Below, piece by piece: positions 1-64,000 of a stretch of DNA of 64,000 bases (position 1 is the first letter of the stretch; each line of letters opens with the position of its first letter). Made by a program: the position numbers and the translations under genes. This stretch comes from an uncultured delta proteobacterium. Lineage in GTDB: Bacteria > Desulfobacterota > Desulfobulbia > Desulfobulbales > Desulfocapsaceae. The stretch is taken from positions 1-64,000 of the forward strand of contig CAIQWD010000066.1 of assembly GCA_903875445.1 (NCBI GenBank). Direction: 5' to 3'. The notes beneath the pieces were generated by a model, which worked only from the letters and a program-made list of their open reading frames with translations, was not told the origin of the DNA and searched no databases.

Positions 1-2
1 AG

Positions 3-200
3 TATACCGAACAAGGCTGTGAAAGTCAAGAATTTGTGTCGCTTATGCTAAAAAAACGTCTGAATTTTCGAGAGTTATTGAAGGATACGGAGGAGGCTAA
101 ATCAGGACTAAACTGTTACTTGAAAAACACCATTGCCCCTGTCGGGTGTTCGGCGGTTGCTTGGTCAGAAAAGCCTTTCTCCCGGTTGCCTTTACAATAA
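3..200 (+). CDS. possible 3' end of a gene entering from the left (unrecognised)
   Basis: An open frame of 65 codons runs from the left edge to a TAA at 198-200. Its translation is charged and Lys/Glu-rich in the middle (LLKDTEEAK), then Cys- and aromatic-containing near the end. I do not recognise a family. The stop overlaps the -35 box of the promoter for the next gene, which fits a real gene end, but an open frame of this length can also occur by chance. Confidence 0.22.
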   Translation, partial: YTEQGCESQEFVSLMLKKRLNFRELLKDTEEAKSGLNCYLKNTIAPVGCSAVAWSEKPFSRLPLQ

Positions 201-219
201 TATTTGTGCATACTATAAT
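191..219 (+). promoter_or_regulatory. sigma70-type promoter for the ABM monooxygenase gene
   Basis: TTTACA at 191-196 and TATAAT at 214-219 are separated by exactly 17 nt. Transcription would start near 226, giving a leader of about 70 nt before the ATG at 296. Confidence 0.6.
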
Positions 220-295
220 TATTTCGTAACAAGAATGTATTGCCGGAGGCTTGTGGGGCAGAGAAAATCCAGCAACACCAACTAAGGAGATGTCA

Positions 296-580
296 ATGAC
301 TGTTAAAATTTTCATCAAAAGAAAAGTATCACCGACAAATGTCCTCGACCTGACCGTTCTCCTGAAAAAACTTCGCAGCCTTACCCTCAGTCAGTCAGGC
401 TATATCTACGGAGAAACTCTCAAAAGGGTCGATAGGCAAGATGAATCGATGGTCATCAGCACCTGGCGGTCGCTTGACGATTGGAATGCCTGGGTCAACA
501 ACAGTGAACGTATCGCCATCCAAGACGAGATAGATCGCCTCCTTGGCGGGAAAACCGAATACTCGGTATACGAGGTATAG
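296..580 (+). CDS. antibiotic biosynthesis monooxygenase (ABM) domain protein
   Basis: A 94-residue protein that is a single ABM-type ferredoxin-like barrel. The diagnostic segment is GYIYGETLKRVD followed by VISTWRSLDDWNAWVNN. Members are small dimeric cofactor-free oxygenases or stress-related proteins of mostly unknown substrate, cytoplasmic. Start: AAGGAG at 284-289 abuts an ATG at 290 but is correctly spaced from the ATG at 296, so 296 is preferred. A well-formed promoter lies upstream. It converges on the FabI-like gene and is separated from it by only 13 nt. Confidence 0.85.
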   Translation: MTVKIFIKRKVSPTNVLDLTVLLKKLRSLTLSQSGYIYGETLKRVDRQDESMVISTWRSLDDWNAWVNNSERIAIQDEIDRLLGGKTEYSVYEV

Positions 581-593
581 GTTACTTTGCCGA

Positions 594-1406
594 TTAGCCC
601 ACGGTTTTGCCGACTATTTCCTTGTCAAAATAGTTGACCGCCATGCCCGCGTCGACGACGATGGTCTGGCAGTTTATCCCCGAGGCCCTGGCCGACAGGA
701 GAAAGGCGGCGGTATCGGCGACTTCCCGGGTGGTCAGGGCCTCTTTCCTGAGAATCGCCTTCTCGGCGAAGAGATAGCTGTCGACATAGCCGGGGATACC
801 GGCGGAGGCGGAGGTTTTCAGGAGTCCGGGCGCGACGGCGTTAAAGCGAACATGTGAGAATTCGGAAAAACTCTTGGCGAGAAAACAAAGAGACGAATCG
901 AGCGCCGCCTTGATCGGCGCCATATAGCCGTAGTTTTCCGCCGCCATTCGGGTGGTGGAGATGGTGATGGTCACCACCGAAGCATCATGGGCGAGGATGT
1001 CCTTGAAGTGGTTGGCGATGCTGATCAAGGAAAAGCAGGAGATATTCACCGCCTGGAGGAAATCGTCTTTCCGGGTCAGGTGAAACGGCTTCATTCCGTC
1101 GGAATAATTGGCAAAGGCAATGGAATGGACGATCCCGTCGATCCGTCCGCCCCGCTCGGTCCCGATCCATTCGGCGATGGCATCTCGAACCCGGATGATA
1201 TTCGCCTCATTTTCAACATCGCAGACAAAGACCGGAGAATTGGGGAAAAATTTTCGGGCGTTATCCACCCTCTCCTGTGACCGCACCACATGAATAACCT
1301 CGGCCCCTTCGTCCACCAGACACTTGCCGATGGCACAGGCCACCGATTTTTTATTGGCCAGGCCGAAAACCACAAATCTTTTCTTCTTGATGTTTAGAAA
1401 GCTCAT
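594..1406 (-). CDS. fabI: enoyl-[acyl-carrier-protein] reductase, FabI-type SDR
   Basis: A 270-residue short-chain dehydrogenase of FabI type. The N-terminus carries [14 protein letters not shown], the FabI version of the dinucleotide-binding loop. The active-site pattern Tyr-x6-Lys is seen as YGYMAPIK, followed by [15 protein letters not shown]. FabI reduces trans-2-enoyl-ACP with NAD(P)H in the last step of fatty-acid elongation. Length is close to the usual 255-265. The gene stands alone and is divergent from the hydantoinase gene. A diverged FabI-like enzyme acting on another enoyl or keto substrate cannot be excluded, since no other fatty-acid gene is nearby. Confidence 0.82.
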
Positions 1407-1592
1407 AATCCTTGGAGTTGGTTAAGAAAACAGGATATCGATCCATGACGCTCCGGGAAGGTGTTCCAGAACGTAGAACGCGGGGAAACGGATACTTCCG
1501 GGTAGTATTTCCCAGCTCTTTACGGTATATGGACTCTATAATCGACAACTGGCTTACATTCACGCTAAACTGCACAAATAACCATAGCAACC

Positions 1593-3230
1593 ATGCAAAA
1601 ATATACAATCGGCATCGACACCGGCGGCACCTATACCGACGCGGTCCTCCTTGAAAACCACTCCGGGAGGATCGTCGCCAAGGCCAAGGTACCTACCACC
1701 CATTTCGACCTGGCCCGGGGCACCGGGGAGGCGCTGACACTGCTTCTTGCTAAAAGCGGCGCCGCTCCGACAGATATCCGCTCCGTGTGCATCTCTTCCA
1801 CCCTGGCGACCAACAGTGTGGTGGAAAATAAGGGGGCAAGGGTAGCGGTCATCGTCATCGGCTATGTCCGCCATTTCAAGCTGCCGGTGCAAGCCGTGGT
1901 CTTTGTCAAGGGCGGCCACACCATCGACGGCAAGGAAGAGGAACCCCTCGACATCGACTATCTTGTCACGCTCGTCCAGGGCTTAAAAAACGAGGTGGAT
2001 GCCTACGCCGTCTGTTCGGCGATGTCGATGAAAAACCCGACCCATGAACTGGTCACCGAAAAGGCCATCGCCATGCTCGATCCGAAGCCGGTTTTCTGCT
2101 CGCATCGCATCAGCAAGCTTACCGGCATGCATGAACGCGCGGCCACCGCCGGGCTGCACGCCAAACTCATGCCGGTCATGGGCGATTTTATTGACGGTGT
2201 GCAAAAGGCCATGGCGGGACAGGGTCTCAGCTGTCCGGCGGTGGTCATCGGCGGCAACGGCCGGTCCCTCGATGCCAAGCGGGCGGTTGCCGAAGCGGGC
2301 ATGACCGTCGCCAGCGGCCCGGCCTGTACCGCCCATTTCGGCGCCGCCCAAACGCAAAAGAACGCCCTGGTCATTGATGTCGGCGGCACCACCACCGATA
2401 TCGCCATGGTTGAAAACGGCCGACCTCTCCTGGCGGCAGAGGGCTGCCGGATAGGCCTGTGGCAGACCCATGTCGAAGCGGTCGATATGCATACCGCCGG
2501 CATCGGCGGCGACAGCCATGTGCATGTCGGGGAAAGGGGTGAGCTGAGCATCGGGCCTGCCCGGGTAACGCCGCTTTCCATGGCAGGGGAGGCGCGCTGT
2601 CCACCGGCTCTGTGGCTGGGGGTGGATGGCAAATCGCGGCTCATCGTTCTTCGCCCCGAGGCCGCACACCTTGTCCCGGACAGCGAGCTCACCGCCGTCC
2701 TCCGTGAAAGCGGTCGAGCAACCCCGGCGACCATCCGGCAGCGCACCGGGCTCGGCGGCATTCCCCTTGACGTGCAGCTGGAGCACCTGACAAGAAGACA
2801 ATGGATCTTTGAATGCGGCTTCACCCCGACCGACGCCCTCCATGTCCTCGGCAAGATTGACCTCGGCGACCGGGAGGCGGCTCTTGCCGGTGCGGAAATT
2901 CTCGGGCGGGCTCTCGGCCTCGGCGCTGCTGCTTTTGCCGGGCTGGTGCTCGAACGTAGCGAAGAGCTGATAGAAAATATGATCATCGACTACGTCATCC
3001 AGCGCTCCTGGCAGAACTCGCTCGCCGCGTTTATCGGCAGCCGCAAGAATCACCCGGTTCTCGGTGTCGATTTTTCCATCAAGATCCCGCTTATCGGTAT
3101 CGGTGCCGCCGCCCGCTTTCTTCTTCCGAGAGTTGCCGAGCGGCTGCACACCACGGTTACCTTCCCGGAAAACTGCGAGGTCGGCAATGCCATCGGTGCG
3201 GCGATGATTGGCCTGGCCGCTTCGCCCTAA
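1593..3230 (+). CDS. hydantoinase/oxoprolinase (HyuA) family protein
   Basis: A 545-residue HyuA-type protein. It has an N-terminal actin-like ATPase lobe beginning IGIDTGGTYTDAVLLE and a second phosphate-binding loop VIDVGGTTTDIAMVE about 270 residues in, followed by the glycine-rich HTAGIGGDSHVHV. Family members hydrolyse hydantoins, 5-oxoproline or related cyclic amides with ATP, or carboxylate ketones (acetone/acetophenone carboxylase subunits). No HyuB partner lies next to it, so the reaction is unknown. No clear Shine-Dalgarno precedes the ATG. The following phosphoesterase gene starts 1 nt after this stop, which indicates one transcript. Confidence 0.85.
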   Translation: MQKYTIGIDTGGTYTDAVLLENHSGRIVAKAKVPTTHFDLARGTGEALTLLLAKSGAAPTDIRSVCISSTLATNSVVENKGARVAVIVIGYVRHFKLPVQAVVFVKGGHTIDGKEEEPLDIDYLVTLVQGLKNEVDAYAVCSAMSMKNPTHELVTEKAIAMLDPKPVFCSHRISKLTGMHERAATAGLHAKLMPVMGDFIDGVQKAMAGQGLSCPAVVIGGNGRSLDAKRAVAEAGMTVASGPACTAHFGAAQTQKNALVIDVGGTTTDIAMVENGRPLLAAEGCRIGLWQTHVEAVDMHTAGIGGDSHVHVGERGELSIGPARVTPLSMAGEARCPPALWLGVDGKSRLIVLRPEAAHLVPDSELTAVLRESGRATPATIRQRTGLGGIPLDVQLEHLTRRQWIFECGFTPTDALHVLGKIDLGDREAALAGAEILGRALGLGAAAFAGLVLERSEELIENMIIDYVIQRSWQNSLAAFIGSRKNHPVLGVDFSIKIPLIGIGAAARFLLPRVAERLHTTVTFPENCEVGNAIGAAMIGLAASP

Positions 3231-3231
3231 C

Positions 3232-3825
3232 ATGAAAATCCTCAGCGTTGCCGATACGGTGGTGAAGGACCTGCTCGAAACAACGGGCGGCGGTCCGGCC
3301 ATAAGCGGCATCGAGCTGCTCCTCTCCTGCGGCGACCTGCCGCCGGAATACCTGACAGCTCTCCGCAACCGCTACGATGTGCCGCTGCTCTATGTCCTCG
3401 GCAACCACGATATCCGTTACGGTACTTCGCCGCCGGTGGGATGCACCCCTATCGACCGACGGATAGTCCATGTCGGCAAGACAAAGATCCTCGGTTTCTC
3501 CGGCTCCCGGTGGTACAATGGTAGTATCAATCAGTATACGGAAGAGCAGATGGCCGGGTTTATTAACAGATTACGGTTTGCCCTGTGGCGCAGCCGCAGT
3601 GTCGATCTGGTCGTCACCCATGCGTCGCCGCGTTTTATTCATGACGCCGAAGACCTGTGCCATCGCGGCTTTCGCAGCTTTCGCCGGTTTATCGACAAAT
3701 ACCAGCCGCGCCACTTCCTGCATGGCCATATCCATGCCCACTTCGCAAGTGAAGAGGAACGAATAACCAGGCTCAATTCTACCTTGATCATCAATTGTTA
3801 TGGTTACCATGTTCTCGAAATATAA
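3232..3825 (+). CDS. metallophosphoesterase (calcineurin-like)
   Basis: A 197-residue calcineurin-like phosphoesterase. Metal-binding motifs appear in order: an N-terminal block with Asp (SVADTV, where the usual DxH is degenerate), SCGDLPPEYL, VLGNHDIRYG, then VVTHASPR and HGHIHAHF. The first Asp-x-His reads Ala-Asp-Thr, so one metal ligand may be lost. The start at 3232 follows the hydantoinase stop directly and begins MKILSVAD, as is typical. The 3' end overlaps the next gene by 17-26 nt, implying translational coupling. The substrate is unknown. Confidence 0.82.
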   Translation: MKILSVADTVVKDLLETTGGGPAISGIELLLSCGDLPPEYLTALRNRYDVPLLYVLGNHDIRYGTSPPVGCTPIDRRIVHVGKTKILGFSGSRWYNGSINQYTEEQMAGFINRLRFALWRSRSVDLVVTHASPRFIHDAEDLCHRGFRSFRRFIDKYQPRHFLHGHIHAHFASEEERITRLNSTLIINCYGYHVLEI

Positions 3826-4924
3826 TCCTTTTTCGGCGCTGAAAAGAGTTATAGCCGGTTCGGAAAAAGGCGAGGAAAGCGACACCAGTCCCACCAGCTT
3901 CAATAGCCGGCAGGAAGAGGAAGAGGCCTACGAGGCGATAGAGCGGGGAACCTTGATGGTGCCGCTGGAAAAGATCGTCGGCAGTGTCGGCAGATACCAC
4001 GATTTCGACACGCAGTTCCGAACCCATTCGCAGGCGGTTGACGAACGGCTGAAGGGCATTATTGCCGCCATGAAGGAAGGGAAGAACCTGCCGCCGATCG
4101 CCCTGTACCAGATCAAGGACGACTATTTTATCCTCGATGGCCATCACCGTTTCCGGGCGGCGCGCGAGCTTGAACGCTCGCATATCCGCTCGCGCATCGT
4201 CGAACTGCTGCCTTCGAAAAATACTCTGGAGAACAAGCTCTATATCGAAAAGATCGGTTTTCGCGACAAGGCCGGTCTCACCGACAGTATCGAACTCACC
4301 GAACTCGGCCAATTCGAGCACCTGGAATGGCAGGTGGAGCAGCACCGCCGCTTTCTCAGCCACGATAAAGGCGAGGAGGTCAGTTTCAAACAGGCGGCCG
4401 TCGACTGGTATCGCACCATCTATCGACCGCTGGCAACGATCATCGGCAATAGCGGCTTGGTAAAATCCTTTCCCGAGCGGACGGTCGACGATCTCTACCT
4501 GTATATTTCCGTGCATCAGTGGGAACAGGGTCAGAAGCGCAAATACGGCATCGGTGTCGATAAACTCATCCCCAAGGATATGGAGGCCTTCCGAACGAAA
4601 ATGGCAGAGCATACCGAGCAGGAATATCCGGAAATGAAGAGGGAAATCACCGTCTTTATCCTCCTCAACGTCGATGGCAAGCATGAACAGCAGATCTTCG
4701 ATAAACTCCTGGCCTTAAAAGAGGTCACCGAGGTGCATACAATACACGGATCGATAGACATGCTCGCCAAGGTTACCCTGATGCGCGATATTCTTTCTTC
4801 CGATGCCGAACTGCTGTCGCAGTTCATCCAGTCGACCATCCGGCAATGGAAGGGAGTGCTCTCGACCCAGACCCTCATCCCCGGGATGTCCAGGGTCAAG
4901 GACAAGGATCGTTGCCTGCTGTGA
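3800..4924 (+). CDS. ParB-like nuclease domain fused to an Lrp/RAM-like C-terminal domain
   Basis: A 374-residue protein with a ParB/sulfiredoxin-type domain around residues 40-140. It shows the family signature LDGHHRFRAARELE. A mostly helical middle follows, then a C-terminal alpha-beta domain of roughly 85 residues starting VFILLNVDGK that resembles the ligand-binding RAM domain of Lrp/AsnC regulators. No helix-turn-helix is obvious, so ligand-responsive DNA binding is not established. The start may be 3800 or 3809 (both ATG, neither with a good ribosome site), and it overlaps the phosphoesterase gene. The last 16 residues are encoded by a 47-nt block that recurs at 5664-5710. Confidence 0.7.
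   Translation: MVTMFSKYNPFSALKRVIAGSEKGEESDTSPTSFNSRQEEEEAYEAIERGTLMVPLEKIVGSVGRYHDFDTQFRTHSQAVDERLKGIIAAMKEGKNLPPIALYQIKDDYFILDGHHRFRAARELERSHIRSRIVELLPSKNTLENKLYIEKIGFRDKAGLTDSIELTELGQFEHLEWQVEQHRRFLSHDKGEEVSFKQAAVDWYRTIYRPLATIIGNSGLVKSFPERTVDDLYLYISVHQWEQGQKRKYGIGVDKLIPKDMEAFRTKMAEHTEQEYPEMKREITVFILLNVDGKHEQQIFDKLLALKEVTEVHTIHGSIDMLAKVTLMRDILSSDAELLSQFIQSTIRQWKGVLSTQTLIPGMSRVKDKDRCLL
4874..4920 (+). repeat. 47-nt repeat, copy 1 (3' end of the ParB/Lrp gene)
   Basis: The block encodes LIPGMSRVKDKDRCLL. It matches 38 of 47 positions of the block at 5664-5710 without gaps. Confidence 0.75.
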
Positions 4925-5085
4925 AGGGACTACAGGTATATTATGAGATACTACAGCACAAAAAGGTGCCTACTTTTCTTTTCCACCATAGGGTTGTAAA
5001 AGAGACTGTAATTTAGCTAGCCCGCCTTCTCCGGGAAGAGCGGTTAATGTCATCTTTTCTCAATTACCCATACAAGGAGGAGATT

Positions 5086-5667
5086 ATGAAGAAAAACCTC
5101 GGACCGGTGAATGGTCTGTACCCCTCGTTGACCACCATTGTAGGTACGGTGGTCAACGGCAAACCAAATTTTCTGGCTATCGCCCATGTGGGTATCTTCA
5201 ACCATGGCACCCCGCAGTACCTGTCCTTTGGGATCAATAAGGCTCACTACAGCAACCAGGGGATCATTGAGCACAAAGAATTCAGTGTGAACATCCCGTC
5301 GGAGGCTCTGGTGGTCGAAACCGATTATGTGGGCCTGGTTTCAGGCAAAAACACCGACAAATCGGCCGTGTTCGAACTGCATTACGGATCCTTGGCCCAT
5401 GCGCCGTTGATCGTTGCCTGTCCGGTGGTAATGGAGTGCCGGCTGCATAGCACGCTTGATTTTACCTCCCATGACGTTTTCGTCGGCGAGATCGTGGCAA
5501 CCCATGTCGCCCCTGAGGTTCTGACCGCCGAGGGCAAGATAGACTTCACCTTGGTAAAACCCCTTCTTTTCGACATGCAGGGCGTGAGATACCTGGCCCT
5601 GGGACCGGAGGTGGGCAAATGTTGGAATGTGGGCAAGACTATGAAAAAGGCCGGGGGCCGGCCCTAA
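5086..5667 (+). CDS. flavin reductase family (FMN split-barrel) protein
   Basis: A 193-residue flavin-reductase-like protein of the FMN-binding split barrel. It shows an N-terminal PSLTTIVGTVVNGKPNF, a central EFSVNIPSE segment and the YLALG motif near the end. Such proteins bind FMN and pass electrons from NAD(P)H or act as flavoredoxins, and they are common in anaerobes. Start: AAGGAGGAG lies a few nt before the ATG at 5086, while an upstream ATG at 5047 has no ribosome site. The electron partner is not apparent from neighbours. Confidence 0.85.
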   Translation: MKKNLGPVNGLYPSLTTIVGTVVNGKPNFLAIAHVGIFNHGTPQYLSFGINKAHYSNQGIIEHKEFSVNIPSEALVVETDYVGLVSGKNTDKSAVFELHYGSLAHAPLIVACPVVMECRLHSTLDFTSHDVFVGEIVATHVAPEVLTAEGKIDFTLVKPLLFDMQGVRYLALGPEVGKCWNVGKTMKKAGGRP

Positions 5668-5710
5668 TCCCAGGGACGTCCAGGATCAAAGGTAAGGATC
5701 GCTGTCTGCT
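5664..5710 (+). repeat. 47-nt repeat, copy 2 (3' flank of flavin reductase)
   Basis: Same length as the block at 4874-4920 with nine substitutions. Six of these fall at third codon positions of the reading frame used in copy 1. Read in that frame it gives LIPGTSRIKGKDRCLL, but no gene of that frame precedes it. It overlaps the last 4 nt of the flavin reductase gene. Confidence 0.7.
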
Positions 5711-5726
5711 TAATCACGTCACCGGA

Positions 5727-6281
5727 TCACTTTTTAAGCAAGGCATGGAGACCGCCGAATGCCACCCCCTGTTCGATCAATGTAAAGCCATGGTTTTCGG
5801 CCGCCAGCAGCGATTGGGCAAAGTCCGCCGGTTTAACATGCCCCTTCGGTTCGGCAAAGAGCATCAGGCCCCCCGGTTTCAGGGCTTGATGGATTTCCCG
5901 AAAAAACCGCCCCTGATCGGGGACCTCATGGACCACGGCGATGGCAAAGGCGAAATCGATGCTCCCGGCGAGATCGTCTATCAAGAGCGAAGTCTCATTA
6001 CATGCCCTGCATTCGATCCGATCGCCGAGCCCGGCTTTTGTCGCCCGTTTTCTGAGACTGGCGAGCATCTTTTCCTGCAGATCGATACACACCAGCTTCC
6101 CCGCCGGTCCTACCATCTTCGCTGCCGGCAGGCTGAAAAAGCCCATGGCACTGCCGGGCTCAATAACGGTCATTCCCTCTTTGATATAAGGACGCAAAAT
6201 TTTCTCCGGATTTTGTACAAGCTTGCGCACCGGACTGGCCAGCAGCCAACCGATCCATACCGGACACACCCGTCCCGCCAT
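5727..6281 (-). CDS. class I SAM-dependent methyltransferase
   Basis: A 184-residue Rossmann-fold methyltransferase. Motif I is VIEPGSAMGFFSLPAA and an acidic ribose-binding residue follows in LVCIDLQEK. LKPGGLMLFAEPKGHV is the typical strand-5 region. The N-terminus MAGRVCPVWIGWLL with a Cys and Trp pair is characteristic of an uncharacterised deltaproteobacterial subgroup. Start: GAGGAG precedes the ATG at 6281. The substrate is unknown. It lies 60 nt downstream of the thioesterase gene on the same strand, so the two are probably cotranscribed. Confidence 0.85.
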   Translation of the reverse strand: MAGRVCPVWIGWLLASPVRKLVQNPEKILRPYIKEGMTVIEPGSAMGFFSLPAAKMVGPAGKLVCIDLQEKMLASLRKRATKAGLGDRIECRACNETSLLIDDLAGSIDFAFAIAVVHEVPDQGRFFREIHQALKPGGLMLFAEPKGHVKPADFAQSLLAAENHGFTLIEQGVAFGGLHALLKK

Positions 6282-6341
6282 ATCCTCTCCTCTTCGAATG
6301 AGATGTTGCCGCGCTGAGACAAGCCGCTGCCTGTTGCAGTC

Positions 6342-6812
6342 TCAGGCTGTCGGCTTTTCCTGCTGTGCCTGCGGCAGGAGCTGAATCATCAGCACCCGGC
6401 CGGTGGCACAAAGGGTCGTTCCGGCAAAAAGACTGAGAGCAACCGTCACCTTCCGCCCCTTTATTTCGCTGACCTTGCCGCGAATTTCCAGCTCCACCCC
6501 CAAGGGTGTAGGCTTAGCAAAATCGACGGTAAGCGAGGCGGTAACGAATCGCCCCACCGCTTCGCCGCTCTCCCGCGCCTTGGCAGCGGCGGCGGTCGCG
6601 GCCCCGTGACAGTCGATGAGCGAGGCCACCATCCCGCCGTAGAGAAATCCGGGAACGCCGCCGGTATAATGGGATTTCGGGGTATGGCGGCAAATACACT
6701 CCTCGCCCTCCCAGTAGCTTTTGAGTTGCAACCCGTGCGGATTGTTGCGGCCGCAGCCGTAGCAGTGGGAATAATCCTCGTGATAAAGATCCTGTATTGC
6801 CGATTCGTGCAT
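6342..6812 (-). CDS. PaaI-type hotdog thioesterase
   Basis: A 156-residue hotdog-fold acyl-CoA thioesterase. The hallmark region is GGVPGFLYGGMVASLIDCHG, in which the Asp after GGMVASLI is the usual catalytic acid position. The N-terminus has a CYGCGRNNPHGL knuckle found in many deltaproteobacterial homologues. It would hydrolyse short, medium or aryl acyl-CoAs. Start: GAGGAAAG precedes the ATG at 6812, and an in-frame ATG 18 nt upstream lacks such a site. It precedes the methyltransferase gene on the same strand. Confidence 0.85.
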   Translation of the reverse strand: MHESAIQDLYHEDYSHCYGCGRNNPHGLQLKSYWEGEECICRHTPKSHYTGGVPGFLYGGMVASLIDCHGAATAAAAKARESGEAVGRFVTASLTVDFAKPTPLGVELEIRGKVSEIKGRKVTVALSLFAGTTLCATGRVLMIQLLPQAQQEKPTA

Positions 6813-6871
6813 TGTCTTTCCTCGTCCCAAAAAAAAATTGCCGATTGTCGCCGTGTCCCGCCGCGCCGCAA

Positions 6872-9094
6872 CTATTGCTTTGCGGCAGGAGTGGTGGTCT
6901 TCTGGTCGCTCACATGCGTTTTAATCTGTTTGCCCCATTCCGCTATATAACCTTTATTCCAGGCAAAACCCAAGGCCATGAGAAGAACGAGGAGAAATAC
7001 CCAGCGTTTCCAAGGGGTCTTTTTCTCGGCGAAGGGGTCGACAAGGGTCCGTTCCGAACCCTTCGGCAGCATTGCCATTTTAGTTAGGGTGGAGCCGAAG
7101 GGGATATTGATCCGGGCCTTGGTATTGATCGCCCAGCCATTGGCGTCGAGCATCGGGCCGAGGTTACGTTGCCGCAGTTTCAAAAAGGCGATGAGCATGG
7201 ACGGCCCGGAGATGGCAAGAATGCTTGCTCCCACCGCCAGAGGCATCTCCCACATGGGCAGTGCAAGAAAGACTCCGACGATGGAGGCGATAGCCGTGCC
7301 CATCGCCCCGACAGCGAGACCTAAGGCGGCAAAGATACCGGCAAACTTGCCGACATCGAAGGGCAGGGGTGCTGCCGGAGCCGGCGGCGGTGCTGCCGGC
7401 GGTGCGGCCGGTTTCGCTGCGACAGCGGCTATTCCGGCACCGGCCTTACTGTCCACCGCCTTATCCTTGGCAGCGGCGAATTTTTCCAGCTGTTCGGCAA
7501 TCATTCGCCCGATGCGTTTGTAAGGTGCCCAGAAGGCCTGGGAAACACTGATGGGATGGTCGATGATCTTGACGACGGTCGCATCCCAGTCATTGCCCTG
7601 GCTATCGTAAAACACCCCGTTGCGGCCGAGCATCAGATTGTCGGAGTCGCCGCCGGTAAAGGCTGCGGCAATGAATATCCGCTGGTCGCTGCCCCGGCGT
7701 CTGCATTCGCAGTAGGCGAGATAGGTGCGACTGAGATTGGCCAGCGGGCTGTGGCCATCGACGCTCGCCACCTTGATACACAGTTCGCAGGCCCGGCCGT
7801 CGATGTACAAGGTTCCGGTCTGAAAGACCGCCTTGCGATCCTGAACGTAAAAATCGCGGAAGGCCACAAAATTATTCAGCAACCGATAAAGATCGCGGTT
7901 GAAGTAGACGAGTCGAACGACTTTATCAATGGCATCGACCTGCTCTGCCAGTTGTAAATCCTGGCGGATGAGATCCTCCAGCAGGTTTTTGCCCGGTCCC
8001 CGGAGAATCGTCTCGATCCTTTCAAGGCCGAGATTTTCTACCTCCGCCCCGGCCTTGCGGCCCTGCCAGATGGCATAGGGGCTGAAAGTCTCTTTGATCT
8101 GCTGCCACTGGGCGGCCTCAAGTTGGGTGACTTCGCCGAACAAGGGCCTTACCACCAAGGCGGTGAAACGCTCCATGACGGGGCTCCAGGCCGGATTGAT
8201 CCCCTCTTGCAGCGGCAGGGCGCGGTTCGCTTCAATACGGGCCAGAGGAAAACGTTCGACCTCGACCGTGGCTACCGCCAGATCCTGGGATGCTAGGGCC
8301 TCATAATTGGTCGGCGAGGGATTGAGCGGGGCCTCGGCCTTGGCGTCGAAAGCGGCCAAACCGCAGCGTATGAAATAATCATCCACCTTGTTGCAGAGAC
8401 GGGCAAAAACCGCAGCGGCCTCCGTCGTTTGATCGGCGAAAGGCAGGATAGCCGGGGAATCTTTTGCCTGTTTCCACCAGTCGGCATACAACTCGGCCGC
8501 TGTAAAAAAGGCGTCGAGTCGTTCTTGGGAGATACCCGGCAAACCGCTGCGATCCTGCTCGCTGCCGACGCAGGCCATGATCTCGGCGATCAATTTTTGC
8601 ATTGCCTCGTCTTCGCCGGCGTGTTCGGCAATGATCCCGTCCCCGTTGAATTTCGAGTCGTGCAGCAGGGTTTCGGTATTGGTCACATCCTCAATGGACA
8701 CACTCTCGGCCTCGGGCTTGCCGAGATAGGAAAGGAGCTGTTTGGCGGATGCGAGCAGCTGCTGCCCCTCGGCCTGGCTGCCGTCAATAGCCTGCAAAGA
8801 CAATGCGTTGCTGCCTGCCAGAAAACTATCCATCCGGACCAGGACGGAACTGATCCATTTGGTCGCGGCGAGGATCTCCGGCACACGAACCTGGCCGTCC
8901 CGGTCGGTATCGAGCATCGCCAGGGTGCGGGCATCAAATTCCAAACCGTTCACCGGACAGCTGAGCGCCGCCCAGAGTTTCTGATCCAACTCACCCAGAT
9001 GCCTGATATCCTCGGCGGTTTCGAGGCGAACCTGATCAAAACCGCCAAGCCGACAGAAACGCCAATAATGTGGTGAACCTGTAGTGTTTTCCAT
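6872..9094 (-). CDS. large EF-hand-containing C-terminally membrane-anchored protein, function unknown
   Basis: A 740-residue protein I do not recognise by name. Near residues 62-73 there is a canonical EF-hand loop, DTDRDGQVRVPE, and near 148-159 a second, weaker loop, KFNGDGIIAEHA. This suggests a calcium-binding pair at the N-terminus. The middle is mostly helical. An Ala/Pro-rich linker around residue 575 leads into two or three hydrophobic segments, then a soluble stretch, a final transmembrane helix (WVFLLVLLMALGFAW) and a short polar tail. No signal peptide is seen. Start: GGGGAGG lies before the ATG at 9094. It lies about 60 nt upstream of the thioesterase gene and may be its operon leader. 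Confidence 0.65.
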   Translation of the reverse strand: MENTTGSPHYWRFCRLGGFDQVRLETAEDIRHLGELDQKLWAALSCPVNGLEFDARTLAMLDTDRDGQVRVPEILAATKWISSVLVRMDSFLAGSNALSLQAIDGSQAEGQQLLASAKQLLSYLGKPEAESVSIEDVTNTETLLHDSKFNGDGIIAEHAGEDEAMQKLIAEIMACVGSEQDRSGLPGISQERLDAFFTAAELYADWWKQAKDSPAILPFADQTTEAAAVFARLCNKVDDYFIRCGLAAFDAKAEAPLNPSPTNYEALASQDLAVATVEVERFPLARIEANRALPLQEGINPAWSPVMERFTALVVRPLFGEVTQLEAAQWQQIKETFSPYAIWQGRKAGAEVENLGLERIETILRGPGKNLLEDLIRQDLQLAEQVDAIDKVVRLVYFNRDLYRLLNNFVAFRDFYVQDRKAVFQTGTLYIDGRACELCIKVASVDGHSPLANLSRTYLAYCECRRRGSDQRIFIAAAFTGGDSDNLMLGRNGVFYDSQGNDWDATVVKIIDHPISVSQAFWAPYKRIGRMIAEQLEKFAAAKDKAVDSKAGAGIAAVAAKPAAPPAAPPPAPAAPLPFDVGKFAGIFAALGLAVGAMGTAIASIVGVFLALPMWEMPLAVGASILAISGPSMLIAFLKLRQRNLGPMLDANGWAINTKARINIPFGSTLTKMAMLPKGSERTLVDPFAEKKTPWKRWVFLLVLLMALGFAWNKGYIAEWGKQIKTHVSDQKTTTPAAKQ

Positions 9095-9414
9095 AATTCT
9101 TAACCTCCCCAATGGTCAAATGTCGCTGAATCAACGAATGGCAAGCAAAATGATAATTTTCCTCTTTTCAGAGCAAGTACGCCAAAAGCATTCTCGGAGC
9201 TTCGACCTGTATGAACCTAACATACCAAGACAAATAAGAATTACTATCGTTTTTTACCGCACACAACTCGATTGCGGCAAAAAATGATCGTTAAGATGTG
9301 TGCAGAGCGTTAGCAACCATGCTAAAGTGATGAGTCCTTAACAAACAGGCAGAGGGCCGTTGACGGAGAAAATTTGGCCTGAGACAGCGAGCAAACCATA
9401 ACAAGGTACCCATT
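9095..9414. other. intergenic region between divergent genes
   Basis: 320 nt separate the EF-hand protein gene and the acyl-CoA synthetase gene. The stretch is AT-richer than its flanks. A small perfect hairpin TTAGCA-ACCA-TGCTAA lies at 9310-9325. I see no convincing sigma70 pair or gene. Confidence 0.4.
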
Positions 9415-11577
9415 ATGCAAGATCTTGATGCACTCTTCAACCCGTCCTCGGTGGCGGTGGTCGGCGCCTCCGGCACCCCTGGAAAGGTCGGTCATGATAT
9501 CTTCGTCAATATTCTCAAAGGCGGTTTCACCGGCACCCTCTACCCCGTCAACCCCAGGGCCAAGTCGATTGCCTGCGTTCGCGCCTACCCGGACATCCAG
9601 GATATTCCCGACCCCATCGATCTGGCAATCATCATCCTGCCGCCGAATCAGGTCGAGGCGGCTATCGCCAATGCCATCGGCCATGGCGTTAAGGCGGTGG
9701 TCATCGTCTCCGCCGGTTTCCGCGAGGTCGGCCCGGCAGGACTCGCCATCGAACAGCGGATTGTCGCCATGTGCCGGGCGGCCGGAGTGCGGGTGGTCGG
9801 TCCTAACTGCCTGGGGGTGATCAATCCGAAGCCCGAGGTGCGGCTCAATGCCAGTTTCTCGGGACGGATGCCCGCCGCCGGCAATATCTCCTTCATTTCC
9901 CAGAGCGGCGCCCTGTGCACGGCGGTACTTGATTTTGCCGCCGATAAGGATTTCGGTTTCTCGAAGTTCATCTCCATAGGCAACAAGGCCGATGTCGATG
10001 AACTCGACCTGCTCCGCTACTTCCATGCCGACCCGGAGACCGAGGTGATCATGCTCTATATCGAGGAACTGCACCGCGGTCCGGAGTTTATTAGGGAGGT
10101 CAAGGAGATTACCGGCGGCAACCGGCCGACGCCGGTTCTCGCCATCAAATCGGGACGCACCCTGGCCGGGGCCAATGCCGCCGCCTCGCATACCGGGTCG
10201 CTGGCCGGCAGCGAGGCGGTGTACGACGCGATCTTCGCCCAGAGCGGCATCATCCGCGTCGACTCGATCAACGAACTCTTCGATTTCGGCATCGCCTTCG
10301 CCTATAAAAACGAAAGTGCCACCGGCAAGATCCGCCGCAAGGTGCCGCACGGCAATCGGGTGGCCATCGTCACCAACGCCGGCGGGCCGGGGATAGTCGC
10401 CACCGACATGACCGTTTCTTCGGGCCTTGAACTGGCAACCTTTAGCGCCGACACCATCGAGGTGTTGAAAAGCCATCTGCCGACTACCGCCAATGTCAAC
10501 AATCCGGTCGACGTGATCGGCGATGCCGCCCAGGATCGCTACGAAAACGCCCTCTCGGCGGTCATCAAGGACGAAGGGGTGGATGGCGCCCTGGTCATCC
10601 TCACGCCGCAGAGCATGACCAACGCCATCGGCACCGCCGAGGCCATTGTCCGCATCGCCCGCCGTTCCTACAAACCCATCCTCTGCTGCTTTATGGGCAT
10701 TATCGATGTGTCCGTCGGGGTTAAACACCTGCAGGCCAGCGGCGTACCGGTCTATCGTTTTCCGGAAAGCGCGGCGAAGAGTTTCGGCGCCCTATATCGT
10801 TATTCGCGGTGGTTGAACCGTCAGCAGCTGGCGCCGTTTCAGATGACCCACGACAAGCAGCGGGCGGCGGAAATCATCGCCCAGGCACTTGCTGCCGGTA
10901 AGACCTATCTCGGCGAGTTGGGAGGTGCTGAGCTGCTTTCGTGCTACGGCTTCAACGTCCTGCCGACGGTGCTAGCTGCGAGTCGCGAAGAGGCTGGAGA
11001 TGCCGCCGACCGCATGGGCTATCCGGTGGTTATGAAGATCGTCTCGCCGCAGATCGTCCATAAGACCGATGCCGGCGGGGTGTTGGTCGGGCCGGATTGT
11101 CGTGCGGCGGTGGAAAACGGTTTCACGACCATTATCGACAATGCGGCAAAATTTAATCCGGAGGCGGTGATCGAAGGGGTGTTCCTCCAGCGTCTTGCCC
11201 CGAAGGGCCTGGAGGTTATTCTCGGAATGAATCGCTACAAGGTCTTCGGGCCGCTGATCATGTTCGGCATCGGCGGGGTGTTCGTCGAGGTCTTTCAGGA
11301 CGTCGCCTTCCGGCTGGCACCGCTCACCCGCAACGGCGCCCGGAACATGGTGCGCAGCATCAAGGGTTATAAACTGCTGACCGGCTATCGCGGCGCCCCA
11401 AGTACCGATATCGCCACCATCGAAAGGATGCTGGTCGGCCTTTCGGAAATGGTCCTTGACCACCCGGAGATCAAAGAGCTGGATATCAATCCCCTCCTTG
11501 TGCATCCGGATGGCGACGGGGTAACCGTGGCCGATTGCCGCTTTATTCTTGAGCAACCGGCCGAAAACGGCTCCTAA
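9415..11577 (+). CDS. acetate/acyl-CoA ligase (ADP-forming), fused alpha-beta
   Basis: A 720-residue NDP-forming acyl-CoA synthetase. Domain order is a CoA-binding Rossmann domain (residues 1-130, SVAVVGASGTPGKVGHDI), two succinyl-CoA-ligase-like domains with the phospho-accepting His in ASHTGSLAGSEAVYDA, and a C-terminal ATP-grasp domain from about residue 490 (GYPVVMKIVSPQIVHKTD). It interconverts acyl-CoA plus ADP and phosphate with the free acid and ATP. In fermenters and sulfate reducers this conserves energy from acetyl- or aryl-acetyl-CoA. The gene is monocistronic, with a terminator overlapping its stop codon. Confidence 0.9.
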   Translation: MQDLDALFNPSSVAVVGASGTPGKVGHDIFVNILKGGFTGTLYPVNPRAKSIACVRAYPDIQDIPDPIDLAIIILPPNQVEAAIANAIGHGVKAVVIVSAGFREVGPAGLAIEQRIVAMCRAAGVRVVGPNCLGVINPKPEVRLNASFSGRMPAAGNISFISQSGALCTAVLDFAADKDFGFSKFISIGNKADVDELDLLRYFHADPETEVIMLYIEELHRGPEFIREVKEITGGNRPTPVLAIKSGRTLAGANAAASHTGSLAGSEAVYDAIFAQSGIIRVDSINELFDFGIAFAYKNESATGKIRRKVPHGNRVAIVTNAGGPGIVATDMTVSSGLELATFSADTIEVLKSHLPTTANVNNPVDVIGDAAQDRYENALSAVIKDEGVDGALVILTPQSMTNAIGTAEAIVRIARRSYKPILCCFMGIIDVSVGVKHLQASGVPVYRFPESAAKSFGALYRYSRWLNRQQLAPFQMTHDKQRAAEIIAQALAAGKTYLGELGGAELLSCYGFNVLPTVLAASREEAGDAADRMGYPVVMKIVSPQIVHKTDAGGVLVGPDCRAAVENGFTTIIDNAAKFNPEAVIEGVFLQRLAPKGLEVILGMNRYKVFGPLIMFGIGGVFVEVFQDVAFRLAPLTRNGARNMVRSIKGYKLLTGYRGAPSTDIATIERMLVGLSEMVLDHPEIKELDINPLLVHPDGDGVTVADCRFILEQPAENGS

Positions 11578-11585
11578 GCCGTTTT
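11564..11585 (+). terminator. intrinsic terminator overlapping the synthetase stop codon
   Basis: AAAACGGC (11564-11571) pairs perfectly with GCCGTTTT (11578-11585). The loop TCCTAA contains the TAA stop codon of the preceding gene. Confidence 0.6.
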
Positions 11586-11625
11586 ATTAAAATAACATGG
11601 TCATAGGAGTGCCCGGAACGGCATA

Positions 11626-11674
11626 AGGAGCCGTAACGAAATGAGTAACAATGGCCCCATTCGTAACGGCTCCT
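11626..11674. terminator. second hairpin between convergent genes
   Basis: A 15-nt arm at 11626-11640 (AGGAGCCGTAACGAA) pairs with 11660-11674 with one mismatch and a 19-nt loop. It ends 4 nt from the stop codon of the convergent DUF945-type gene and could serve that gene. Confidence 0.5.
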
Positions 11675-11677
11675 AAT

Positions 11678-13000
11678 TTATAACACCAGTTCCTTGTCGT
11701 TGAGAAACAATTTGCCGTCCCTGGTCTCCGCCTTATGCTCGGCGCTCTGGCCGTTTTTCACGAAAATACCGGTCTGCATTCCGGGATAAACCGGAGCAAA
11801 AAGCATGGGGGCATCGCCAACCAGTTTTTCCGGCAGAGTGACATGTGATTTCAGGGAAATAATTTCCAGTGCCAGAGCCGGCTGGCTGACAACAGGAAGA
11901 AACTGGGTAAAAGTCATGTCTTTCTTCAGGCTTATGGTTACATCACCGCTAATCTCGCCATCGGGCAATTGGAGGTGCAGATCGGAAATCTGCAATTCCA
12001 AGCCCTTGGTCAAGAGCTTCTCACCGGCGGCCACTATCTGAAAACCGACCTCTGCCATCTTCTTTTCAAGGACCTGTTTCATCTTCTCCGGATCATCCTT
12101 GGCCGCAGTAACATCCCCGAGGATAGAGCTCACCGTTGCCGTATACAACTTCATGAATTCTTCGTAGCCTTTGGCACTTACGCCGTTTATACCGATTCTC
12201 GCAAAAAATTTGCTGATCTTGTCCGGTCCGGCGTTGAAGCTGTCGACGCCGTATTCCGCCTTGGCCGACAGGGTGTTGTGCTCTTTGTCATAATTCAGGA
12301 AGTAGTCGACTTTCAGATTGGTCAGATCAAAATTCTCGCCACTTTCCTGGATCTGAGCATTTTGCAGCAGCATGGAGACATTTCCATCCCAGATATAGGG
12401 TGAGATCATAGTTAGGGCAGACTTCATGGATACCCCGCCAATCGAGAATTGCTCGGCGACCGACATACCCTCCCAGGAGGCGTCGGAAGTGAATTTTTTA
12501 AACTCCTTATCACAGACCACGGCGACTTTGCCGGGTTTGACCGTAAAGGTTTTGTTTTCCGCCTGTATTGTAAAGGCATCAACGGCAACGGTCGACTCGA
12601 TTCCCCCGGCAAGTTTATAGGTTGTGGTGATATGCAGAGGATCTTTGCCGGCCAGCTTGTTCTTTACCAACTCGGTATACCAGGTGTTTTTCTCGAGACT
12701 GGTTTGCGACACGATACTGCCCATTCCATGCTCTGCCCGGTCGATAAAAACAACCTCATCAACACCGTACAGGGCCTTCAGTTTGCCGAATTTTATCTTC
12801 CATTCAATTTCCGACGAGGAATAGCCTCTATCGTAGCGAACAATCTCGGCGCTGACATCATAACCACTCTTGGCATACAGGGTATTGAGGTTAGCAAATG
12901 TCTCCCGCACTACACGCTCCATCAACAGGCCGCTGCCGAATGGCAAACCGAGTGCGGCAATACCGAGAATCACGACTACGCCGATAATTATCTTCTTCAT
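11678..13000 (-). CDS. DUF945 (YdgA-like) family protein, membrane-anchored
   Basis: A 440-residue protein beginning with one N-terminal hydrophobic helix (IIIGVVVILGIAALGLPF). A long soluble periplasmic part follows with the pattern VRYDRGYSSSEIEWKI near residue 57, characteristic of DUF945/YdgA proteins. The rest is beta-rich repeats such as the LELQISDLHLQLPDGEISGD segment. The family resembles AsmA/lipid-transfer-like envelope proteins, but the role is not established. The gene stands alone with its 3' end at a double hairpin. Confidence 0.75.
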   Translation of the reverse strand: MKKIIIGVVVILGIAALGLPFGSGLLMERVVRETFANLNTLYAKSGYDVSAEIVRYDRGYSSSEIEWKIKFGKLKALYGVDEVVFIDRAEHGMGSIVSQTSLEKNTWYTELVKNKLAGKDPLHITTTYKLAGGIESTVAVDAFTIQAENKTFTVKPGKVAVVCDKEFKKFTSDASWEGMSVAEQFSIGGVSMKSALTMISPYIWDGNVSMLLQNAQIQESGENFDLTNLKVDYFLNYDKEHNTLSAKAEYGVDSFNAGPDKISKFFARIGINGVSAKGYEEFMKLYTATVSSILGDVTAAKDDPEKMKQVLEKKMAEVGFQIVAAGEKLLTKGLELQISDLHLQLPDGEISGDVTISLKKDMTFTQFLPVVSQPALALEIISLKSHVTLPEKLVGDAPMLFAPVYPGMQTGIFVKNGQSAEHKAETRDGKLFLNDKELVL

Positions 13001-13460
13001 ACGTTCTCCTTAACTTGGTCAAATCCGCTGTGGCTTACTCCATCGAGCGCCGACACCGGGAAAAATACATCTTCTCCGAACATTCAATCGGTCAAGCAGT
13101 CAGACAGGGTTTTCCTCCTAACCCCGAACTCAACTCTCTCCGGAGCCCAAACCGTGCCTCACCCTATCCGGTATCCACTCCTTACACAACAATTTTCAGA
13201 TCTGAATGCTAAACTTTGCAGCGGAGAGCAAATGCCAAAACCTGCCCCTGCGACCCTGATTTTCTGTCGAAAGAAAAGAAATTGCGAAAGTTACCTTGAA
13301 AGGGTAGTTTTGCAGCTTCGAATCAGATGGCTCTTCGTTGGCAAGGGCCTTCTTTATAAATTCATAAAAACAAACAGTTATCACCTATAACTCATCCTCT
13401 CCATCCCAATAGGGAGCGCCTGCGGATTGCGGGCAATCTCTACTGGGACAGGCTTTTGGC
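13001..13460. other. intergenic region without recognised genes
   Basis: 460 nt between divergent genes. Base composition falls toward the glycosyltransferase gene. No credible coding frame, RNA gene or repeat was seen. Promoters for both flanking genes are presumably here, but none is clear enough to place. Confidence 0.4.
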
Positions 13461-15188
13461 ATGGTCATATTCGACAAGGTTACCAGTATGCACTACTCCA
13501 GGCTCTTAATGAAAGGTTTACAAGAAAGAACAGCACTATCCATCCCGCTATGGCTGGTATGGATAACGGCATTGGGTATTGTCCTGGTTGGGCTCGGCAG
13601 TTACGGCATTCTCGACAACAACGAAGGCTTGTATGCGGAAATTCCGCGCGAAATGCTCGCTTCCCATGATTGGCGGCAATGGATTATACCGTACTTAAAC
13701 GGTTTACCTTACATGGAAAAACCGCCTTTGCTGTATTGGCTTACGGCATTGTCTTTTGCTCTGTTCGGGGAGTCGGAATGGTCTGCCAGAGTGGTGCCGG
13801 CCTTGTCGTCACTAGCCTGCGTTGCCCTGCTTTTGTGGTTCGGTCGGGCTGTTAAGCGACCGCAGGCCGGGCGTTTGGCGGCATTGATGTTTGTCAGCGG
13901 GCTAGGGGTGTGTGCCATGTCTCGCATGTTAATGTTTGATATGTTGTTGACGGCATTGCTGACAGCGGCACTCATGTGCGCGTACCTCTATCTGAGTGAC
14001 GGCCATGTTCGGTTTCTCCGCTTGGCCTATGCCTTTCTTGCGTTCGCATTATTGGCCAAAGGTTTTGTTGCATTAATTCTGTTTGGCTTGGTGATCATAG
14101 GCTTTCTCCTCAGCAGTGTTCGCTCAATGATGGAGTTTTTGCGCTCAACCGCTAAATTGTTTGAACCCTGGGCGGTGCTGATTTTTTTGGCGATCACGAT
14201 ACCATGGCACGTAGCGGCGAGTCTCACTGAACCTTTCTTTCCCTGGTTCTATTTTGTCAATGAGCATATCTTGCGATTTCTCGGAACACGGGAACCTCAT
14301 GATTATTATGCGGGAGCTTGGTGGTATTATTTACCACGAATGGCGATCTATCTATTCCCTTGGACGTTCTTGTTGCTGTGTTTGTTTTCGCCATCTAAGC
14401 GGATATGCGAACAAGACACCTCGAAAATGAAGCGATTCTTATGGCTGGCGTGGCTTATGCCACTGATTTTCTTTACGCTTTCCAGTGCCAAGGCTAATTA
14501 TTATCTGGTTGCGGTGATGCCATTTGTTGCGTTTCATCTGGCTGCAGGTATTGAGCGACTTTTTTTACGGCCTTCAATGAGAGCTGTGCCAGGGGTATTG
14601 ATTGGTGCCCTTGCGGCGGTGCTCTGCATTGTATTGGTCATGCGCGGAGAAGAATCTCACTTTACGTTATCGATCATGGGTTTGGATCAGCGTCAATTTC
14701 TCTTTTGGGTATTGAGTGGTTTGACGATGCTGGCGTTTGGATGTGCCGTTATTGCTTGGCGAATAACTCAGATAGGTATTCTCGTTTATCTAGCGTTGCC
14801 GGTTTGGATATTTGTCGCTGTTTCTGGCGTATTACCCGCGATCGAACCTTTGGTTTCAACTCGGCAGTTGGCAGATTATCTGCAGAATCAACTGCCTGGA
14901 AGGAAGGCCTATATCTATCGTGATTTCGAAGAGCGATCATCGCTTCCTTTTTATCTCAAAAAAGTAGTTCCCGTGATAGACAGTGATAGCAGCGACTTAT
15001 TTTGGGGGAACAGGTTGCGTGCCAATAAGGTGTTGATTTCCGGCGATCAATTTGAGCAAAAAATCAAAAGGAAACCGGTTGCGGTCGTAGTCTTGAATCG
15101 ACGACTTGAAGAATTTAAGGCGACACATTATTTCAACCGTTTTTTAGGGGAAAAGCGTGTTGGCGAGACGACGGTATTCTTCAAATGA
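13461..15188 (+). CDS. ArnT/GT39-type membrane glycosyltransferase
   Basis: A 575-residue polytopic GT-C glycosyltransferase. The first periplasmic loop holds the family signature DNNEGLYAEIPREML, with the acidic pair used for metal and lipid-sugar binding. PYMEKPPLLYWLTA follows, as in ArnT and PMT-like enzymes. About eleven hydrophobic segments follow, and the C-terminal 100 residues are soluble. Such enzymes move a sugar from a polyprenyl-phosphate donor to lipid A, polysaccharide or protein on the outer face of the inner membrane. Three in-frame ATGs occur in the first 50 nt and none has a good ribosome site. The gene and its neighbour are AT-richer than the surroundings, consistent with transfer. 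Confidence 0.85.
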   Translation: MVIFDKVTSMHYSRLLMKGLQERTALSIPLWLVWITALGIVLVGLGSYGILDNNEGLYAEIPREMLASHDWRQWIIPYLNGLPYMEKPPLLYWLTALSFALFGESEWSARVVPALSSLACVALLLWFGRAVKRPQAGRLAALMFVSGLGVCAMSRMLMFDMLLTALLTAALMCAYLYLSDGHVRFLRLAYAFLAFALLAKGFVALILFGLVIIGFLLSSVRSMMEFLRSTAKLFEPWAVLIFLAITIPWHVAASLTEPFFPWFYFVNEHILRFLGTREPHDYYAGAWWYYLPRMAIYLFPWTFLLLCLFSPSKRICEQDTSKMKRFLWLAWLMPLIFFTLSSAKANYYLVAVMPFVAFHLAAGIERLFLRPSMRAVPGVLIGALAAVLCIVLVMRGEESHFTLSIMGLDQRQFLFWVLSGLTMLAFGCAVIAWRITQIGILVYLALPVWIFVAVSGVLPAIEPLVSTRQLADYLQNQLPGRKAYIYRDFEERSSLPFYLKKVVPVIDSDSSDLFWGNRLRANKVLISGDQFEQKIKRKPVAVVVLNRRLEEFKATHYFNRFLGEKRVGETTVFFK

Positions 15189-15228
15189 TCAATCGGTAAG
15201 CCAACAAACAAAAGGCGTCAATAACGCA

Positions 15229-15798
15229 ATGCAACAACTCATAGATATATGGAAGAAGGCTGTTGCCATCGGCATTGCTCTTTTAGCAACGTTATGGGCT
15301 ATCTATATAATTGACGCACTTTTTTTAGGTGGGAGTTTAAGAAGTCATGGGATACGGCCACGCCAATTAACCGGCTTATCCGGAATACTGTTTGGCCCGC
15401 TTTTTCATGGGAGTATCTCTCACCTTTTTAATAACTCAATAGGAATAATTTTACTCGGATCAATTATCTTATTGAGAGGAATAGCAAAATTTATTTTTGT
15501 CACTTTGGTTTCAATGCTCATTTCCGGCATAGGAATTTGGCTGATAGGCGGGAGTGGTACAAATCATATTGGATATTCAGGTATTATATTTGGTTACTTT
15601 GGATACTTATTATTAACTGGGATTTTCGATAAGAAACTCGGGTCGATATTAATTTCCATTTTTACTGTAACTCTCTATGGTGGAATGATTTTTGGCGTAT
15701 TGCCTACACACGTTGGTATATCTTGGGAAGGGCATTTATTCGGTTTTATCGGAGGAGTTATTTCTGCATTCCTTTTGAGTAAATTTAGAGTAATCTAA
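15229..15798 (+). CDS. rhomboid-family intramembrane serine protease
   Basis: A 189-residue membrane protein with six hydrophobic segments. The rhomboid catalytic Ser lies in GYSG (Ser117) and the catalytic His in EGHLFGFIGG (His169). The earlier LFHGSISHLFNN segment corresponds to the oxyanion and loop-1 region. It cleaves single-pass membrane proteins within the bilayer. The start at 15229 is placed 40 nt after the glycosyltransferase stop. A longer frame from 15157 overlaps the upstream gene and adds non-homologous residues. It is low in GC and probably cotranscribed with the glycosyltransferase. Confidence 0.82.
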   Translation: MQQLIDIWKKAVAIGIALLATLWAIYIIDALFLGGSLRSHGIRPRQLTGLSGILFGPLFHGSISHLFNNSIGIILLGSIILLRGIAKFIFVTLVSMLISGIGIWLIGGSGTNHIGYSGIIFGYFGYLLLTGIFDKKLGSILISIFTVTLYGGMIFGVLPTHVGISWEGHLFGFIGGVISAFLLSKFRVI

Positions 15799-15908
15799 CA
15801 AAATATTTAACCCGACTACCCGACCAGGCCCTGCTTGCATGGTGATCAGGACCAAACCCACCGCCCGGAACGATGCGGTTCTTTTAGCGATTACGAATTA
15901 TCGGTGGT

Positions 15909-15987
15909 AATCCGCCATTTTTTTGGCGACTTTCGCCACTCTTCGGCTATTTTTTCCTATCTCCAAAAACCAATTCACCTAAAATAA
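15909..15987 (+). repeat. imperfect direct repeat, copy A (about 80 nt)
   Basis: Aligns over its full length with 16086-16166, at roughly four of five positions by eye. It contains the perfect palindrome TGGCGA-CTT-TCGCCA. Confidence 0.7.
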
Positions 15988-16085
15988 CCTTTAATAACAA
16001 CCCATTAAAAGCGGTAAATCAACTTGAATTACCGCCAACCAAAAAGTACCGATACTCCTCCGCAGCCCTGAAAATAATTGGCGAG

Positions 16086-16166
16086 AATCCGCCTATTCTT
16101 TTGGCGGCTTTCGGCCAATCTTCGGCCATTTTTCTTACATCGCTAAAACCAATTCCGCTAAAATAA
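16086..16166 (+). repeat. imperfect direct repeat, copy B (about 80 nt)
   Basis: The second copy begins 177 nt after copy A. It shares the blocks AATCCGCC, TTTGGCG-CTTTCG, TCTTCGGC, AAAACCAATTC and CTAAAATAA. Copy B ends 127 nt before the dctA start. Confidence 0.7.
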
Positions 16167-16293
16167 ATGTGATAACAGTATGTTGAATATAAAAAACATA
16201 TTGGCGCAAAGGTTGCTATAGAGAGGACCGAATGCAAATATCCACCTGATATTTGGACATGCAGCAAAAAAACACGAAAAGGAGCGCAAGCAA

Positions 16294-17625
16294 ATGGCAA
16301 AGAAAAAGATTTATCAGAATTTATATGCACAGGTGTTAACGGCAATTGCAATTGGTGTCGCACTCGGTTATTTCATGCCCCAGATCGGTGAGTCGATGAA
16401 GCCCTTGGGGGATGGTTTCATAAAACTGATTAAGATGGTAATCGCCCCGATCATCTTCTGCACCGTGGTTTCCGGCATAGCCGGGATGCAGGATATGAAA
16501 AAGGTGGGACGGGTCGGGGCAAAGGCTCTGCTCTATTTCGAGGTCGTCAGTACCATTGCTCTTGTTATCGGCCTTACAGTTGTTACGCTTATTCAACCGG
16601 GTGTCGGTTTCAACGCCGATGTCTCTCAGCTGGACACTAAGGCACTTGCCTCTTACACAACCGGAGCCAAATCGCTTTCCACCGCCGATTTTCTCATGAA
16701 TATCATCCCGACCAGTGTGGTCGATGCCTTCGCTAAGGGCGACATCCTCCAGGTCCTGTTCTTTGCCCTGCTTTTCGGCTTCGCCTTGTCGCTTTTCGGG
16801 GAAAAAGGAAAGGTTGTCAAAGATCTGATTGATCAGGTGTGCCATGTGATGTTCGGAGTTGTCGGTTTTATCATGAAACTTGCCCCGATAGGCGCGTTCG
16901 GGGCTATGGCCTTTACAATCGGTAAATTCGGTGTCGGCTCTCTCTCCAAACTCGGGATGCTGATGGGGAGTTTCTACCTGACATGCATCATCTTCGTTTT
17001 CGGCGTACTTGGACTCATCTGTAAAAGTACAGGCTTTAGTATTTTTAAGTTTATCGGCTACATCAAGGAAGAGCTGTTGATCGTTCTCGGTACTTCATCC
17101 TCTGAATCGGTTCTGCCGCGGATGATGGCCAAGATGGAGAATCTTGGGTGCACCAAATCGGTAGTCGGTCTGGTCATCCCTACCGGTTATTCCTTCAATC
17201 TTGACGGTACCTCGATTTACCTGACCATGGCAGCCGTATTTGTTGCCCAGGCAACCAATACCCATCTGACTCTTACCCAGACGCTGACTATCTTGACGGT
17301 GTTGATGCTGACCTCCAAAGGGGCGGCTGCCGTCACCGGCGGCGGATTCATAACACTTGCCGCAACCTTTGCCGCCATTCCGACGATCCCGGTGGCAGGA
17401 CTGGCGTTGATATTAGGTATCGACCGTTTCATGTCCGAGGCCAGGGCCTTGACCAACCTGGTAGGTAACGGCGTGGCCACCGTTGTGGTATCAAAATGGG
17501 AAGGAGAGCTTGATATGGCGAAGATGCAAAGAACACTTGCCGGCGAGACGGACTTTGAGGCAGATGAGCCTGAACTGAATATCGAAGGATTGATGCCGGT
17601 GCGGGAAACGGTACAATTAAAATAG
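16294..17625 (+). CDS. dctA: C4-dicarboxylate:cation symporter DctA
   Basis: A 443-residue DAACS/SLC1-type transporter in the inner membrane, co-linear with E. coli DctA over its whole length. Diagnostic parts are [20 protein letters not shown], the serine-rich re-entrant loop [12 protein letters not shown], the NMDGT-equivalent motif written here [12 protein letters not shown], and [19 protein letters not shown]. It imports succinate, fumarate or malate with H+ or Na+. The gene has its own long, repeat-bearing upstream region and a strong terminator, so it is monocistronic. No DctB/DctD pair is adjacent. Confidence 0.95.
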
Positions 17626-17652
17626 TCCCGGATGATTTCCATCGCCTAACAC

Positions 17653-17691
17653 AAATGGGCAGATGATTCAGATCGAATCATCTGCCCATTT
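17653..17691. terminator. 17-bp perfect hairpin after dctA
   Basis: AAATGGGCAGATGATTC (17653-17669) is fully complementary to 17675-17691, with the loop AGATC. It lies between dctA and the convergent Api92-like gene, so it may serve both strands. Confidence 0.8.
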
Positions 17692-17722
17692 CTATTCCAG
17701 GAAAAAACGGGAAACTTCAGTT

Positions 17723-18346
17723 TTAATATCCAAAGGGAGGAAAAGGATAAAACTGTACTTCATTCCAGTCGCTTTCCGATGCGAGTCTATATTGTAACGT
17801 AAATACAACGGATGGAAAGATGTTGGCCAATTGCTGCAAAGCGATAATTGGCGGGGCGGCAACGGTTGCGAATTCGATAAAGGCGGTTGGCAGTTCAAAG
17901 GTGGATTCGGTCACTCCTTCTATATCATCGGATGTTCCCCAATGGTCAATACACCAGTCGAACTGAGAAAAAAAACCACTGTTTTCATAGTTGCAGGCGG
18001 CACGATCGAGATTATCAAGTAGCTGCTTTTGGGGGCTTGCAGTCAGCAGTCTTTCCCGAATTTCCCGTAGAGTTTCGACAATGAGGGAGTGCGGTTGTTT
18101 GCCGGTGTATGCAGGGGTGAAATAGAGCAAAAACCGAGATTTTACTTTTTCATCCAAAATGGGCACATCAATATTCAGTAGGGACAAGCGAATAACATCG
18201 TCATTTAAGGGGAGAATCAGAGTTTCGGGTAGAGCGACGATAGAGTTAAGCGAAAATCGGGGATGGCCGCTGCCGGTCGCAGCTTGAGACTTGAGAAAGG
18301 GAATAATGGTATGGGCGTTGGTTCTGAAAAATAATCTGTTGATCAT
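17723..18346 (-). CDS. hypothetical protein with Api92-like ferredoxin-fold C-terminus
   Basis: A 207-residue protein. The C-terminal half contains DWCIDHWGTSDDIEG, then an aromatic-rich strand ending in FATVAAPPIIALQQLANIFP and FTLQYRL. This pattern (W-C-x-x-x-W-G-T...PP...fP...Y) is that of the Api92/DUF1281 ferredoxin-like domain seen in phage and plasmid proteins. The N-terminal half is not recognised. Start: AAGGAG lies 6 nt before the ATG at 18346. Function unknown, and phage or plasmid ancestry is possible. Confidence 0.6.
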   Translation of the reverse strand: MINRLFFRTNAHTIIPFLKSQAATGSGHPRFSLNSIVALPETLILPLNDDVIRLSLLNIDVPILDEKVKSRFLLYFTPAYTGKQPHSLIVETLREIRERLLTASPQKQLLDNLDRAACNYENSGFFSQFDWCIDHWGTSDDIEGVTESTFELPTAFIEFATVAAPPIIALQQLANIFPSVVFTLQYRLASESDWNEVQFYPFPPFGY

Positions 18347-18384
18347 ATAAACGCTCCTTGTGAACATCAAGACTGCTGTTGTCT

Positions 18385-19134
18385 TTACGTATCCATATTT
18401 TCAATTTGCTCTTCCTTTTCGATTTTCATCTTTGCCAGCATCTTACCGATGACGATAACACCAAGAGCGCCGACTATTTCCACAGCATACACAAGGAATT
18501 GTGCCGGTTCCTTCATATCTAACGCCAGCAAACTCGAAGGAAGGAGTTTGGCCACGAACGGGTCGGTGATCATCATTTCGCCGCCTACCTTACCGAGAAT
18601 GGCTGCGCCGCCGACGACGATTATCGGGTATTTGTCCATAAGCATCGACAACAGATTACTGGTAAAGACCACCAGCGGGATGCTGATTCCAAGGCCTAAA
18701 AGCAGCAGAAACATATTGCCATGAGAGGCTGCGGCCACAGCGAGCATGTTGTCAAGCGACATGGTCAAGTCGGCGATGAGGATAAGTTTCAATGCCTGCC
18801 ACATGGATGCCGTTTCACCGCGTAACTCCTCATCGCTGCCTTCGAAGAGTTTTACGGCGATCCACAATATCAATACGCCGCCAACCAATTTCACATAACT
18901 GATCTCAAGTAATTGGGCAATGAAGAAGGTCAGGATGATCCTGATGACTACCGCCAAACCTGCACCAAGCCAAATACACCGGTTCTTTTGCGCTGCCGGC
19001 AGGTTACGAGCCGCCATAGCGATAAGGACAGCATTATCCCCGGAAAGAACGATGTCGATGAACATGATACTTCCGATGCTGGCAAGAAAGTTGAGATCAA
19101 AATGAATTGTACCAAACATGCCCAAATCAATCAT
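18385..19134 (-). CDS. TerC/YjbE-family integral membrane protein
   Basis: A 249-residue TerC-type protein with seven to eight transmembrane helices. The paired acidic motifs of the family are clear: DIVLSGDNAVLIAMA near the start and LTMSLDNMLAVAAA near the middle. TerC-like proteins are implicated in metal (Mn2+) efflux and in metalation of exported proteins. Start: AGAGG precedes the ATG at 19134. In-frame residues upstream (to 19185) look non-coding. It ends about 40 nt before the Api92-like gene on the same strand. Confidence 0.85.
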   Translation of the reverse strand: MIDLGMFGTIHFDLNFLASIGSIMFIDIVLSGDNAVLIAMAARNLPAAQKNRCIWLGAGLAVVIRIILTFFIAQLLEISYVKLVGGVLILWIAVKLFEGSDEELRGETASMWQALKLILIADLTMSLDNMLAVAAASHGNMFLLLLGLGISIPLVVFTSNLLSMLMDKYPIIVVGGAAILGKVGGEMMITDPFVAKLLPSSLLALDMKEPAQFLVYAVEIVGALGVIVIGKMLAKMKIEKEEQIENMDT

Positions 19135-19750
19135 TAAATCACGCCTCTTCTGTAATTGGGGGAGCATTGAAAAATACTTTGTCAAGGTTGGTGATTCGCA
19201 AGCTTTTCATGTCGAGAATCTTGCAAAAGGGGACATTTTGTCTGCCTTAACTTATCAGAATTTCGAATCGTTATCCAGCTTTCATTGGGGAAATATTGGC
19301 AGCGAGAAAATTGTTTTTTGAAACCATTCCAGGTGAGCATCGCCTCCTTCTTTCCGGCGTTTTGAACAGCTAAGAGTCTCTGTTATCATAAAAATAATTC
19401 AGTAAAAAAACGTTGACAAAGATATGTTTGCATGTAATTTTGCATAGCATAATAGGGTTTGGTATGGGAAATCGCATTGAAGTGACGGGAGGAGTCGAAA
19501 AGAGCAACTGTGTTCGGTCTTCCTGAGTAACGAAGATTCGAGTTGTCGGTTTATAGACAGGTTTTGGGGGGAATCGGTTGTGAAAAACATGTTTTTCTGT
19601 ATAAGTAACAGGAGGCTAGATATATAGAGGATATTCAACAATTCAATCACAATTCAATCACATTTCAACCTTGTGGCACAGGGAGGATGTCAACAGGGGG
19701 AATCCGGTAGCGGGAGTTGGTCAGTAAACAACATCAAAGGAGGTTGTATA
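19135..19750. other. intergenic region between terC-like gene and TRAP operon
   Basis: 616 nt, AT-rich, without a credible coding frame. It contains the promoter candidate listed next, and otherwise I see nothing. Confidence 0.4.
19413..19440 (+). promoter_or_regulatory. candidate sigma70 promoter of the TRAP operon
   Basis: TTGACA at 19413-19418 and TAATTT at 19435-19440 are separated by 16 nt. The leader to dctP would be about 300 nt. Confidence 0.4.
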
Positions 19751-20773
19751 ATGAAAAAAATTCTGTATTCCGGCACGTTGATTATAGCTATTTGTTCACT
19801 TCTTATCGCTTCCCCACCACTTTCTTCGGCAGCAAACGTCAGCATGAAATACGCGAACTTCTTCCCGCCAACCCATAGCCAAAGTAAGCTTGCCGAGGCA
19901 TGGTGCAAGGCGGTTGAGGAAAAGACGGAAGGAAGAGTAAAGATAGAATATTATCCAGGTGGTAGTCTGCTCAAAGGAAAACAGATTTATGACGGTCTGG
20001 CTGACGGCATTGCTGATATCGGCTTTTCTGTTGCAGCCTATACCGCTGGCCGTTTTCCAACGGTTTCCGCCTTCGATCTACCTTTTGGTTATCCATCCGG
20101 CATGGTTGCAACCAAGGTTGTCAATGATGTTTATGACACCCTCAAAGCCAATGATTTCAAGGATACCAAACTCATGTATCTGCATGCTCACGGTCCTGGG
20201 TTGATAAGTACCAAGGACAAAGAGGTTAGAAAACTTGAGGACTTGAAAGGTCTGCGGATCCGCTCTACCGGCATGAGCGCTGAGATGGTGAAGGCCCTGG
20301 GTGCCACTCCCTCGGCAATGGAAATGAGTGACGCTTATGAGAGTCTGGAGAAAGGCGTGGTGGATGGCAGTGCCCATCCGGTTGAGGCAAGCCTTGGATG
20401 GAAACTCGGCGAGGTAACCAAGTATTTGATTCATAGTTATTCATGCGCCTATACCACCACTTTTTTTGTCGCCATGAACAAAGATAAATGGGCGGCTCTT
20501 GACCCCAAAGACCAACAGGCCATTGAAACGATTAATAAGGAATGGATTGTCAAACACGGTCAGGCCTGGGACGATAGCGACAAAGCAGCAACAGACGCAT
20601 TTCTCAACAAGGCAGGAAACACCATTATTGAACTTGATCCTGCCGAGGCAGAACGTTGGGCAGCAGCGGTTGCCCCGTTGATCAACGACTTTGCGACCGG
20701 TTTGAACAAGAAAAATGTCGACGGCGCCAAAGTCATTGCTGCCATTCGGGAGTCGTTGAAAGCTAATAGATAG
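19751..20773 (+). CDS. dctP: TRAP transporter solute-binding protein DctP
   Basis: A 340-residue periplasmic binding protein. Residues 1-27 are a Sec signal peptide (hydrophobic core then ASPPLSSAA). The mature protein has the DctP pattern: KYANFFPPTHSQSKLAEAWC, GSLLKGKQIYDGLADGIADIG and LRIRSTGMSAEMVKALG, in which the Arg is the usual carboxylate clamp. It presents organic acids to the DctQM permease, but the substrate is not predictable from sequence alone. Start: AAAGGAGG precedes the ATG at 19751, and an upstream frame is untranslated leader. Confidence 0.92.
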   Translation: MKKILYSGTLIIAICSLLIASPPLSSAANVSMKYANFFPPTHSQSKLAEAWCKAVEEKTEGRVKIEYYPGGSLLKGKQIYDGLADGIADIGFSVAAYTAGRFPTVSAFDLPFGYPSGMVATKVVNDVYDTLKANDFKDTKLMYLHAHGPGLISTKDKEVRKLEDLKGLRIRSTGMSAEMVKALGATPSAMEMSDAYESLEKGVVDGSAHPVEASLGWKLGEVTKYLIHSYSCAYTTTFFVAMNKDKWAALDPKDQQAIETINKEWIVKHGQAWDDSDKAATDAFLNKAGNTIIELDPAEAERWAAAVAPLINDFATGLNKKNVDGAKVIAAIRESLKANR

Positions 20774-20867
20774 GAGACTGGCATACACATAGGTGAAACA
20801 GCCGGCGAGATCGCTGTCGCCGGCTTCTCAGCAACGATGACTTTTCCTTGTGGAGATGCAAGTACTA

Positions 20868-21353
20868 ATGGAATCATTGGAAAAAACACTACTCTTTCTT
20901 TCGGATAAGTTGAAAATGGTCGGTGCCCTGTGTCTCTTTGGCATGGCTATTCTTACGGGTGTTGATGTTATCGGACGGTTGTTTAAATATCCAATTTTTG
21001 GGGCGATTGAACTCGTCAGTTTCATGGGTGTATTGGCTGTTGCCATGGCCCTGCCGGTTACTCAAATAACAAAAGGGCATATTGGTGTTGAGCTTCTTGT
21101 CGACAGGTTGCCGAGAAGGGGGCGATTGTTTGTCGAGCTGTGCACCGAGACGGCCAGCCTTGCCCTGTTTATCATTGTTTGTTGGCGTATGTTTCTGTTC
21201 AGCATGAAGCTCAAGGCATCGGGTGAGGTGTCAATGAATTTGCATCTTCCGGAATATGCAATTGTCTTCATTTTGGCATGCTGTTGTGTGGTGCTCTGTT
21301 TGGCCATCGTGTCATCCATATCAAAAACCTTTACCCAATTGATAAAAAAATGA
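20868..21353 (+). CDS. dctQ: TRAP transporter small permease DctQ
   Basis: A protein of about 161 residues with four transmembrane helices. It shows the DctQ features ILTGVDVIGRLFKYPIFGAIE and a central MALPVTQITKGHIGVELLVD. It is the small membrane subunit that links DctP to DctM. Start choice is uncertain: ATGs at 20856 and 20868 are in frame and a GGAG lies 12 nt before the second, which begins MESLEKTLLFLSDKLK as homologues do. The stop overlaps the dctM start (ATGA). Confidence 0.88.
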   Translation: MESLEKTLLFLSDKLKMVGALCLFGMAILTGVDVIGRLFKYPIFGAIELVSFMGVLAVAMALPVTQITKGHIGVELLVDRLPRRGRLFVELCTETASLALFIIVCWRMFLFSMKLKASGEVSMNLHLPEYAIVFILACCCVVLCLAIVSSISKTFTQLIKK

Positions 21354-22666
21354 GTCCCACAACACTAGGCATTATTGGAATTATCTTAATGGTCGCAGTG
21401 TTCATGACGAAGATGCCGGTGGCCTACGTCATGGCAATGGTCGGTTTTGTCGGTTTCGCCGCCCTAACTTCACTGCAAGGGGGCCTGAATCTGCTTGCCA
21501 AAGATTTATATGATGTCTTTTCGTCATACAGTCTGACAACAATTCCGCTCTTCATTCTCATGGGCCAGCTGGCCTTCAACGCTGGTATCAGCACTAAACT
21601 GTATGCTTCGGCATATAAATTTCTCGGGAATACTCGAGGTGGTCTGGCAATTGCCACGGTTTCTGCCTGCACCGCATTTGGCGCAGTGTGCGGGTCGAGT
21701 GCTGCAACCGCTGCAACCATGGCTACCGTAGGTCTCCCGGAAATGCGCAAATTTGGTTATAGCGACGCCCTCGCTGCCGGTTCGGTAGCCGCTGGTGGTG
21801 GTCTAGGCATGATCATGCCGCCGAGCGTGGTGCTCATTATTTACGGGATCTTGACCGAACAGTCCATTGGGAAGCTGTTTGTTGCCGGGATCATCCCGGC
21901 CATCGTTGTGACGATTTTATTCAATATAACCATCTATATTTGGTGTATGCTGCGACCGCAGGACGGCCCTCCGGGTGAGAGTTTTTCCTGGAAGGAAAAG
22001 ATAAAATCCTTGTCAGGCATGGGGGAAACCCTCCTGGTTTTCTTCTTCAGTCTTGGCGGTTTATTCTATGGTCTCTTTACCGCCACGGAGGCCGCCGGAA
22101 TCGGGGTACTCGGGGTGTTGCTGGTAGCGGTAATTAGTCGGCAGTTGAGCTGGGACTCCTTTGTCGATGCACTCTATGAAACATTAAAATCCTCATGCAT
22201 GATCATGATGCTGGTGGCTGGTGCCACGGTTTTCGGCAAGTTTCTTGCCGTTACCCGCATTCCCTACGATTTGGCGAGTTATATCGGCACCTTTAATATG
22301 TCGCCGTATATGGTTCTCAGTCTGGTTATTTTAGTGTATTTCATCGGTGGCTGTTTCATGGATTCCTTGGCCTTGGTCATGTTGACCGTGCCGGTGTTTT
22401 ATCCGCTGATTACCAGTCTCGGTTTTGATCCCATCTGGTTCGGGATCATGATCGTCATGGTGACCGAGATGGGGGTTATCACCCCTCCGGTAGGATTGAA
22501 CGTGTATGTGGTCTACGGTGTGGCCAGGGGACTGGCCGGCGGCGCAATGGCTCTGGAAACGATCTTTAAAGGAATTGCACCCTTCATGATCGCAGTACTG
22601 GTCGGGATTATTATGTTCTCGATCTGGCCTTGGTTCATTTTAGTTTTGCCAAAAATGATGTATTGA
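21350..22666 (+). CDS. dctM: TRAP transporter large permease DctM
   Basis: A 438-residue DctM with about twelve membrane segments. Family hallmarks are IPLFILMGQLAFNAGIS, CTAFGAVCGSSAATAATMA, GGGLGMIMPPSVVLIIYG and VTEMGVITPPVGLNVYV. It is the Na+-coupled channel subunit of the TRAP transporter. Its ATG overlaps the dctQ TGA (ATGA), so the longer frame from 21278 is not used. The operon is closed by a 12-bp hairpin. Confidence 0.93.
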   Translation: MSPTTLGIIGIILMVAVFMTKMPVAYVMAMVGFVGFAALTSLQGGLNLLAKDLYDVFSSYSLTTIPLFILMGQLAFNAGISTKLYASAYKFLGNTRGGLAIATVSACTAFGAVCGSSAATAATMATVGLPEMRKFGYSDALAAGSVAAGGGLGMIMPPSVVLIIYGILTEQSIGKLFVAGIIPAIVVTILFNITIYIWCMLRPQDGPPGESFSWKEKIKSLSGMGETLLVFFFSLGGLFYGLFTATEAAGIGVLGVLLVAVISRQLSWDSFVDALYETLKSSCMIMMLVAGATVFGKFLAVTRIPYDLASYIGTFNMSPYMVLSLVILVYFIGGCFMDSLALVMLTVPVFYPLITSLGFDPIWFGIMIVMVTEMGVITPPVGLNVYVVYGVARGLAGGAMALETIFKGIAPFMIAVLVGIIMFSIWPWFILVLPKMMY

Positions 22667-22670
22667 GCAC

Positions 22671-22714
22671 AATACGGCAGCGGTGGTTAGGCTGTTTGCC
22701 AACGCTGCCGTATT
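22671..22714 (+). terminator. terminator of the TRAP operon
   Basis: AATACGGCAGCG (22671-22682) is perfectly complementary to 22703-22714, with a secondary inner stem in the 20-nt loop. Confidence 0.75.
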
Positions 22715-22779
22715 CTTGCAAATATCAGAGAACCATTGCAGCCATTGCGGTTCCTGGAACTCATTATAGGAGATAATGG

Positions 22780-23298
22780 ATGTTAAAACCTATTCAGTCC
22801 ATTCTGTTTGCCACCGATTTGACCTCGAATTGCCAGCAGGCTCTCGATTTCACTCACGTCATGGCCACTCGATTCCAGGCCAATATTTATCTCTTGCACG
22901 TCATAGAACACTTGCCGGGCAATGTCGATGAGCGGCTCAAAGACCTGCTTGGCAGGCACAAATGGGAAGATCTGGTCAATGCCCAACAGGCTAATGTGCA
23001 CCGGTCATTAACCGGAAAAACCTCAGTAAACAAAATGGTGCGAAACGAAATTCAGAATTTTTGCAAGTTGGTAGGAATTGATGATGCAAATTTCGAATGC
23101 AAATCGCGTGAGATTCTTATCAGTCAGGGTGATGTGGCTGAGAACATCATTAACCATGCTCAGGCAAATAACTGTGATTTGATTGTAATGGGAGCGAAAA
23201 GCGGGATTTTCTCAAAAACATCGGTAGGTTCAATCATCAAATCGGTATTGAGCGACACGAAGATTCCGGTCACTATCGTTCCCAAAACAGAATCCTAG
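22780..23298 (+). CDS. universal stress protein (UspA family)
   Basis: A 172-residue UspA-fold protein. It begins with ILFATDLTSNCQQALDF and ends with the nucleotide-loop region LIVMGAKSGIFSKTSVGSI, close to the ATP-binding pattern G-2x-G-9x-G-S/T. Length is slightly above the usual 140-160. Such proteins bind ATP or act as stress regulators in the cytoplasm, and UspA genes are often paired with TRAP or antiporter genes. Start: AGGAGA before the ATG. It lies after the TRAP terminator and 54 nt upstream of the antiporter gene. Confidence 0.9.
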   Translation: MLKPIQSILFATDLTSNCQQALDFTHVMATRFQANIYLLHVIEHLPGNVDERLKDLLGRHKWEDLVNAQQANVHRSLTGKTSVNKMVRNEIQNFCKLVGIDDANFECKSREILISQGDVAENIINHAQANNCDLIVMGAKSGIFSKTSVGSIIKSVLSDTKIPVTIVPKTES

Positions 23299-23352
23299 CA
23301 GAAAGGGTTTCATAATTCAGCGGACACCCCACCCCACCTGCTATGGAGGAAT

Positions 23353-24801
23353 ATGAAGAGTCTATTCTGTATTTCACGAAATCGTATGGCGTGGGTGATG
23401 ACGATTTCCCTGCTGGTCCTGGCACCGGTTTGTGCCTTTGCGTTGGGAAACGGTAATGCAGTTGATCCCAATGTGCCGACCCTGTTCGGCATACGAGTTG
23501 AATTCATCCTCTTTGCCCTGGTTCTCCTGGGTGTCGCCCTGTTTCATAACAATACTTTTTATGTGGCCGTAACTGGCCTGATAGCCATCACCCTGTTCAA
23601 ATTGTTCTTTGACAGCGATTTCCATCTAACTGAGCATCTCTTCGGCCAGACTCCGATCCTCGATCAACTCATGGACAAGAATATGCGCCAGGGAGAATGG
23701 CCGGTTATTCTCAATCTCCTCGGTCTCCTCCTTGGATTTGGAATTCTTGCCAAGGTTTTTGAAGAGTGTGGTGTTCCCGAAATCCTACCCAAATATCTGC
23801 CGTCAGGCTGGATGGGACCGGCAATTCTTCTGGTTTTCGTTGCCATAATTTCCTCGTTCCTCGACAACATTGCCGCCGCCCTCATCGGTGGAACTATCGC
23901 CATGGTAGTTTTCAAAGGAAAGGTCCATGTCGGATTCATCGCCGGTATCGTCGCCGCCTCCAATGCTGGCGGTTCGGGTTCGGTGGTTGGCGATACGACA
24001 ACGACGATGATGTGGATCGACGGGGTCAGCCCCCTTAAGGTCTTCCATGGTTTTATCGCCGCCGGTGCGGCTCTTGCCGTCATAGCCTTTTTTGCCGGTC
24101 ATCAGCAGCATAAGCTTCAGCCGGTGATTGTTGCCGATACCAGTATGGTTAAAGTCGATTATCAAAAGATCCTTATCGTTATTCTGATTCTTGTTGGGGC
24201 AATCATTACCAACTACACCCTTGATATGCCTGCCCTCGGTGTCTGGGGCGCCATTCTTCTCGGTACTCTGCTTCGACCGATCCCTTGGAAAGAGGTTCCG
24301 GCGGCGGTCATGGGCGCCATCTTTTTGTTGAGTCTCGTCATGTGCGCCTCCATGATGCCGGTCGATACCCTGCCGGATGCCTCGTGGATGACCGCCTTTG
24401 TTCTTGGTTTTGTCTCAGCGGTGTTCGACAACATTCCCCTGACCAAACTCTGCCTCGTTCAGGGGCACTACGATTGGGGTATGTTGGCTTACAGCGTCGG
24501 TTTCGGCGGTTCGATGATCTGGTTCGGCTCGTCCGCCGGCGTCGCCATCACCAATAAATTTCCTGAATCCCGGGATGTTCTCCTGTGGCTGCGCAAGGGC
24601 TGGCATGTGACGCTTGCCTATGTAGTCGGTTTCTTTATCTTGCTTCTTGTCTGGGGCTGGCATCCGAGCGAGAACAGGCTGCACAAGGAACCGGCGGCAA
24701 ACTGCACTGTCGAAAACTGCAAGGCGAGAAAGGTCGCTCTCGCCACCGGGAATGGTAAGGCCCATTCCGGGGCAGAAAAGAATACTCTCCAAAAGAACTA
24801 A
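23353..24801 (+). CDS. NhaD/ArsB-superfamily cation antiporter or anion transporter
   Basis: A 482-residue polytopic protein of the ion-transporter superfamily. It starts with a signal-like helix (MTISLLVLAPVCAFALG). Motifs include SSFLDNIAAALIGGTIAM and, in the inverted second half, SAVFDNIPLTKLCL. The duplicated FxDNI signature marks the re-entrant loops of NhaD and related carriers. Na+/H+ antiport is the most likely role, with citrate or arsenite-type anion transport as alternatives. The last 45 residues are a polar Cys-containing tail (CTVENCKARK) not typical of NhaD. Start: GGAGGA before the ATG. Confidence 0.85.
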   Translation: MKSLFCISRNRMAWVMTISLLVLAPVCAFALGNGNAVDPNVPTLFGIRVEFILFALVLLGVALFHNNTFYVAVTGLIAITLFKLFFDSDFHLTEHLFGQTPILDQLMDKNMRQGEWPVILNLLGLLLGFGILAKVFEECGVPEILPKYLPSGWMGPAILLVFVAIISSFLDNIAAALIGGTIAMVVFKGKVHVGFIAGIVAASNAGGSGSVVGDTTTTMMWIDGVSPLKVFHGFIAAGAALAVIAFFAGHQQHKLQPVIVADTSMVKVDYQKILIVILILVGAIITNYTLDMPALGVWGAILLGTLLRPIPWKEVPAAVMGAIFLLSLVMCASMMPVDTLPDASWMTAFVLGFVSAVFDNIPLTKLCLVQGHYDWGMLAYSVGFGGSMIWFGSSAGVAITNKFPESRDVLLWLRKGWHVTLAYVVGFFILLLVWGWHPSENRLHKEPAANCTVENCKARKVALATGNGKAHSGAEKNTLQKN

Positions 24802-24858
24802 AAATATGTCTGGCAGAATGCGGGTAACCGCTGACGCTTGCCACAGAAGGAAAGACTC

Positions 24859-25287
24859 ATGAAAATTGCGGCAACGGGGAGTTTGGTTAAGATACACTAT
24901 CGCATTAGTCTTGAAGACGGCAGCAAGGTCGAGCAGGAAAAGACCGGCAGGCCATTATCCTTCAAAATTGGTTCGGGTAAGGTATTTGCAAAGCTTGAAG
25001 AAGGCGTCATCGGGATGCAGGCGAACGAGAAACGACGAATCCCTGTTGCTGCCCAAGACGCCTACGGCAAGTACAAAAAAGAACTGGTGTTACGGCTTGA
25101 CAGGAAGGTTTTCCCCGAAGATATCAAACTCATCCCTGGACGCACCGTGCAGTATCAAAACCGCGATGGAGAGCGGGTTAATTTCATAGTCAACGATGTG
25201 ACCGACAAGACTGTTACCGTTGACGGCAACCATCCTTTGGCCGGTCTCGACTTGGTTTATGAAGTTCTGTTGCTAGAGATAAAGTAA
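24859..25287 (+). CDS. FKBP-type peptidyl-prolyl isomerase, SlyD-like
   Basis: A 142-residue SlyD-type FKBP. It has the N-terminal strand VKIHYRISLEDGSKVEQ, an inserted flap domain in the middle (PEDIKLIPGRTVQYQNRDGE) and the C-terminal NHPLAGLDLVYEVLLLEI. The histidine-rich metal-binding tail of E. coli SlyD is absent. It catalyses proline isomerisation and acts as a chaperone in the cytoplasm. Start: GAAGGAAAG lies before the ATG at 24859. A bidirectional terminator follows. Confidence 0.9.
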   Translation: MKIAATGSLVKIHYRISLEDGSKVEQEKTGRPLSFKIGSGKVFAKLEEGVIGMQANEKRRIPVAAQDAYGKYKKELVLRLDRKVFPEDIKLIPGRTVQYQNRDGERVNFIVNDVTDKTVTVDGNHPLAGLDLVYEVLLLEIK

Positions 25288-25296
25288 AAAAAAAGA

Positions 25297-25333
25297 AAAA
25301 GCCCTGCCGGCTGAAGCATCCGGCAGGGCTTTT
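25297..25333. terminator. bidirectional terminator between FKBP gene and the molybdoenzyme operon
   Basis: A 14-bp perfect stem (25297-25310 with 25320-25333) with a 9-nt loop is flanked by A and T runs on both sides. It can stop transcription from either side. Confidence 0.9.
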
Positions 25334-25340
25334 AGTCGCG

Positions 25341-26168
25341 CTAATCGGCCAAAGCCATGGGAATATCGCCAAGGCCACGGTCGATATCGGTGGTAATGCC
25401 GGGAATGACCTTGCTGAATCCGTCTTTCTCGATAGTCAAGGTATAGGTCCGGTTGTCCTTCAGGCCTTTCAGCCAAAAGTCACCGAAATTATTGGTTTTA
25501 TCAGAAAAGATCTCTCCCGAATCGGAATCTTGCAAGGTGCAGCTGGCGCCGATGATGACTTCCTTCAGGGTCGGTTCGTACAGGGTTCCGGCCACAAACT
25601 TCTTCGGCAACCCCTGGTAATAGATGCGCGACTTGGTGCCGATCTCCGGTTTGAAGGGCTCCGCCTGGGCGATGAAATCGGCGAAGTCGGCTTCCTCCCC
25701 GAAACGCAGCGCTTCGGTGGGGCACTGGTCGACGCACCTGGGCACGGTCCACTCTTCCGGATCGCTGTCCAGCAGGTGGCTGCAACCGGTGCATTTCTGG
25801 GCGATGTTCAGTTGTTCGTTGAGGAAAATGGCATTATGCGGACAGGTATCGACACAGAGCTTGCAACCGCTGCACTTTTCCGGATCGATGATCACCAGGC
25901 CGTCGGCGCGCTTGTAGATGGCCTCGGCCTTACAGTCGGCGATACACGGGGCATCGTCGCAGTGATGACACATTTGCGGCACGTAACTTACCCTCACATG
26001 GGGTACATGACCGCGCACCTTCTCGGTCAGACCGAGCCAAAACTGGCCGGTGTCCGGCTGGGGTTTTGCATAGGGTGTCCAGTCGTTGCCGACATGTTCG
26101 TCCTTGCAGGCAATCTGGCAGCAGTAGCAGCCGTTGCAGACCGACAGATCTACGATAAATACCTTCAT
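25341..26168 (-). CDS. iron-sulfur beta subunit of a transhydroxylase-like molybdenum oxidoreductase
   Basis: A 275-residue protein. Residues 1-150 are a four-cluster ferredoxin of DmsB/PsrB type. Cysteine sets are at C11/14/17/21, C67/70/75/79, C99/102/105/109 and C126/129/145/149. Residues from about 195 form a beta-sandwich domain (LQDSDSGEIFSDKTNNFGDF...TYTLTIEKDGF) of the transthyretin-like type. This architecture and length equal those of the small subunit of pyrogallol-phloroglucinol transhydroxylase of Pelobacter acidigallici. That enzyme carries three clusters as I recall, whereas all four Cys sets are complete here. No signal peptide. The start codon overlaps the alpha-subunit stop (ATGA), preceded by GGAGG. 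Confidence 0.88.
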   Translation of the reverse strand: MKVFIVDLSVCNGCYCCQIACKDEHVGNDWTPYAKPQPDTGQFWLGLTEKVRGHVPHVRVSYVPQMCHHCDDAPCIADCKAEAIYKRADGLVIIDPEKCSGCKLCVDTCPHNAIFLNEQLNIAQKCTGCSHLLDSDPEEWTVPRCVDQCPTEALRFGEEADFADFIAQAEPFKPEIGTKSRIYYQGLPKKFVAGTLYEPTLKEVIIGASCTLQDSDSGEIFSDKTNNFGDFWLKGLKDNRTYTLTIEKDGFSKVIPGITTDIDRGLGDIPMALAD

Positions 26169-28780
26169 TTCTTACCTCCATCAACAATCCAGGCATCGAC
26201 CCGCAGGCCGGCCGCCGCATCATATTTTCTGGCAAACGCCTCGGGATTCTCGCGGCGCCATTTGTCCATCTCTTCGCCGGTCACTTTCTGTACCTCGACC
26301 AAGTAGCCGCCGCCGATCTGACCGACACAGTTCTCACTGGTGACGGCGCCGGGGGTGATGGTGTTGATTGCTCCGCCGCGCTCGATCTCTCCGGTTTTGA
26401 TAGGATCGTGCCGGGCGCCGTGATCGACATAGGCAACCCCCGGTCGCAATCTTTCGGTGAGATAGGCGCCGGCGAGGACGATACCGCGCTCATTGAACAC
26501 CTTGACGATATCGCCGTTTTCGATGCCCCTCTTTGCCGCCTCAAGGGGATGCAGCCAACACGGTTCGTACTTGTAACCGTCCGGACCGGTGACTTTCATG
26601 GTCGGGGTCTCGCGGGTCCAGGTGATATCGTCGCATTGGGCATGCACCCGCCAGCGTCCATGGTTGGACATGATCAGTAAGGGATAAAGTCTTGCCCTGG
26701 GACTCGACAACCGTTCATCGTGGTTGTGGCTCTTTTCCACCCATTTGGGAATCGGGCCTCTCTCCTTGTCGTCGGGATAGGCCTTGGCCAGCGCCTCGGA
26801 GTAGAATTCGAGTTTTCCGGTTGGGGTGTTGAGTTTAAATTTTTCCGGATCGAGATAGAACTGACGGAAGCCGGGAGGATCATTTTCCCAATCTTCAGCC
26901 GTATTATAGATCCAATAGCCTTTCTCTTTCAACTGCTCCCAGGAGACGAGCTTTTCGCCGCCCATGTAGCCCCAGATGGCTTTTTGCAGATCGGCAATCG
27001 TCTTGCCCTCGGTCATCTGCTGTTCCATGCCCGGGAATTTCTTGGCGACCTCAAGGACACATTCGGCATCGCTCTTCGATTCGCCGATCGGTTCGATGGC
27101 CTTCTCGGTAATCATGATATTCGGTTGCATGGTACCCTGGCGGATATTGGTGACGATATCGTCGACCTCCATGTGGGTATTGGCCGGGAGGACGATATCG
27201 GCATAGAGACAATCGTTTTCGAACCAGGGGTGTTGGGCGACTATAAACTCGATCTTCGGGCTTCTGAGGGCCACTTCCGTTTCGTGGCCGAAGTTCCAGC
27301 AGGTGATTCGGCACGGGCTGTCGGTCCAGATCATATGGATCTGCGAGCCTTTTTTCTCCGGTGCGATCGGGAAGGTGTATTCGCTGAATTGGTCGGCGGT
27401 CAGGGCATTCTGGGCGCCGGTGCCGCGAAACTTAATCGGTTCATCGGAGAGAATAGCGTTTTGAATGAGGGTCTTGGGAATAACCTGATCCTGCCAGGCG
27501 GCCACCGAGCTGTAAACAGGCAGGGCGAGGCGCTCTTCGATTTCCGGGTTCCAGAAGAAGGTGCCGCCAAGACCCTCGGCGCGGGGCAGACCGAAGTAGG
27601 TCCATTGGTGCTGATGCACCCCCGGGCCGCCCAAACCCTGCATGCCGAGGAGGATGCATTCGAGTCTCGCCGGTTCATGAGAGAAGGGGCCGCGGATGAA
27701 GCCGCCGCCGAAATAGTGGGCGATGGAGGTGGTTTTGGCGCCAAATTCGCGGGCCAGGGCCTTGATTGTCCAAACGGGAACGCCGCACTTCGCCGACGCC
27801 CATTCCGGAGTTTTCGGGATGCTGTCTTCTTTGCCCAAAACGTAATCGGCCACCTTATCCATGCCGACGGTATGGGTTCTCACGTATTCCTTGTCGTAGG
27901 TGCCCTCGGTCAGCCACATATAGATGATCGCCAGTTGCAGGGCGGCATCGGTATTGGGGAGAACCGGGATCCATTTATCGGCATGGATGGCCGCGCCGTA
28001 GTTACAATCCGGGCAGATATACACCTGCTGGATGCCGACTTCGGTGAGGTAATAACAGAGGCGGCTGGCGAACTGACCGACAAAACCCCAGGGCGTGGTC
28101 TCCGGGTCGCAGCCCCAGAACAGCACCATATCGGCGTGTTCGACCGTGTCCTTGACGATATTGGCGGCGGGATACATGATGCCCTGGGCACCCTGGCCCC
28201 AGACATGCTTGGCCCCCCAGTACCAGCCTTCCCAGCTGTCGGGGTTACGCACCTGGAGGGTGAAGCCGCCGAGGTATTCGAGAAGGACGCCGGGATGGCC
28301 GTGCGGGGTGTTGATGGTCTTACACTCGCCGTGGCCATCGCCCTGCATGAGGATGGCGTTATAGCCGTAGGTCGCATGCACCCTCTTTATCTCGGAGGCG
28401 ATGATGGTCGCCGCCTCGTCCCAGGAGATGCGGACGAATTTACTCTTGCCGCGATTTTCGGTGTTGCGTTCGCCGTTCGGATCCCAGTCCACCCGCTTCA
28501 TCGGAAAGGGGACGCGGTTTGGCGAATAGACCCGTTTTTTGTAGCCGAGAGAAAACGGTCCGGGCAGAGATTTCCAGGTGGGCTCAAGGATTTTGCCGTT
28601 CCTTTCCATCTTCCACTGGCGGACTTCCTCTTTTTTATATTTCCAGCCGTAGCGCAATGGCCGGACACGAACGATCTTGCCGTTCTTCACATCTACCATT
28701 CCTTCGGCACCACCGCCGAAGTAACCGCCGAGGCCGAGGGACCTCAAGACGGTTTTATCCTTTGTTTTAACCGGATTCAT
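26165..28780 (-). CDS. molybdopterin alpha subunit of a transhydroxylase-like oxidoreductase
   Basis: An 871-residue DMSO-reductase-family catalytic subunit. It lacks the N-terminal Cys motif for a [4Fe-4S] cluster and lacks a Tat signal, as does the pyrogallol-phloroglucinol transhydroxylase large subunit (875 residues). Shared blocks are FPMKRVDWDPNGERN, FVRISWDEAA and NPDSWEGWYWG. The Asp-Ser pair in the last block corresponds to the active-site Asp and Mo-ligand Ser of that enzyme. Further support is WGCDPETTPWG and HPLEAAKRGIENGDIVKVFN. The substrate is probably a phenolic or other hydroxylated compound, but other members of this family exist. The ATG at 28780 lies 10 nt after AAGGAG, and upstream in-frame ATG 28789 is too close to it. 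Confidence 0.85.
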   Translation of the reverse strand: MNPVKTKDKTVLRSLGLGGYFGGGAEGMVDVKNGKIVRVRPLRYGWKYKKEEVRQWKMERNGKILEPTWKSLPGPFSLGYKKRVYSPNRVPFPMKRVDWDPNGERNTENRGKSKFVRISWDEAATIIASEIKRVHATYGYNAILMQGDGHGECKTINTPHGHPGVLLEYLGGFTLQVRNPDSWEGWYWGAKHVWGQGAQGIMYPAANIVKDTVEHADMVLFWGCDPETTPWGFVGQFASRLCYYLTEVGIQQVYICPDCNYGAAIHADKWIPVLPNTDAALQLAIIYMWLTEGTYDKEYVRTHTVGMDKVADYVLGKEDSIPKTPEWASAKCGVPVWTIKALAREFGAKTTSIAHYFGGGFIRGPFSHEPARLECILLGMQGLGGPGVHQHQWTYFGLPRAEGLGGTFFWNPEIEERLALPVYSSVAAWQDQVIPKTLIQNAILSDEPIKFRGTGAQNALTADQFSEYTFPIAPEKKGSQIHMIWTDSPCRITCWNFGHETEVALRSPKIEFIVAQHPWFENDCLYADIVLPANTHMEVDDIVTNIRQGTMQPNIMITEKAIEPIGESKSDAECVLEVAKKFPGMEQQMTEGKTIADLQKAIWGYMGGEKLVSWEQLKEKGYWIYNTAEDWENDPPGFRQFYLDPEKFKLNTPTGKLEFYSEALAKAYPDDKERGPIPKWVEKSHNHDERLSSPRARLYPLLIMSNHGRWRVHAQCDDITWTRETPTMKVTGPDGYKYEPCWLHPLEAAKRGIENGDIVKVFNERGIVLAGAYLTERLRPGVAYVDHGARHDPIKTGEIERGGAINTITPGAVTSENCVGQIGGGYLVEVQKVTGEEMDKWRRENPEAFARKYDAAAGLRVDAWIVDGGKK

Positions 28781-28808
28781 CGGTATCATTCTCCTTTGAT
28801 TAAAGAAA

Positions 28809-29018
28809 CTATTTACCAAACGGACAAACCGGGAAGGCGCAGGTCGGACAATGCAGGCAGAGCCCTCCGTGGCCGAGAGCGGCCATTTCCTGGCGCGTAA
28901 ACTTCTCTCCGGTCAAAACCCTTGGGTAAATGAGATCAAGTACGGTACGGGCTGCGTACATGCCGCAGGCCGGTACACCGAGTACCGGAATATCTCCCAG
29001 ATAAGCAACCTGTTTCAT
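28809..29018 (-). CDS. small Cys-rich protein, resembling the C-terminal tail of molybdopterin-binding proteins
   Basis: A 69-residue protein. It starts with VAYLGDIPVLGVPACGMYAA and ends with GHGGLCLHC-PTC-AFPVC-PFGK. From memory, this matches the last part of deltaproteobacterial MoCF-type molybdopterin-binding proteins (about 340 residues). Here it stands alone with its own ribosome site (GGAGG, 7 nt before ATG), so it appears to be a genuine short gene rather than a truncation. The four clustered Cys could bind zinc or a cluster. It is first in the operon, 28 nt before the molybdenum alpha subunit, which suggests a role in cofactor insertion or enzyme maturation. Confidence 0.65.
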   Translation of the reverse strand: MKQVAYLGDIPVLGVPACGMYAARTVLDLIYPRVLTGEKFTRQEMAALGHGGLCLHCPTCAFPVCPFGK

Positions 29019-29152
29019 TGCCTAACCTCCACGGAATCGATAAATTTCATACAGAAAACCAGGAGTTTTTTTAGGTATCTTGCAAGAGTCTATCAGCGAA
29101 AATTCAGCGGCAGAGAGTCGATCTGATTATTGTAAGTTGTGCCGCAAATATA

Positions 29153-29190
29153 TTGTATGATATATTACATACAATTTCTTGCGTTGTCAA
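29153..29190 (-). promoter_or_regulatory. promoter of the molybdoenzyme operon with overlapping GntR operator candidate
   Basis: On the minus strand, TTGACA (29185-29190) and TAATAT (29162-29167) are 17 nt apart. The -10 box sits inside the palindrome TTGTATG-N8-CATACAA (29153-29174). Its half-site resembles those bound by FCD-type GntR repressors. Confidence 0.7.
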
Positions 29191-29417
29191 GAACGATGAA
29201 GGTCTGCGTCGGGTAATTTGTCAAGTGAGAGTGGGTGCCGGAAGTGCACCTCCCGGTGGAACAGCTGAACGACCGGAAATTTTTAGTGAAAACCCTGTCG
29301 ACAGTGCTTCATGGGAGGGTTGATGTCGTAAGATTATTGACATAATATTCAATATATACTAAAAGAATGAGGGTGATTTCGTCCCTCCTCGTTTCTCTCA
29401 GGCTCATAGCCCGAGGG

Positions 29418-29446
29418 TTGACGATATACCAAGCCGGTCATTTAAT
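29418..29446 (+). promoter_or_regulatory. candidate promoter of the GntR regulator
   Basis: TTGACG (29418-29423) and TTTAAT (29441-29446) are separated by 17 nt. The predicted leader to the GTG at 29553 is about 100 nt. Confidence 0.45.
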
Positions 29447-29552
29447 TGCAAGAAGCCGGTTGTAGATTAACAACCTCGCACCGAAGGTATGGAGCGACAA
29501 GACACTTTCGGCATTCCATAAAAATTTGTATTCAATGTGAGAGAAAAGGATT

Positions 29553-30203
29553 GTGAAAAAATACAGCAATCTGACCCTGAAGGTTTATCATCGCATAATT
29601 GAACTGATGCTCAATTATGAAATCGTTCCCGGGCAAAGGCTGGTGTTTATCGATCTGGCAAAGCAACTCGGGGTGAGTAGAACACCGGTCAACAATGCCT
29701 TGAGTATTCTGGCCCAGGAAGACTACCTCGATTTTGTTCCGAATCAAGGCTACTCGGTACACAAATTGACCAAAAAAGAGGCAGAAAACCTCTATGAGTT
29801 TCGGGAAGTATTGGAGATCGGTTTTCTCGGCAAGGCGATTCGTAACATGACCGAAAAAAAACAACGGGCCTTTGAAAGGAGTAAGCTTGATTATGAGGAG
29901 GCTATCTCCGGTCGAGTCGACCGTCGATTGTTCATTTTCGATGCGGAATTCCACGCATCTATTATCGATATGGTCGGTAACGACGTTTTGTCCGCTCGAT
30001 ATAGGGATATTTGCCAGAAGATCTTCCTTCGCTTTCGCACGGAATCCTTGCAGCTTGCGCGGATCTTGGAAATAAAACGCGAGCATCACGAACTGTATGA
30101 GGCGATTTGCCACAAAGATGTCGAGAGGGCAAAGGAATTGGTGCGCTTGCACCACAAGGCATCTAAGAAAATGTTGTTCCCCCTCATCTTTCCGGAGGAT
30201 TAA
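29553..30203 (+). CDS. GntR-family regulator with FCD ligand-binding domain
   Basis: A 216-residue FadR/FCD-type regulator. The winged helix spans residues 5-75 (LAKQLGVSRTPVNNALSILAQEDYL). The helical FCD domain follows, with the Asp/His metal-binding pattern in DAEFHASIID and REHHELYEAI. Such proteins bind small organic acids and usually repress a neighbouring catabolic operon. It is divergent from the molybdoenzyme operon, whose -10 box overlaps a suitable palindrome, so that operon is the likely target. The start is GTG, preceded by GAGAAAAGGA. Confidence 0.88.
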   Translation: MKKYSNLTLKVYHRIIELMLNYEIVPGQRLVFIDLAKQLGVSRTPVNNALSILAQEDYLDFVPNQGYSVHKLTKKEAENLYEFREVLEIGFLGKAIRNMTEKKQRAFERSKLDYEEAISGRVDRRLFIFDAEFHASIIDMVGNDVLSARYRDICQKIFLRFRTESLQLARILEIKREHHELYEAICHKDVERAKELVRLHHKASKKMLFPLIFPED

Positions 30204-30247
30204 GCCGTCATCCTGAAAGAACTTGGACAACCATCACCAAGCCGCAG

Positions 30248-30667
30248 TTATAAGGAGGGCAACCGGCCGGGATGCGACTCGGTCTCTTTGATTTGCAGCT
30301 CTTTGTGCGATCGGTCCATGATTATCTGTGTTACCTCACGAACAAAGGCATATTGACAGTGTGCCTGACAGCGTTTCAGCTGGCTCTTTTCCAGACAATA
30401 CCTCGGGCATTCCTCGGAAAGGTGTCTGCTTTCCGAATATCTTTTCCCCGAATAAAGAGAGAGAAAGTCTTGGGCTTTGATGGCCATGGTTGTGCCACAA
30501 TCCTCTGTTTCATGGGTGAAGTAGAACAGACCCTGCTCCACTTCACCCAAATTAGCCTGATATCCGATAAATATCAAAGCAAGGTCGTCCAGGAAAGCAT
30601 CCCGGGAAGCCCAGTGTTTTTTACACATCGGGCAGGTTTTAAAGTGTGTTTCTTGGTGGCGGCTCAT
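30248..30667 (-). CDS. conserved Cys-rich deltaproteobacterial protein, function unknown
   Basis: A 139-residue protein. It opens with a zinc-knuckle-like pair (KTCPMCKKHWASRDAFLDD), then LIFIGYQANLGEVEQGLFYF and a DCGTTMAI segment. The C-terminal half is Cys-rich: EECPRYCLEKSQLKRCQAHCQYAFVREV. I recall similar short proteins in sulfate reducers and Geobacter but know no function. Start 30667 is chosen because residues upstream look non-coding, and a weak GAG lies 8 nt before the ATG. It diverges from the metF/hdr operon. Confidence 0.65.
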   Translation of the reverse strand: MSRHQETHFKTCPMCKKHWASRDAFLDDLALIFIGYQANLGEVEQGLFYFTHETEDCGTTMAIKAQDFLSLYSGKRYSESRHLSEECPRYCLEKSQLKRCQAHCQYAFVREVTQIIMDRSHKELQIKETESHPGRLPSL

Positions 30668-30928
30668 GAGTATCTCGCAATATATTGGGAAGGGTTCTGC
30701 ATAGTTTACCTTAACTTTACCGTAAGGGCAAAGTAAAGACTGAGGGAGTGCAAAACAGAAATTTTTGCCTTGATAATAATTTAAATTGTTAGTTAGATGA
30801 AAGTGATAATGATGGCTGAGCGTTTTTGGTATTTCCCCAAACCAATTGCATGCCGCTGTCATTGATGCGCAGAATTTCTACTCTCCCTGAAGAAAGTAAT
30901 TCAAGATTATCATCTTACAGGAGGTTCA

Positions 30929-31810
30929 ATGGACGCCGCACAAGAAAGCAGTACTCCCGTCAGCAAAAGTTATACCCTTATCTCTGAAGTAGATCCTCCC
31001 AAGGGTGTCAATCTCGACGCTTTTCTCAATACGGCCCTGCAGGTTCGGGGGCGTGTCGATGGCGTTCGGGTAACCGATTGCGAACATGCGATCATGCGCA
31101 TGTCGCCGATTGCCCCCTGTTTGGCGCTCAAGGAAAAAGGTTTTGATCCGGAAATGATCATAACCGGTCGTGATCGTAACCGCATTTCCTTCCAGGCTGA
31201 TCTGCTCTCGGCCGCCGCCCTGGGGATTAAAAAAATTGTCATCAAGGAGGGACATGATCCGGCAGAGGGGGATCAACCGGTAGCCAGGACGAGCGGCGAC
31301 CTGGATCTCGAATCGATGCTGCAATGTGTCGCTGCACTCAACAGCGGCAAGGATCTGGCCGGCGAGTCCCTTGACGGGGCCACCGATTTTCATATAGGGG
31401 TGGGAATCGATCTCTCCGATGATGTGAATTTCAACCGGGAAAGGGCTGAGTTTCTCAAAAAGTTCCAAGTGTATGGCGTCAAGTCGGTTACCTTGGGTCC
31501 GACCTACGATGTGAATATTATCGAACAATTTCTCCCCTTTGCCGAGGAGACTGGAATTCAGCTCTTCACCTCGCTGATGTTTTTAAAATCCGTGACAATG
31601 GTACGCTACCTCAATAACCTGCCGGGAGTTCCGTCGATTCCCCATGAGTTTTTGAAAAAGATGATGCAGGCTCCGGTCAAAAAAGACGCCGGTATGCAGG
31701 TAGCTGCAGATCTCCTCAAGGAACTGGCCCCACTGGGAGATGGAGTTGTTTTACTTGCCATAGGCTGGAAGGATAGATTACCCGAATTTCTGGATCTTGT
31801 CGGTCGTTAG
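30929..31810 (+). CDS. metF: methylene-tetrahydrofolate reductase-like protein (first MetF copy)
   Basis: A 293-residue MetF-type TIM barrel. The N-terminal strand ISEVDPPKGVNLDAFL carries the Glu found in MetF active sites. MIITGRDRNRISFQADLLSAAALGI is the block that contacts the flavin and folate. Compared with the second copy at 39563 it is diverged (insert around VARTSGDLDLESMLQC) and slightly shorter, so it may act on a different C1-folate step or be a regulatory paralogue. Start: CAGGAGG before the ATG. It heads the metF-hdr-mvhD-metV-metF gene line, 9 nt before the kinase frame. Confidence 0.85.
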   Translation: MDAAQESSTPVSKSYTLISEVDPPKGVNLDAFLNTALQVRGRVDGVRVTDCEHAIMRMSPIAPCLALKEKGFDPEMIITGRDRNRISFQADLLSAAALGIKKIVIKEGHDPAEGDQPVARTSGDLDLESMLQCVAALNSGKDLAGESLDGATDFHIGVGIDLSDDVNFNRERAEFLKKFQVYGVKSVTLGPTYDVNIIEQFLPFAEETGIQLFTSLMFLKSVTMVRYLNNLPGVPSIPHEFLKKMMQAPVKKDAGMQVAADLLKELAPLGDGVVLLAIGWKDRLPEFLDLVGR

Positions 31811-31819
31811 CGAGCCGTT

Positions 31820-33363
31820 ATGACGGGTGCCGTTCATTCGACAATTAACAAGGATCCGGGATCCCTGGCTGAGTCCTTAGGTCCCTACCATTATCTCCAC
31901 ACCATTCTTCAAGAAACACCGAATGGGGTGGTGGTTGCAGGGCTTGACCATAGGGTTATTCATGCCAATCCGGCGACTGGTCGCTTTTGCGGGGTGCCGT
32001 ATGAAAATCTTGCCGGACGCACGGTGGAGCAATCCTTGGCGAGAAAAACAACACTCTTTTCAAGCTGATCGAGAAACAATTCCAGGAGGACAAGCAGGAA
32101 AACGGCTGGAAAGTAACCCAGGAAATCGATTTTTCTCGGCCCGGCCAGCGGTGCATCCTCTTTGGAGTGGCCGTTTATCCACCCGCATCCCCCGACTACT
32201 ACCTCCTCTACCTCATCGATATCACCCCGCGGAAAATACTTGAGGGTGAACTCAGACGGCGCAACGCCTTTTTCCATAACCTCATCGATAGTTCGGTGGA
32301 CGGAATTATCGCCTCGGATATGAAGGGGAAAATAGTCATTTTCAACACCGGGGCTCAGGCACTCCTCGGCTATGATGAAGAGGATACCAAGACCCTGCAT
32401 GTGACCCAGCTCTACAACGAGGGCGTCGCCTATGAGTTGATCAAACGGATGCGCTCCGATGATTTCGGTGGGAAAGGCAAGCTCTTGCGTCAACAGATGA
32501 TAGTCAAGCACAAAAACGGTAATGATATTCCGGTGAGCTTTTCCGGCGGCATCATCTATGACCATGATCTGGAGATCGCCACCTTCGGACTTTTCACCGA
32601 TCTGCGAGCCCTGCAGCAGATCGAGGAAAACCTCGAACAGACCCACAAAATGCTGATGCATTCGGAAAAGATGGCGGGTCTCGGCCGGCTCGCCGCGGGG
32701 GTGGCGCAGGAGATCAATAACCCGATGTCGGGAATTATGCTCTATGCCAATCTGGTGCAGGAAGAACTGGGCGATGAACATCCCTTGCGGCCGGACTTGC
32801 AGACCATCATCCATGAGGCGGAGCGATGCAAGGTGATTGTCGCCGACCTCTTGGAGTTCTCGCACCAGAATACCTATGAAATGGAACTGGTCGATCTCAA
32901 CGATGTCATTGTAAAGACCCTGACCATCCTGCAGCATCAGCCGCTTTTCCATAACATTACCATCATTCGCCAGTTGGATCCGGAGCTGCCGGCTATCTAC
33001 GGCAATGCAACCAGGCTTAACCAGGTGATTATGAACATTGTCGTCAATGCCGCCCAGGCGATGGACGGCAAAGGTCGGTTGCGGATTACCAGCAGGACCC
33101 GGTCCAATAAGGACATCAATGAAATCTCGATAGAAGATACCGGACCGGGCATTGAAGATGATCTGCTCGAGAAGATCTTCGAACCCTTCTTTACCACCAA
33201 GGAGACCGGTGAAGGCACCGGCCTCGGGCTGTCGGTTTCCTATGCGATTGTCAAGGAACACAAAGGGTCGATCAGGGTGACTTCCACCTCGAAAGCGGGA
33301 ACCACCTTTACCCTGAAATTTCCTGTTGTCATGGAAAATTTGATTGGAGAGAACGATGGATAA
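31820..33363 (+). pseudogene. PAS sensor histidine kinase, frameshifted and without the phospho-acceptor His
   Basis: The N-terminal PAS frame (31820-32068: LQETPNGVVVAGLDHRVIHA) ends at TGA 32066-32068. The -1 frame stays open through EKNNTLFKLIEKQFQ into the rest of the protein. The switch falls at the AGAAAAAC run (32042-32049), where one extra A would restore a single reading frame. Downstream are a second PAS domain (SSVDGIIASDMKGKIVIFN), a dimerisation box AAGVAQEINNPM and an intact HATPase (N box NQVIMNIVVNAAQAM, G boxes DTGPGI and GTGLGLS). The H-box codon at 32707-32709 is CAG (Gln) instead of His. Either a decayed kinase, a pseudokinase read by slippage, or a sequencing error at the A run. 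The 3' end overlaps hdrC by 8 nt. Confidence 0.8.
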
Positions 33364-33919
33364 AACCTGCATTTCACCCGATGACCGGAATGAAAAATTC
33401 CTCAGGAAACTGAAGGCCAGGAATATCGATGTGCAGGCCTGCTATCAGTGCGGCCGCTGTTCCTCGGGGTGTCCGATCGGCGATTTTTTTGACCTAAACG
33501 TCATGGAGGTTGTGCGCCTTGCCGGCTACGGCCAGGAAGAAAAACTCTTGCACAGCCATACCATCTGGCTGTGTGCGGCGTGCGAGACCTGCGCCACCCG
33601 GTGTCCGAACGAGATAGAGATCGCCGGTCTCATGGATGTGCTGCGGGAGCTTGCCCTGAGAAGGGGCATTGCCCCGGCCGAGCCGCGAATTCCCCTTTTC
33701 CATCAATCGTTTCTCGGGTCGATCCGCAGTCTGGGACGGGTCTGGGAAATCGGCATGATCGCCAACTATAAGATAAAGTCCGGTGACCTGACAGGCGACA
33801 TGAAACTCGGTCTCAGTATGTTTTTGAAGGGCAAGCTCAACCTCTTGCCCCATTCGATCAAAGGCAAGTCGGAAATCAAAGAATTTTTTTCCGGTAAGGG
33901 AAAGGAGTATGACCGATGA
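33356..33919 (+). CDS. hdrC: heterodisulfide reductase subunit HdrC-like iron-sulfur protein
   Basis: A 187-residue HdrC. It has two classic [4Fe-4S] motifs CxxCxxCxxxCP, at C29/32/35/39 (CYQCGRCSSGCP) and C73/76/79/83 (CAACETCATRCP). A helical tail follows. It wires HdrB to the flavin subunit HdrA. Start: GGAGAGAACG precedes the ATG at 33356, while a further upstream ATG at 33344 lies deeper inside the kinase gene. The stop overlaps the hdrB start (ATGA). Confidence 0.92.
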   Translation: MDKTCISPDDRNEKFLRKLKARNIDVQACYQCGRCSSGCPIGDFFDLNVMEVVRLAGYGQEEKLLHSHTIWLCAACETCATRCPNEIEIAGLMDVLRELALRRGIAPAEPRIPLFHQSFLGSIRSLGRVWEIGMIANYKIKSGDLTGDMKLGLSMFLKGKLNLLPHSIKGKSEIKEFFSGKGKEYDR

Positions 33920-34779
33920 AACTATCCTATTACCCTGGCTGTTCCCTCGAAGGAACGGCGCTTGATTATGACCAATCGGTACGGGCAGTCTGTCGGAAAC
34001 TGGAAATCGACCTGGTCGAAATTCCTGACTGGAACTGCTGCGGCGCATCCTCCGCCCATATGACCGACCACGAGACGGGGATGCGCTTACCGATACGTAA
34101 TCTTCTGCTGGCCAGCCAGGCGGGCCACGATATTCTCGTCCCCTGCGCTGCCTGCTTTCAACGGTTAAAGGCCGCGGACAAGGCCTTGCGGGCCGATCCC
34201 GGCTTCTGGGATGTCGGCGAATATACAGCCGACTTCGACATCCTGCATATCAGCTCCTTTCTCGCCCGACCGGAGATTCTTGCCGCCATGGAAGCGAAAG
34301 TCGCGAGAAACCTGGACGGCCTGCCGATCGCCTGTTACTACGGCTGTCTGTCGTTGCGCAATCCCCGCATCACCGATGCCGCTAATTGGGAGCGGCCGGA
34401 GACTCTCGAACGGATCATGACCGCGCTCGGTGCCAAGCCGGTAGCCTGGTCGCATCGCACCGAATGCTGCTCCGGCAGCCTCACCATGGCGCGTCCCGAT
34501 ATCGCCGAAAAACTGGTCGGCGATATCGTCGGTGCCGCTGTAAGAGGGGGCGCCACAGCAATGGTAACCGATTGTCCCATGTGCCAGGCCAACGTCGAAA
34601 GCCGACAGTCCGCCGAGCCGCACGCGCCGGCCATGCCGGTCTTTTTCGTCACCGAACTGCTCGATGCGGCGATGACCGGGTCCTATCCGGCGAAACAGCA
34701 GAAGGTACATCTTGTCTCTCCCGGGGTTCTTTCCAACATTTTCCTGGATGCAGGCATGAAAAAGGAGGGTTCGGTATGA
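33916..34779 (+). CDS. hdrB: heterodisulfide reductase subunit HdrB-like protein
   Basis: A 287-residue HdrB with two CCG domains. The first fits C-x31-CC-x34-CxxC exactly (C9, C41-C42, C77, C80). The second is C140/C144, C184-C185, C220 and C223. In its CC element CCG is replaced by CCS. In methanogen HdrB these cysteines hold two non-cubane [4Fe-4S] clusters that cleave the heterodisulfide. In MetFV-linked complexes the physiological disulfide or acceptor is not settled. It overlaps hdrC and hdrA by 4 nt each. Confidence 0.92.
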   Translation: MKLSYYPGCSLEGTALDYDQSVRAVCRKLEIDLVEIPDWNCCGASSAHMTDHETGMRLPIRNLLLASQAGHDILVPCAACFQRLKAADKALRADPGFWDVGEYTADFDILHISSFLARPEILAAMEAKVARNLDGLPIACYYGCLSLRNPRITDAANWERPETLERIMTALGAKPVAWSHRTECCSGSLTMARPDIAEKLVGDIVGAAVRGGATAMVTDCPMCQANVESRQSAEPHAPAMPVFFVTELLDAAMTGSYPAKQQKVHLVSPGVLSNIFLDAGMKKEGSV

Positions 34780-37700
34780 CAGGGATACTGCAAACTCAGT
34801 CAGGAAACGGCGAGCATCCGACCGCCGCCGTGCTGGTCATCGGCGGTGGTATCAGCGGCATGCAGTCGGCCCTTGATCTCGCCAATGCCGGGATGAAGGT
34901 CTATCTGGTGGAGAGTTCCCCGGCCATCGGCGGTAAGATGGCTCAGTTGGACAAGACCTTTCCCACCAACGACTGCTCCATGTGTATCGTATCGCCCAAG
35001 CTGGTCGAGGTGGGGCGGCACAGGAATATCAAGCTCTTTACCCACAGCGAGGTGAAGAGTCTTACGGGCGATGCCGGACGTTTCACGGCGACCCTGGTAA
35101 GGCATGCCCGCTATGTCGATGTCGGGGCCTGTACCGGCTGCGGTCTCTGCGAGATTGTCTGCCCGGTGACCCAGATTTCCCATTTCCCGGCGCCGCCGGC
35201 GGAAGGGGAGAAAAAGACCCGGGCGCGGGCCAAGGAAAAAAGAATCATCCGCGGCCCGGGATTGCCGCAACCGACACGCTCGCAAAAATGGAATTTTTCC
35301 GTCGATAACTCGCTTTGCGGTATGTGCGGCGGCTGTTTCAAGGCCTGTCTGCACGGTGCGGTCAGTTGGGAAAAGAAGCAGGTGGCGGTTATCGACCAGG
35401 AGAAATGCACCGGGTGCGGCGCCTGTTTCGTCGCCTGCCCGGAAAAATTTTCGGCCATCGCCATCGGCCAGGCCGCCGATCTTGAGAAGAGCGTAGGAGC
35501 TGCGGTCCATGCACGATCACAACTTTTGAAAAAGGAATTTAAGGGGACGGGCCAGCGTGACTGTATTCGCTGTGGCCTTTGTGTCATTACCTGTGACAAG
35601 GTTATGAATATAAGCGCCCTGAAAATGGTTGAAGAAGGTATTGAAGCAGGTGTCGATATCTGTCAGGTCTGCGGCGCCTGTGTGTCAGTATGTCCGGTGA
35701 ACTTTCTCGCCATCGACCAGGTCACCAACAAGGTTCCGCGGCCGCTGCTCAACAGCTTCAATGAAGGGTTGAACGGCAGAAAACCGGTGAACATCTTTTA
35801 TCCGCAGGCGGTACCCAGGGTTCCGGTAATAGATGAAGAGAGTTGTGTTCGCCTCAATTCCGGGGCCTGCGGTACCTGCGCCTCGATCTGCGGGGTGGGA
35901 GCAATCCACTATGACCACCGGGAAGAGGAAACCGAGATTGCCATCGGTTCGGTGATTTTCTCGCCGGGTATTGAGGTTTTTGATGCCCGGATACGCGGCG
36001 AATTCGGTTACGGGCTGTATAAAAATGTCGTTACCAGCATCGAATTTGAGCGACTTCTCTCCGCCTCCGGTCCGACTTCCGGGACGGTGGCGAGACCAGG
36101 TGACGCAAAACATCCGAAAAAAATCGCCTGGATTCAGTGTGTCGGTTCCCGCGACCATTCCTGCGACCGCGATTACTGCTCGTCGGTCTGCTGCATGTAT
36201 GCAACCAAAGAGGCCTTTATCGCCAGGGAACATGACTCAAGCATCGAGCCGACTATTTTTTATATCGACATGCGTTCCTTCGGCAAGAATTTCGACGACT
36301 ATGTGACCAGGGCCAAGGATCACAAGGTCCGCTTCGTCCGGGCCATGGTCAGCAGGATCTTCGAGGACCCGATAAGCGGTGACCTTGAACTGCGTTACGT
36401 CGATGGTTCCGGGGCAAGGAAAACCGAAATGTTCGATATGGTCGTCCTCTCGGTCGGCATCCAGGTGCCGAAGGCAAGCAAAGAACTGGCCGGAAAACTG
36501 GACATCGACCTCGACCGTTACGGCTTTGTCGTAACCGATTGCTACCGACCGCTGGCAACTTCCCGACCGGGGATCTTCGTCAGCGGTGCCGTCAAGGGAC
36601 CAAAAGACATCCCGGAGACGGTCTGCGAGGCCTCGGCCGCGGCCGAAGCCGCATCAGCGAGCCTCGCCGAGGCCAGGGGCAGTCTGATAACCGCCGAAGT
36701 GTTGCCGCCGGAGCGGGTTATCGATCCGGAGGAGGGCCTGCGCATCGGCGTCTTTATCTGCCACTGCGGTACCAACATCGCCTCGGTGGTCGATGTCGAG
36801 GCGGTGACGGAATACGCCAAAACCTTGCCCGGCGTGGTGTATGCCGAACATCCCCTTTATACCTGCTCCCAGGATTCCCAGGAGAGGATGCGGGAAATCA
36901 TCAAGGACAACCGGCTCAACCGGGTGGTTACCTCCGCCTGTTCGCCGACCACCCATGAGCCGCTGTTCATGTCAACCCTGCAGCAGGCCGGGCTGAACAA
37001 ATATTTCTTCGATATGGCCAACATCCGCGATCAGTGCAGCTGGGTGCATCCCGACGATCCGGTGCTGGCCACCGAGAAAGCGAAACGCTTGACCCGCATG
37101 GCTGTCGCCAATGCCACAGCCGGGCAACCACTGGCGGAGCAGGAGTTCACCGTCGATGCACGGCTTCTGGTGGTAGGCGGCGGGGTGGCCGGAATGACCG
37201 CCGCCCTTGAAGCCGCCCGCCAGGGTTTCGGCGTGTTCCTGGTGGAGAGGGAAGGGCAGTTGGGCGGTCAGCTTCTGCAGCTGCAGCGGAGTAGCGATGG
37301 CCGGAAGTTTGCCGATTTCCTCGGCGGCCTAAAAGAAAAGGTGCTGAACAACGAGCTTATCAAGGTTTTTACCAGCAGTGAGGTGGTCGAACAATCCGGC
37401 TTTGTCGGCTCTTTTGAAACGGAGATCGTCACACCCTCGGGAGGCACGAGAACCTTAAAACACGGGGCGATCCTCGTTGCCACCGGGGCGGAAGAGCACC
37501 GCCCGGAGATCCACGGTCTGGGGACGCTCAATACAGTCATGACCCAGACCGATTTCGAGGCGGCCCTTGAGAATGCTACAAGCAAGGATTGGCAACATCT
37601 TCGGGTGGTTATGCTGCAATGCGCCGGTTCCCGCGATGTGGATCATCTGCCGTACTGTTCGCGGGTCTGCTGCAACCATGCGGTGAAGAACGCCCGGCGG

Positions 37701-38408
37701 CTGAAGAGCATGCATCCGGAGGCGCGGATCGATGTCCTATACCGCGATATGCGCTGCTACGGCCTGGCAGAGCTTGACTACAGCCGGGCAAGACGGGAAG
37801 GAATAAATTTTGTTCGCTACGACCCGGAGGAAAATCCCCTGCAGATCACTGCCGAGGAGGCGGGGATTGAAATCACCGTCGTCGATCCTTCGGTGCGGCT
37901 GCCGGTACGCTTTCATCCGGATCTGCTGGTACTTTCGACCGGCATGAAACCGCGCGATGCCGAGGAACTGGCTTCCATGCTCCGGGTGCCGCGCAACAGC
38001 AACGGTTTCTTCATTGAGGCGCATGCCAAGTTGCGGCCGGTCGATCTGCCGAGCGAGGGACTGTTCATGGCCGGTACCGCCCATGGACCGAAAAGCAGTA
38101 CTGAAAGTATCACCCAGGCCCAGGCGGCGGTGGCCAGGGCGGCAACCCTCTTGTCGCGGGACAGCATGAAGATGTCGGCTATCGTTTCGGTGGTTGACCC
38201 GACCCATTGCGCCGTCTGCCTGACCTGCGTGCGGGCTTGCCCGTACGGAGTGCCGTTTATCAACGACCAGCACAGCGCCGAGATCAACCCGGCTCTTTGC
38301 CAGGGCTGCGGCATCTGTGTGGCCGAGTGCCCGGCCAAGACCATTCATCTTGGTCGGTATGGCGATAAAAATATCAGAGCAAAGATTGAAGCATACAGCG
38401 CGTCCTGA
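34776..38408 (+). CDS. hdrA: tandem HdrA: two flavin modules with multiple ferredoxin inserts
   Basis: A 1210-residue fusion. Module 1 has an FAD loop VLVIGGGISGMQSALDLANAG (about residues 19-39), then clusters at CTGCGLCEIVCP (C119), CGMCGGCFKAC (C181), CTGCGACFVACP (C211), CIRCGLCVITC (C263) and CQVCGACVSVCP (C296). A Cys-rich CGTCASIC (C365) and the HdrA motif CSSVCC (468-473) follow. Module 2 starts with RIGVFICHCGTNIASVVDVE (656), then the second FAD loop (798), YCSRVCC (960-966) and two C-terminal clusters from C1145 (CAVCLTCVRACP, CQGCGICVAECP). HdrA is the flavin-based bifurcating subunit. AAAGGAGGG precedes the ATG at 34776, and the 130 open codons upstream are a shadow of hdrB. Confidence 0.92.
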   Translation: MTGILQTQSGNGEHPTAAVLVIGGGISGMQSALDLANAGMKVYLVESSPAIGGKMAQLDKTFPTNDCSMCIVSPKLVEVGRHRNIKLFTHSEVKSLTGDAGRFTATLVRHARYVDVGACTGCGLCEIVCPVTQISHFPAPPAEGEKKTRARAKEKRIIRGPGLPQPTRSQKWNFSVDNSLCGMCGGCFKACLHGAVSWEKKQVAVIDQEKCTGCGACFVACPEKFSAIAIGQAADLEKSVGAAVHARSQLLKKEFKGTGQRDCIRCGLCVITCDKVMNISALKMVEEGIEAGVDICQVCGACVSVCPVNFLAIDQVTNKVPRPLLNSFNEGLNGRKPVNIFYPQAVPRVPVIDEESCVRLNSGACGTCASICGVGAIHYDHREEETEIAIGSVIFSPGIEVFDARIRGEFGYGLYKNVVTSIEFERLLSASGPTSGTVARPGDAKHPKKIAWIQCVGSRDHSCDRDYCSSVCCMYATKEAFIAREHDSSIEPTIFYIDMRSFGKNFDDYVTRAKDHKVRFVRAMVSRIFEDPISGDLELRYVDGSGARKTEMFDMVVLSVGIQVPKASKELAGKLDIDLDRYGFVVTDCYRPLATSRPGIFVSGAVKGPKDIPETVCEASAAAEAASASLAEARGSLITAEVLPPERVIDPEEGLRIGVFICHCGTNIASVVDVEAVTEYAKTLPGVVYAEHPLYTCSQDSQERMREIIKDNRLNRVVTSACSPTTHEPLFMSTLQQAGLNKYFFDMANIRDQCSWVHPDDPVLATEKAKRLTRMAVANATAGQPLAEQEFTVDARLLVVGGGVAGMTAALEAARQGFGVFLVEREGQLGGQLLQLQRSSDGRKFADFLGGLKEKVLNNELIKVFTSSEVVEQSGFVGSFETEIVTPSGGTRTLKHGAILVATGAEEHRPEIHGLGTLNTVMTQTDFEAALENATSKDWQHLRVVMLQCAGSRDVDHLPYCSRVCCNHAVKNARRLKSMHPEARIDVLYRDMRCYGLAELDYSRARREGINFVRYDPEENPLQITAEEAGIEITVVDPSVRLPVRFHPDLLVLSTGMKPRDAEELASMLRVPRNSNGFFIEAHAKLRPVDLPSEGLFMAGTAHGPKSSTESITQAQAAVARAATLLSRDSMKMSAIVSVVDPTHCAVCLTCVRACPYGVPFINDQHSAEINPALCQGCGICVAECPAKTIHLGRYGDKNIRAKIEAYSAS

Positions 38409-38445
38409 ATCGGACTGAAGAGCAACCTGCAGGAGGAGGAGAATA

Positions 38446-38901
38446 ATGAGTGACTTTTCGCCCAGTGTCATAGTCTTTGCCTGTCGCCATTGAGCGTATT
38501 CCGCAGCGGACCTGGCAGGTTCGGAGAGAAGAAGGTATCCCCCGGCAATCAGCATCGTCATGCTGCCTTGCACCGGGCGCATTGACGAGTCACTGCTTCT
38601 TACGGCCTTTGAAAATGGGGCGGATGGAGTAATGGTTGTTGGTTGTTTGGAAGGAGATTGTCATTACGTCTCGGGAAATATTCGTGCCAAGGCACGGGTC
38701 AAGAGGGTGTATGGGATTCTTGACAGGATAAAGATCGGTCCCGACCGCATCAGGATGTACAATCTGAGTGCCGGAGAAGGATCGAAATTTGCCGCATATG
38801 CCAACGAGTTCGTCGAAAAAGTCCGGGAACTCGGACCAAGTCCCATCAATCTGGTGCGTGCCGGACAAGCTCGCGCAGTATCTCAGAAGGAGGCTACATG
38901 A
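38446..38901 (+). CDS. mvhD: MvhD-type [2Fe-2S] electron-transfer subunit, selenoprotein (in-frame UGA = Sec16)
   Basis: A 151-residue MvhD when the TGA at 38491-38493 is read as selenocysteine: SPSVIVFACRHU-AYSAADLAG. The CxxU replaces the CxxC of the family. The rest follows the MvhD pattern: LPCTGRIDESLL and VVGCLEGDCHYVSGN. MvhD carries a [2Fe-2S] cluster and passes electrons to HdrA. The ATG at 38446 has an excellent AGGAGGAGG site 38 nt after hdrA. A conventional caller would start at the internal ATG 38560 and lose 38 residues, including the cluster ligands C13 and U16. The stop overlaps metV (ATGA). Confidence 0.9.
38491..38523 (+). promoter_or_regulatory. bacterial SECIS-like hairpin downstream of the UGA codon
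   Basis: After the UGA (38491-38493), CGGACCT (38507-38513) pairs with AGGTTCG (38517-38523) around a GGC apical loop. The loop is about 21 nt from the UGA and starts with G, as expected for SelB-recognised bacterial SECIS elements. Confidence 0.65.
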
Positions 38902-39563
38902 TTACTGGTACACCGAAACCTATTGAAGAGATCATGGAAATGGTCGAGCCATACGACAACATCATTCTGGCCGGTTGTCATGGTTGTGTCACTGTCTGCA
39001 GGGTCGGCGGGGAGAAGGAGGTACAGGTTCTGGCCTCAACCCTGCGACTCGCCCGTGAGGCGGGCGGCAGAACGATCAAGATCCGGGAAGTAAGCCTTGA
39101 GCGGCAGTGCGATCCTGAATATGTGGAGCAGATGCGGCCCTATGTCGGCGATTATCAGGCCGTGCTGTCCATTGCCTGCGGTGCAGGCATCCAGTTTCTC
39201 GCCGAAAAATTTACGACGACGCCCCTGCTTCCCGGTATCAACACCGGCTTTCTCGGGGTCACCGAGCGGCAAGGGGAGTGGTCCGAGAGGTGCCAGGGCT
39301 GCGGCGATTGCGTCCTGCACCTGACCGGCGGCATCTGCCCGGTTACCCGCTGCGCCAAATCACTCTTTCATGGACCCTGCGGCGGTTCGGTACAAGGGAT
39401 CTGCGAGGTGGATAAGTCTGTTAAATGCGGCTGGCAGCTCATTATCGATCGTTTGAAGGCCCTGAACCAGATGGAAAATTACACTAAATTCAAACCGTTC
39501 AAGGGTTGGTCGACGGCAAGAGACGGCGGACCGCGTCGCATTATCAGGGAGGACATGATATAA
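38898..39563 (+). CDS. metV: MetV, zinc/iron-sulfur partner of methylene-THF reductase
   Basis: A 221-residue MetV (MTHFR C-terminal-domain family). Cys sites in order are AGCHGCVTVCRVGG near residue 28, ACGAG mid-protein, and the C-terminal block CQGCGDCVLHLTGGICPVTRC followed by LFHGPCGGSVQGICEV. The last motif is diagnostic of MetV. MetV carries a [4Fe-4S] cluster and zinc and is needed for electron delivery to MetF in acetogens. It overlaps mvhD by 4 nt and metF2 by 1 nt (TAATG). Confidence 0.92.
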   Translation: MITGTPKPIEEIMEMVEPYDNIILAGCHGCVTVCRVGGEKEVQVLASTLRLAREAGGRTIKIREVSLERQCDPEYVEQMRPYVGDYQAVLSIACGAGIQFLAEKFTTTPLLPGINTGFLGVTERQGEWSERCQGCGDCVLHLTGGICPVTRCAKSLFHGPCGGSVQGICEVDKSVKCGWQLIIDRLKALNQMENYTKFKPFKGWSTARDGGPRRIIREDMI

Positions 39564-40489
39564 TGAAATCGGGAAGCAATCTGGAAAAGGTACTAGCGGC
39601 CGGGCATTTTTCCGTTACCGCCGAATGCGGCCCTCCTCGGGGTGCCGACCCGGATATTGTCAGGAAGAAGGCGGCATTCGTCAAAGGAAATGTCGATGCC
39701 TGCAACGTTACCGACAATCAGACCTCGGTGGTGCGGATGAGCTCTCTGGCCGGTTGTCTGCTGATCAAAGAGCTGGGGGTTGAACCGCTCATTCAGATGG
39801 TCGTTCGCGACCGGAACCGCATCGCTCTGCAGTCCGACCTGCTTGGTGCCTCGGCAATGGGGGTGCGCAATATTCTCTGTTTGTCCGGCGATCATCAAAA
39901 ATTCGGTGACGACCCCCAGGCAAAAAATGTTTTTGATATCGATTCGATGCAGTTTATCCATCTGGTCAGATTGATGCGCGATGAGGGCACCTTCCCCTCG
40001 GGGAAAAAACTCGAAGGAGCGCCGAAATTTTTCATCGGCTGTGCCGTCAATCCCTTTGCCGATCCGTTTGAGATCAGGGTGCCGCGATTGAAAATGAAGG
40101 TTACCGCCGGTGCCGATTTCGTGCAGACCCAGTGCATCTATAACATGAAAAAATTCAAAGAGTATATGGAGCTGGCGAAAAGAGAGGGTTTGCACGAAAA
40201 GGTCAAAATTCTCGCCGGAGTCACTCCCCTCAAGTCGGCCGGCATGGCAAAATTCATGCGCAAGATGGTCGCCGGCATGGATATCCCCGAGGAGGTGATT
40301 GCCCGTATCGCCGCCGAACCGAAGGATAAGCAGGCGGACAAGGGTATCGAGATGTGCATCGAACAGATTCAGGAACTGAAAGAAATGGAAGGAATCTCCG
40401 GGGTGCATGTGATGGCCATCGAGTGGGAAGAAAAATTGGCAGAAATCATAGGTGGTGCGGGCCTGCTCCCTCGACCTGTGGTAGAATAA
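39563..40489 (+). CDS. metF: 5,10-methylene-tetrahydrofolate reductase MetF (second copy)
   Basis: A 308-residue MetF TIM barrel. The N-terminal VTAECGPPRGADPDIVRKKA has the catalytic-type Glu, QMVVRDRNRIALQSDLLGA is the flavin/folate block, and TAGADFVQTQCIYNMKKF is the canonical MetF strand. It interconverts methylene- and methyl-tetrahydrofolate in the methyl branch of the Wood-Ljungdahl pathway. Its position directly after metV makes it the partner MetF of the complex. Start: GGGAGG 11 nt upstream of the ATG that overlaps the metV stop. Confidence 0.92.
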   Translation: MKSGSNLEKVLAAGHFSVTAECGPPRGADPDIVRKKAAFVKGNVDACNVTDNQTSVVRMSSLAGCLLIKELGVEPLIQMVVRDRNRIALQSDLLGASAMGVRNILCLSGDHQKFGDDPQAKNVFDIDSMQFIHLVRLMRDEGTFPSGKKLEGAPKFFIGCAVNPFADPFEIRVPRLKMKVTAGADFVQTQCIYNMKKFKEYMELAKREGLHEKVKILAGVTPLKSAGMAKFMRKMVAGMDIPEEVIARIAAEPKDKQADKGIEMCIEQIQELKEMEGISGVHVMAIEWEEKLAEIIGGAGLLPRPVVE

Positions 40490-40530
40490 AAAAGATAGAC
40501 AATTTTCAATCTTAATAATGGAGGAGAGAA

Positions 40531-40917
40531 ATGGCTGATAAAAAGAAAATTCTACTGGTAGATGATGACCCGGATTTTGTCGAGGCAGTGCGTGTTATTG
40601 TCGAGAGCGGCGGCTATGAGGTTCGCGTTGCCTACGACGGACAGGAAGGTCTTGAGGCGGTTGCCGAGGAAAAACCGGATCTTATTGTCCTCGACGTGAT
40701 GATGCCGGTAATGAACGGTCATGCTGCCTGTGCCCGTCTGAAAGCCGACAAGGCCACCGCATCAATCCCGATCATCCTGCTCACTGCCGTGGCCGATCGG
40801 GTCACCACCAGCACCTATACCCATCGGGATATGCTGGAAAGCGAGGCGGAGGACTATATGCCCAAACCGGTCGAACCGGCGGAACTGCTCGCGCTTATTA
40901 AAAGCTGGTTGAAATAA
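40531..40917 (+). CDS. single-domain response regulator (CheY-like)
   Basis: A 128-residue stand-alone receiver: acidic pair DDD at residues 11-13, phospho-acceptor D55 in LIVLDVMMPV, Thr in LLTAVADR and Lys in YMPKPVEP. No output domain. A GGAGGAGAG ribosome site lies before the ATG, 41 nt after metF2, so it is likely on the same transcript. Its kinase may be the hybrid protein encoded next, or originally the now broken kinase upstream of hdrC. Confidence 0.9.
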   Translation: MADKKKILLVDDDPDFVEAVRVIVESGGYEVRVAYDGQEGLEAVAEEKPDLIVLDVMMPVMNGHAACARLKADKATASIPIILLTAVADRVTTSTYTHRDMLESEAEDYMPKPVEPAELLALIKSWLK

Positions 40918-41019
40918 TGCGGTATCGCCTCTTGCCGGCACCGGGACCACCGGGGACGGTAAGAGGAGCGATCCTGCCCTGCATCCGTGTTTTGTCCTCC
41001 GGTTTCAAGGAATAATACT

Positions 41020-42531
41020 ATGGATACTGTGCGCATTCTGGTCATCGACGACGAAAAGGTCATTCGTGAAGGGGTGGAACGCGCCCTGGCCAAAAGAGGT
41101 TATGAAATTGCCAAGGCAGAGGACGGCAACAAGGGTCTGGAACTGCTCAAGGAGCAGAAATTCGATATCGTTCTGACCGATCTCATGATGCCGGGGCTTG
41201 ACGGTTTTGCCGTCCTTGACTGGATTCGGGAAAATCAGCCGCATGTCCAGGTAATCGTCATTACCGGTTTTGCCACAGTGACCAAGGCAGTGACCGCGAT
41301 GAAACAGGGGGCCTTCGACTTTGTCGGCAAACCGTTTACTCCCGACTATATCCGGGTGGTGGTCGACCGGGCCATCGACAGACTGGCCATGCGTGCCGAA
41401 ACGGAACGGCTGCGGGAAGAAAAAAACATGGGGCTTCTGGCCATCGATAAATCGCAGAGCCGCCTGAAAACCGTCTTCAGCTGTATGGCCGAGGCGGTTC
41501 TCATAACCGATACCGAAGGGATAGTCGTTCTCCATAACCCGGCGGCCATCAAGATCCTCGAGATTCAAACCGATCCGTTCATCGGCAAACACCTGGCCGC
41601 ATCGATTCGTGATCGGACGGCCATCAACATGATCAACGAAGCCATGAGCAAGGTCATGGTTGTGACCCGGGAGTTTGCGCCCGGCGCCATCTCCCGGAAA
41701 TTTCTTCGCGCCTACTGCTCACCGGTAACCAACGAACAGGGTGCGGTTATCGGTTCGGTTACTACCTTTGAAGACATCAGTGCCCACAAACAAATCGATA
41801 AGATGAAGTCCGATTTCGTCGCCATGGTCGCCCACGAACTAAAATCGCCCCTCGCCTCCGTCGAGCAAATGATTTACGCCTTGCAGGTTGGCTGCAAATA
41901 TGAGGCCACCAGTTCCTGCAATGCCCTGCACAAAAGGATGACGACACGGACCAAAGATCTGCTGCGACTGATTGAGAATCTCCTTAATCTGTCAAAACTG
42001 GAAAGCGGTACAGTGGTCTTCAACCTTGAACCGATACGCGGGGAAGATATTATCCGCGATGTCATCGAAATCACCAAACTGCAAGCGGAGAGTAAGGGTA
42101 TATCCCTGAGTTACACACCGTGCGGCGAAGATTGGCTGTTCAACGTCGATTACGATCATATGCGCACGGCGATCATGAATATCGTTTCCAACAGCGTTAA
42201 GTATACCCCGGATGGTGGTCAGGTGCTCCTCAGTACCGAGGTTACCGGTGGTTTTATCAATTTCAGGGTGCAGGATACCGGCATTGGTATCAGTAAAGAG
42301 GATCTCCCCCATATTTTTGACCGGTTTTTCCGGGTCAAAGGCAAGGCCACCCGCCATATTACCGGTTCAGGTCTGGGACTCGCTCTGGTCAAGGAAGTGG
42401 TTGAAGCCCATCAAGGCTACATCGATGTGCAGTCCACTCCGCAGGTGGGCACGACTTTTATCCTCAGTTTTCCTGTGGTTCAGAAAAATACTGCGACAAT
42501 TTCTCCCGAGCTGCAAGCGATTGCCCAATAG
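41020..42531 (+). CDS. receiver-PAS-histidine kinase hybrid
   Basis: A 503-residue soluble kinase. It has an N-terminal receiver (D10/D11, D54 in VLTDLMMPGLDG, K104 in GKPF), a PAS domain around residues 150-250 (CMAEAVLITDTEGIVVLHN) and a HisKA with intact phospho-His in FVAMVAHELKSPLASVEQ. The HATPase follows (N box MNIVSNSVKYTPDGG, DTGIGISKED, GSGLGLALVKEVV). Placing the receiver first suggests a phospho-input from another kinase. Start: AAGGAA precedes the ATG at 41020. It follows the CheY-like gene by about 100 nt. Confidence 0.9.
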   Translation: MDTVRILVIDDEKVIREGVERALAKRGYEIAKAEDGNKGLELLKEQKFDIVLTDLMMPGLDGFAVLDWIRENQPHVQVIVITGFATVTKAVTAMKQGAFDFVGKPFTPDYIRVVVDRAIDRLAMRAETERLREEKNMGLLAIDKSQSRLKTVFSCMAEAVLITDTEGIVVLHNPAAIKILEIQTDPFIGKHLAASIRDRTAINMINEAMSKVMVVTREFAPGAISRKFLRAYCSPVTNEQGAVIGSVTTFEDISAHKQIDKMKSDFVAMVAHELKSPLASVEQMIYALQVGCKYEATSSCNALHKRMTTRTKDLLRLIENLLNLSKLESGTVVFNLEPIRGEDIIRDVIEITKLQAESKGISLSYTPCGEDWLFNVDYDHMRTAIMNIVSNSVKYTPDGGQVLLSTEVTGGFINFRVQDTGIGISKEDLPHIFDRFFRVKGKATRHITGSGLGLALVKEVVEAHQGYIDVQSTPQVGTTFILSFPVVQKNTATISPELQAIAQ

Positions 42532-42580
42532 TCTTGGCGGGCCAGGCGATTCATTCCACACCACATTTTCCAGGGAGCTT

Positions 42581-42820
42581 ATGAAGAAATCCTATCCTTC
42601 AATTGTGTTACTCTGCCTTTTCGGCTTGTTCGGCCTTGTATCCTGCAGCAACGATGAGAAGTTGCAAAAGAAGGAAACTGTGTCGCAACAAAGCGAAAAA
42701 ATCGGCCAGGAGGCCGTCAAGATGATTAAAACTCCGCTGGATCAGGCAAGAAAGGCAGCTGAACAGGAGAATAGCCACGGTCAAACGGTGGAAAAAGAGG
42801 TGGATAAATCGTCCAACTAA
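42581..42820 (+). CDS. small lipoprotein
   Basis: A 79-residue protein. A lipoprotein signal of about 22 residues ends in the lipobox LFGLVSC. The mature part is hydrophilic and Lys/Glu/Gln-rich, probably helical (KIGQEAVKMIKTPLDQARKA). It would be lipid-anchored in the periplasm and its role is unknown. Start: AGGGAGC lies before the ATG at 42581, 50 nt after the kinase gene, and it may be the last gene of the line. Its stop overlaps the convergent HD-GYP gene by 4 nt. Confidence 0.8.
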   Translation: MKKSYPSIVLLCLFGLFGLVSCSNDEKLQKKETVSQQSEKIGQEAVKMIKTPLDQARKAAEQENSHGQTVEKEVDKSSN

Positions 42821-43860
42821 TCGGCAAAACGACTGCGGATTTCAACAAACATTTTGAAATTAAGGAGAAAATGATCAATGATGCGAGGATCAAAGTGAGA
42901 ACCCCGGCCTTCACTCATGATTGCCAAGGCCTGCTCGGAAGCGACGGCTTTTTTATAAACCCGTTCGCTGGTAAGGGCGTCGAAGACATCGCAGATTGCC
43001 CCTATGCGACCGGTAATGGGGATATTTTCACCAGATAACCCACGTGGATAGCCGCTGCCGTCATATTTTTCATGATGGTTCAGGGCGATCTCGGCCCCAA
43101 GACTGAGGATGTCGGAGGTGGATTCGGAGAGAATCCGATAGCCGATCTCGCAATGGGTTTTCATAATTGCGAATTCTTCGATGGTGAGTTTACCGGGTTT
43201 CAGTAAAATGGTATCCGAGATGCCGATCTTGCCGACATCATGCAGGGGCGCGGCGTTCTTAATTCTCTGACAAAACGATTCCGGAAGTTCACAGAGCCTG
43301 GCCAATTGCTCGGAATAATGGCCCATTCGGATGGTATGTTTGGCGGTTTCGTTGTCCCGGAATTCGGCGGCCTTGGAGAGGATATGGATGGACTCTTCCC
43401 GGGATTTGAAAAGCTCCCTGGTACGTTCCTCGATGAGGATCTCCAGTTCTTCACGATGGCGGCGATTTTCGATTTCCAGCTGCCTGCGTCTCAGCGCATT
43501 GGCGATATTGATGATCAGTTCGTTCGATTGGAAGGGTTTGGTCACATAGCCGTAGGCGCCCATATGCAAGGTCTCGATGGCTGTTTCCCGGTCGTCGACG
43601 CCGGTTACCATGATGACTGCAAGATCCGGATAACGCTGTACGGCAATACCCAGCAGTTCGACCCCGGACATGACGTTCATGTTGATGTCGCTGATAAGTA
43701 AATCGATGTGTTGCTGTGCGAGTATTTTCAGAGCCGATTCCGCATCTTCCGCCAAGCTATAGAGATATCCTTCCATTTCGACGATGGCTGCGATAACGCC
43801 GCGAACCTGGCGTTCGTCGTCGACAATGAGTATCCTCTCTCCCGCATGTTTCTTGGCCAT
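42817..43860 (-). CDS. receiver - HD-GYP response regulator (c-di-GMP phosphodiesterase)
   Basis: A 347-residue RpfG-like protein. The receiver spans residues 10-125 (ILIVDDERQ, LLISDINMNVMSG, YVTKPFQ), followed by a coiled linker of about 35 residues. The HD-GYP domain follows with HDVGKIGISD and HHEKYDGSGYPRGLSG, which are the metal-binding and GYP signatures, intact here. It would hydrolyse c-di-GMP when phosphorylated. The start at 43860 is preceded by GAGGG, and a GTG 15 nt upstream is less likely. It converges on the metF/hdr gene line. Confidence 0.9.
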   Translation of the reverse strand: MAKKHAGERILIVDDERQVRGVIAAIVEMEGYLYSLAEDAESALKILAQQHIDLLISDINMNVMSGVELLGIAVQRYPDLAVIMVTGVDDRETAIETLHMGAYGYVTKPFQSNELIINIANALRRRQLEIENRRHREELEILIEERTRELFKSREESIHILSKAAEFRDNETAKHTIRMGHYSEQLARLCELPESFCQRIKNAAPLHDVGKIGISDTILLKPGKLTIEEFAIMKTHCEIGYRILSESTSDILSLGAEIALNHHEKYDGSGYPRGLSGENIPITGRIGAICDVFDALTSERVYKKAVASEQALAIMSEGRGSHFDPRIIDHFLLNFKMFVEIRSRFAD

Positions 43861-44117
43861 GGCGTGTTCCCTCACTGATCAATGTACCCTTCGAGGTACA
43901 ATTCCATTTACACTTCTATCTAAGCATAAATAGTGATCAGAAAGCAAAGAGCTTTACAAAAAAGGAGGCGCACCCATGCATCATGAAACATCCCCATGCG
44001 CTTTGTACTGCATGGTATCTGCGAAGGCTTCGATTGAGATTGAGAGTTGGAGTTCCCTCAAAAGATAGCAGAATCCGGACGAGTTACGGCGTTGGCGAAA
44101 GGTGTTTTGCCGAGACC

Positions 44118-45752
44118 TTAAGCGGCTTTTCGGTCGAGATACTCATCTCCGTTGCTTTGGCTTGCCTCTTTTGCTGCCAGATATTCATCGAAGCTCATCA
44201 TCACGTCAACGATGCCGTCGGCAGTAATTTCGACGATCCGATTGGCTACGGTTGCCACGAATTGGTGATCATGGGAGGCGAAAAGGACAATCTCGGAGAA
44301 GGCGATCAGCCCGTTGTTGAGGGCGATGATCGACTCAAGGTCGAGGTGGTTGGTGGGTTCATCGAGGATGAGGGCATTGGCGTCGGCGAGCATCATTTTG
44401 GCGAGCATGCAGCGCACCCGCTCCCCGCCGGAAAGTACGGTGGTTTTTTTCGTTGCCTCATCGCCGGAAAAAAGCATTTTGCCAAGAAAGCCGCGGATAA
44501 AACTCTCTGTCTCTTTAGCCGGCGCATATTGACGCAGCCAGCCGACGAGATCCAACTCCCCGTTGTTGAAAAAGTCGCTGTTTTCCTTAGGGAAGTAAGA
44601 ATTTTTCATCGTTACTCCCCAGCGGAAGCTGCCTGAATCTGCTTGCAGCTCGCCGGCGAGAATCTGAAACAAAGTGGTCTTGGCGAGGCTGTTGATCCCG
44701 ATGAAGGCGATTTTATCGCCTTTGTTGACGGTAAGATTAAGATCGCGAAACATCGAAACCCCATCAATGGTTTTGCTGAGCCCTTTGATCTCGAGAATGA
44801 TATCGCCGCAGGGTCGTTCGGCCTTGAAGGTGATAAAAGGATATTTGCGGGAGGAACAGGGCATCTCTTCGATAGTGAGTTTTTCCAGCAGTTTTTTCCG
44901 GGATGTTGCCTGTTTGGCTTTGGAGGCGTTGGAGCTGAAACGACGAATGAACTCCTTAAGATCTTCAGCTTTGGCCTTGGCCTTTTTGCTCTCGGTCTCT
45001 TTCTGGTGGAAATGGAGTTGGCTGGCCTCGTACCAGAAGTCGTAGTTGCCGACATAGACGGTAATTTTGCCGAAATCGATATCGGCCATATGGGTACAGA
45101 CCTGATTGAGAAAATGGCGATCATGGGAGACGATGATGACCGTATTCTGAAAACGGGCAAGAAATTCCTCAAGCCAGTTGATGGTCGTCAGGTCGAGCTG
45201 ATTGGTGGGTTCGTCGAGCAGGAGAATATCCGGATTACCGAAGAGGGCTTGGGCCAGCAGCACCCGTACCTTGTCGCTGCCGTCGAGTTCTTTCATTTTC
45301 TTCTCACGAATTTCTTCCGGGATGCCAAGACCTTTCAAGAGCACCGCAGCCTCCGCTTCCGCCTCGTAGCCGTTCATTTCGCCGAATTTGGCCTCAAGTT
45401 CCGCCGAGCGGATGCCATCTTCCTCGGTAAAATCGGCTTTGGCGTAAATTGCTTCGCGTTCGGCCATTACCTTGAAGAGCTTTTTATGACCCATGAGCAC
45501 GGTGTTGATAATGGAGTGCTCGTCGAAGGCGAACTGATCCTGACTGAGTACCGCGATGCGTTCCCGGGGACCTTTGCTGATCTCACCCCGATCAGGTTCC
45601 ATCTGGCCGGCCAGGATCTTTAAAAAAGTTGATTTGCCGGCGCCGTTGGCGCCGATCAGTCCGTAGCAGTTGCCATGGGTGAACTTGATATTGACGTCTT
45701 GAAAGATGACCCTCTTGCCATAGGAAAGAGCAACATTGGATGCGGTAATCAT
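44118..45752 (-). CDS. ABC-F family ATPase, YbiT-like
   Basis: A 544-residue ABC-F protein with two ATPase domains and no membrane part. Domain 1 has Walker A GANGAGKST and the family phrase SQDQFAFDEHSIINTVLMGHK. The linker has the Lys/Arg-rich NASKAKQATSRKKLLEK. Domain 2 has the signature LSGGERVRCMLAKMMLA and Walker B ALILDEPTNHLDLES. Its Walker A reads GINSLAKTT, with Ala at the Gly before Lys. ABC-F proteins act on ribosomes at the tRNA exit site. Start: GAGGA precedes the ATG at 45752. Confidence 0.9.
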   Translation of the reverse strand: MITASNVALSYGKRVIFQDVNIKFTHGNCYGLIGANGAGKSTFLKILAGQMEPDRGEISKGPRERIAVLSQDQFAFDEHSIINTVLMGHKKLFKVMAEREAIYAKADFTEEDGIRSAELEAKFGEMNGYEAEAEAAVLLKGLGIPEEIREKKMKELDGSDKVRVLLAQALFGNPDILLLDEPTNQLDLTTINWLEEFLARFQNTVIIVSHDRHFLNQVCTHMADIDFGKITVYVGNYDFWYEASQLHFHQKETESKKAKAKAEDLKEFIRRFSSNASKAKQATSRKKLLEKLTIEEMPCSSRKYPFITFKAERPCGDIILEIKGLSKTIDGVSMFRDLNLTVNKGDKIAFIGINSLAKTTLFQILAGELQADSGSFRWGVTMKNSYFPKENSDFFNNGELDLVGWLRQYAPAKETESFIRGFLGKMLFSGDEATKKTTVLSGGERVRCMLAKMMLADANALILDEPTNHLDLESIIALNNGLIAFSEIVLFASHDHQFVATVANRIVEITADGIVDVMMSFDEYLAAKEASQSNGDEYLDRKAA

Positions 45753-45826
45753 GGTTGTGTCCTCATAACAAAGCCACCAGGATGTCCCCATGGCATAGAG
45801 TGATTTTATAAATAAAATTTTGTAAT

Positions 45827-45976
45827 TTATGACTGCTCTTCCGGAAGATTGAGGTTTTCTCTATCTTCTCCGGAATTTTTTTGTTTTTCCTGTTTTTGCT
45901 GGCGTTTTTCTTCTTTTTTCTTTTTCTTTGCCAGTTCTTTCTGCCGTTTTTCAAATGAATAGTTTGGTTTCGCCAA
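45827..45976 (-). CDS. short Lys-rich conserved protein
   Basis: A 49-residue highly basic protein: a start of MAKPNYSFEKRQKELAKKKK, then Glu/Lys/Gln repeats and an acidic tail. I recall very similar 40-60-residue proteins in many proteobacteria, without assigned function. The TTG at 45976 is preferred as start: AAGGAG lies 6 nt before it, and it gives the usual MAKPNYSF. An ATG two codons upstream abuts the ribosome site. It lies between the csp and ABC-F genes on the same strand, a typical setting for ribosome- or RNA-associated proteins. Confidence 0.6.
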   Translation of the reverse strand: MAKPNYSFEKRQKELAKKKKKEEKRQQKQEKQKNSGEDRENLNLPEEQS

Positions 45977-46103
45977 GATCATCTCCTTCCGCTTGCTCGT
46001 GTTGGATAACAACACGAGTACCTGAATCTCTCAGAAAAAATTGCCCAGTTTTACCCTCTAGCGGGTATTGAAAAAAGTCAATGTTTTCGCTGCGAAGGTG
46101 AAA

Positions 46104-46124
46104 GACCCCGCGGTGAACGGGGCC
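46104..46124 (-). terminator. terminator of the cold-shock gene
   Basis: CCCCG/CGGGG stem with a 7-nt loop (46104-46124). It is followed on the minus strand by TTTC. Confidence 0.5.
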
Positions 46125-46148
46125 ATTTCAACCGTTCGCGAACAATTG

Positions 46149-46349
46149 CTACTGCTGAACGACATTGGCCGCTGCCGGACCTTTCGGGCCGTCGACAACC
46201 TCGAAGGTCACGCGAGCACCTTCCTCCAGGGATTTAAAACCCTGGGCCTGAATTGCAGTATGGTGAACAAAGATATCCTTGCCGCCGTCCTGCTCAATAA
46301 AACCAAAACCTTTTGCATCGTTGAACCATTTTACTGTACCTTGAGCCAT
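46149..46349 (-). CDS. cold-shock protein (CspA family)
   Basis: A 66-residue OB-fold protein. RNP1 is KGFGFI and RNP2 is DIFVHH. It begins [20 protein letters not shown] and spans the whole family length. It binds single-stranded RNA or DNA and melts mRNA structure. Start: AAAGGAG 9 nt before the ATG. The 5' leader contains two perfect hairpins (see separate entry). The DEAD-box helicase gene lies just upstream on the same strand, a functional pair. Confidence 0.95.
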
Positions 46350-46420
46350 CTTGTACTACTCCTTTATTCGGGGTATTACCCCTTTGTCATGTAGTCGAAA
46401 CATCACCTGACACTTCGACT
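46350..46420 (-). promoter_or_regulatory. structured 5' leader of the cold-shock mRNA
   Basis: Two perfect inverted repeats precede the gene: AGTCGAA / TTCGACT (46393-46399 with 46414-46420) and GGGGTA-A-TACCCC (46370-46382 on the minus strand). The second ends just upstream of the Shine-Dalgarno. Confidence 0.5.
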
Positions 46421-46424
46421 GGAA

Positions 46425-46440
46425 GTCTGGGAATCCAGAC
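46425..46440 (-). terminator. small hairpin after the helicase gene
   Basis: GTCTGG-ATTC-CCAGAC on the minus strand, 12 nt after the helicase stop. The T-run after it is poor, so termination may be partial. Confidence 0.4.
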
Positions 46441-46452
46441 AAAATTATTAAA

Positions 46453-47721
46453 TTATCGTTGATAGGTTTTTCTAGTGCCGAAATCAAAGGCACAGGCCTT
46501 ATCACGTCGGCTTTTGCCTTGTCCGGCGGCGCCGGTTTTCTTTGCCCGCGGTGCCTGGCGGGGCAAAGTCTCACGCCTTTCTTCGCGGCGCTCTTCTTCT
46601 GCCTGCGGGGCCAAAACAGGAGTCGTCTCACGGGTCATTTTTTTTCCGAGATTTCGCTCAATGAGGGCGATCATCTTGCTATCCTCATGGCCGGCAAAGG
46701 TCAAGGCCTCACCGGAACGGGAAGCTCGACCGGTTCGTCCGGTGCGATGCGTATAGGTCTCGGCGGTGTCCGGCATGTCATAATTGATGACATGGGAGAT
46801 ACCGGTTACATCGATGCCGCGGGCGGCAATGTCGGTCGCAACGAGAATGCCATAGGTACCGTCGCGAAAACCGTCGAGGGCCTGCTGTCTCTTCTGCTGC
46901 GAAAGATTGCCCTGTATTGAGGCGGCGTTGAAGCCGGATCGCTCAAGCTGCAGCGCCAGACTTTTCGCCTTATGTTTAGTGCGGGTAAAAACCAGGGTAC
47001 TGGTCATTTGCCGCTCATTAATGATGTTTTTCAACAACGAGGTCTTTTGCTCCGTTGCCACCTGAAAGAGGCCATGGGAGATTAACGGGGCCGGCAGGGT
47101 ATGGTTGATCTGCACGGTTACCGGATTCTTGAGAATTTCTTCCGCCAGATGGCGGATTTCTCCCGGCATGGTGGCGGAAAAAACCAGCGATTGGCGGTTT
47201 TTCGGCAACAGCCTGATGATGCGGCGAATGTCCGGCAGGAAGCCCTTGTCGAACATATGGTCCGCTTCATCGAGAACCAGCACCTCAACGGTGCTGAGGG
47301 TTAAGGCCTTTTCATTCAGCAGGTCGAGCAGGCGGCCGGGACAGGCGACGACAATTTCTACTCCAGCGCGAAGGGTGTTTATCTGCTTGCCTTTACCCAC
47401 TCCGCCATAAATAACGACGCTGTGCAGATCGGTTTGCTGGCTCATCTTGCCGATATTTTCATGGATCTGTTCGGCCAGCTCCCTGGTGGGGGCGACAATC
47501 AGGGCCCGTACTTTTTTTCGGGGTCCGGTGAGCAGTCGTTCGAGAAGAGGGAGGACAAAGGCCGCTGTCTTGCCGGTGCCGGTCTGGGCCAGACCAAGGA
47601 TGTCGCGACCTGCCAGAATTGGCGGGATAGCCTCTTTCTGGATGGGGGTCGGGGTGGTGTAGCCGCAGGCCGTGATGCCGGCGTCTATCGTCGGATGAAA
47701 CTGAAAATCTTTAAAACTCAT
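46453..47721 (-). CDS. DEAD-box RNA helicase (RhlE-like)
   Basis: A 422-residue DEAD-box helicase. Motifs in order: Q motif (FHPTIDAGITACGYTTPTPIQ), Walker A AQTGTGKT, PTRELAEQ, DEAD in VLVLDEADHMFD, SAT, and C-terminal ARGIDV and HRTGRTGR. The tail of about 60 residues is basic and Arg-rich, as in RhlE proteins, and probably binds RNA. Role: unwinding of structured RNA, ribosome assembly or cold adaptation. Start: GGAG 5 nt before the ATG. It is followed by the csp gene about 100 nt downstream. Confidence 0.93.
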   Translation of the reverse strand: MSFKDFQFHPTIDAGITACGYTTPTPIQKEAIPPILAGRDILGLAQTGTGKTAAFVLPLLERLLTGPRKKVRALIVAPTRELAEQIHENIGKMSQQTDLHSVVIYGGVGKGKQINTLRAGVEIVVACPGRLLDLLNEKALTLSTVEVLVLDEADHMFDKGFLPDIRRIIRLLPKNRQSLVFSATMPGEIRHLAEEILKNPVTVQINHTLPAPLISHGLFQVATEQKTSLLKNIINERQMTSTLVFTRTKHKAKSLALQLERSGFNAASIQGNLSQQKRQQALDGFRDGTYGILVATDIAARGIDVTGISHVINYDMPDTAETYTHRTGRTGRASRSGEALTFAGHEDSKMIALIERNLGKKMTRETTPVLAPQAEEERREERRETLPRQAPRAKKTGAAGQGKSRRDKACAFDFGTRKTYQR

Positions 47722-48506
47722 TTATACTCCAAAGTAATTCGTGGTGAGCTGCCGGGTCGTTGCCGGGCCTCTCGAGAGTGCGGACGCCAAAGGGATCCGC
47801 TGGGTATTATGCATTATCTCTGTGCAAGTCGGGGCCGGTGACGGTCCGTTGACTTGCTGTCGGATGTCGCGAGAAATCCGAAAAAATGCAGTTGATTGGC
47901 ACAATGATTGTGGATGAGGTTGACGTATATGACCAGGAAGTTGAGACAGAAAAGGGATACAATGAGATCTTGTCAAAGTTCGACAAAAGTATCCGTCTAT
48001 GGGTCTCATGCTGCTCCTCCGGTTTAAGTAAACAGCATGAACTTCGACAGCAACGAACGACGCTAGGAAAAAAAAGAGACTAACGAGGAGAACCTGAAGG
48101 AAATGTGCTTCTACTTAAAAAGATTCGAAGCACACAATATAAACTCTTCTCAGGAATATGCAAGGATAATATTGGATGGCATTAGGATTAGGTGTGCAGC
48201 CCAGCACCATTAAGAGTTTGGTGACTCTGCGGCAATCATTATTTATCCGTTTCTGAATTATTTATTTCATTTTTTTCCAGCAAAACGCTACAATATCATA
48301 ACGGACGGCTGCATTCACCAACCGTAACGGTACAAGTCATATGCGGAGATCGTGGTGAATGCCGGAGTTTTTCCGAATATCGAAAGGTAGGGGGTAACCC
48401 TTATCCTCGGGCGATTTCCGGGAAGGATTTTTGTTAACAAGCGTTATCAGGAGCAAGGTCTTTAAGAGGGAAGTCTTACGGAAAACTTTAATCAAGGAGA
48501 ATGCCC
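47722..48506. other. 785-nt region between helicase and dodecin genes
   Basis: No credible gene. It contains TTGTC-N7-GACAA (47970-47986) in the helicase upstream region. A long dyad GCATTCACCA / TGGTGAATGC (48311-48320 with 48353-48362) encloses the palindrome ACCGT-A-ACGGT (48321-48331), upstream of the dodecin gene. Confidence 0.5.
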
Positions 48507-48719
48507 ATGTCTGAGAGTGTTTACAAAATTATTGAACTGGTTGGATCAAGTCCTGTGTCTTGGGAAGAAGCAACAAAAAATGCCGTCAATTCGGCAGGCC
48601 TCAGCCTCCGTGATCTGCGTATAGCAGAAGTCATGACACTTGATATGAAGATTGAGAATAATGAACCGGCGGTTTTCCGGGCACGCGTCAAACTCTCTTT
48701 CAAGCTCCTCTCGGATTAG
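48507..48719 (+). CDS. dodecin family flavin-binding protein
   Basis: A 70-residue dodecin. It has the strand-helix-strand pattern SVYKIIELVGSSPVSWEEAT, then NAVNSAGLSLRDLRIAEV and FRARVKLSFKLL. Trp in the SWEEA segment is the residue that stacks on flavin in dodecins. It forms hollow dodecamers that store or buffer FMN/FAD. Start: AAGGAG is 7 nt before the ATG at 48507. An ATG 6 nt upstream abuts the ribosome site. It has a strong terminator. Confidence 0.92.
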   Translation: MSESVYKIIELVGSSPVSWEEATKNAVNSAGLSLRDLRIAEVMTLDMKIENNEPAVFRARVKLSFKLLSD

Positions 48720-48746
48720 AGCATCTTGTTTGCAGAGAGTTCGGCA

Positions 48747-48784
48747 GGGCTTGAGCTATGGCACTAGGTCCATAACTCAAGCCC
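48747..48784 (+). terminator. terminator of the dodecin gene
   Basis: 15-nt arms (48747-48761 with 48770-48784) pair at 14 positions around an 8-nt loop. GCACTTTTT follows. Confidence 0.85.
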
Positions 48785-48825
48785 GCACTTTTTGCATCTG
48801 CACTCTTTGGCAGTCAAAAAATACG

Positions 48826-49269
48826 CTATGCGAGCTTTTTTCCAATGGCTTTGCCATAGTCCTGGCAGGCCTTGAGGCCTTCGTTGCCGGTCACCATGTC
48901 CTCGGTAAGCTTCAAGGGTCCGAGGTCCGTCATATCCATTTTAAACACATGCATCATTGTATCAAAAAGCATCGGAGCACTTTCGCCGCTATGGGTGTGC
49001 GAACCGAAGGCGCCGCCGATTTTTCCCGTCAAGTTGGCGAGTTCCGCCTTAAACAAGAACTGCTTCATTCCACCCGTCATATCCTTATGGTAGGTAGGGC
49101 AACCGAAGATATAGGCGTCGTAGCCGACGATGTCCAGTTCGTTGTCGATCTCTGAAATTTTCTTGAGTATCACTTCAATTGCGCAAACTCGAAGTCCCTC
49201 GGCAATGAAATTGGCCATGGCTTCGGTTTTTCCGGTGCGACTGTGATAGGCGATGAGCGCTTTTTTCAT
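48826..49269 (-). CDS. flavodoxin
   Basis: A 147-residue flavodoxin-fold protein. The phosphate loop is AYHSRTGKTEAMANFIAEG and the second FMN loop lies in YIFGCPTYHKDMTGGMKQF. The glycine-rich GGAFGSHTHSGESAP region completes the site. It carries electrons between flavin or iron-sulfur proteins. Start: GAGGAGG lies before the ATG at 49269. A longer frame upstream is unlikely. It converges on the dodecin gene and the two flavin-related genes share a terminator region. Confidence 0.88.
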   Translation of the reverse strand: MKKALIAYHSRTGKTEAMANFIAEGLRVCAIEVILKKISEIDNELDIVGYDAYIFGCPTYHKDMTGGMKQFLFKAELANLTGKIGGAFGSHTHSGESAPMLFDTMMHVFKMDMTDLGPLKLTEDMVTGNEGLKACQDYGKAIGKKLA

Positions 49270-49634
49270 GCAACCTCCTCTGGTTTTCCCTGATAGCGGT
49301 GGATGGAGTTGGGATAAGAAAAGTACGTGTAGAGAATACCCTGTTACGCTTGGTGAAAGGCTGTATCGTGTCTCCCCTTGAACCCATAGGGTGGGCGGCG
49401 GGGTGAGAGATGGGATGAAAGCATCACCGGCTCTGACAACGATGCGCATCTTTTGTTTTTTGTCAATATTTGTCAATACCTTAGAAGGGTGCTGGACATA
49501 TCAGGCGGAAAGCTATAACTTAGAGAGAAACATATCCGCTGGGGAGTTCTTTGGAAACTGGCTAAAACTACCAGGATCAAAACCGCGCAGCCGAAATTCC
49601 CTCGATGACCAATATCAACACAACAGGAGAAACC
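49270..49634. other. intergenic region upstream of flavodoxin and CBS genes
   Basis: 365 nt. It contains a perfect tandem pair of TTTGTCAATA (49459-49468 and 49469-49478). On the minus strand this gives two TTGACA boxes in series toward the flavodoxin gene. No gene. Confidence 0.45.
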
Positions 49635-50084
49635 ATGCTAAAGGCCAAAGAAATAATGACTGCTCAGGTGATAACCGTAACTCCTGAGACATCGGTGACC
49701 GATCTTGCCCGGCTGCTGGCATCCCATAATATCAGCGGGGCACCGGTTGTCGATGCATCCGGTGGGCTCCTCGGGGTGGTTACTGAAAATGATCTCATCG
49801 ATCAAACAAAAAAAATTCATATTCCCACCGTCATTGCTATCCTCGATTCCCTCATTTTTCTTGAACGTCCCAATAAAATGGAGAAAGATATCAGAAAATT
49901 TGCCGGTTCAACGGTTGCCGACATCTATTCCAAAAATCCGATCACGGTTGATGAGGATACCCCGCTCGAAGAATTGGCAACCATCATGGCGGAAAAGAAT
50001 ATGCATACCCTACCGGTTATGAGGGGGTTGCAGCTGGTAGGGGTGATCGGCAAAGGCGATATCATCAAGACCTTGATTTCTTAG
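49635..50084 (+). CDS. CBS-domain pair protein
   Basis: A 149-residue protein made of two CBS motifs. The first is IMTAQVITVTPETSVTDLAR with ISGAPVVDASGGLLGVVTENDLI. The second is KNPITVDEDTPLEELATIM with MHTLPVMRGLQLVGVIGKGDII. A helical insert of about 35 residues separates them. Such proteins bind adenine nucleotides and sense energy state. The partner is unknown. Start: CAGGAGA before the ATG at 49635. It sits 40 nt before the diguanylate cyclase gene, probably the same transcript. Confidence 0.9.
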   Translation: MLKAKEIMTAQVITVTPETSVTDLARLLASHNISGAPVVDASGGLLGVVTENDLIDQTKKIHIPTVIAILDSLIFLERPNKMEKDIRKFAGSTVADIYSKNPITVDEDTPLEELATIMAEKNMHTLPVMRGLQLVGVIGKGDIIKTLIS

Positions 50085-50124
50085 ACGTTTATCAACTACG
50101 GATCACCGGGAGAAAGAAAGCCAG

Positions 50125-51396
50125 ATGCGACAACTTCTTCTCGTTGAAGACAGCAACATGTTCGGTCGGCTTGCGAAAAGTAAGATCGAAAAGGCTTTTG
50201 ATATCCCTGTATTCTGGACAAAAACCCTGGCGGAGACAGAAAAGCTGCTGACCATGGCCAAGGGGAATTTTTCGATGGCCTTGCTGGACTTCAATCTGCC
50301 GGATGCCCCGAATGGGGAGGTCATTGACCGGGTAATCGCCGAAGGCATTACCACCTTTGTCTTTACTGCTGATTTGACGGATGAAGTGCGCAATTTGGTG
50401 TGGTCGAAAAAGGTCGCCGACTATATCCTCAAGGAGGATCCGAACAGTCTCGATTATATTATCGCCGCCATGCGCCAGATCGACGAAAATCAGGAATCGC
50501 TGGTTCTCGTTGTCGGGGATTCGACGGAATATCGGTCTATGGTTTCAGAGCTTCTCTATATCAGGAAGTTTCGTGTCCTGACCGCTCCTGACGGCAAGAG
50601 CGCCTTGGAGATCTTGGATCAGTACCGAGAGATAAAACTAGTGATTACCGATTTCACCATGCCCGGGATGGATGGCTGTACTCTCTGTCAGAAAATCAGA
50701 GAAAAATATAAACAAGACCATCTGGCAATTATTGGTTTTCCTACAAAAAACGAGGGAAATGTCGGGGCTCGGTTTATTAAAAGCGGCGCCAATGATTTTA
50801 TTCTCCAACAGTCCTTTCTGGTGGAGGAGTTCTACTGCCGAGTCAATCATTGTATGGAGACCTTAAACCTCATCGGCAAGATTCGCGAAGGGGCGATTCG
50901 CGATTTTCTCACCGGCCTGCATAATCGGCGGTATTTTTTCGATGCCGGCAATGATCTCCTCAGGCGATGCCAGAAAGGCCAAGAAAGGTTGTCCTGCATC
51001 ATGCTGGACATCGATTTTTTTAAGAAAGTAAATGATACATATGGGCACGATGTCGGCGATCTGGTGATCAGAAGCATTGCCAGGATGCTCCGGGAGGATG
51101 CCGGTAACCGGGATATTGTCGCCCGCATAGGCGGGGAGGAATTCTGCATCCTCACTCCGGGAGGGACGAGGCGGGATGTAATCGCCAGGTGTGAAAATTT
51201 GCGCCGGAGGATCGCAAAAACTCCGGCAGCCCTGCTGCAAGATAAGATGCCGCTCTTGGTCACCACCAGTATCGGCGTCTGCACCGAGATGGACGATAGC
51301 CTGGAACTGATGATAAAGATTGCCGATGAGCGCTTGTATAAGGCTAAGGCCGGCGGTCGCAATCGTGTGGAATCCCAGCCTCCGAGCCAACATTAA
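50125..51396 (+). CDS. two-receiver diguanylate cyclase
   Basis: A 423-residue REC-REC-GGDEF protein. Receiver 1 has LLVEDSN and LLDFNLPDA, with Lys in DYILKED. Receiver 2 has VVGDSTEYR and LVITDFTMPGMDG, but the conserved Lys position reads FILQQSF, so its phospho-switch may be impaired. The cyclase domain holds DFLTGLHNRRYF and GGEEF near residue 336. The I-site before it is GNRD rather than RxxD, so product inhibition may be absent. It makes c-di-GMP in response to phosphorylation. It follows the CBS gene. Confidence 0.92.
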   Translation: MRQLLLVEDSNMFGRLAKSKIEKAFDIPVFWTKTLAETEKLLTMAKGNFSMALLDFNLPDAPNGEVIDRVIAEGITTFVFTADLTDEVRNLVWSKKVADYILKEDPNSLDYIIAAMRQIDENQESLVLVVGDSTEYRSMVSELLYIRKFRVLTAPDGKSALEILDQYREIKLVITDFTMPGMDGCTLCQKIREKYKQDHLAIIGFPTKNEGNVGARFIKSGANDFILQQSFLVEEFYCRVNHCMETLNLIGKIREGAIRDFLTGLHNRRYFFDAGNDLLRRCQKGQERLSCIMLDIDFFKKVNDTYGHDVGDLVIRSIARMLREDAGNRDIVARIGGEEFCILTPGGTRRDVIARCENLRRRIAKTPAALLQDKMPLLVTTSIGVCTEMDDSLELMIKIADERLYKAKAGGRNRVESQPPSQH

Positions 51397-51423
51397 CAAT
51401 TATTCAGGCATTCGGAGATACCA

Positions 51424-52086
51424 ATGGCCCTAACTAAAGAGGAAATTAATCGTAAGCTGTTGCATGTGTTTTCAGGAACGCTCATTCCGGCAGGAATGTT
51501 TTATATCCCTATGATTGATGGCTACTCTTCCTTTACCCCGGTGATTGTTCTCGGTTTGCTTACCTTGGGTTCAATACTCTTGGAGTACCTGCGTTTTCAT
51601 AATGCCGTCGTCCAGAAATTGTTTACCGCCATCGGCTCGGGAGTGCTCAGGAAGTCGGAGAAAGATACTTTTACCGGATCGACCTATATCTTTATGTCGG
51701 CTTTTTTATGTTCGATTATTTTTATTAACCATCTGCATATTGCCTTCATAGCGCTTTCTCTTTTTATTCTGGGAGATGCCGTTGCGGCTCTGGTCGGGAT
51801 CAGCATGGGACGCATTAAAATAGGTAAAAAATCCCTGGAGGGATCGGCTGCCTGTTTTATCCTGGGCCTCCTGCTGTTCTTTTTTGTCTATCCGCAGGTA
51901 CCCCTGCTGCTCAACCAATGGCACGGTTCAGTGCCTCTGCCCCTTATCTTTATTGCCTCTTTCGCGAACACCATTTTCGAGCTTTTTCCCGTTGGCTTCG
52001 GGGAAAAAATCAAGATCAATGACAATCTTTCCGTGCCGCTTATTACCGGGATGATTCTGCTTGTGCTGTATCCGGTTTTTGTGTGA
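51424..52086 (+). CDS. dolichol kinase / phosphatidate cytidylyltransferase-like membrane protein
   Basis: A 220-residue membrane protein with six to seven helices. It begins with KEEINRKLLHVFSGTLIPAG (the RK-HxxxG motif of the SEC59/DGK1/VTE5 group). The CTP-dependent kinase block is LGDAVAALVGISMGR with GKKSLEGSAACF. It probably phosphorylates a lipid alcohol (polyprenol, phytol or diacylglycerol) with CTP. It lies 27 nt after the diguanylate cyclase gene and is probably the last gene of that operon. Confidence 0.8.
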   Translation: MALTKEEINRKLLHVFSGTLIPAGMFYIPMIDGYSSFTPVIVLGLLTLGSILLEYLRFHNAVVQKLFTAIGSGVLRKSEKDTFTGSTYIFMSAFLCSIIFINHLHIAFIALSLFILGDAVAALVGISMGRIKIGKKSLEGSAACFILGLLLFFFVYPQVPLLLNQWHGSVPLPLIFIASFANTIFELFPVGFGEKIKINDNLSVPLITGMILLVLYPVFV

Positions 52087-52415
52087 GTCGGGGTAGAAGA
52101 CTCTCTGTCAGCCGTTGTCAAAAAATAACATGGCCAAGTTATTTGGCCATGGCGTTCAATGGGTAGAAATTGAAATCTGATCTGGCACATTTTAATTCTT
52201 ACCTTTTCTGACAATTGAAGAACGACACCGCTTATCCAAGATAATCAAGAACAATTTTTTTTAACGAGACATCGATCTGCGACCTTTTGCCTTCGAAACA
52301 TTAGACATAATGAATTATTCTGTCTAATCGAGGGCAGATATTAAAGGTGGTCGAAATCAGCTAGACAACGAAAGGGAGCGAGATTGAGGACGATGAAAGG
52401 ATTATCCGCGTCCAC
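52087..52415. other. intergenic region with two hairpins
   Basis: 329 nt, no gene. It holds the hairpin CATGGCCAA-GTTAT-TTGGCCATG (52129-52151) and a perfect dyad ATTAGACA / TGTCTAAT (52300-52307 with 52321-52328) with a 13-nt loop. Confidence 0.45.
52129..52151 (+). terminator. possible terminator of the CBS-cyclase-kinase gene group
   Basis: 9-bp perfect stem with loop GTTAT. No T-run follows, so efficiency is doubtful. Confidence 0.35.
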
Positions 52416-52664
52416 TCAAACGACTGGTTCGGTCTGCAACTTTTCCGAGGTTTTCTCCCAAATTGCCCAAGCAATGCAAGCAATCCAAGCAAGAAATGTC
52501 CAACCTAAAAAAATATTTACAATTGTTAAAATGGGTCTTTTTTCAAGTTTACGAGAATAGGCAATAAACACTGGGATAAGATAAATGGCTACTATGAAGA
52601 TAAGGGTAAACCCAAGACTCCACAAAGCATCAATCATTTTAGAAAATTGGTCTATTACATACAT
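52416..52664 (-). CDS. superinfection-immunity-like small membrane protein
   Basis: An 82-residue protein with two transmembrane helices. The pattern AIYLIPVFIAYSRK followed by ILTIVNIFLGWTFLAWIACI matches the superinfection immunity family, which is found in phage T4 (Imm) and in many chromosomes. The T4 protein blocks DNA entry of a second phage, but the role of chromosomal copies is mostly unproven. Start: CAGGAGC before the ATG. It lies downstream of the HEPN gene on the same strand. Confidence 0.75.
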   Translation of the reverse strand: MYVIDQFSKMIDALWSLGFTLIFIVAIYLIPVFIAYSRKLEKRPILTIVNIFLGWTFLAWIACIAWAIWEKTSEKLQTEPVV

Positions 52665-52725
52665 ATTTGCTCCTGTTTAATTTTATTAGCCGAACGTTTG
52701 AGATGAAGCGACATTGTGGCTATGG

Positions 52726-53514
52726 TCAAGATTGGGGATCGGATTCGATGCTCGCGAGATGAGCTCGGTATGCGCTAGCCAGCTTGTTTGGTATTAAAAC
52801 GAATTTCTTCAATTCATCGAGTATTTCAGGGCGGAGAGACAAAAGTGGGTTCTGCGCATGAAAGGGACTCTTTACCCGAACGGTTCTTCGTTTTCGGACT
52901 CCATAGACAGCGTTCTGCCACAGTAGAGCGGGCCTGCTGGGATGCTTGCGGTCATCAAGAATCTTCTCTAGTAGTCCGCCATGTAGGCGGAACTTGTGGC
53001 GCGAATTTGCAGAACTTTGCGAAAGATCTACCTTTGCCGCAGTTAGCAAGGCCAGCTCTTGAGGCGGAAGAACATTTCCGAAAACCTCAAGCACTTGGCA
53101 GTAACGCCGCGTCTCCCAAACGGCTAGATCAAGGTCTACAAGTAAGAGGCCTTCCACAAAGTAAGGCACGTCGATGTAGCGATACTCACCGCACTGTGAT
53201 ATGTGATTGATGAATAACTGGCTACGGCTCGATAGCTCGAAATTAAACTTAAGCTCCTTCGTTAGAGACAGTGCAAGCGCGATGTTATGGAAAACCTTAG
53301 TAGCGTTGATCCTGTTATAGAGAAGAATGGCCTTTAAGTACTTCTCTATTGCCTGTTGAGCAGACCATAAGAACTGAGGAAAAAGTTCATACCGACAAGA
53401 GAGACGGGCCGCGATGTAATCCCGATCGGCTTGGTCGCGGAATGACTCAGACGCAAATGAGTTAAGCGACCGTTCTAGTCTGTCCTTTGTGCTCGCGGAT
53501 GATGATGCTGACAT
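52726..53514 (-). CDS. HEPN-domain protein
   Basis: A 262-residue protein. Residues 30-90 form a HEPN-type helical bundle: AARLSCRYELFPQFLWSAQQ followed by AIEKYLKAILLY and a His in KVFHNIALAL. The C-terminal 150 residues are not recognised. HEPN proteins are often RNases or partners of minimal nucleotidyltransferases (MNT), but no MNT gene is adjacent. The catalytic Rx4-6H is imperfect (seven residues between Arg and His). The start has GGAGGAGG upstream. Composition and setting suggest accessory DNA. Confidence 0.65.
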   Translation of the reverse strand: MSASSSASTKDRLERSLNSFASESFRDQADRDYIAARLSCRYELFPQFLWSAQQAIEKYLKAILLYNRINATKVFHNIALALSLTKELKFNFELSSRSQLFINHISQCGEYRYIDVPYFVEGLLLVDLDLAVWETRRYCQVLEVFGNVLPPQELALLTAAKVDLSQSSANSRHKFRLHGGLLEKILDDRKHPSRPALLWQNAVYGVRKRRTVRVKSPFHAQNPLLSLRPEILDELKKFVLIPNKLASAYRAHLASIESDPQS

Positions 53515-53936
53515 TGATATTTCCTCCTCCGGATTTGGCTCTACTGGTTAATACACCATTTCTGATGTTATCCAGAAGGATGATAAATATTTCGTTTTTT
53601 TTGCTGAAACTATGTCTTCTTATAATACTCTTCAAAAAACCTATAATGTGCGAAGCATTATCGCAATAAATCATTTTCTTGAGAGTGAAAAGACGTGAAA
53701 TTGACGTCATACAAAAAACCCACGCATATCACATCAATTGTCATTAGAACAAAATAGATTATTTCTAATGACAATTGATGTTCGAGAACGAAATATCAGT
53801 CACTTACCTGTCACAACAACTGCCGAACATTGGACAAAATGATGGGGATGCAAGAACCTTTTTTTCAATACATCGGCATCAGGACATCAGATAACAAAAA
53901 GAAGAAATTTGTCAGGCTGAATCTCGATTTCTACGC
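53515..53936. other. intergenic region with a long perfect palindrome
   Basis: 422 nt, AT-rich, no gene. It includes the 19-bp-arm hairpin described separately. Confidence 0.5.
53731..53781. repeat. 19-bp perfect inverted repeat with 13-nt loop
   Basis: The arm at 53731-53749 is perfectly complementary to 53763-53781. It is AT-rich and lacks a T-run on either side, so it is not a typical terminator. Confidence 0.85.
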
Positions 53937-54629
53937 CTAATGGCGGGAAAAACCCCTATAGAAAAATGCCACTCCGCCAATCTTGATGGAGAAATTGATG
54001 CCTCTTAAATCACTTAATCCACCGAATACATTGCCACCGCCCGGCTCCGGGGTGGCCTGCGGCAGGTAGAGATCTTCCACGGCATAGGCGAGGAGGGGTT
54101 CCGGGCTTGTGGTAAGCTTCAGGGGGACGGCAAAATCACGATTTTCTCCGTCGAGGTCGTCTTGTTCGGTCAAAACTTCGAACTCTCCGGGCGAAGGAGG
54201 AGGAACATTATAATCATTTAAAACGAGGAGCCGGAAGGGTTTGGTTTTATGCGTCTCGCCTTGGCTGTTCTTAAACAGCAGAAGATAATCGATTCCTTTG
54301 GTATCGTTTTTGGCAGGAGGGAGACTGGCGGTAAAGATGCCTTTCCTGGAACCTGCCATCGGCAGGAATAAATAGTCGGTGGCCGCCATGGTCTTGAAAT
54401 AGAGGCGTACTTCGAATAGCTCTTCGGCATCGGCAACGGTAACGCTTACCGGCACGCTTTTACCGGCAGGGGTGGAGCTGATGGGGCCGTGCTGCAAGGG
54501 TGCCGGCGTAACCGGCGGTGCATTTTCTGCCGAGGCCATTGTCGGGGGTGCAGTTGCAATCGGCAGGAGAGTGAGGAGGCAAAGAAAGAGTATTTGCCTG
54601 ACTTGTAGGTAAGGTGAAAAAGAGGTCAT
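53937..54629 (-). CDS. secreted protein of unknown function
   Basis: A 230-residue protein with an N-terminal signal (ILFLCLLTLLPIATAPPTMASA). A Pro/Ala-rich linker and a beta-rich domain follow: VSVTVADAEELFEVRLYFKT and KGIDYLLLFKNSQGETHKTKPFRL, an Ig-like, fibronectin-like pattern. The last 40 residues are Gly-rich (PGGGNVFGGLSDLRG). No family recognised. Start: TTAGGAGG before the ATG at 54629. It lies about 110 nt downstream of the small lipoprotein gene on the same strand, so the two probably form one envelope-related operon. Confidence 0.65.
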   Translation of the reverse strand: MTSFSPYLQVRQILFLCLLTLLPIATAPPTMASAENAPPVTPAPLQHGPISSTPAGKSVPVSVTVADAEELFEVRLYFKTMAATDYLFLPMAGSRKGIFTASLPPAKNDTKGIDYLLLFKNSQGETHKTKPFRLLVLNDYNVPPPSPGEFEVLTEQDDLDGENRDFAVPLKLTTSPEPLLAYAVEDLYLPQATPEPGGGNVFGGLSDLRGINFSIKIGGVAFFYRGFSRH

Positions 54630-54739
54630 TTCCAAACCTCCTAACCCCGAGAAACGGGATTTTTTCAGTGCCCTCTTAAAGGGAGGAACAGAGCGTCCCG
54701 GCTTCGGGGCGAGCCGGGACGTCATGCGTTATCGGGTGG

Positions 54740-55132
54740 TTATTGCAGTGCCTCAATCATCTTGGCGATAATATCCTGATCCCAATATCTTTGTTTGGCA
54801 ATGCCGGTTGCTCTCTGGCGAGTATAGGTCAGCACCAGAACGCTGCTTTCCCGTGGTTTAATCCAGACGTAGACCATTTCACCTTCGTTGTTCTGGACTG
54901 TTTCGCCCGGCCGCAAATGCACCGCTTCAATGTATTCCCCGGTTTCCTTGGTAATGGCAAAACTGAGTTTAGTGAGAGCGTTGCGAGCGGCAACTTGCAC
55001 CTCTTCGGGTTTATTCTGGAAGACGGTGCCGGTGTTGGCGGCTGGTTCAACAAGGACAAATTCCTTCGGACAACCAGTCAAGGTGAAAAGACCGAAAATT
55101 AACAGGACTGCCAGTTTTAACGGACCGATCAT
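54740..55132 (-). CDS. hypothetical lipoprotein
   Basis: A 130-residue protein. The lipoprotein signal ends at the lipobox TLTGC (Cys at about residue 21). The mature part has a helix (EEVQVAARNALTKLSFAITK) and a beta-sheet (MVYVWIKPRESSVLVLTYTR), reminiscent of small BamC/DUF3568-like envelope domains, but I cannot assign a family. Start: GGAGG lies before the ATG (GAGGAGGAATGT). It is followed by the secreted protein gene. Confidence 0.65.
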   Translation of the reverse strand: MIGPLKLAVLLIFGLFTLTGCPKEFVLVEPAANTGTVFQNKPEEVQVAARNALTKLSFAITKETGEYIEAVHLRPGETVQNNEGEMVYVWIKPRESSVLVLTYTRQRATGIAKQRYWDQDIIAKMIEALQ

Positions 55133-55504
55133 ACATTCCTCCTCACGGATATGGGTGAATTTACCAACTCCTCCGAATCTTTGGCCACCACGACAAGGCC
55201 AAAAACTGATTCTTATTGTCTGGAATTAAAACCTATCCTTCCTTGCAATGGTGTTATTTTAGCACAGTCACCGGGGGGAAGCAAACCAACTCCTGCAGCG
55301 GCAGGTTTTTTGTGTTTCTTGATCTTCCGATGATCTTCACTGCCACTATCATAATCATTTTTTTCGATCTGCCATAGGCGATTCTCGGGTTTTTCGGAAG
55401 GATTCGTGCCGAGATTTGTATCTGCATATTTATTTGTGATAGAGTGCTACAGAGGGACATTCTCACTTGAAGTTGGGATGATTTGAAGGCAAGGAGGTGG
55501 CAAG
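55133..55504. other. intergenic region, nothing recognised
   Basis: 372 nt between divergent genes (lipoprotein and acyl-CoA dehydrogenase). No gene, repeat or clear promoter pair was seen. Confidence 0.4.
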
Positions 55505-56680
55505 ATGACCGGGCAGGGAGAATTGGACTACGGCCTCGGTGAAACGATCGGCCTCCTGCGCGAATCGGTGCGGGGCTTTGCCCTGGATGAAATCGCCCCG
55601 CTTGCCGCCGCCATTCCGCAGAAGGATTTTTTCTCCCCCGAACTTTGGCGGGAGATGGGGGTGCTGGGCCTCTTGGGGATCACCGTTTCCGCCGAAGATG
55701 GCGGGGCGGGGATGGGGTATCTGGAGCATGTGGTGGTCATGGAAGAGATCAGTAGGGTCTCGGCTGCCCTCGGGTTGGCCTATAGTGCCCATTCCAACCT
55801 CTGTGTGAATCAGCTTCGTCTGCACGGTACCGAGGAGCAAAAGCGCAGGTATCTGCCTGGGTTGATCAGCGGCGAGTTGGTCGGAGCCCTGGCTATGGGT
55901 TGGGCCGAGGCCGGTCCGGATGTCGCGTCGCCTGACCTCAGTGCCGAAAAACAGGGCACCTTGTACAATCTGAACGGCGTGACAAGGTCCTGCTGCGGCA
56001 GGCCGGATGCCGATGTGCTGATCGTCTATGCCGGAACCTCATCGCCGCAAGAGCCCCTCGCAATTTCTGCCTTCATCGTCGAAAAAAACACTCCGGGATT
56101 ACAGGTAAGCGACCAACCGGACACCCAGATGTTGCCGGGGGAATCAATGGCCGAGCTGCGTTTTGCCGATTGCCGCATTGCGGAAGAGAATCTTCTCGGC
56201 GAGGCGGACCGGAGTGGCCAGGTGCTGCTCAGCGGTCTCGACTGCGAGAGATTGATTCTGGCGGGAGGGGCACTGGGGGTTATGGCTGCCTGTCTCGATT
56301 TGCTGTTGCCGGAAATGCAGCATCACAAGCACAAGCAACTTTGTCGGACCGCTCGGGAACTCCGGCTGCTGGAGGGGGCGATCGCCGAGATGTATACCAC
56401 CTTGTGTGCCTGCCGATCCTACGTTTACACCGTAGCCAGAGCAGCCGATGGGGGAACTTCCGTACGTAAGGATGGGACCGGAACCCTCCTTTTCGTGGCC
56501 GAGCGGGCAATCGAAATGGTCCTGGATGCTGCCCGGTTGCTTGGCGGCAAAGACCAACACGACGATTATTCGCTCAGTCGGCTCCACAGAGACGCAAGGC
56601 TTTTTGCCGGGGGCGAGGCAGCCGCTAAAAGCAGACGGCTGCAGGTCGCTCGGGAGCTCTTTCCCGAGCCAGGTCGGTGA
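55505..56680 (+). CDS. divergent acyl-CoA dehydrogenase (isovaleryl-CoA-dehydrogenase-like)
   Basis: A 391-residue protein co-linear with isovaleryl-CoA dehydrogenases: LGLLGITVSAEDGGAGMGYL, VSAALGLAYSAHSNLCVNQ and, near the catalytic Glu, LDCERLILAGGALGVMAACL. The Glu is kept. FAD- and substrate-contact motifs are altered: the usual SEPxAGSD reads AEAGPDV, WITNG is absent (RSCCGRPDAD instead), and the C-terminal GT-EI-R reads AGGEAAAKSRR. It is therefore a degenerate or neofunctionalised member. Start: AAGGAGG before the ATG. No electron-transfer flavoprotein genes are nearby. Confidence 0.8.
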   Translation: MTGQGELDYGLGETIGLLRESVRGFALDEIAPLAAAIPQKDFFSPELWREMGVLGLLGITVSAEDGGAGMGYLEHVVVMEEISRVSAALGLAYSAHSNLCVNQLRLHGTEEQKRRYLPGLISGELVGALAMGWAEAGPDVASPDLSAEKQGTLYNLNGVTRSCCGRPDADVLIVYAGTSSPQEPLAISAFIVEKNTPGLQVSDQPDTQMLPGESMAELRFADCRIAEENLLGEADRSGQVLLSGLDCERLILAGGALGVMAACLDLLLPEMQHHKHKQLCRTARELRLLEGAIAEMYTTLCACRSYVYTVARAADGGTSVRKDGTGTLLFVAERAIEMVLDAARLLGGKDQHDDYSLSRLHRDARLFAGGEAAAKSRRLQVARELFPEPGR

Positions 56681-56699
56681 GTTTTGCGCCTCCTGTTGT

Positions 56700-57686
56700 T
56701 CAGCCGTAAACCTGTTCAATACATCCTGCCAGATCGTCGTACAGTTCGGTCACCGAATCATAAAAAACCGGCGTTCCGGCACTGAAATGGAGGAGGATGT
56801 CGTTGAAACATTTCGGCAGGTTTGGTTTTAGTTTTTGTAGATTGAAGATGCGGTCACGGGAGAGCAGCGCCAGGTCATCGACGTGCAGGGTGGCGAGAAC
56901 TTTTTCGCCCATTTCGGGATCTTCAAGGACATCGACAGGCTGATAATTTCTTCGCCCGAGAAGGAACAGGAGAATATTGCCAAGACCGATCAAATCAAGG
57001 GCGAAGGGCCGTTCCGGCAGATAGAAATCATAGTCGAAATCGATCCATCGGTACCTGCCGTCCTCGCCGTCGACGATGATGTGATCGCGGCGGATATCGC
57101 CATGTTTGAAATTATGTTGGTGCAAGAGGACAATGGCTTCCACCGATTTGAGAAAGCGGCGGAGGATCCCCTGCAAATGGTTTGCCACATAGCTTTCGTA
57201 GTCGCAGGCTATCCGGTGAATGGTGGTGTCCAAACGGGTGCCCTGAATAACGTCTAATATCCGCACCAGATTGCCGACCTCGTCAAGGGTCGAATAGCCC
57301 TGCATGAACAGCCGGTTGCCGCCGACCAGGTCAAGCACCCGGGCCTCCTTTTCGGGAGTGCGGTAGCAGGTGACCTGGAACTCTCCGAGCTTGATGGTAA
57401 AATTCTCATGAAAGACCAGTTTGAGGATTTTTCTCTCGCCGCTTTCCAGATCAACGACCTTCGGCACCCACTGTTTCGGCTGTTCGTCGATGCCGAAGCG
57501 GCCCTCCTTGGTATAGCCGACGATGAGGAAAAAGCGGTCGTCGACGTGAATGATATCGCCGTAATCTATCCGGGTGAAATCGCTGGTATCGGTGAAGATG
57601 GTCGGCTGCCGCCGCAGATCCTTCATGGCGTTATGACTTTGCAGGCGGGGCAGGATACGGGCGGGAAAACGGCTCCAGTCAATCAT
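56700..57686 (-). CDS. protein-kinase-like protein
   Basis: A 328-residue protein with a protein-kinase fold. It shows PKVVDLESGERKILKLVFHE (strand with the Lys), FKHGDIRRDHIIV (catalytic loop HGD replacing HRD) and WIDFDYDFY in place of DFG. HGD loops are typical of aminoglycoside-phosphotransferase-like and RIO/atypical kinases. The substrate is unknown. Its ATG lies 3 nt after the stop of the UspA gene, so the kinase is translationally coupled to it. Confidence 0.7.
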   Translation of the reverse strand: MIDWSRFPARILPRLQSHNAMKDLRRQPTIFTDTSDFTRIDYGDIIHVDDRFFLIVGYTKEGRFGIDEQPKQWVPKVVDLESGERKILKLVFHENFTIKLGEFQVTCYRTPEKEARVLDLVGGNRLFMQGYSTLDEVGNLVRILDVIQGTRLDTTIHRIACDYESYVANHLQGILRRFLKSVEAIVLLHQHNFKHGDIRRDHIIVDGEDGRYRWIDFDYDFYLPERPFALDLIGLGNILLFLLGRRNYQPVDVLEDPEMGEKVLATLHVDDLALLSRDRIFNLQKLKPNLPKCFNDILLHFSAGTPVFYDSVTELYDDLAGCIEQVYG

Positions 57687-57689
57687 GAT

Positions 57690-58145
57690 TCACCCCACGA
57701 TCCAGGCGGCAAAATCCTGACAGTGATGGGCAAGGGCGTTGGAGATTGAGCCGAAGAGAAACTCCTCGGCCTTGGAAATGCCGCGCTTGCCAGTGACCAC
57801 CGTACCGAAATCCCCCATGCGCCGCACTTCCAGGAGGGTGTCGCTGATGGTTTTGCCCTCGGCCATATGGGTAGTGCAAAAGATGGCTTCCCGCTTGATG
57901 CCGGCGGTAACGAGAATCTCGACGCAACGCTGGAAAATCTGCTCGGCGCGGGCGATGCGCTGGGTCTGATACACCTCCCGCACCCCGCCCTTGGTGTAGA
58001 AGTCCGGGGGCGGTTCGGGATAGATATGCACCAGACAGATTGAAACCGCCGCTATCTTGCCGGCAACCCGGCCGACATATTGGACCGCCGAAAGGGAAGA
58101 TTCCATCGCATCGACTGCAACCAAAATATTATACCAATTGCCCAT
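57690..58145 (-). CDS. universal stress protein (UspA family)
   Basis: A 151-residue UspA-fold protein: YNILVAVDAMESSLSAVQYV at the start and VVTGKRGISKAEEFLFGSIS at the end, where the phosphate loop differs from the ATP-binding consensus (GKRGISKAEEF). An N-terminal frame upstream of 58145 is a shadow of the next gene. Start: GGAGAACG before the ATG. It lies between a ketopantoate-reductase-like gene and the kinase-like gene. Confidence 0.85.
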   Translation of the reverse strand: MGNWYNILVAVDAMESSLSAVQYVGRVAGKIAAVSICLVHIYPEPPPDFYTKGGVREVYQTQRIARAEQIFQRCVEILVTAGIKREAIFCTTHMAEGKTISDTLLEVRRMGDFGTVVTGKRGISKAEEFLFGSISNALAHHCQDFAAWIVG

Positions 58146-58176
58146 AACCGTTCTCCGATGCAGGTAGATGGTGTTG

Positions 58177-59124
58177 CTAGGATTGTCCGAGCCCGGGCTT
58201 CCAGCATTCCAGCAATTTGATGAGTTCCACCATGGTGCGGTGGGTGGGAACGTTGATGCCGTGCTCCTCGGCGTAGCGACAGATTGCCCCGTTCTGGGCA
58301 TCGATTTCGGTCGCCACCTCATTGAGGATGTCCTGCAACATGGAAGAGAGGTTACTGGCACTCTTTTCACAGGAGTCGAAGAGCACTTCATACAGATCGG
58401 GGTGAATGAGTTCGACGCCCTCGGCCTTGGCGACCGCCAGGCCTTCGTCAAGAAGCCGCTTCATCAGGGTTATCGACTCCGTCCTGGAAATGAGCGAGCC
58501 GTTCGGCACCTGAAGAATCGCCGATACCGGGTTGATGGCCGAATAAATTATCACCTTGGACCAGAGTCTGGCGATGATTCTTTTCACCATCTGGGTTTCC
58601 AGACCGCTACTGCTGAAGAGCTGTTTGATAATCTCCAGTCGCTGTGAAAAGGAGCCGTCGAGTTCGCCGATAAAGGTTGTGGCGTGGGAACCCTTTCGTA
58701 CCCGGGCATCGCTTAAGGCGATTCCCGACATATAGGTGATACCGAGGAGAATGTTTTTTTCCGGTACGATTTCTCGGGCGACTTCCAGGTTGCCGAGTCC
58801 GGTTTGGATGCACAGGAGAGGACAGGTGTCGGTGATCAGATGGGCAATGTCTTGTGCCGCCGCCTTGGTAGCCTGGGATTTGACGAGAAGGAGGACAAGA
58901 TCGGCCTCTCTGACGGATTTCGCTGAATAAAGAGCATGCACCGGAAAAGATTCGGCATAATCGGGATGCTCTCCGTCGCCTTCGAGGAGACCGATACCCT
59001 TTTCCCGCAGGGCCCCGAGGGTGGTGTGGTCGATATCGATCAGGGTAATTTCGTTGCCGCCCCGGATCAAAAATGAACCGAAAAGTCTGCCAATGGCGCC
59101 GCCGCCGACAATCACTATGCGCAT
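58177..59124 (-). CDS. ketopantoate reductase family (ApbA/PanE-like) protein
   Basis: A 315-residue 2-dehydropantoate 2-reductase-type protein. The Rossmann start is IVIVGGGAIGRLFGSFLIRG, then KSQATKAAAQDI (the Lys of the nucleotide-site motif), IARLWSKVIIYSAINPVSAI with the catalytic Lys, and the C-terminal SSMLQDILNEVATEIDAQNG. The last block is the canonical PanE signature. It reduces ketopantoate with NADPH in coenzyme A synthesis, or a related 2-oxoacid. Start: AGGAGA before the ATG at 59124. It leads the operon with uspA and the kinase-like gene. Confidence 0.85.
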   Translation of the reverse strand: MRIVIVGGGAIGRLFGSFLIRGGNEITLIDIDHTTLGALREKGIGLLEGDGEHPDYAESFPVHALYSAKSVREADLVLLLVKSQATKAAAQDIAHLITDTCPLLCIQTGLGNLEVAREIVPEKNILLGITYMSGIALSDARVRKGSHATTFIGELDGSFSQRLEIIKQLFSSSGLETQMVKRIIARLWSKVIIYSAINPVSAILQVPNGSLISRTESITLMKRLLDEGLAVAKAEGVELIHPDLYEVLFDSCEKSASNLSSMLQDILNEVATEIDAQNGAICRYAEEHGINVPTHRTMVELIKLLECWKPGLGQS

Positions 59125-59343
59125 AATCAATCTCCTGGTAGAGAATTCCCGACAAGACCAGTCAATCAGGAACGTAGAGAACCCGCAAGGGGTGCAAAAA
59201 CCGGCAAAGTAGGCCCGGGTTCGTGTTGCAGCCTGCAACCTGCGGAAAAAACTATCCTTACTGTTATTGTATAATCGAAGCTGCTGGAATGCAATTATGA
59301 TTAAGCAGCAATGAGTGGAGAATCACTTTTCATAAAATCACAC

Positions 59344-59384
59344 TTGCCATATACCAAACGTTGCTCTATAGTCATAGTATATAG
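59344..59384 (+). promoter_or_regulatory. vapBC promoter with overlapping operator candidate
   Basis: TTGCCA (59344-59349) and TATAGT (59367-59372) are 17 nt apart. An imperfect palindrome CTATAGTCATAGTATATAG (59366-59384) overlaps the -10 box, as expected for VapBC autorepression. Confidence 0.5.
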
Positions 59385-59404
59385 TTCATAAAAGGAGGCA
59401 AATT

Positions 59405-59638
59405 ATGGCGTTAGGATCAGTATTTGAAAACAATCGGACACAATCGGTGCGACTTCCTGTTGAAACTCGTTTTCCAGAAGGTATTAAAAAAGTTGCTGTA
59501 CGTGTTGTTGGTTTGGACCGCATTCTCTCACCGGCGAGTAATACTTGGGACAGTTTTTTTCTGAGTAAAGATGGCGTTAGTGATGATTTTATGATCGAGC
59601 GGGCGTCCCAGGACCAATCGGAAAGGGAGTCTTTGTGA
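59405..59638 (+). CDS. vapB: antitoxin VapB
   Basis: A 77-residue AbrB/MazE-type antitoxin, co-linear with the enterobacterial VapB that pairs with tRNA(fMet)-cleaving VapC. It has [17 protein letters not shown], then [20 protein letters not shown], and an acidic disordered tail [11 protein letters not shown] that would wrap the toxin. Start: AAGGAGG lies 7 nt before the ATG. The TGA overlaps the toxin ATG by 1 nt. Confidence 0.92.
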
Positions 59639-60036
59639 TGTTGAAATATCTGCTGGATACAAATATTGTCATATATGTAATAAAACGCCGTCCGGTTGAA
59701 CTTTTAGATGTTTTTAATCGACATGCCGGACAGATGTGTATTAGTTCTATAACCTTAGCCGAACTACTCCATGGTGTTGAAAAAAGCTCGACGCCAGATA
59801 GTAACCTGTTGAAGGTTGAAGACTTTGTATCCAGACTGGAAGTATTGAAATATGGGACCAAAGCAGCATCTCATTATGGAGAAATAAGGGCAGACCTTGA
59901 GAGAAAAGGCACTCCTATCGGCGTTAATGATTTGCATATTGCTGGACATGCAAGAAGCGAAGGCTTGACGCTGGTTTCTAACAATATTCGTGAATTTGAG
60001 AGGGTTGAAGCTTTACGCTTGGTCAACTGGTTGTAA
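59638..60036 (+). CDS. vapC: toxin VapC, PIN-domain ribonuclease
   Basis: A 132-residue PIN-domain toxin, the exact length of enterobacterial tRNA(fMet)-specific VapC. The acidic active-site residues are present: D7 (YLLDTNIVIY), E42 (ITLAELLHG) and D98 (VNDLHIAGHAR). The C-terminal NNIREFERV is also as in that family. It cleaves initiator tRNA when VapB is degraded. Start 59638 (ATG) is chosen over GTG 59635, since AGGGAG is 8 nt upstream of the ATG. Confidence 0.93.
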   Translation: MLKYLLDTNIVIYVIKRRPVELLDVFNRHAGQMCISSITLAELLHGVEKSSTPDSNLLKVEDFVSRLEVLKYGTKAASHYGEIRADLERKGTPIGVNDLHIAGHARSEGLTLVSNNIREFERVEALRLVNWL

Positions 60037-60095
60037 TTCAATCAAATTTGCAGATAACATTGGATAAAAAAGAAATACAGAGAACACGGAATCGA

Positions 60096-61448
60096 TTATT
60101 GCCCTTCTGCCATGGTCGGATAGGGATGAAGAACCAGGGCCAGATCTTCGGCCAAGGCACCCATCTCGATCGCTAGAGCTGCCTCCCCGATAAAACCCTC
60201 GGCGTCGCCGCCGACCAGGCCGACACCGAGGATACGGCCATCAGCGGGGTGGCTGAGGAGTTTGGTGAAACCGTTCATGGTCCGGCCGGAGTCTTGCAGG
60301 AGATAGCGTTGCACCGCATGTGGAATATTCTCCCGTCGGGCTCCTTCCTCGGTCAGGCCGCACCAGGCGATCTGCGGCTCGGTATAAACCACTGCCGGGA
60401 TGGCGCGGACATCAAAGCCGACCTTTTTGCCGCCTATCACCTCGGCGGCTATCCGTCCCTGCCGGGTAGCCTTATGGGCGAGCATGACCCCGCCCGTCAC
60501 ATCGCCTGCGGCAAAGATGCGTGCATCGGTGGTTCGCAACTGATCGTCGATTTTGATAAAGCCGCGGCTGTCCAGGCTGACGCCGGTATGCTCAAGGCCG
60601 AGGTCATCGCTGTTCGGAATCCGGCCTATGGTGAGGAGTACGTGTTCGGCCGGCTGCTCGGTCGTTTTGCCGCCTTGGGTATACCGGACGGTAACGCCTG
60701 CCTCGGTCTCCTCCAAGCCTTCGACCCGTGTAGCGAGGTGGGTGGCGGCAAATTGTTCGGCAAGGCGGGCCTGAAGCGGGGCGACCAGATCGGCATCGGC
60801 CTTGGCCAGCAGGCGGTCCTGCTTTTCCATCAGGGTCACGCGGCTGCCGAGCGACGCATAGATTGAGCCGAGTTCAAGACCAACGTAGCCGCCACCCACC
60901 ACCAGCAGGGTCTTGGGAATCTCGGTCAGCGCCAGGGCCGCGGTCGAATCCATGATTCTGCCGCCGGGAGAAAGGACCAACCCCGGCAGGAGGCGTGGCC
61001 GGGAGCCGGTGGCGATAATCGCCTGCTTGAATTTTATGCCGCTTATTTCCGCACCTTCCAGGCGCACTGCGCCTGCGCCGGAGAAGCGAGCCCGGCCACG
61101 AAGCACCAGCACTCCGCGGCGTTTGCCAAGGTTTGTGAGGTTGTCGGCCATGGATGTGATTACCTGCTGTTGCCAATTTCGCAGCGCCGCAAGGTCGATC
61201 TCCGGTTCGCCGAAATGGAGCCCCATCTTTTTCGCCCGCCGCGTCTCGTCGAGCAATTGCGTAAGATGCAGCAGGGTCTTTGCGGGGATGCAGCCGGCGT
61301 GCAGGCATAGACCGCCGAGGCGCTGCCGCTGCTCCACCAGGATCACGTCAAGGCCCAGGTCGACCGCCCGGAAGGCGGCACCGTAGCCGCCGGGGCCACC
61401 GCCGATGACCAGCAGGTCGGTGCTCATCTCCATATCGCCCATTACCAT
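60096..61448 (-). CDS. lpdA: dihydrolipoyl dehydrogenase (E3)
   Basis: A 450-residue FAD disulfide oxidoreductase. The FAD loop is LLVIGGGPGGYGAAFRA, the redox-active cysteines C48 and C53 lie in GGLCLHAGCIPAK, and the NAD loop is LLVVGGGYVGLELGSIYAS. The catalytic His-Glu pair is in LHPYPTMAE. The chain ends two residues after this, about ten earlier than most E3 enzymes, so the interface tail is short. It reoxidises lipoamide for the E2 encoded upstream. Start: AAGGAG before the ATG at 61448. Last gene of the operon. Confidence 0.92.
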   Translation of the reverse strand: MVMGDMEMSTDLLVIGGGPGGYGAAFRAVDLGLDVILVEQRQRLGGLCLHAGCIPAKTLLHLTQLLDETRRAKKMGLHFGEPEIDLAALRNWQQQVITSMADNLTNLGKRRGVLVLRGRARFSGAGAVRLEGAEISGIKFKQAIIATGSRPRLLPGLVLSPGGRIMDSTAALALTEIPKTLLVVGGGYVGLELGSIYASLGSRVTLMEKQDRLLAKADADLVAPLQARLAEQFAATHLATRVEGLEETEAGVTVRYTQGGKTTEQPAEHVLLTIGRIPNSDDLGLEHTGVSLDSRGFIKIDDQLRTTDARIFAAGDVTGGVMLAHKATRQGRIAAEVIGGKKVGFDVRAIPAVVYTEPQIAWCGLTEEGARRENIPHAVQRYLLQDSGRTMNGFTKLLSHPADGRILGVGLVGGDAEGFIGEAALAIEMGALAEDLALVLHPYPTMAEGQ

Positions 61449-61471
61449 GGTCGTCTCCTTGTATTGAACTT

Positions 61472-62734
61472 CTAGGTCATGGTGATAAGCAGTTCGTCCG
61501 GGTCCTCCAGGGCATTCATCACCAGCTTCAGGAAGCGGATGGCATCGGCGCCGTCGACCACCCGGTGGTCAAAGCAGAGGACGATGGGCATCATCAGCCT
61601 GGGGACGATCTCGTGCTTGCCGCCCGCAGCCGTTACAACCACCGGCTGCATCCGCCCCTGGCCCAGGCCGAGGATGGCCACTTCCGGGTAATTGATGATC
61701 GCCGAAAAATGATGGCCGCCGAGGGCCCCGGCATTGGTAATGGTAAAGGTGCCGCCCTGCAGCTCTTCGCGGCTGTATTTGCCGCTGCGGACCCTGGTAA
61801 TGGCCGCATCCACCTCGATGGCCAGCTCCTTGATACTCTTGCGGTCGACGTCGCGGATCACCGGCACCAGCAGGCCGTTTTCGCTGTCCGTTGCGATGCC
61901 GATATGGAAATAGTTTTTAACGATGATTTCCTGGGCGCCAAGATCGAGGCTAGCATTAAAACTCGGATAGGTTTTCAGTGCAGTGGCCACCGCCTTCATG
62001 GCAAAGACGGTCATGGTCAAGCGGCCGCCCGCGGCGGTGAGTTCCGCCTTATGTTTTTGCCGAAAGGCCTCAAGTCTTGTGATATCGACGCTGTCCTGGC
62101 AATTGACATGGGGGATTCGGGTCCAGGAGGCGGTCATCTGGGTGGCGGTCGCACGGCGGATGGAGCGGAAAGGCCGTCGCTCGACCGGGCCCCATTTGCT
62201 GAAGTCGGGCAGGCCGGTCGGCGCCGGTTCAGCGGCCTGGCGGGCAGGGACAAGGGGTGCCGCCGTGGCCGGTGGTGGCGGAGCCATGTGCTTTTGCCGG
62301 GCATGGGCCTCGACATCCTCCTTGGTGACGATGCCGCCCGAACCGGAAGGGGTCACCGCCCGGAGATCGACATCCAGCTCTCGTGCCAGCCGCCTGGTGG
62401 ATGGCGAGGCGGGAACCGGTTGTTGCGCGTCTCCTGGCGACTGTGACTTTGCCGCCGACGGCGGAGTTGCATCTTGCGCTGCGGTTCCTTGTCCGGCACT
62501 GGTCTGAAAGGTCATCAACACCTCGCCGACAACGGCCATGGCACCGACCGTAACCAGGATGTCGCCGACGATGCCGGTTACGGGCGAGGGGATTTCCACC
62601 GCCGCCTTGTCGGTCTCGATTTCGAGGATAATCTGTCCTTCTACAACCTTCTGGCCGGAGGTAACCGGGATGGCCAGTATCTCCGCCTCGTGCACGCCTT
62701 CGCCGAGATCCGGCAATCGAAATGATGTGGTCAT
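61472..62734 (-). CDS. pdhC: dihydrolipoamide acyltransferase (E2)
   Basis: A 420-residue E2 with a single lipoyl domain (residues 1-80, lipoyl Lys43 in EIETDKAAVEI). A Pro/Ala linker follows, then a peripheral-subunit-binding domain around residues 115-150 (RRLARELDVDLRAVTPSG), another linker and the acyltransferase core. The core ends with the catalytic DHRVVDGADA near residue 390. Start: ATGGAGCACC before the ATG at 62734, 13 nt after the E1beta stop. Substrate (pyruvate, branched-chain or acetoin) is not decided by sequence here, and pyruvate is my guess. Confidence 0.9.
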   Translation of the reverse strand: MTTSFRLPDLGEGVHEAEILAIPVTSGQKVVEGQIILEIETDKAAVEIPSPVTGIVGDILVTVGAMAVVGEVLMTFQTSAGQGTAAQDATPPSAAKSQSPGDAQQPVPASPSTRRLARELDVDLRAVTPSGSGGIVTKEDVEAHARQKHMAPPPPATAAPLVPARQAAEPAPTGLPDFSKWGPVERRPFRSIRRATATQMTASWTRIPHVNCQDSVDITRLEAFRQKHKAELTAAGGRLTMTVFAMKAVATALKTYPSFNASLDLGAQEIIVKNYFHIGIATDSENGLLVPVIRDVDRKSIKELAIEVDAAITRVRSGKYSREELQGGTFTITNAGALGGHHFSAIINYPEVAILGLGQGRMQPVVVTAAGGKHEIVPRLMMPIVLCFDHRVVDGADAIRFLKLVMNALEDPDELLITMT

Positions 62735-62747
62735 TGGTGCTCCATTG

Positions 62748-63725
62748 TTAACCGACAAGGGTGCGCCGCGCCGCTGCCAGTATGCGTTGCACCCCGGGAA
62801 GATAGCTTTTTTCCCGGCTGAAATAGGGGATGATAAGATCAAAGCCGGTGACCCGCTCGATCGGCGCCTCAAGGAAGTAAAAAGCGCCTTCCATCAGCCG
62901 CGTAGCGATTTCCGCCCCGGCACCGAAGCTCTGCGGCGCCTCGTGGACGATCACCGCCCGGCCGGTTTTCGTAACCGAGGCCACCAGCAGGTCGCTGTCC
63001 AGCGGCGAAAGGGTGAGGAGGTCGATCACCTCGGCCTCCACTCCGTCCTTGTGCAACTCCTCCGCCGCCTCCAGGGTCGGTCGCAGCATGGCGCCGTAGC
63101 TGATCATAGTTAGGGCCTTGCCCGGGCGGACAATGTTTGCGCGACCGATGGGCAGAGTTTCTTCTGCCTCCGGCACCTCTTCGCGGAAGGCACGGTACAG
63201 GGCCTTGGCCTCGTAGAAGATCACCGGGTCGGGGTCGCGGATGGCGCTGACCAAAAGCGCCCTGGCGTTGCGCGGCCCGGAGGGGATGACCACCTTCAGG
63301 CCGGGGGTGTGGGCCCAGTAGGCCTCTCGACTTTCCGAGTGGTGTTCGAGCGCCCGCACCCCGCCGCCGTAGGGGGCGCGCATGACCATCGGCACCGTCA
63401 GGCGACCCTGGCTGCGCCAGCGCATGCGGGCGGCGTGGTTTTCCAGTTGATGAAAGCCCTGGTAGGCAAAGCCTGAGAACTGGATCTCGCAGACCGGTCG
63501 CAAGCCGTACATGGCCATACCGATGGACATGCCGATGATCGACGATTCGGCGAGCGGCGTATCGACCACCCGCTCCCCGCCGAATTCGGCAAAGAGGCCG
63601 TCGGTAACCCGAAACACGCCACCGTCCGGGCCTATATCCTGACCGAGGAGGATCACAGAATCGTCTTTTTGCATTTCCTGGCGGAGCGCCAGATTGAGGG
63701 CCTCGACCATGGTCATCTTAGCCAT
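62748..63725 (-). CDS. pdhB: 2-oxoacid dehydrogenase E1 beta subunit
   Basis: A 325-residue transketolase-like E1beta. It has VILLGQDIGPDGGVFRVTDG, then ERVVDTPLAESSIIGMSIGM (with the Glu that activates thiamine diphosphate) and the substrate-channel block RAPYGGGVRALEHHSES. It forms the alpha2-beta2 E1 with the subunit encoded just upstream. Start: AAGGAGG before the ATG at 63725. Its start overlaps the E1alpha stop by 8 nt. Confidence 0.92.
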   Translation of the reverse strand: MAKMTMVEALNLALRQEMQKDDSVILLGQDIGPDGGVFRVTDGLFAEFGGERVVDTPLAESSIIGMSIGMAMYGLRPVCEIQFSGFAYQGFHQLENHAARMRWRSQGRLTVPMVMRAPYGGGVRALEHHSESREAYWAHTPGLKVVIPSGPRNARALLVSAIRDPDPVIFYEAKALYRAFREEVPEAEETLPIGRANIVRPGKALTMISYGAMLRPTLEAAEELHKDGVEAEVIDLLTLSPLDSDLLVASVTKTGRAVIVHEAPQSFGAGAEIATRLMEGAFYFLEAPIERVTGFDLIIPYFSREKSYLPGVQRILAAARRTLVG

Positions 63726-64000
63726 GTTGCGCCTCCTTGTTGCCTTCCGCCAGTTCCTTTGCCAAGGCTTCCTTTTGCCTCTGCAAATGGGGCGGCAGTT
63801 CGGCAAAGAGATGATCGAACATCTCAAGGCGGGCGCCGAGATTTTTCATCAGGGCTTCCGCCCGGTCGACGGCGGCCTGGATTTGTTCCTTTACCTCCGC
63901 CTCAAGCTTGATAATGCTCTCTTCAGAGAGGATTTCTTTTTTTAGGAGATAGTTGCGATAGCGGATCAACGGCTCGCGTCTGCGCCACAGCTCGACCTCC
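63718..64000 (-). CDS. pdhA: 2-oxoacid dehydrogenase E1 alpha subunit, C-terminal part (runs off the right edge)
   Basis: The last 93 residues of an E1alpha continue beyond position 64000. The visible part begins EVELWRRREPLIRYRNYLL, the usual C-terminal helix entry of E1alpha (WRxRDPIxRxRxYL), followed by LLKKEILSEESIIKLEAEVK. The gene is first of the visible four-gene operon E1alpha-E1beta-E2-E3. The full identity needs the neighbouring sequence. Confidence 0.8.
   Translation of the reverse strand, partial: EVELWRRREPLIRYRNYLLKKEILSEESIIKLEAEVKEQIQAAVDRAEALMKNLGARLEMFDHLFAELPPHLQRQKEALAKELAEGNKEAQHG

Follow-up and report, generated by a model that had tools for sequence, protein, structure and literature searches.

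Selenocysteine (Sec)-containing FrhD/MvhD/VhuD proteins, which carry a CxxU motif, are a listed selenoprotein family of methanogens, Asgard archaea and sulfate reducers (PMC13188914). Four Sec-containing MvhD copies (mvhD1, 2, 3 and 5) are predicted in Desulfobacterium autotrophicum HRM2 (PMC2702500), a Sec-encoding mvhD is predicted in Desulfococcus multivorans (PMC5109826), and the methyl-viologen-reducing hydrogenase is among the selenoproteins listed for marine deltaproteobacteria (PMC8318568). The statement of the initial annotation that such homologues exist in methanogens and some deltaproteobacteria agrees with published work (PMC13188914, PMC2702500, PMC5109826). A [2Fe-2S] cluster is present in MvhD/ElpC structures (PMC12350162), and in MvhD this cluster feeds the flavin of HdrA (PMC6019823; PMC12350162); we searched the literature for its ligand residues and did not find them. 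According to the available passages of one paper, an Hdr-type methylenetetrahydrofolate reductase (MTHFR) has been put forward for Moorella thermoacetica, and in Sporomusa ovata interactions among MetV, MetF, HdrA, HdrB and MvhD were demonstrated (PMC9430772).

The 64,000-nucleotide stretch of DNA analysed here (the window) carries the contiguous genes hdrC-hdrB-hdrA-mvhD-metV-metF, with mvhD between hdrA and metV-metF (Table 1). The available passages on the Moorella and Sporomusa enzymes describe the same grouping of hdrCBA, mvhD and metVF (PMC9430772; PMC5736913). They report no Sec in MvhD, whereas the Thermodesulfobacteriota counterpart has a predicted Sec at residue 16 (Sec16) in many cases, and Cys16 or Sec67 in others. 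With the known FrhD/MvhD/VhuD selenoproteins the mvhD product has in common the PF02662 family, a predicted Sec at CxxU and an adjacent hdrA. Unlike in those proteins, the partner is metVF, not a hydrogenase or formate dehydrogenase, and the putative SECIS element is of the bacterial type, lying within the reading frame. The product is not archaeal VhuD itself, because its score against NCBIfam NF045873 was 142 bits, under the cut-off of 215. We propose, with a probability of roughly 0.94, that 38446-38901 encodes a Sec-containing MvhD, the electron-transfer subunit of an Hdr-type MTHFR, in which SelB would insert Sec16 by means of a GGC-loop hairpin.

Table 1. Features of the Hdr-type MTHFR operon and of its predicted recoding site (window coordinates).
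Feature	Position	Strand	Description and basis
hdrC-like (Fer4)	33356..33919	+	Pfam; NCBIfam TIGR03290 74.8 bits, under its cut-off
hdrB-like (CCG domains)	33916..34779	+	domain matches
hdrA-like	34776..38408	+	1210 aa, two flavin modules and ferredoxin domains; NF040770 946 bits, cut-off of 1100 not reached
Shine-Dalgarno sequence AGGAGGAGGAG	38431..38441	+	sequence
mvhD, predicted Sec form (FlpD family)	38446..38901	+	151 aa, Sec16; sequence, PF02662 match, homologues
In-frame UGA, predicted to be read as Sec, second Cys of CxxC	38491..38493	+	TGA conserved in orthologues
Putative SECIS upper hairpin	38507..38523	+	stem 38507-38513/38517-38523, loop GGC 38514-38516; fold and frozen silent sites
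metV	38898..39563	+	MTHFR C-terminal family, PF12225 match
metF	39563..40489	+	PF02219 match

The mvhD frame begins with ATG at 38446, holds a single internal TGA as codon 16 and is 151 residues long; its own stop, TGA at 38899-38901, overlaps the ATG of the next gene at 38898 (ATGA). The ribosome site AGGAGGAGGAG, the ATG and the one TGA described in the initial annotation are exact to the base. The read-through product begins MSDFSPSVIVFACRHUAYSAADLAG..., with U16 within the motif CRHU, and it does continue as an MvhD past the UGA: PF02662 (FlpD) matched it end to end (profile positions 1-123 of 123) with 157 bits, the cut-off being 22.3. The UGA indeed lies inside the CxxC motif, but it takes the place of the second Cys, the fourth residue of the motif, and not the second position as had been written. 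Alignments of MvhD show a conserved set of Cys at 13, 16, 42, 67 and 72, one of which would be replaced by Sec here. When the protein was aligned with Cys-containing MvhD proteins, the UGA matched a conserved Cys; this includes the solved MvhD-type structures, which align over residues 1-135 and have Cys at position 16. Because the first in-frame ATG past the UGA is at 38560 and opens a frame of 113 aa, an ordinary gene caller loses 38 residues, exactly the loss that had been foreseen.

We looked for the genes of Sec synthesis and insertion by a family search of the source genome, a draft of 4.9 Mb in 117 contigs that is 95% complete. All of selA, selB, selC and selD were present: selA scored 628 bits, selB 350 bits and the tRNA-Sec gene selC 72 bits, with the anticodon TCA (UCA) called by ARAGORN. 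There are two selD genes, L018 (G000 C113:107288) and L019 (C28:125645), each with one in-frame TGA; that of the one inspected is near the N-terminus, as is usual for selD. Seven FlpD copies were found in the genome, three of them with one TGA. Of the 77 TGA-containing frames listed for the window, the ten judged likeliest were scanned with Pfam for a second selenoprotein; among these ten none was found, and no domain spanned a TGA.

The homologue set drew on 93 genomes of the family, 80 loci from named genomes, type strains among them, and 395 phylum genomes. In all close orthologues that were read out, whose identity ranges from 94% to about 50%, TGA stands precisely at codon 16 and residue 67 is Cys; they come from Desulfocapsaceae, Desulfobulbaceae, Syntrophobacteraceae, Desulfobaccaceae and Syntrophorhabdaceae. 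Conservation at the protein level was seen on both sides of the TGA, in the upstream codons, the CxxU motif and the downstream region. The sampling by protein score is biased to close relatives; a search by DNA pattern, which detects this SECIS type only, offsets part of that bias. The pattern TGA...GCGGACCTGGCAGGT was found in 100 of the 395 phylum genomes and in 65 of 246 genera, whereas the same pattern with TGC or TGT in place of TGA occurred in none of the 395, and a backward-read control also gave zero.

In bacteria, a SECIS element is a SelB-binding hairpin directly after the UGA, as in E. coli fdhF. A 7-bp hairpin with a GGC loop had been reported about 21 nt after the mvhD UGA, and the predicted fold recovered it, with seven pairs including one G-U and a loop that begins 21 nt past the UGA. 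The folding energy, however, was ordinary (the minimum free energy of 50 nt had z = 0.15, and z against synonymous shuffles averages about 0), and Rfam gave no match at the hairpin. Since the energy is ordinary the hairpin alone proves nothing, and it is the conservation of silent sites that gives support. Part of the family and named-genome loci share genomes, and the silent-site statistics therefore use distinct sequences, 87 of the Sec16 form. The hairpin is encoded by the codons GCG GAC CTG GCA GGT TC. Codon entropy was 0 at D22 (GAC), L23 (CTG) and A24 (GCA), while A21 was GCG in 82 and G25 was GGT in 85 of the 87; at the neighbouring codons A17, Y18, A20, R28 and P32 nearly all synonyms are used. 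Codons 21-26 have the six lowest entropies of the whole protein, the next degenerate column having a relative entropy of 0.63, and all of the frozen third positions fall within the stem or loop. The sequence GACCTGGCAGGT was present in 94 of 96 Sec16 sequences, compared with none of 17 metV-linked Cys16 sequences and none of 53 Cys16 sequences overall; Cys16 homologues use mixed codons for the same amino acids. Conservation of the UGA and of the hairpin's silent sites thus goes far beyond chance. The element resembles other bacterial SECIS elements in being a short in-frame hairpin with its apical loop about 20 nt past the UGA and G at the first loop positions. It differs from them in GGACCUGGCAGGU, which is characteristic of this subfamily and occurs only once after a UGA at this spacing in the genome; the sole TGA at the pattern spacing ahead of GGACCTGGCAGGT is the one at 38491.

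A single stop inside a frame would normally point to a sequencing or assembly error, or to a gene that has recently become a pseudogene, and the genome is a draft of many contigs. Yet the same TGA is present in all orthologues found in the genus and family and in the 80 loci of the independently assembled named genomes, and the protein stays conserved past it. Because the TGA is conserved, an error or pseudogene is already refuted, and we give this explanation a practically negligible probability; since every homologue found in the genus and family carries TGA there, a TGC or TGT on resequencing is effectively excluded. The comparative evidence indicates that the mvhD hairpin is a SECIS element under selection and not the product of either.

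Translation might instead stop at the UGA and restart at the ATG of the 113-aa frame. The resulting short MvhD would lack the N-terminal strand and CxxC and might serve as a regulatory switch. Although that ATG-started frame exists, no Shine-Dalgarno sequence precedes it, protein-level conservation covers both the codons before the UGA and the CxxU motif, and the solved structures that were aligned keep the CxxC; such a restart is very improbable. It is similarly hard to believe that the UGA is read through as Trp, Cys or Gly, by a near-cognate or reassigned tRNA. Nothing specific speaks for this reading, whereas the genome holds a full Sec system, mvhD itself ends with a UGA stop, and homologues have Cys at the aligned residue. 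A UGA accompanied by a frozen hairpin that is absent where a Cys codon stands is, moreover, what marks recoding that depends on SelB. The claim that Sec is inserted here, which for the cell we infer, is therefore supported by the sel genes, by the alignment of UGA with Cys and by the selected hairpin.

The operon context was strongly conserved. Of the 127 Sec16 loci whose downstream flank reaches 400 nt or more, 126 have metV immediately downstream. Twenty further sites were fetched by the DNA pattern alone; all 20 were MvhD, and metV and metF follow in 19, the remaining one ending at a contig edge. Because of its context of hdrA and metV-metF, the Sec16 protein is identified as the predicted MvhD subunit of the Hdr-type MTHFR. 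CODH/ACS is also present in the source genome. Sec-containing MvhD with CxxU is already known; its association with the metVF operon is strong and little noted, and we found no paper that ties the two together in a search that reached little of the subscription literature. Around the operon, a second, divergent MTHFR-family protein (30929-31810), with less than about 30% identity to MetF homologues, is encoded upstream in the same gene group, a histidine kinase (32167-33363) directly precedes hdrC, and a response regulator and second kinase (40531-42531) lie 3' of metF. The first kinase and the response regulator are kept with the operon in relatives of the family, which suggests that these neighbours may regulate it. 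Farther upstream, on the minus strand, 26165-28879 encodes a molybdopterin enzyme akin to DMSO/TMAO reductases.

The link from metV to Sec16 is not strict, for metV-linked MvhD also occurs as Cys16/Cys67 and as Cys16/Sec67. The initial annotation mentioned neither the Hdr-type MTHFR operon nor its variants with Cys16 or with Sec at another Cys. The source genome has three separate hdrA-mvhD-metV-metF clusters, one of each kind: Cys16/Cys67 (L206, on contig C18), Sec16/Cys67 (L026, the locus on C66) and Cys16/Sec67 (L207, on C5). Other FlpD paralogues in the family have Cys16 and a TGA at codon 67; L022 and similar loci carry this predicted Sec67 in GUHLGECHY, with a hairpin of their own whose loop, UGGAU or similar, lies about 23 nt after the UGA. 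Two Cys16 paralogue pairs, L169/L172 and L170/L171, fall within the Sec16 clade in a tree of 135 columns with forks partly open. L169, L170 and L171 have no metV context, and L172 has no flank to judge. Hairpins are altered in both pairs; most stem codons are retained in L169 and L172 but the first loop G is lost (CTG to CTC), so that these are apparently decaying SECIS elements. The nested paralogues would fit a course of duplication, Sec-to-Cys change and SECIS decay.

In the mechanism that we propose, SelB and Sec-tRNA(Sec) would recognise the GGC-loop hairpin just past the UGA, and residue 16, where the CxxC motif has its second Cys, would become Sec. MvhD would then carry electrons with one [2Fe-2S] cluster, as in the described MvhD structures, inside a physical complex, the Hdr-type MTHFR, formed from the products of hdrC-hdrB-hdrA-mvhD-metV-metF. 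Selenium may speed up electron transfer or lower its potential, perhaps by acting as a ligand of the cluster. A wider idea is offered tentatively and with considerable doubt: that in much of the Thermodesulfobacteriota the Hdr-type MTHFR is a selenoenzyme with a selenolate-ligated [2Fe-2S] cluster in MvhD, and that within this one subunit of one operon type the selenium has moved in evolution between two conserved Cys positions, 16 and 67.

In many sulfate reducers automatic annotation cuts off the end of MvhD that bears the cluster motif; the form with UGA and hairpin is present in roughly one in four of the Thermodesulfobacteriota genomes sampled. The conserved link between Sec-containing MvhD and metVF predicts a selenium-dependent one-carbon metabolism in these organisms. 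The operon occurs naturally in Sec16, Sec67 and Cys versions, all three found in the source genome, and these offer ready comparisons for the role of selenium in a putatively electron-bifurcating complex.
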